Assembly (NCBI GenBank): GCA_018266335.1
Contig: JAFEAR010000079.1
Location: 1-11,461, forward strand
Length of the DNA: 11,461 nucleotides
From: Bdellovibrionales bacterium
GTDB lineage: Bacteria > Bdellovibrionota > UBA2428
Direction of reading: 5' to 3'
Each line of letters begins with the position of its first letter. The stretch's first letter is position 1. Position numbers and translations under genes: made by a program. A model generated the notes under the pieces. That model did no database searches. It was not told the origin of the DNA and saw only the letters and a list, made by a program, of their open reading frames with translations. Shown here piece by piece: positions 1 to 11,461 of this stretch.

Positions 1-493
1 GGATTTTCCTGGCAAGTTCCGTGTCGCCCTTACCGTCGATGAGGAGCGCGGACGATCCTCGTTCAAGATCGCGCACGAGCCACGGGAGGATAACGCTCTC
101 GGTTTTTCCTCGCCCTGTCGTGCCAATGATCTGAACGTGGCCGCACCGACTTTTATCGGAAACGTAAATCGGCGTTCCGTCGTCCATGTTCCCGGCAAAG
201 ACGCCGTTTGCACTCCAAACATGTCGCAGTCGTCCGACGTGTTCCTCGAAGGGCCTTGTCGCCTTGACGAGCTTTCGGATTCCAAGTGCCAGCAGCAGAA
301 GACACAGCACCCATGCACCGAAATAAATTTTCTCGTAGTTCCTAAAATAGAACGCGTTGATCGCATTCATCTTCTGCGACGCGACCGCTACACCCAGAAG
401 ACTCGCGATCCCGAGTGCTTCGGGAAGGCTAATGTCTCTCTGGGGTGTGGTGGAACCGTTATGGCTCCCCTTGTTGTTGTCTTGATAAAACAT
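1..493 (-). CDS. Type IV coupling protein (VirD4/TraD-like), N-terminal part
   Basis: Partial gene that runs off the left edge; 164 codons are visible. Type IV coupling proteins are inner-membrane hexameric ATPases that bring a relaxase-DNA complex to a type IV secretion channel. Translating the minus strand gives a polar N-terminus, a hydrophobic stretch near residues 24-40, a strong membrane segment at about 58-75 (GAWVLCLLLLALGI), then a soluble part with Walker A GTTGRGKT (124-131) followed by LLIDGKGDTEL (150-160), which is the typical order in this family. The ATG at 493 is preceded by a strong ribosome binding site (AGGAGGGG, 7 bases upstream), and an in-frame TAG lies at 509-511, so the start is well fixed. 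The Walker B and C-terminal parts are outside the window. Family level is secure; whether it is closer to VirD4, TraD or TraG cannot be told from this part. Confidence 0.88.
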   Translation of the reverse strand, partial: MFYQDNNKGSHNGSTTPQRDISLPEALGIASLLGVAVASQKMNAINAFYFRNYEKIYFGAWVLCLLLLALGIRKLVKATRPFEEHVGRLRHVWSANGVFAGNMDDGTPIYVSDKSRCGHVQIIGTTGRGKTESVILPWLVRDLERGSSALLIDGKGDTELARKI

Positions 494-1055
494 GCAATCG
501 CTCCCCTCCTAGTTGGGAGCAGCCGCGCTTTCCGGGTTGGCCCGAGCATTGCTTCCTGTCGGGATCGGAAGACGGCAGAAAGCCGCACAGAGCCGAAAGA
601 AATCCCGCTTGGGAAGTCTCTCGCGCTTTGCGTGGCGCAAAAGTGGCAGGTTCCAAGGATTCATGCGGGAGAAGCGAGCGGCATTGATACGCAATCAAGC
701 GATGCAAGTGCCGTTCGGCTTCCGACTTAGAGAACCGTTGTAACCGTCGAGCGAATTGTTTCTGATTTGTGATGTGACTGGCTCAAATTGCCTTGATCGA
801 GCCGCGATGATCTGCGATATTCGTGTGGTCAAACGTCGAATTCGCTGGTCATCTACGGCGCGCCTAGCGTCCCTACAAAACTAACTCCTCCTCTCTAAAG
901 AGACGGTCTTTTGACTGTCCCGTACTTCTAGCAATTCAACCGGGGGTATATTCGGGGCTTCGGTTTTTCCAAGAATTTGTATTTCAAGGCGAATAAAAAT
1001 TTTTGGAGTATTCGGCCCTCATTAAGAATCAGGGGTTTCGCTCCGATGAGAACGG
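494..1055. other. Non-coding divergent region between coupling protein and sigma-like gene
   Basis: I see no convincing gene here. Open frames on both strands lack ribosome binding sites and resemble no family. One minus-strand frame (TTG at 694 or ATG at 664, stop at 509) ends just before the coupling protein start and could be a small upstream gene of about 51-61 residues, but neither start has a Shine-Dalgarno sequence. Small structures: TTGAT-ACGCA-ATCAA at 684-698, AAAGA-5-TCTTT at 897-911, an 8-bp palindrome GGCGCGCC near 858-865, and AAAAATTTTT at 995-1004 just upstream of the plus-strand gene. Promoters for both divergent genes must lie here, but I cannot pick a -35/-10 pair with confidence. 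Confidence 0.5.
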
Positions 1056-2249
1056 ATGCCGCGCCCGCGTATCGTCAATCCATGTCACAATAAAGGGCGC
1101 GATTTCGGCACGCGCGGCACGGGGCGCACCTACAAGCAATTCGATCGTGAAGCGCAAAAGCCGCTTACGTTCGCGGGATGCGAGTGCGCCAATGCCTCTG
1201 TTTGCTGGGCTGGAACTTCGTCGCGCTCTGCCGTCAAACGACAGTCCTACGCCTACGATCCCGAAGGGCGATATCCAGACCTCGAATCCATTCCGATTAA
1301 GTCGGAGGCCGAGATTTTCGGGGATCAGCTCTTAGCGATGCCCTGCCACGAGCTTTTCCGTAACGCAGATTCGCCCGGCACTATAGCTCATCGGAAGAAG
1401 CTCCGTGATGCGGGCATTGGGCCTGGCAACATGTTCAACGGGTGCCAGGAGCTTGAAGAGTGGCTTTTCGAGAACCGCCTGGTGAATTCACGCGCCCGCG
1501 AGGGCGTGGGGAGCCGTTACGACTGTCTTCTGGGTGCCGAGATCGCGGGGCGACTGGCCGACTTCGAGGGATTTGACGATGCCGACTTCTTCGCCCTCAT
1601 GCTTGAAGGGCGAAGAAGCGACAAGGATATTACCTTTCTTGAATATCGGGAAATCTTTTTCGATAGCCTGGATGCGGCGAACGTCTTTCGTGAAGTTTCC
1701 CTCACGAGGGTGTCGACCGTTGAGGACATCGAGGAACGGTTAGAGCTGGATCGACGGCAAGAAGAGTTCGAGCGACGCTTCGCACGCTACCTCAAGAAGT
1801 TAACCAAAAAACAGCGCGAAGCCGTTGAAGCGGTCTATCTCTACAACCCGGAAGGAAAATCGAAGGTCCAAATCGCCGCCTTACTGGGCATTCGAGTCGA
1901 TACGCTCAACGAACGAATCGAAGGAGCGAAGAAGAAAGCGGGCCGCGAGTTCGTGGATATTTTGCGCAACAAGGTCCGCGTTGGGGTTCGAGTCGCCGCG
2001 CTGTCGAGAACCGATCAGAGCGAGCCGGCACCCAGCGACGTGCGTGTTTTTGATGGTTCTGGGAATTTGCTTCGTGTTATCGAGGTTGAGCCCGACAATC
2101 CGCATCCGTTTGGTAAACCTCGCGAACGTGCGGGGATCTCAGCAGCTCAGATCAAGGCTAGGTTTCGGGCCGAGGAAGCCGAGAGGCTTCGCTTTGAATG
2201 GTCGGTCAATGCGGTTCCCTGGAAAGAGCCGGATCACGGCCCGACCTAA
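1056..2249 (+). CDS. Putative DNA-binding regulator with sigma-70 region 4-like helix-turn-helix
   Basis: 397 residues from ATG 1056; the ribosome binding site is weak. The best-recognised part is residues 246-296 (LKKLTKKQREAVEAVYLYN, then SKVQIAALLGIRVDTLNERI), which matches the helix-turn-helix of sigma-70 region 4 or sigma-like phage/element regulators, where a conserved 'LT..QREA' helix precedes the recognition helix. It follows a charged, probably coiled segment (222-246, EDIEERLELDRRQEEFERRF). The first 60 residues are rich in Arg/Gly and contain a cysteine cluster, C42-x-C44-x5-C50, that could bind metal. The C-terminal 90 residues contain a short repeat-like stretch (VRVFDGSGNLLRVIEVE) but match nothing I know. 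No sigma region 2 is visible, so a true sigma factor is unlikely; a transcriptional regulator of the element is the inference. Length is far above ECF or Sigma70_r4-only regulators. The early start is supported by coding-like third-position composition, but a later start is possible. Confidence 0.7.
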   Translation: MPRPRIVNPCHNKGRDFGTRGTGRTYKQFDREAQKPLTFAGCECANASVCWAGTSSRSAVKRQSYAYDPEGRYPDLESIPIKSEAEIFGDQLLAMPCHELFRNADSPGTIAHRKKLRDAGIGPGNMFNGCQELEEWLFENRLVNSRAREGVGSRYDCLLGAEIAGRLADFEGFDDADFFALMLEGRRSDKDITFLEYREIFFDSLDAANVFREVSLTRVSTVEDIEERLELDRRQEEFERRFARYLKKLTKKQREAVEAVYLYNPEGKSKVQIAALLGIRVDTLNERIEGAKKKAGREFVDILRNKVRVGVRVAALSRTDQSEPAPSDVRVFDGSGNLLRVIEVEPDNPHPFGKPRERAGISAAQIKARFRAEEAERLRFEWSVNAVPWKEPDHGPT

Positions 2250-2259
2250 AGGGCACCAA

Positions 2260-2274
2260 GGGGCCTAAGGCCCC
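2260..2274. terminator. GC-rich hairpin between convergent genes
   Basis: Perfect inverted repeat GGGGCC-TAA-GGCCCC starting 11 bases after the stop of the sigma-like gene and 120 bases beyond the stop of the convergent response-regulator gene. Its position suits a bidirectional transcription end, but neither strand has a T-run after it, so a classical intrinsic terminator is not proven. The rest of 2275-2393 shows nothing I can name. Confidence 0.35.
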
Positions 2275-2393
2275 GCGGAGTCTATCGAGCTTGCCCGTTT
2301 ACCGCATAGCTGTGAAACCTGCCTCGGCTGCCCCTGCGCCGGTTAAACTTGCTGTTCGGGCTTCATTGAACCCTGGGACGTCTAACGGCGGCG

Positions 2394-2813
2394 CTATCTC
2401 GTTTCAACAGTCTTGCCCGTGAGATGCGTCAGACGCAATTTCTCGACAAGATCAGAGATGACGAAGGGTTTTCGCAAAAAGGCGGCTTGCGGGAGCTGAA
2501 GGAGTGAGGCAATCCGTTCATCGGTAGGCGACGATCCCGTTGTCATCACGATGGGCTTTTCAGGGAAACGTCCCCGAAACGCAAGAGCTACAGCCAGGCC
2601 ATCCGCCCCCGGCATATTGAGATCGGTAACGAGCGCATCCACTCTCCGTAGGGAGGCAATCTGAGCCACCGCCTCCAGGCCATCTGCCGCGACATAAACC
2701 TGAAAGGCTTTTCCTTCTTCATGTTCCTCTAGTTGCCGGGCGACAAGCTCCAGAAAATCAAAGTCGTCATCGACAAGTAAAACGACGGACGGCTCCCCAG
2801 TTTTCCGAAACAT
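2394..2813 (-). CDS. Stand-alone response regulator receiver domain (CheY-like)
   Basis: 139 residues that make up one receiver domain and nothing else. Visible residues: acidic cluster D15-D16-D17 at the end of strand 1, phospho-acceptor D64 in LVTDLNMPG, the Thr/Ser position in MTTGS (T91-T92), and the conserved lysine K115 in FLRKPF. All positions required for phosphorylation are present, so it should be phosphorylated by a partner histidine kinase, but no kinase is in the window and there is no output domain. I chose ATG 2813 over an upstream TTG (2834) because AAAGGGGGG sits 4-5 bases before the ATG. It is divergent from the Xre gene at 2888 and shares a palindromic operator with it, which suggests joint control. 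Its role may be as a phosphate sink or a protein-protein switch; this is inference. Confidence 0.85.
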   Translation of the reverse strand: MFRKTGEPSVVLLVDDDFDFLELVARQLEEHEEGKAFQVYVAADGLEAVAQIASLRRVDALVTDLNMPGADGLAVALAFRGRFPEKPIVMTTGSSPTDERIASLLQLPQAAFLRKPFVISDLVEKLRLTHLTGKTVETR

Positions 2814-2835
2814 TTCGCCCCCCCTTTGAGCCAAC

Positions 2836-2868
2836 TCGGCCTTATAGTGCCTGTTACTATAAGGCCGA
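2836..2868. promoter_or_regulatory. Palindromic operator between divergent receiver and Xre genes
   Basis: A perfect 13-bp inverted repeat, TCGGCCTTATAGT and ACTATAAGGCCGA, separated by 7 bases (GCCTGTT). Each arm contains a -10-like hexamer (TATAGT; TATAAG), so it may overlap divergent promoters. It lies 22 bases from the receiver start and 19 bases from the Xre start. Such symmetry fits a dimeric helix-turn-helix repressor; the neighbouring Xre protein is the obvious candidate. No T-run follows on either strand, so a terminator is less likely. Confidence 0.65.
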
Positions 2869-2887
2869 TCACCGAATTATTAAAGGG

Positions 2888-3142
2888 ATGGCAAAGGGCT
2901 ATTCCGCGATTCCCGCAAAACACCGCTCGCAGGTACGACGTGAGTTAGAGAATTTCATGAACGGTTTCAAAAGACGACGCGTCGAGTTGGACCTTACCCA
3001 AGAAGCGATGGCTGAAGGAACCGGCGTTAGTATCGAGACTATTCGCAATATCGAGCAGCATCGCCGGGTGCCGAGCCTTCCGCTGCTTTTTCATTTAGCC
3101 CGGTATTTGGAGCTAAAGCTTTCATCCTCCAAAGACTCTTAA
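2888..3142 (+). CDS. Small Xre-family helix-turn-helix transcriptional regulator
   Basis: 84 residues. A Cro/C1-type helix-turn-helix occupies about 26-76: GFKRRRVELDLTQEAMAE (helices 1-2), then GVSIETIRNIEQHRRVPSL (recognition helix and the typical 'E..RR.PS' ending), then LLFHLARYLELKL. The first 24 residues are an extra basic/polar extension. The start is uncertain: ATG 2888 directly abuts AAAGGG, which is too close for a normal ribosome binding site, so the message may be leaderless or start at ATG 2957 (residue 24), which would still keep the whole domain. It probably binds the inverted repeat at 2836-2868 and represses itself and the divergent receiver gene (inference). The hipB gene further downstream encodes a second, only distantly similar HTH protein. 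Confidence 0.8.
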   Translation: MAKGYSAIPAKHRSQVRRELENFMNGFKRRRVELDLTQEAMAEGTGVSIETIRNIEQHRRVPSLPLLFHLARYLELKLSSSKDS

Positions 3143-3309
3143 ACCCGTTAAGAGCTTTAATTTAAGCTATTAAGTCAATTTTGTGACTTTTTAGCTCTAA
3201 TTTAAGCTTTTATTTTATTCTACTTCTTCCGAAGTACATATCTGTAATAGACTTAAATAAGTCTATTAAGGTATAATTTGGCATTAAGAGGCTCAATTAA
3301 AGCTACAAT
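3143..3309 (+). promoter_or_regulatory. AT-rich control region of the hipBA operon
   Basis: A very AT-rich 167-base gap holding several symmetric elements. (a) TAATTTAAGCT occurs twice, at 3158-3168 and 3198-3208, 40 bases apart; an inverted relative (ATTAAAGCT) is near 3296-3304. (b) AAGTCA-6-TGACTT at 3172-3189 followed by T residues: a weak hairpin that could end the upstream Xre message. (c) TACTTC-TTCC-GAAGTA at 3221-3236. (d) A perfect 11-bp palindrome at 3245-3268. (e) A consensus -10 box TATAAT at 3272-3277 with a weak -35 (TAGACT, 3248-3253, 18-base spacer) inside palindrome (d). Transcription would begin about 25 bases before the hipB ATG. Confidence 0.55.
3245..3268. promoter_or_regulatory. 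Likely HipB operator overlapping the hipBA -35 region
   Basis: TAATAGACTTA and TAAGTCTATTA form a perfect 11-bp inverted repeat with a 2-base centre (AA). It lies 3 bases upstream of the TATAAT box and 42 bases before the hipB ATG, so a bound protein would block RNA polymerase. HipB proteins autoregulate their operons by binding palindromic operators; this site differs in sequence and spacing from the E. coli TATCC-N8-GGATA operator, as expected for a distant homologue. Binding by this HipB is inferred. Confidence 0.6.
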
Positions 3310-3612
3310 ATGAATCAATTGAAAAGCCCCCAAGAATTGGAATTTTTACTAGGCGAAAATCTAAAAAGGCTTCGTTTACAAAAGAACCTAGACCAAAAGT
3401 CCCTCTCAGAGCGTGCAGGCGTCAGCCTGACCGCTCTGAAGCATCTGGAGTCGGGCCGGGCCACCCTCAAGACGCTGGTGCGTGTGGTGCGCGCCCTAGA
3501 TCGCCAGGATTGGCTAGGCAGCCTGGCTCCCCAGGTCAGCGTTAATCCGCTTCACATGCTCAAAACGGCTGCTCCCCGGCAGCGAGCCAGAAAGCGGGCA
3601 AGAAATCCGTGA
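3310..3612 (+). CDS. hipB: HipB-like antitoxin, Xre-family HTH
   Basis: 100 residues, in the usual range for HipB-type antitoxins. The helix-turn-helix spans about 12-66: FLLGENLKRLRLQKNLDQ, then SLSERAGVSLTALKHLESGR and ATLKTLVRVVRAL. After it, DWLGSLAPQVSVNPLHMLK (68-85) has the form seen in HipB-like regulators paired with HipA, and the tail (86-99) is strongly basic. The protein should form a dimer that binds the palindrome upstream and holds the HipA kinase inactive. The ATG has no clear ribosome binding site. Its stop overlaps the hipA GTG by 4 bases (GTGA), so translation of toxin and antitoxin is probably coupled. Function is assigned by family and by the adjacent hipA. Confidence 0.87.
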   Translation: MNQLKSPQELEFLLGENLKRLRLQKNLDQKSLSERAGVSLTALKHLESGRATLKTLVRVVRALDRQDWLGSLAPQVSVNPLHMLKTAAPRQRARKRARNP

Positions 3613-4940
3613 AAAAATCGCGCAGCAAAAAGAAACCCAAAGCCACGCCCTACAAACGCGTTGAGCGGGTTGAAGTCTACATTTGGGAAAAATTCGTGGG
3701 TGCCGTAGCACTCGACGCCAATCTAGGTTTCTACGTCTTTGCTTATGACCCCACCTTCGGGAAAAGCGGCGTCGAACTCTCTCCCATCCATATGCCTCTT
3801 CGGGATGATGAGACGCCCTATGTCTTCACCGATCTGCCCGAACTCACCTTTAAGCGCCTCCCGCCGATGCTTGCCGATGCGCTTCCCGATGACTTCGGTA
3901 ACGCGCTAATCGACAGCTACATGGCGGGCCTTGGTATCTCGAAAGGTCAAATCACGGCGCTTGATCGCTTGGCTTACATGGGCAAACGATCCATGGGCGC
4001 ACTTGAATTCAAACCCACCCGAGGCCCCAGAGCCCAAAAGCCCCACGTCATCGAAATGAGCACGCTCGTGACCGAGGCCAGAAAAGCCGTACATGGACAG
4101 ATCGACAGCGACGGTCATGCGCAAGCCGCCCTTAGAAGCATCATTGACGTGGGCACCTCCGCAGGAGGCGCCCGCGCCAAGGCCGTCATCGCCTGGAACG
4201 AGAAGACTCAGGAAATTCGTTCCGGCCAAGTTGAGGTGCCCGAAGGGTTCGAGCATTGGCTCTTGAAGTTCGACGGTATGGGACATGACAAAGAACTCGG
4301 CGCCTCCCAGGAATATGGGCGCGTTGAGTACGCCTACTATCTGATGGCTAAGGCCGCCGGAATCGACATGTCCGAATCACGGTTACTCGAAGAAAATGGC
4401 CGAGCTCATTTCATGACCCGCCGTTTTGACCGCGCGAAAGGCAACCAGAAGCACCACATCCAAAGCCTATGCGCAATGAGCCAGCTCGATTACAAGAAGA
4501 AGTCCACGAACTCCTACGAACAACTTTTCATGACGATTGAACAGCTCGCACTCGGCTACGAAGCCAAAGCCGAAGCCTTTCGCCGCATGGCTTTCAATCT
4601 GATGGGCCGAAACTGCGACGACCATACGAAGAACTTCGCTTTTTTGAGGCGACAGGGCGGCCCGTGGGAACTGGCTCCGGCCTTTGACGTGACCTTCGCG
4701 CATAACCCCAAAGGTGAGTGGACTCACCAGCATCTCATGTCGGTGAACGGCAAGTTCAAGGGCTTTGAGCCAGACGATCTACAATCCATCGCGGATCGCT
4801 TCGGCGTCGGCGAATCCAAGGCCATCGTCGGGCAAGCGCGCGAAGCCATCTCAAAATGGGCGATCTTTGCCAAGAAGGCGGGCGTGTCGGGCGACGAAGT
4901 AACTCGTATTAAAAAACTACATCTAACATTCAGAGAATAG
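3609..4940 (+). CDS. hipA: HipA-type serine/threonine kinase toxin
   Basis: 443 residues, the normal length for HipA. HipA kinases phosphorylate aminoacyl-tRNA synthetases (GltX in E. coli) and cause growth arrest and persistence; the target here is unknown. A HipA N-subdomain covers about 17-131 (EVYIWEKFVGAVAL at its start, LPDDFGNALID inside). The kinase core follows: the Gly-rich/ATP loop VGTSAGGARAK (181-191), where S184 aligns with the autophosphorylated Ser150 of E. coli HipA; the ATP-binding lysine K220 in WLLKFDG; the RRFDR motif (271-275); the catalytic NCDDHTKN (335-342), with D337 as base and N342 for metal; and APAFD with D360 as the second metal ligand. All key residues are intact, so it should be active. 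Extra Lys/Arg residues make the N-terminus (1-20) strongly basic. Start is GTG 3609, overlapping hipB by 4 bases. The next gene begins 4 bases after the stop. Confidence 0.93.
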   Translation: MKKSRSKKKPKATPYKRVERVEVYIWEKFVGAVALDANLGFYVFAYDPTFGKSGVELSPIHMPLRDDETPYVFTDLPELTFKRLPPMLADALPDDFGNALIDSYMAGLGISKGQITALDRLAYMGKRSMGALEFKPTRGPRAQKPHVIEMSTLVTEARKAVHGQIDSDGHAQAALRSIIDVGTSAGGARAKAVIAWNEKTQEIRSGQVEVPEGFEHWLLKFDGMGHDKELGASQEYGRVEYAYYLMAKAAGIDMSESRLLEENGRAHFMTRRFDRAKGNQKHHIQSLCAMSQLDYKKKSTNSYEQLFMTIEQLALGYEAKAEAFRRMAFNLMGRNCDDHTKNFAFLRRQGGPWELAPAFDVTFAHNPKGEWTHQHLMSVNGKFKGFEPDDLQSIADRFGVGESKAIVGQAREAISKWAIFAKKAGVSGDEVTRIKKLHLTFRE

Positions 4941-4973
4941 CTTTGTGGATAAGGAGAAGCTTCGCCGTTTTTT
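4935..4973 (+). repeat. Direct repeat copy 1, at hipA end / methyltransferase start
   Basis: 39 bases running from the end of hipA through its stop codon into the first ten codons of the methyltransferase gene. It matches 5638-5676 at 36 of 39 positions; shared blocks include GAATAGCTTTGTG and AAGGAGAAGCTTCGCCG. The two copies are 703 bases apart and bracket exactly the methyltransferase gene. Confidence 0.85.
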
Positions 4974-5583
4974 AGTATCCTCGACAACAGACCGGATAAT
5001 TTCGATATCTCTTGGGGGCTATTGGCTTTATCAATCCGTGCAATGGACCGCTGAAAATCGCAAGGGTTGGCCGCTGATGACCCTTATCGTTAGTTCACTT
5101 GTTCAAAACCTTTTGATTGCCTTCAGAAGGAAGCCCGAGAGTATTTCCCTCAAGCCCGCGCATTGGTTCATCGCGATGCTAGCTTGTTACTGGTGGCTCC
5201 TTTTTGGGGGCTTTTCAAATCAAGGGCAGTCGCTTGTTGCAAAGAACGTCACGGATGCCCTGTCCACGGTCGGCCTCGTCTTGGTTTTGAGTGCCAAGTT
5301 AAGTCTGTGGCGAAGTTTTGGAATCGTCCCCGCCAAGAGGAAACTTCAAACAACGGGTCTCTATTCGATTGTTCGTCATCCAATTTATGGAATGTGGTTT
5401 CTCTTTTTGAATACGAGCTTTCTCTTGTCGTCTTTTTCTTTGGTCAATCTAGCCATTACCTCAGGTTCAATTGCTGCTAGCGTCGGTCAGGCGCTAGCGG
5501 AAGAAGATTTCTTTAAGAACGATCTTGAGTATCGGGCTTACAGGGCGAGAGTAAAAAAGAGATTTATTCCGTTTGTCGTGTAG
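4945..5583 (+). CDS. Isoprenylcysteine carboxyl methyltransferase-like membrane protein
   Basis: 212 residues, integral membrane. Hydrophobic segments lie at about 16-33, 44-60, 74-90, 105-121 and 149-170. The C-terminal third carries the hallmark of the ICMT/PEMT (phospholipid methyltransferase) family: TTGLYSIVRHPIYGMWF (136-152) with the SAM-binding R144-H145-P146, then EEDFFKNDLEYRAYRARVKKRFIPF (186-210) with the conserved Glu pair and the Y-x-x-Y region. Family members methylate lipids or thiols at the membrane using S-adenosylmethionine; bacterial substrates are mostly unknown. GTG 4945 is 4 bases after the hipA stop, so it probably belongs to the hipBA operon, which is unusual company. 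The first 39 bases around the start are duplicated at 5638-5676. No strong ribosome binding site precedes the GTG, consistent with translation coupled to hipA. Confidence 0.82.
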   Translation: MDKEKLRRFLVSSTTDRIISISLGGYWLYQSVQWTAENRKGWPLMTLIVSSLVQNLLIAFRRKPESISLKPAHWFIAMLACYWWLLFGGFSNQGQSLVAKNVTDALSTVGLVLVLSAKLSLWRSFGIVPAKRKLQTTGLYSIVRHPIYGMWFLFLNTSFLLSSFSLVNLAITSGSIAASVGQALAEEDFFKNDLEYRAYRARVKKRFIPFVV

Positions 5584-5637
5584 TCGCTGTCCGATCCAGC
5601 GGGTTCGTCTTTATCTGGACGACGAGTCTCTCCCGCG

Positions 5638-5676
5638 GAATAGCTTTGTGAACAAGGAGAAGCTTCGCCGATTTTT
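5638..5676 (+). repeat. Direct repeat copy 2, orphan methyltransferase-type start
   Basis: Second copy of the 39-base repeat (three mismatches). Read from GTG 5648 it gives VNKEKLRRFLAAQ, like the MDKEKLRRFLVSS start of the upstream gene, and then runs 27 codons to a TAG at 5729-5731, inside the 3' end of the convergent antiporter gene. It looks like the cut-off start of a second gene copy or a scar of recombination. The rest of 5584-5698 contains no gene; TGTCCGA (5588-5594) and TCGGACA (5691-5697) form a distant inverted pair. Confidence 0.8.
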
Positions 5677-5698
5677 GGCAGCCCAAGTTGTCGGACAC

Positions 5699-6973
5699 TT
5701 AAAATATCCAAAAAATAGTTCCGGAAATTAGCGTCGGAAGCAACGCGCCTCGAAAAAGCCCCCAGGGGCTAATTCCATCGACTCCAAAAGCTCGATTGAG
5801 AATTCCAAATCCAGCCGGATTTGGAGCGTTGGCAATCACGGTGAGTCCGCCGCCAACCACGCTGCCTGCAACTAGCGCGTATTTCGAGCTGTCGGAAAGA
5901 GTGGGCACAAGCGATCCAAGATAGGTAAGCGCAGCATTGTCGGTAATCGCCGTAAGGGAAATGGCTCCAATGTATAGAGGCAACGCCGTGATTCTCTCGA
6001 TGAGGGATTCAAGCCACCAACGTTGAGGCCCGCCTATGACAATAAGTCCGCCGAGGAAAAACGAGACCAGCATCCCCTCCTTTAGTTTTAGAGAGTGATG
6101 AAACTCGCGAGTCACGGAAACAAGGCCCAAAAAAAACAGAAAAAGGGCCATGAACACGGTTATGTGATGCGAAGAGGCGATGATAAGAGCTAAAAAGGCG
6201 GTATGCGCCAAACAAATTCCAAAGGAAGATTTGCTGGCAGACTCTGCCTCGCCATGAATGCCGCTCGCAGCCAATAATTCCTGTCGAAATCGGTAAGCTA
6301 CGGCTGATGTAGAGATGAGGATGGCCACCACTCCCTTCCATCCGAAGTTCTTAAGCATGAAAACCGTGCTCCAATTCCATCTCCCCGCGACCATAAGAAT
6401 CGGAGGTGCCGCAAAATTCGTCAGCGTGCCTCCGATGGAAATGTTGACGAACAGAAGCCCCAAGGTCGCGTATTTGAGATTTGAAGAGAACCGAGCCTTA
6501 AAAACGCGATCAAGTAGCAATAATGCGCTCACCGTCATGGCTGCTGGCTCTGTAATGAGGCTCCCCATAAGCGGACCAACCACCAAACAGCTCACGTAAA
6601 ACGCGAAAAAAGGCGGCATGGGCACCTTCGACGCGATTAAGGCGATAACGGCATCTGCGATCTGAAGGATAGGTCGGGTTGAACAGACAGTCATGATCAC
6701 GAAAACAAACGCTGCCTCGGTAAAATCTCTATCCTCCAAGTACCTGACGGACGCCCCAATCCCCTCTGTCCCGATTAGCACCATCATAAAAACCGCAGCC
6801 CATAGTCCAAACACCACTTCCACTTCGCCCAGAAGATGGAAGATGTTTCCTCGAATCGAATTTTTGGGCGAGCGCTGCGAAAAATGAATGAATTTTTTTA
6901 CGAGAAAAGTGTGAAGTATCGCTAAACCAAAGAGAAAGGTGGCACACAGTTCCGAGGTGCGTGACAGCGTCAT
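5699..6973 (-). CDS. Putative Na+/H+ antiporter (ion transporter superfamily)
   Basis: 424 residues and almost entirely hydrophobic, with roughly ten or more membrane segments. Motifs in order: GEVEVVFGLWAAVF (49-62), SLITEPAAMTVSALLLLD (138-155), GGTLTNFAAPPILMVAG (181-197), AITDNAALTYLGSLVP (342-357) and GGGLTVIANAPNPAGFGIL (374-392). The paired 'TEPAA..' / 'TDNAALTYLG' and 'GGTLTNFAAPP' / 'NAPNPAGF' motifs in two halves are what I know from the putative Na+/H+ antiporter family related to NhaD/ArsB-type ion transporters, where such broken-helix segments form the ion site. Transport specificity is predicted, not shown. ATG 6973 overlaps the stop of the MscS gene (ATGA, 4 bases), so it is the third gene of the operon. 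Its 3' end is convergent with the methyltransferase gene; no terminator is evident. Confidence 0.82.
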   Translation of the reverse strand: MTLSRTSELCATFLFGLAILHTFLVKKFIHFSQRSPKNSIRGNIFHLLGEVEVVFGLWAAVFMMVLIGTEGIGASVRYLEDRDFTEAAFVFVIMTVCSTRPILQIADAVIALIASKVPMPPFFAFYVSCLVVGPLMGSLITEPAAMTVSALLLLDRVFKARFSSNLKYATLGLLFVNISIGGTLTNFAAPPILMVAGRWNWSTVFMLKNFGWKGVVAILISTSAVAYRFRQELLAASGIHGEAESASKSSFGICLAHTAFLALIIASSHHITVFMALFLFFLGLVSVTREFHHSLKLKEGMLVSFFLGGLIVIGGPQRWWLESLIERITALPLYIGAISLTAITDNAALTYLGSLVPTLSDSSKYALVAGSVVGGGLTVIANAPNPAGFGILNRAFGVDGISPWGLFRGALLPTLISGTIFWIF

Positions 6974-7824
6974 GACTTCGCCTCCGTATTCGTAGAGCTT
7001 CCGGCGCCCTCCACCATGAGCGAAAGCGTGGGGCGCGAAACGCCAGCCTTGATGAGCGCCTCATTTCCTCTTACCAGCAAATCAGTCTGGAGGGTCTTTT
7101 CGAATCTTACGTCAATAACGTAGCATTTCAGACGCGCTTGCATGGCTATGCGATTAGCTATGGCGAGCTCAGTCATAACGACGTTGACGGGCTTCTTCAG
7201 AAACACATAGCGGCTCGTGGCAGCGGTTTCGTAGAGGATCTCACTGACTTCGCGCAGGTTTGAGGCCAGATCGACGTGAAAATCAACCTCGATCATCATG
7301 TCCAAAGCTCCGGAATTTCCCGAGGTGACCGCATCCGACAGAAATCGATTATTGGGGATGGTGATCGTGCTGTCGTCGAGAGTAACGAGCCTCACGGCGC
7401 GTAGACCGATTGTGGCTACTTCTCCATACATTCCGTCGTAGGTCACGCGATCTCCGACTTGAAATGGCCGATCAAAAATCAAAATAAGTCCGGCTACCAC
7501 CGAAGCCACGAGGTCTTTCATGGAGAGCCCGAGAGCGACGGCTAATGTACCGCTGACCGTTAGCAAAAGGGCTTTAGGTGGGTTTACTACCCCAAAAAAA
7601 ATGTAGCCGCCGCCGAGTATGTAAATCAGGAACGACAAAACCGTCACGACTTGCGCAATGAGGAGGCGCTTGGATGGATACCTACCATGAACTTTCGTTC
7701 CAAAATTCGCCACCACTCTAGCGACGACACCGAGTAGAGTTACTCCCAAGAGCAAGAAGAATAACTTCGAGAAACTAAACAGTCCGGCGATACTGGCAAC
7801 TTGATCGAGATTGGCGTCATTCAT
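6970..7824 (-). CDS. MscS-family small-conductance mechanosensitive channel
   Basis: 284 residues, the length of a basic E. coli-type MscS. Three membrane helices are visible: about 16-38, 54-80 and 84-116. The third is the pore helix (LTVSGTLAVALGLSMKDLVA), rich in Gly/Ala as in MscS, followed by FDRPFQVGDRV (117-127), which opens the beta domain, then YGEVATIGLRAVRLVTLDD and the signature TIPNNRFL (155-162). The rest is the alpha/beta cytoplasmic cage domain. MscS channels are heptamers that open under membrane tension; some respond to ligands. The gene starts inside the 3' end of the preceding ATPase gene (8-base overlap) with no Shine-Dalgarno sequence before its ATG, so it is probably translated by ribosomes finishing the ATPase. 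That makes a physical or functional partnership with the ATPase likely (inference). Confidence 0.93.
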   Translation of the reverse strand: MNDANLDQVASIAGLFSFSKLFFLLLGVTLLGVVARVVANFGTKVHGRYPSKRLLIAQVVTVLSFLIYILGGGYIFFGVVNPPKALLLTVSGTLAVALGLSMKDLVASVVAGLILIFDRPFQVGDRVTYDGMYGEVATIGLRAVRLVTLDDSTITIPNNRFLSDAVTSGNSGALDMMIEVDFHVDLASNLREVSEILYETAATSRYVFLKKPVNVVMTELAIANRIAMQARLKCYVIDVRFEKTLQTDLLVRGNEALIKAGVSRPTLSLMVEGAGSSTNTEAKS

Positions 7825-10800
7825 GGAGGAAATTTTTTCCCAATAGATAAAAGTCTACGAAATACTGTGCGCGAGGACTTACGCGAAAGCGCTGGGCTTC
7901 GTCCCGCCATATCAATTCGGCGTCTTCCATTCGCTTCAGACCTCTTTTGATGACCGACTCCGAAATGCCCGTCACCATACGAAGTTCGATGAAGTCCAGA
8001 TTTTCATGCTTGGAGATCGCGGCGAGGATAAAAAGGGCGTCGTCGCTCAGTCCAATCGTCAAGCCTGAAGAGAGAAAACGCGGCACCCCGACGAGTATGG
8101 TTCGTTCGGAGGAATGATAATCGAGAGCTGTTAACCAGTAGACCAGAGCCGAGCGAGGATTTCCGCGAGACTGCCCCCAGAGCAACCTAAAAAACTGTAC
8201 TTCGGCTTGGGAACCAAGAGCCAATCCCTGCTCGGCCCCTTCGCTGTACGCCTTGATTTTGTCATCGAATCGCATTCCATAACCGCTTCGTTTTTGTCGC
8301 GACAGAATAAGCGACTGAATTTCTACGTCGGTCCACGGTCTGGCCTCCAAATCTCTTCCATAGAAGTGCTCACGTCCAAAAACGCCCTTCAAATAATTCC
8401 ATGAGCGGGAGTTCATAACGATGCACCAGAAAACATTGGACGTCTGAAGATTTACTATATTCTGTAACTCGCGATAGGCATCGAACGAACCGATCTTGGA
8501 CAAAAATAGATTTTGGGCATCGTCTAAAAAGATCACCATCTTTCTTGAAAGAGATTTGTCAAAATTCAAAAAGTCCGCACTACTCCTGAGACTCGTGCCG
8601 ACGCCGTCCCCCAGAAAACTCCAAAAGGTTTCTCGGGTCGTGGTTTTTGCCGGAACCGCGAGGGTGCGAAAAGCCACTTCAGACAAGTGTTCGGTAATAT
8701 GCTTCACTAGGGTGCTCTTCCCGAATCCACGATTGCCGTGCAAGATAATGGCATCTTCCTCCGATTGACCCGAATTCCATTCGTCGATGCTACGACGAAT
8801 TTCAGCTTCCGAAGAAAGTCGCGTTTCGATAAAATCTCCACAAGGCCAGCCGGAGCGAAAATCGAAAAACTTAATGTACTCGGCAGGGAGCGGAGTTGAA
8901 GATTTTTCGACGCTGCCCAGCTTCTGAAGTCGCTTCTTGAAAAATTCCGAGTTTATCCACTTTACAAAATCAAGCGCCGATAGAAAGCCCCAAAGGATTT
9001 TGAACAGATGAAACAAAAGAACAACAAGCAACAAAATCGGCGACAGCAGCACCGAGGCGATGCCCCCTTCAGCTTTACCGGCGAGAGTTTTCAGTCGCGA
9101 GAAGGGAGTGGCGCGAGCGGCATCCCGAATTTCCCGTTTCCATTCCGAACAAAAAACGAAGATCAGAAATATATTCAGATATCTAATAAGAAAACTTACC
9201 GCGGTGTAAACATAGGCTTCTCGCACGGCATTGGCGGTGGCGTGAACAACAATGGCTTCAATGAGCACTACGCGAGCAAAACGAAATGAACTTCGGCGGA
9301 CTTTTTCAGCGACCTCCTGAAACGACTCGGAACGCGTTTCGGAGAATATCGCGGTGAACGCCGAGCGTAGAATAAGGACCGCGATCCGGTACCATAGATA
9401 GAAGCGTACATACACGACCGCTTCGGTCAGCTCGCTAATATCGGTCTTAGCCAAGATGTTTTCAGCGACATGCGAGAGAATGACCATGCCAATCCATGGC
9501 AAGAAGGGATTTAACCTCACAATCCACAGGGCGATAGAAGTACGCCGCCGATAATCCAGCATCGAGCGATTGATGAGATTTCGTCGAAAAATGTCAACCT
9601 GCCGTTCAATCCATCTCAAACCGCGAAAAAAGACGAAGGGAAGTAGAAGCAGGGCGACGAGGAATATGGCCTGCTTCAGCAGATCAATCCAACCGCGAAA
9701 TCCCAGCGCAAGTTTGCGCTTGGTCTCGACAGTTTTAGAAATTGCCAGCGCAAAGCCCTTAAATGGAACAATTTTGATTTCCCGAACAACGTCACGAATC
9801 ACGGGTGAGCTGACCGTAAACAAATCGGTGCATTGATTGGCCCGACACTGATTAAACAGACGCGAACGAACGGCACCTGCTTTCAGCAACAATTCGGAAA
9901 TGAGTTCTTTTTCCTCCCTAGCATAGCGAACGCGGTCCCTTTCGACCGCGGCTAGACTTTGCGTGATGGAATTCATCGCCTGAGCGAGTTCCTGGACTTG
10001 GGGTGCCGCTTCGGCTTCGACCGCTAATGATATGTTGGGTGGCTGAGGGACTGAAAGGAAATCATGCGATGCATATAGGTCGAATACGTGGTCAACAAGA
10101 TCGCGCCATATCTCCGCTGCTCTACGATATCCGGATAGAGTGTGCTTAGGATCGCTCCCTTGATTTGGGCCACTGGCCGCCAAGCGAGAAAGCTCATCAG
10201 AAATGTCGCCATATTTCTTTGACTGCGCGACTTTATACTCGATGAACTTCAGTTGGCTCTCTTCTAGATCGACCAGATATTTCTGAGCTACGGCGAGGTC
10301 GCCTGCAATCTTCTTCGTTTCCGGACTTTCATCGGAGGAGGCGGTGGCTTCGGCCGTCTCAAATCTGACAAGCGCTTCTTCTCGGCGCTTGTCAACCGCC
10401 TGAGCTTGCGCACTGAGTTGAGCGAGACTTGTAGATTTGGATAGGTTTTGCTCGTAAATTTCAACCAGTCCCAGGCGGTCGTCCTCTGGAAGCGATAAAA
10501 ATTCAGCTTTAGCGTGGTCAATTGCAACTTGGGTTTCGAGAAGACTTAGGATGCTTCCCCGTTCTGCACTAGTGGCGCATAGAAGCCATTGCTGAAAGGG
10601 AGTGGCGAGTTCCAGTTTCTTCGCCGTAACTTGAGCTAGCTCGGCGGCCCGCGCTTTGACCGCCGACTCCTGATTCATATGAATGGAAAAGAGCGCGGCG
10701 ATCGGAACATTCCCACTTGTTCCTTTTTCTCGAAGTGATCGCAAAGCCTCTAGAGTGGCCTTTTGAAGACTAGCTTTCTCTTCGATAAGCCGGGAAAGAC

Positions 10801-10912
10801 TTGGCTCGAATTTGCATGCCTTATCCGCGGAGGCAACCGCGACAGGGGGGTGTGCCCAAAGGCTCAGTAAACAAAAGAACATTAATACGGCGCCGCGTGT
10901 CATCACCCTCAT
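7817..10912 (-). CDS. Giant membrane-anchored P-loop ATPase with helical periplasmic domain and winged helix
   Basis: 1031 residues; I do not recognise a named family. In order: a signal peptide (1-29, hydrophobic core AVLMFFCLLSLWA, likely cleavage after ASA at 27-29); a long helical, charged, probably coiled-coil periplasmic region (30-405) with C33, C112, C356 and C361; hydrophobic segments at about 412-429, 463-482, 498-520, 545-562, 568-588 and 615-643, with very basic loops after the first, third and fifth; then a P-loop NTPase with Walker A GNRGFGKST (726-734), Walker B MVIFLDDAQN (792-801) and a sensor-like stretch FWCIVMNSRSW (828-838); and a C-terminal winged helix (about 953-1020: LSDDALFILAAISKH, TGISESVIKRGLKRMEDAELI). 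The N-terminal half is laid out like MscK/MscM channels without their channel core, which the next gene encodes. ATG 10903 (residue 4) is an alternative start, with GAGGG 9 bases upstream; GAGGG abuts ATG 10912 directly. First gene of the operon. Confidence 0.8.
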   Translation of the reverse strand: MRVMTRGAVLMFFCLLSLWAHPPVAVASADKACKFEPSLSRLIEEKASLQKATLEALRSLREKGTSGNVPIAALFSIHMNQESAVKARAAELAQVTAKKLELATPFQQWLLCATSAERGSILSLLETQVAIDHAKAEFLSLPEDDRLGLVEIYEQNLSKSTSLAQLSAQAQAVDKRREEALVRFETAEATASSDESPETKKIAGDLAVAQKYLVDLEESQLKFIEYKVAQSKKYGDISDELSRLAASGPNQGSDPKHTLSGYRRAAEIWRDLVDHVFDLYASHDFLSVPQPPNISLAVEAEAAPQVQELAQAMNSITQSLAAVERDRVRYAREEKELISELLLKAGAVRSRLFNQCRANQCTDLFTVSSPVIRDVVREIKIVPFKGFALAISKTVETKRKLALGFRGWIDLLKQAIFLVALLLLPFVFFRGLRWIERQVDIFRRNLINRSMLDYRRRTSIALWIVRLNPFLPWIGMVILSHVAENILAKTDISELTEAVVYVRFYLWYRIAVLILRSAFTAIFSETRSESFQEVAEKVRRSSFRFARVVLIEAIVVHATANAVREAYVYTAVSFLIRYLNIFLIFVFCSEWKREIRDAARATPFSRLKTLAGKAEGGIASVLLSPILLLVVLLFHLFKILWGFLSALDFVKWINSEFFKKRLQKLGSVEKSSTPLPAEYIKFFDFRSGWPCGDFIETRLSSEAEIRRSIDEWNSGQSEEDAIILHGNRGFGKSTLVKHITEHLSEVAFRTLAVPAKTTTRETFWSFLGDGVGTSLRSSADFLNFDKSLSRKMVIFLDDAQNLFLSKIGSFDAYRELQNIVNLQTSNVFWCIVMNSRSWNYLKGVFGREHFYGRDLEARPWTDVEIQSLILSRQKRSGYGMRFDDKIKAYSEGAEQGLALGSQAEVQFFRLLWGQSRGNPRSALVYWLTALDYHSSERTILVGVPRFLSSGLTIGLSDDALFILAAISKHENLDFIELRMVTGISESVIKRGLKRMEDAELIWRDEAQRFRVSPRAQYFVDFYLLGKNFLHE

Positions 10913-11162
10913 CCCTCAACTTCGCTGACCGAACTCAAAGCTTTTTGTGTACGCAGCAAATGCTATCGTTATGGAGTACAATTATTAAGCAATTCCCGCA
11001 AGTTCCGGAATGCCTCTGCGCGCAGTGCTCAAAAATTCCGAGGACTAGCGCCCCAGATAAAAACTTTACGAGCCTGGCCTATCAGGAAACTATTTAACCG
11101 TATTGTTTCTACGTCAAGGTTTTCCGAACCTTAACGTGCCCGACCGTCGGGCTCGGGCCGCT

Positions 11163-11175
11163 CGACCTTCGGGTT
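11163..11175 (-). repeat. Inverted 13-bp copy of tRNA-fMet anticodon-arm/variable-loop sequence
   Basis: On the minus strand this reads AACCCGAAGGTCG, identical to 11342-11354 inside the tRNA-fMet remnant. The two copies are inverted and about 165 bases apart. Flanking bases differ, so it is a short exact match and not a second tRNA. Confidence 0.7.
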
Positions 11176-11194
11176 CTGACCCTCATGTGCGCGA

Positions 11195-11217
11195 AAATCG
11201 CACACATTTCGCACACC
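11195..11217 (+). repeat. Tandem TCGCACAC motifs, related to the sequence at the att junction
   Basis: TCGCACACATT and TCGCACACC follow each other with an 11-base period. The 13-base stretch AAATCGCACACAT (11195-11207) recurs with one mismatch as AAATCGCACTCAT at 11329-11341, where it runs into the tRNA remnant. Regular spacing close to one helical turn fits protein-binding sites on one face of the DNA. Confidence 0.5.
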
Positions 11218-11336
11218 GCTGCCCGAACTCTCACGATTTCAACCGAACTCGACCGAAGCGCGAAAAACTGTAATTTCCTCGGTTTGAAGTAAAAAGTTAA
11301 TGTAAATCAAAGTGCTAAAAATCGGGTCAAATCGCA

Positions 11337-11381
<45 letters not shown>

Positions 11382-11408
11382 AGTTAAAGTTCAGTGAACA
11401 CAAGAAGA

Positions 11409-11435
11409 TGCAAGGAGTAACCAGGACTCCTTGCA
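11409..11435. terminator. Hairpin in chromosomal flank, possible former tRNA terminator
   Basis: Perfect 10-bp inverted repeat TGCAAGGAGT - AACCAGG - ACTCCTTGCA, 28 bases after the tRNA CCA. The place is right for the transcription end of the original tRNA-fMet gene, but there is no T-run after it on the plus strand, only CCTCCAAAAACAC, so termination is not certain. Confidence 0.5.
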
Positions 11436-11461
11436 CCTCCAAAAACACTCAAAATGTCAGA

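Follow-up and report, generated by a model that had tools for sequence, protein, structure and literature searches.

The window, as we call the whole 11,461-nucleotide stretch of DNA that was analysed, carries on its minus strand three overlapping genes for a membrane-anchored AAA+ ATPase, a small MscS-type channel and a putative, accessory Na+/H+ antiporter (Table 1). The original prediction of three minus-strand genes overlapping by 8 and 4 bases matches the ORF coordinates exactly, and its assignment of the second gene to the MscS channels and of the third to the ion antiporters holds as well. Gene 2 matches the MscS beta-domain (PF00924) with an E-value of 3.2e-18 and 66 bits against a cut-off of 20.2, and gene 3 matches PF07399 over nearly its full length (residues 8-424 on model positions 3-419 of 419; E 4.6e-164). 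From these matches, gene 2 would be a plain MscS-type channel with putative mechanosensitive activity, and gene 3 a Na+/H+ antiporter with putative exchange activity. A GGAGG lies just 5' of the ATGA overlap at which the antiporter starts. The proposal of a single coupled unit is also borne out, in that the first overlap recurs in relatives: 72 of 75 ATPase-MscS junctions, window included, overlap as called (by 8 bases in 28 of the 75 and by 11 bases in 32), with some overlaps possibly overstated because ORF starts were taken as the first ATG, GTG or TTG. This recurrence argues that the overlap in the window is more than chance, and the ATPase and MscS genes are very probably translationally coupled.

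Table 1. Positions of the genes, overlaps, protein parts and context feature in the window.
Feature	Position	Strand	Basis
Gene 1 (membrane-anchored AAA+ ATPase)	7817..10912	-	ORF, 1031 aa
Gene 2 (small MscS-type channel)	6970..7824	-	ORF, 284 aa
Gene 3 (putative Na+/H+ antiporter, PF07399; accessory)	5699..6973	-	ORF, 424 aa
8-base overlap ATGAATGA, ATPase stop / MscS start	7817..7824	-	sequence; also in relatives
4-base overlap ATGA, MscS stop / antiporter start	6970..6973	-	sequence
Gene 1: likely signal peptide, about residues 1-27	10832..10912	-	read off sequence; hydropathy peaks 3-26; helix 3-18
Gene 1: predicted periplasmic, nearly all-helical domain, about residues 28-400	9713..10831	-	model; periplasmic side inferred
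Gene 1: hydrophobic region, about six long helices, residues 404-645	8978..9703	-	model, hydropathy
Gene 1: AAA+ core, residues 676-945	8078..8887	-	AAA_22 match, model, fold matches
Gene 1: Walker A GNRGFGKST, residues 726-734	8711..8737	-	family alignment
Gene 1: Walker B ending in DD, residues 792-798	8519..8539	-	family alignment
Gene 1: GNPR motif, residues 917-920, which we take to be a candidate sensor-2 region	8153..8164	-	family alignment
Gene 1: C-terminal winged-helix domain, residues 950-1031	7820..8065	-	weak MarR matches below cut-off; model
3' half of tRNA-Met, anticodon loop to CCA	11338..11381	+	recognised by eye; context, outside module

Domain architecture of the ATPase

Gene 1 matches AAA_22 above the cut-off (E 2.5e-8), and the best PDB fold matches of its AAA+ core are AAA+ proteins of the ORC/Cdc6 type, with TnsC and NSF also among them. 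In the structure model, this ORC/Cdc6/TnsC-type core is followed by a winged helix, for which MarR-type Pfam matches are weak and below cut-off. The NTPase had originally been read as STAND/AAA-like; we abandoned the STAND label in favour of AAA+, as the nSTAND3, nSTAND5, nSTAND6, NACHT and NB-ARC models all scored below their cut-offs. An Avs-like STAND identity was likewise rejected (Avs4, 11.3 bits against the 1500 required). The closest relatives, on metagenome contigs (P0002-P0005), are 45-51% identical.

Both Walker motifs are intact in gene 1. Across 50 sequences of the ATPase family, window included, the Walker A lysine (K732) is kept in 49 and Asp797 of Walker B in all 50. The adjacent residue, 798, is Glu in 25, Asp in 18 and Asn in 7, and those seven ATPases, with asparagine at the second acidic position, may therefore have lost hydrolysis. 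GNP is present in 50/50 and the following Arg in 42/50. In the predicted periplasmic domain, Cys33 and Cys112 occur together in every one of the 39 sequences (of 50) that retain that stretch, and in the other 11 one or both positions fall in a gap; because loss of the cysteines coincides with loss of the stretch, the pattern reflects conservation more than covariation. Cys356 and Cys361 are both present in 11 of the 50 and both absent from 39, with no mixed cases. The helical periplasmic domain is probably disulfide-bonded. Six hydrophobic helices after such a domain would leave the AAA+ core on the outside, so an odd number would have to cross the membrane; our tentative topology has the helical domain in the periplasm and the AAA+ core in the cytoplasm.

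A near-obligate, co-inherited ATPase-MscS pair

The link between the ATPase and the MscS channel, first proposed from the window, is conserved well beyond it. Counting the window, 76 homologous ATPase genes have their 3' end within the contig, and an MscS gene lies directly downstream of 75 of them. These 76 genes derive from 83 rows, of which one genome may supply more than one, after exclusion of six that run off the contig (L047, L084, L085, L091, L098 and L099) and of L076, the second piece of a broken ATPase gene. In the only exception, L025, the contig ends within the downstream ORF, which gave no Pfam family above cut-off and no MscS in a PDB search. For more distant ATPases the count is 15 of 15, including two loci (L129 and L134) whose downstream genes lack a match to the MscS profile, yet score above the PF00924 cut-off and were counted as MscS.

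The same association is seen at the level of genomes. Among 368 Bdellovibrionota genomes, the ATPase is present in 67. The matching MscS subfamily, as defined by an E-value of 1e-45, a cut-off on which membership depends, is present in 63 of these 67 and in no other genome; the remaining four are cases at contig ends. Thus, although gene 2 is a plain MscS-type protein like the small channel MscS, its subfamily at this cut-off was found in these 368 genomes only where the ATPase is also present. Distance matrices of 64 ATPase-MscS pairs correlate with r = 0.89, against 0.11 for the best of 2000 permutations. The ATPase and the MscS channel are a near-obligate, co-inherited pair.

Three alphaproteobacterial plasmids also carry the pair. 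On the two annotated ones, RefSeq labels the first gene 'AAA family ATPase' or 'ATP-binding protein' and the second 'mechanosensitive channel'; on a plasmid of Novosphingobium US6-1 the two proteins are WP_007014233.1 and WP_039857743.1. Scans with a single sequence, on genome as well as viral contigs, gave no match, nor did a profile scan of the viral contigs; a viral copy was therefore not observed. The open-licence literature searched, where subscription papers are mostly absent, does not describe the pair.

Antiporters and potassium transporters

The suggestion that the antiporter belongs to a conserved trio stands only in part: antiporters recur as a theme, with another family fused to the ATPase, but the gene order with PF07399 is local to the window. 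No PF07399 relative lies beside any other pair in L001-L140 (many with only 1.5 kb of flank), and since it follows none of the other pairs fetched, this gene appears to be a local addition. Homologous ATPases are therefore seen without the antiporter in L001-L140, which in part contradicts the predicted trio, whereas the channel gene follows 75/76. PF07399 relatives occur on four plasmids, from Azoarcus, Variovorax and other Comamonadaceae, and in the one plasmid inspected there is no mscS annotation near the PF07399 gene.

In a different class of bacteria, an ATPase of this kind carries a fused Na_H_Exchanger domain (PF00999), with mscS behind it. The antiporter-ATPase fusion loci are L025, L125, L126, L128, L130 and L134, and of 9 database proteins 8 show the fusion, L125 itself being counted among them. 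Gene 1 and its relatives differ from ORC/Cdc6 and TnsC proteins in their predicted membrane anchoring, C-terminal to a periplasmic or an antiporter domain, and in being tied to a channel gene. Genes for K+ transport adjoin the ATPase as well: the gene order at L122 is trkA-trkH-ATPase-mscS, and at L025 the K+ transporter gene trkH lies upstream of the ATPase, these being the only two loci with trkH beside it. With one PF07399 case and two trkH loci, an ionic role is backed by few examples.

Kef and Trk share with the proposed module the theme of cation flux under nucleotide-linked control, and two of the antiporter-ATPase fusions carry the name KefB in their source. However, the nucleotide domains of Kef and Trk are of the RCK/TrkA-N type, a Kef system being defined by Na_H_Exchanger (PF00999) together with a TrkA-N regulatory domain, whereas the ATPase here is AAA+ and the antiporter in the window is PF07399, not Kef. 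None of the window's three proteins matches PF00999 or TrkA-N, and PF00999 is found in the distant fusions only.

Proposed function and competing explanations

In the textbook view, MscS channels act passively as safety valves that membrane tension gates. Our results support the earlier reading of the operon as an NTPase-linked ion-flux module, and we give a probability of about 60% to an ATPase-controlled osmotic or cation-flux module in which gene 1 is the dedicated partner of the gene 2 channel. Gene 1 would be an inner-membrane protein with a periplasmic helical domain and a cytoplasmic ORC/Cdc6-like AAA+ module with its winged helix. The periplasmic domain would sense the state of the envelope or turgor, the ATP/ADP state and oligomerisation of the AAA+ module would report the energy or ionic state of the cytoplasm, and both inputs would jointly set the gating (or assembly) of the MscS heptamer, which would open to release K+ and other solutes under the right conditions only. 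In the window, a Na+/H+ antiporter exchanging cations for protons would have been added as a third overlapping gene, and in another lineage a different antiporter would have been fused onto the ATPase. We infer a physical complex, the direction of control, the signal sensed and the ions moved; ATP gating of the channel by the ATPase is likewise a proposal. A bolder version is possible and is offered tentatively, namely that the pair represents a new class of ATP-controlled mechanosensitive channel, in which an initiator-type AAA+ ring or arm on the MscS heptamer would, through its ATP state and the periplasmic sensor, open, close or desensitise the channel, and to which antiporters and Trk would have been recruited repeatedly, so that one ATPase could coordinate K+ uptake, exchange and release.

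A channel gene that nearly always has its own membrane AAA+ ATPase gene beside it suggests that cells may regulate some MscS valves actively and in an energy-linked way, and the recurrent antiporter links give a hint of the purpose of such regulation. Together, the pairing across several bacterial groups and the antiporter links point to an unrecognised ATP-linked system controlling salt and turgor. Genes labelled only 'AAA family ATPase', in several Pseudomonadota as well as in Bdellovibrionota with their many predators, gain a testable function, and the pair provides a simple two-gene system for asking how an AAA+ protein could gate an ion channel.

Alternatively, the AAA+ protein might insert, assemble or remove its MscS partner and have no part in moment-to-moment gating. 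The conserved ATP-binding motifs, the strictness of the pairing, translation of the ATPase just ahead of the channel and the presence of NSF among the fold matches are all consistent with such assembly or quality control. However, MscS channels assemble unaided, and a periplasmic domain of ~370 residues and fusions to antiporters have no obvious chaperone use, which makes this explanation unlikely. It is also quite unlikely that gene 1 is a membrane-bound DNA-binding regulator of osmotic genes, for which ToxR and CadC provide a model of DNA binding from the membrane, and that its pairing with mscS reflects co-regulation only. Winged helices and the ORC/Cdc6/TnsC fold often bind DNA, but winged helices also serve as protein-protein modules, and a strict tie to one MscS subfamily would be unusual for such a regulator.

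The original prediction also raised anti-phage defence and placed the operon as cargo beside a tRNA attachment site. An abortive infection or conflict system of this kind, in which the NTPase would sense invasion and open MscS to depolarise or kill the cell, would gain from several observations: the 3' half of tRNA-Met in the window, which lacks a 5' half and is likely an attachment-site copy; a TraD-like fragment, itself without a plasmid match; the pairs on plasmids; the patchy distribution (67/368); and a weak NCBIfam match to an anti-phage protein, far under the cut-off (17 vs 790 bits). Locally, only 21 bases of the tRNA half around the anticodon align with the whole tRNA-Met of L013; ARAGORN and Rfam found no whole tRNA in the window, and no integrase was recognised among the ten window ORFs scanned. 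Although the window and plasmid pairs look mobile-like, no such trend emerges from 97 neighbouring ORFs around 54 pairs or from tRNA scans of 56 loci. Whole tRNAs occur in 2 of these 56 loci, and the 25 most frequent of the 144 neighbour families include no integrase or defence family, the neighbours being otherwise diverse; this survey took 97 of 99 listed ORFs, chosen by length with no gene finder, and omitted the broken L076 ATPase piece and a very long L093 ORF. A ResIII helicase gene does, yet, adjoin one distant pair (L132). PADLOC returned nothing for genes 2 and 3 and only weak partial matches, at E 0.005 or worse, for gene 1, and the Trk and antiporter links better fit homeostasis. 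Neither tRNA-site cargo as a general property nor a defensive role is therefore supported, and we consider abortive infection improbable.

MscK and MscM of E. coli are large MscS-family channels made as single polypeptides with no ATPase; like the operon, they place a signal peptide, a periplasmic helical domain and membrane helices before an MscS core, and they perform regulated ion release as proposed here, whereas in the operon the sensor region and the channel are on two ORFs. An origin of the ATPase's N-terminal half in their sensor region, parted from the channel, is very improbable despite this order of parts, Foldseek ranks of 4 and 24 for E. coli MscK and a value of 81% against MscK over 143 columns for five distant relatives (negative controls <1%), since the Foldseek matches fall short of significance (E 0.59 and 1.8, prob <0.1) and the N-terminal profile of the window family, with a probability against MscK of <=1.4% (positive controls 98.8 and 99.1%), is not detectably homologous.

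As to published accounts, the terms MscS and mechanosensitive are absent from PMC7159879. In another study, mscS (KEGG K03442, not necessarily the mscS of the pair) is reported to be far commoner in marine than in non-marine Bdellovibrionota (PMC8067016).

Conservation of the ATPase–MscS pair

The ATPase gene (gene 1) and the mscS gene that follows it (gene 2) are a real, widespread two-gene system, and one that is apparently new to the literature, since our searches, mainly of open-licence papers, found no paper describing the pair. A search with the gene 1 protein returned 20 proteins, the window's own among them, and a profile made from these located 25 loci in named genomes. Most are in Bdellovibrionota; the others are in two MAGs named Gallionella and Gallionellaceae and in a number of Gammaproteobacteria, among them Methylovulum and a Methylococcaceae MAG. 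By sequence search, MscS lies directly downstream of the ATPase in 23 of the 25 loci, and a profile recovered channel residues 1–61 in one of the remaining two (L014), the other being L025. In whole-genome searches, 67 of 368 Bdellovibrionota genomes contained the ATPase, as did 5 of 369 in a sample of the class to which one gammaproteobacterial locus belongs. Of the same 368 genomes, 63 have the MscS subfamily (cut-off E 1e-45, all matches >250 bits), and hand comparison placed all 63 among the 67 with the ATPase, a co-occurrence that holds at that cut-off only. The ATPase gene lies at a contig edge in each of the four genomes lacking the subfamily (G172, G209, G228 and G272); G209, the source of L014, nonetheless retains the beginning of the channel.

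Pairing was also counted gene by gene. Duplicate removal gave 83 ORF rows. Excluding six that are truncated at a contig end and one that is the second fragment of a broken gene left 76 ATPase genes, window included, 75 of which have MscS next door. The ORFs as called overlap at 72 of these 75 junctions (8 bases in 28 cases, 11 in 32, other lengths in the remainder), and gaps of 6 to 13 bases occur in L051, L059 and L079. ATPase and channel distances are strongly correlated (r = 0.89 over 64 pairs; maximum of 0.11 in 2000 label permutations). Mean pairwise identity is 52% for the channel versus 27% for the ATPase, so of the two proteins the channel is under the tighter constraint.

Antiporter fusions, Trk genes and a possible role

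The antiporter theme recurs by a second route. In the weakest of the 25 loci, L025, the ATPase lies behind trkH and is 1493 residues long, with an N-terminal Na_H_Exchanger domain (PF00999) that matches at E 3.4e-15 in a scan restricted to the first 453 residues and is unreported in the whole-protein scan; the ~750 residues between the antiporter and AAA domains match no Pfam family. With the L025 AAA part as query, 12 of 52 genomes from the class of this genome yielded matches, at 16 places in all; the 15 besides L025's own were fetched with flanks (L122–L136). At every one of these 15, MscS is the next gene downstream, recognised by MscS profile in 13 and by PF00924 in the other two. PF00999 is N-terminal in L125, L126, L128, L130 and L134, which are every ORF above 1300 residues in this set. 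The Pfam scan found no PF00999 in the ATPases of L122, L129, L132, L135 and L136, and antiporter-part queries from L125 and L025 gave no match in the other five, although contig ends truncate some of these. The L125 AAA part retrieved nine database proteins, eight of them (L125 itself included) with PF00999 and two named KefB by their source. In L122, trkA is followed by trkH, the ATPase gene and mscS, and 9 bases separate trkH from the ATPase; Trk query matches among L001–L141 were confined to L122 and L025.

That two lineages added antiporters from two families, PF07399 as a third gene and PF00999 as a fusion, is in our view the most telling clue to function. From the pairing and the antiporter and Trk evidence, we infer that the ATPase serves specifically to regulate its partner channel, and its links to Trk and to antiporters suggest a role in K+ and osmotic balance. 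The part of the ATPase on the outer side of the membrane would act as a sensor, its membrane anchor would be able to touch the channel, and the part on the inner side would be a nucleotide switch. All parts come from known families; the ATP-gating step is putative and, if true, would represent a new kind of channel control. According to one study (PMC8067016), 89% of the marine genomes in one Bdellovibrionota group have mscS (K03442), versus 11% of the non-marine ones, a bias that fits an osmotic role, although it may concern another mscS.

Descent of the gene 1 N-terminal region from MscK was unsupported by profile comparison for the window's own family.

The window operon and its setting

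ORF calling confirmed the three minus-strand ORFs of the original prediction, with their lengths and both overlaps. The final codons of gene 1 contain the gene 2 start (ATGAATGA), and no GGAGG-like site was seen immediately upstream of it; gene 2 is therefore likely, judging from the sequence, to be translated by termination–reinitiation. The ATG of gene 3 is preceded by GGAGG a few bases upstream. P0001, the database copy of the gene 1 protein, has 953 residues, 78 fewer than the window ORF, probably reflecting a later called start, in which case it lacks the signal peptide and Cys33.

Among the other loci L001–L140, no relative of the window's antiporter was found, and the sole further match, L141, was fetched via the antiporter itself. 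A same-strand gene follows within 50 bases in 23 of 54 pairs, with no recurrent third partner among 97 neighbours (25 of 144 families listed; Phenol_MetA_deg 5, second MscS 4, MerC 4). What is conserved in the proposed three-gene unit is thus the pair, and the trio is its local elaboration. Family and NCBIfam model scans did not support the suggested STAND identity of gene 1, nor did defence-system, tRNA and neighbour-family scans support phage defence.

With the 3' half of a tRNA-Met at one end of the window and a TraD-like fragment at the other, this copy is likely carried on an integrated element. The predicted tRNA association is thus partly borne out: it fits the window, but whole tRNA genes were detected at just 2 of the 56 loci scanned elsewhere.

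Features of the window and of related loci
Feature	Position	Strand	Remarks
TraD/VirD4-like coupling protein	2-493	-	N-terminal part, truncated at window edge; resembles SXT and TOL-type TraD weakly, no match in plasmid collection
397-aa protein	1056-2249	+	sigma-70 region 4-like stretch mid-protein, below family cut-offs
Further HTH gene	2888-3142		
HTH gene and HipA-type kinase gene	3310-4940	+	4-base overlap; HipBA-like toxin-antitoxin pair
Membrane methyltransferase-like gene	4945-5583	+	weak ICMT/PEMT matches below cut-off; directly after hipA
Gene 3	5699-6973	-	PF07399, putative Na+/H+ antiporter
Gene 2	6970-7824	-	MscS
Gene 1	7817-10912	-	AAA_22
Six hydrophobic helices of gene 1	8978-9703	-	after predicted periplasmic domain; wrong parity for cytoplasmic AAA+ domain
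tRNA-Met, 3' half	11338-11381		
Fused ATPase	L025 942-5423		
Second, different mscS after pair	L001 12884-13765; L140 4693-5631		
Small ORF, 81-87 aa	L006 9594-9839; L007 4308-4553; L008 7952-8215		common to all three; overlaps ATPase ORF start by 4 bases; possible extra subunit
ResIII/DEAD helicase gene	L132 8920-11946		4-base overlap with mscS end; one distant pair

Three alphaproteobacterial plasmids, two from Novosphingobium and one from Caulobacter, also carry the pair (ATPase profile 94–109 bits, channel profile 245–272 bits). Two of the three came to light in a search with MscS, so they do not count as independent support for the pairing. The Caulobacter plasmid has two mscS genes.
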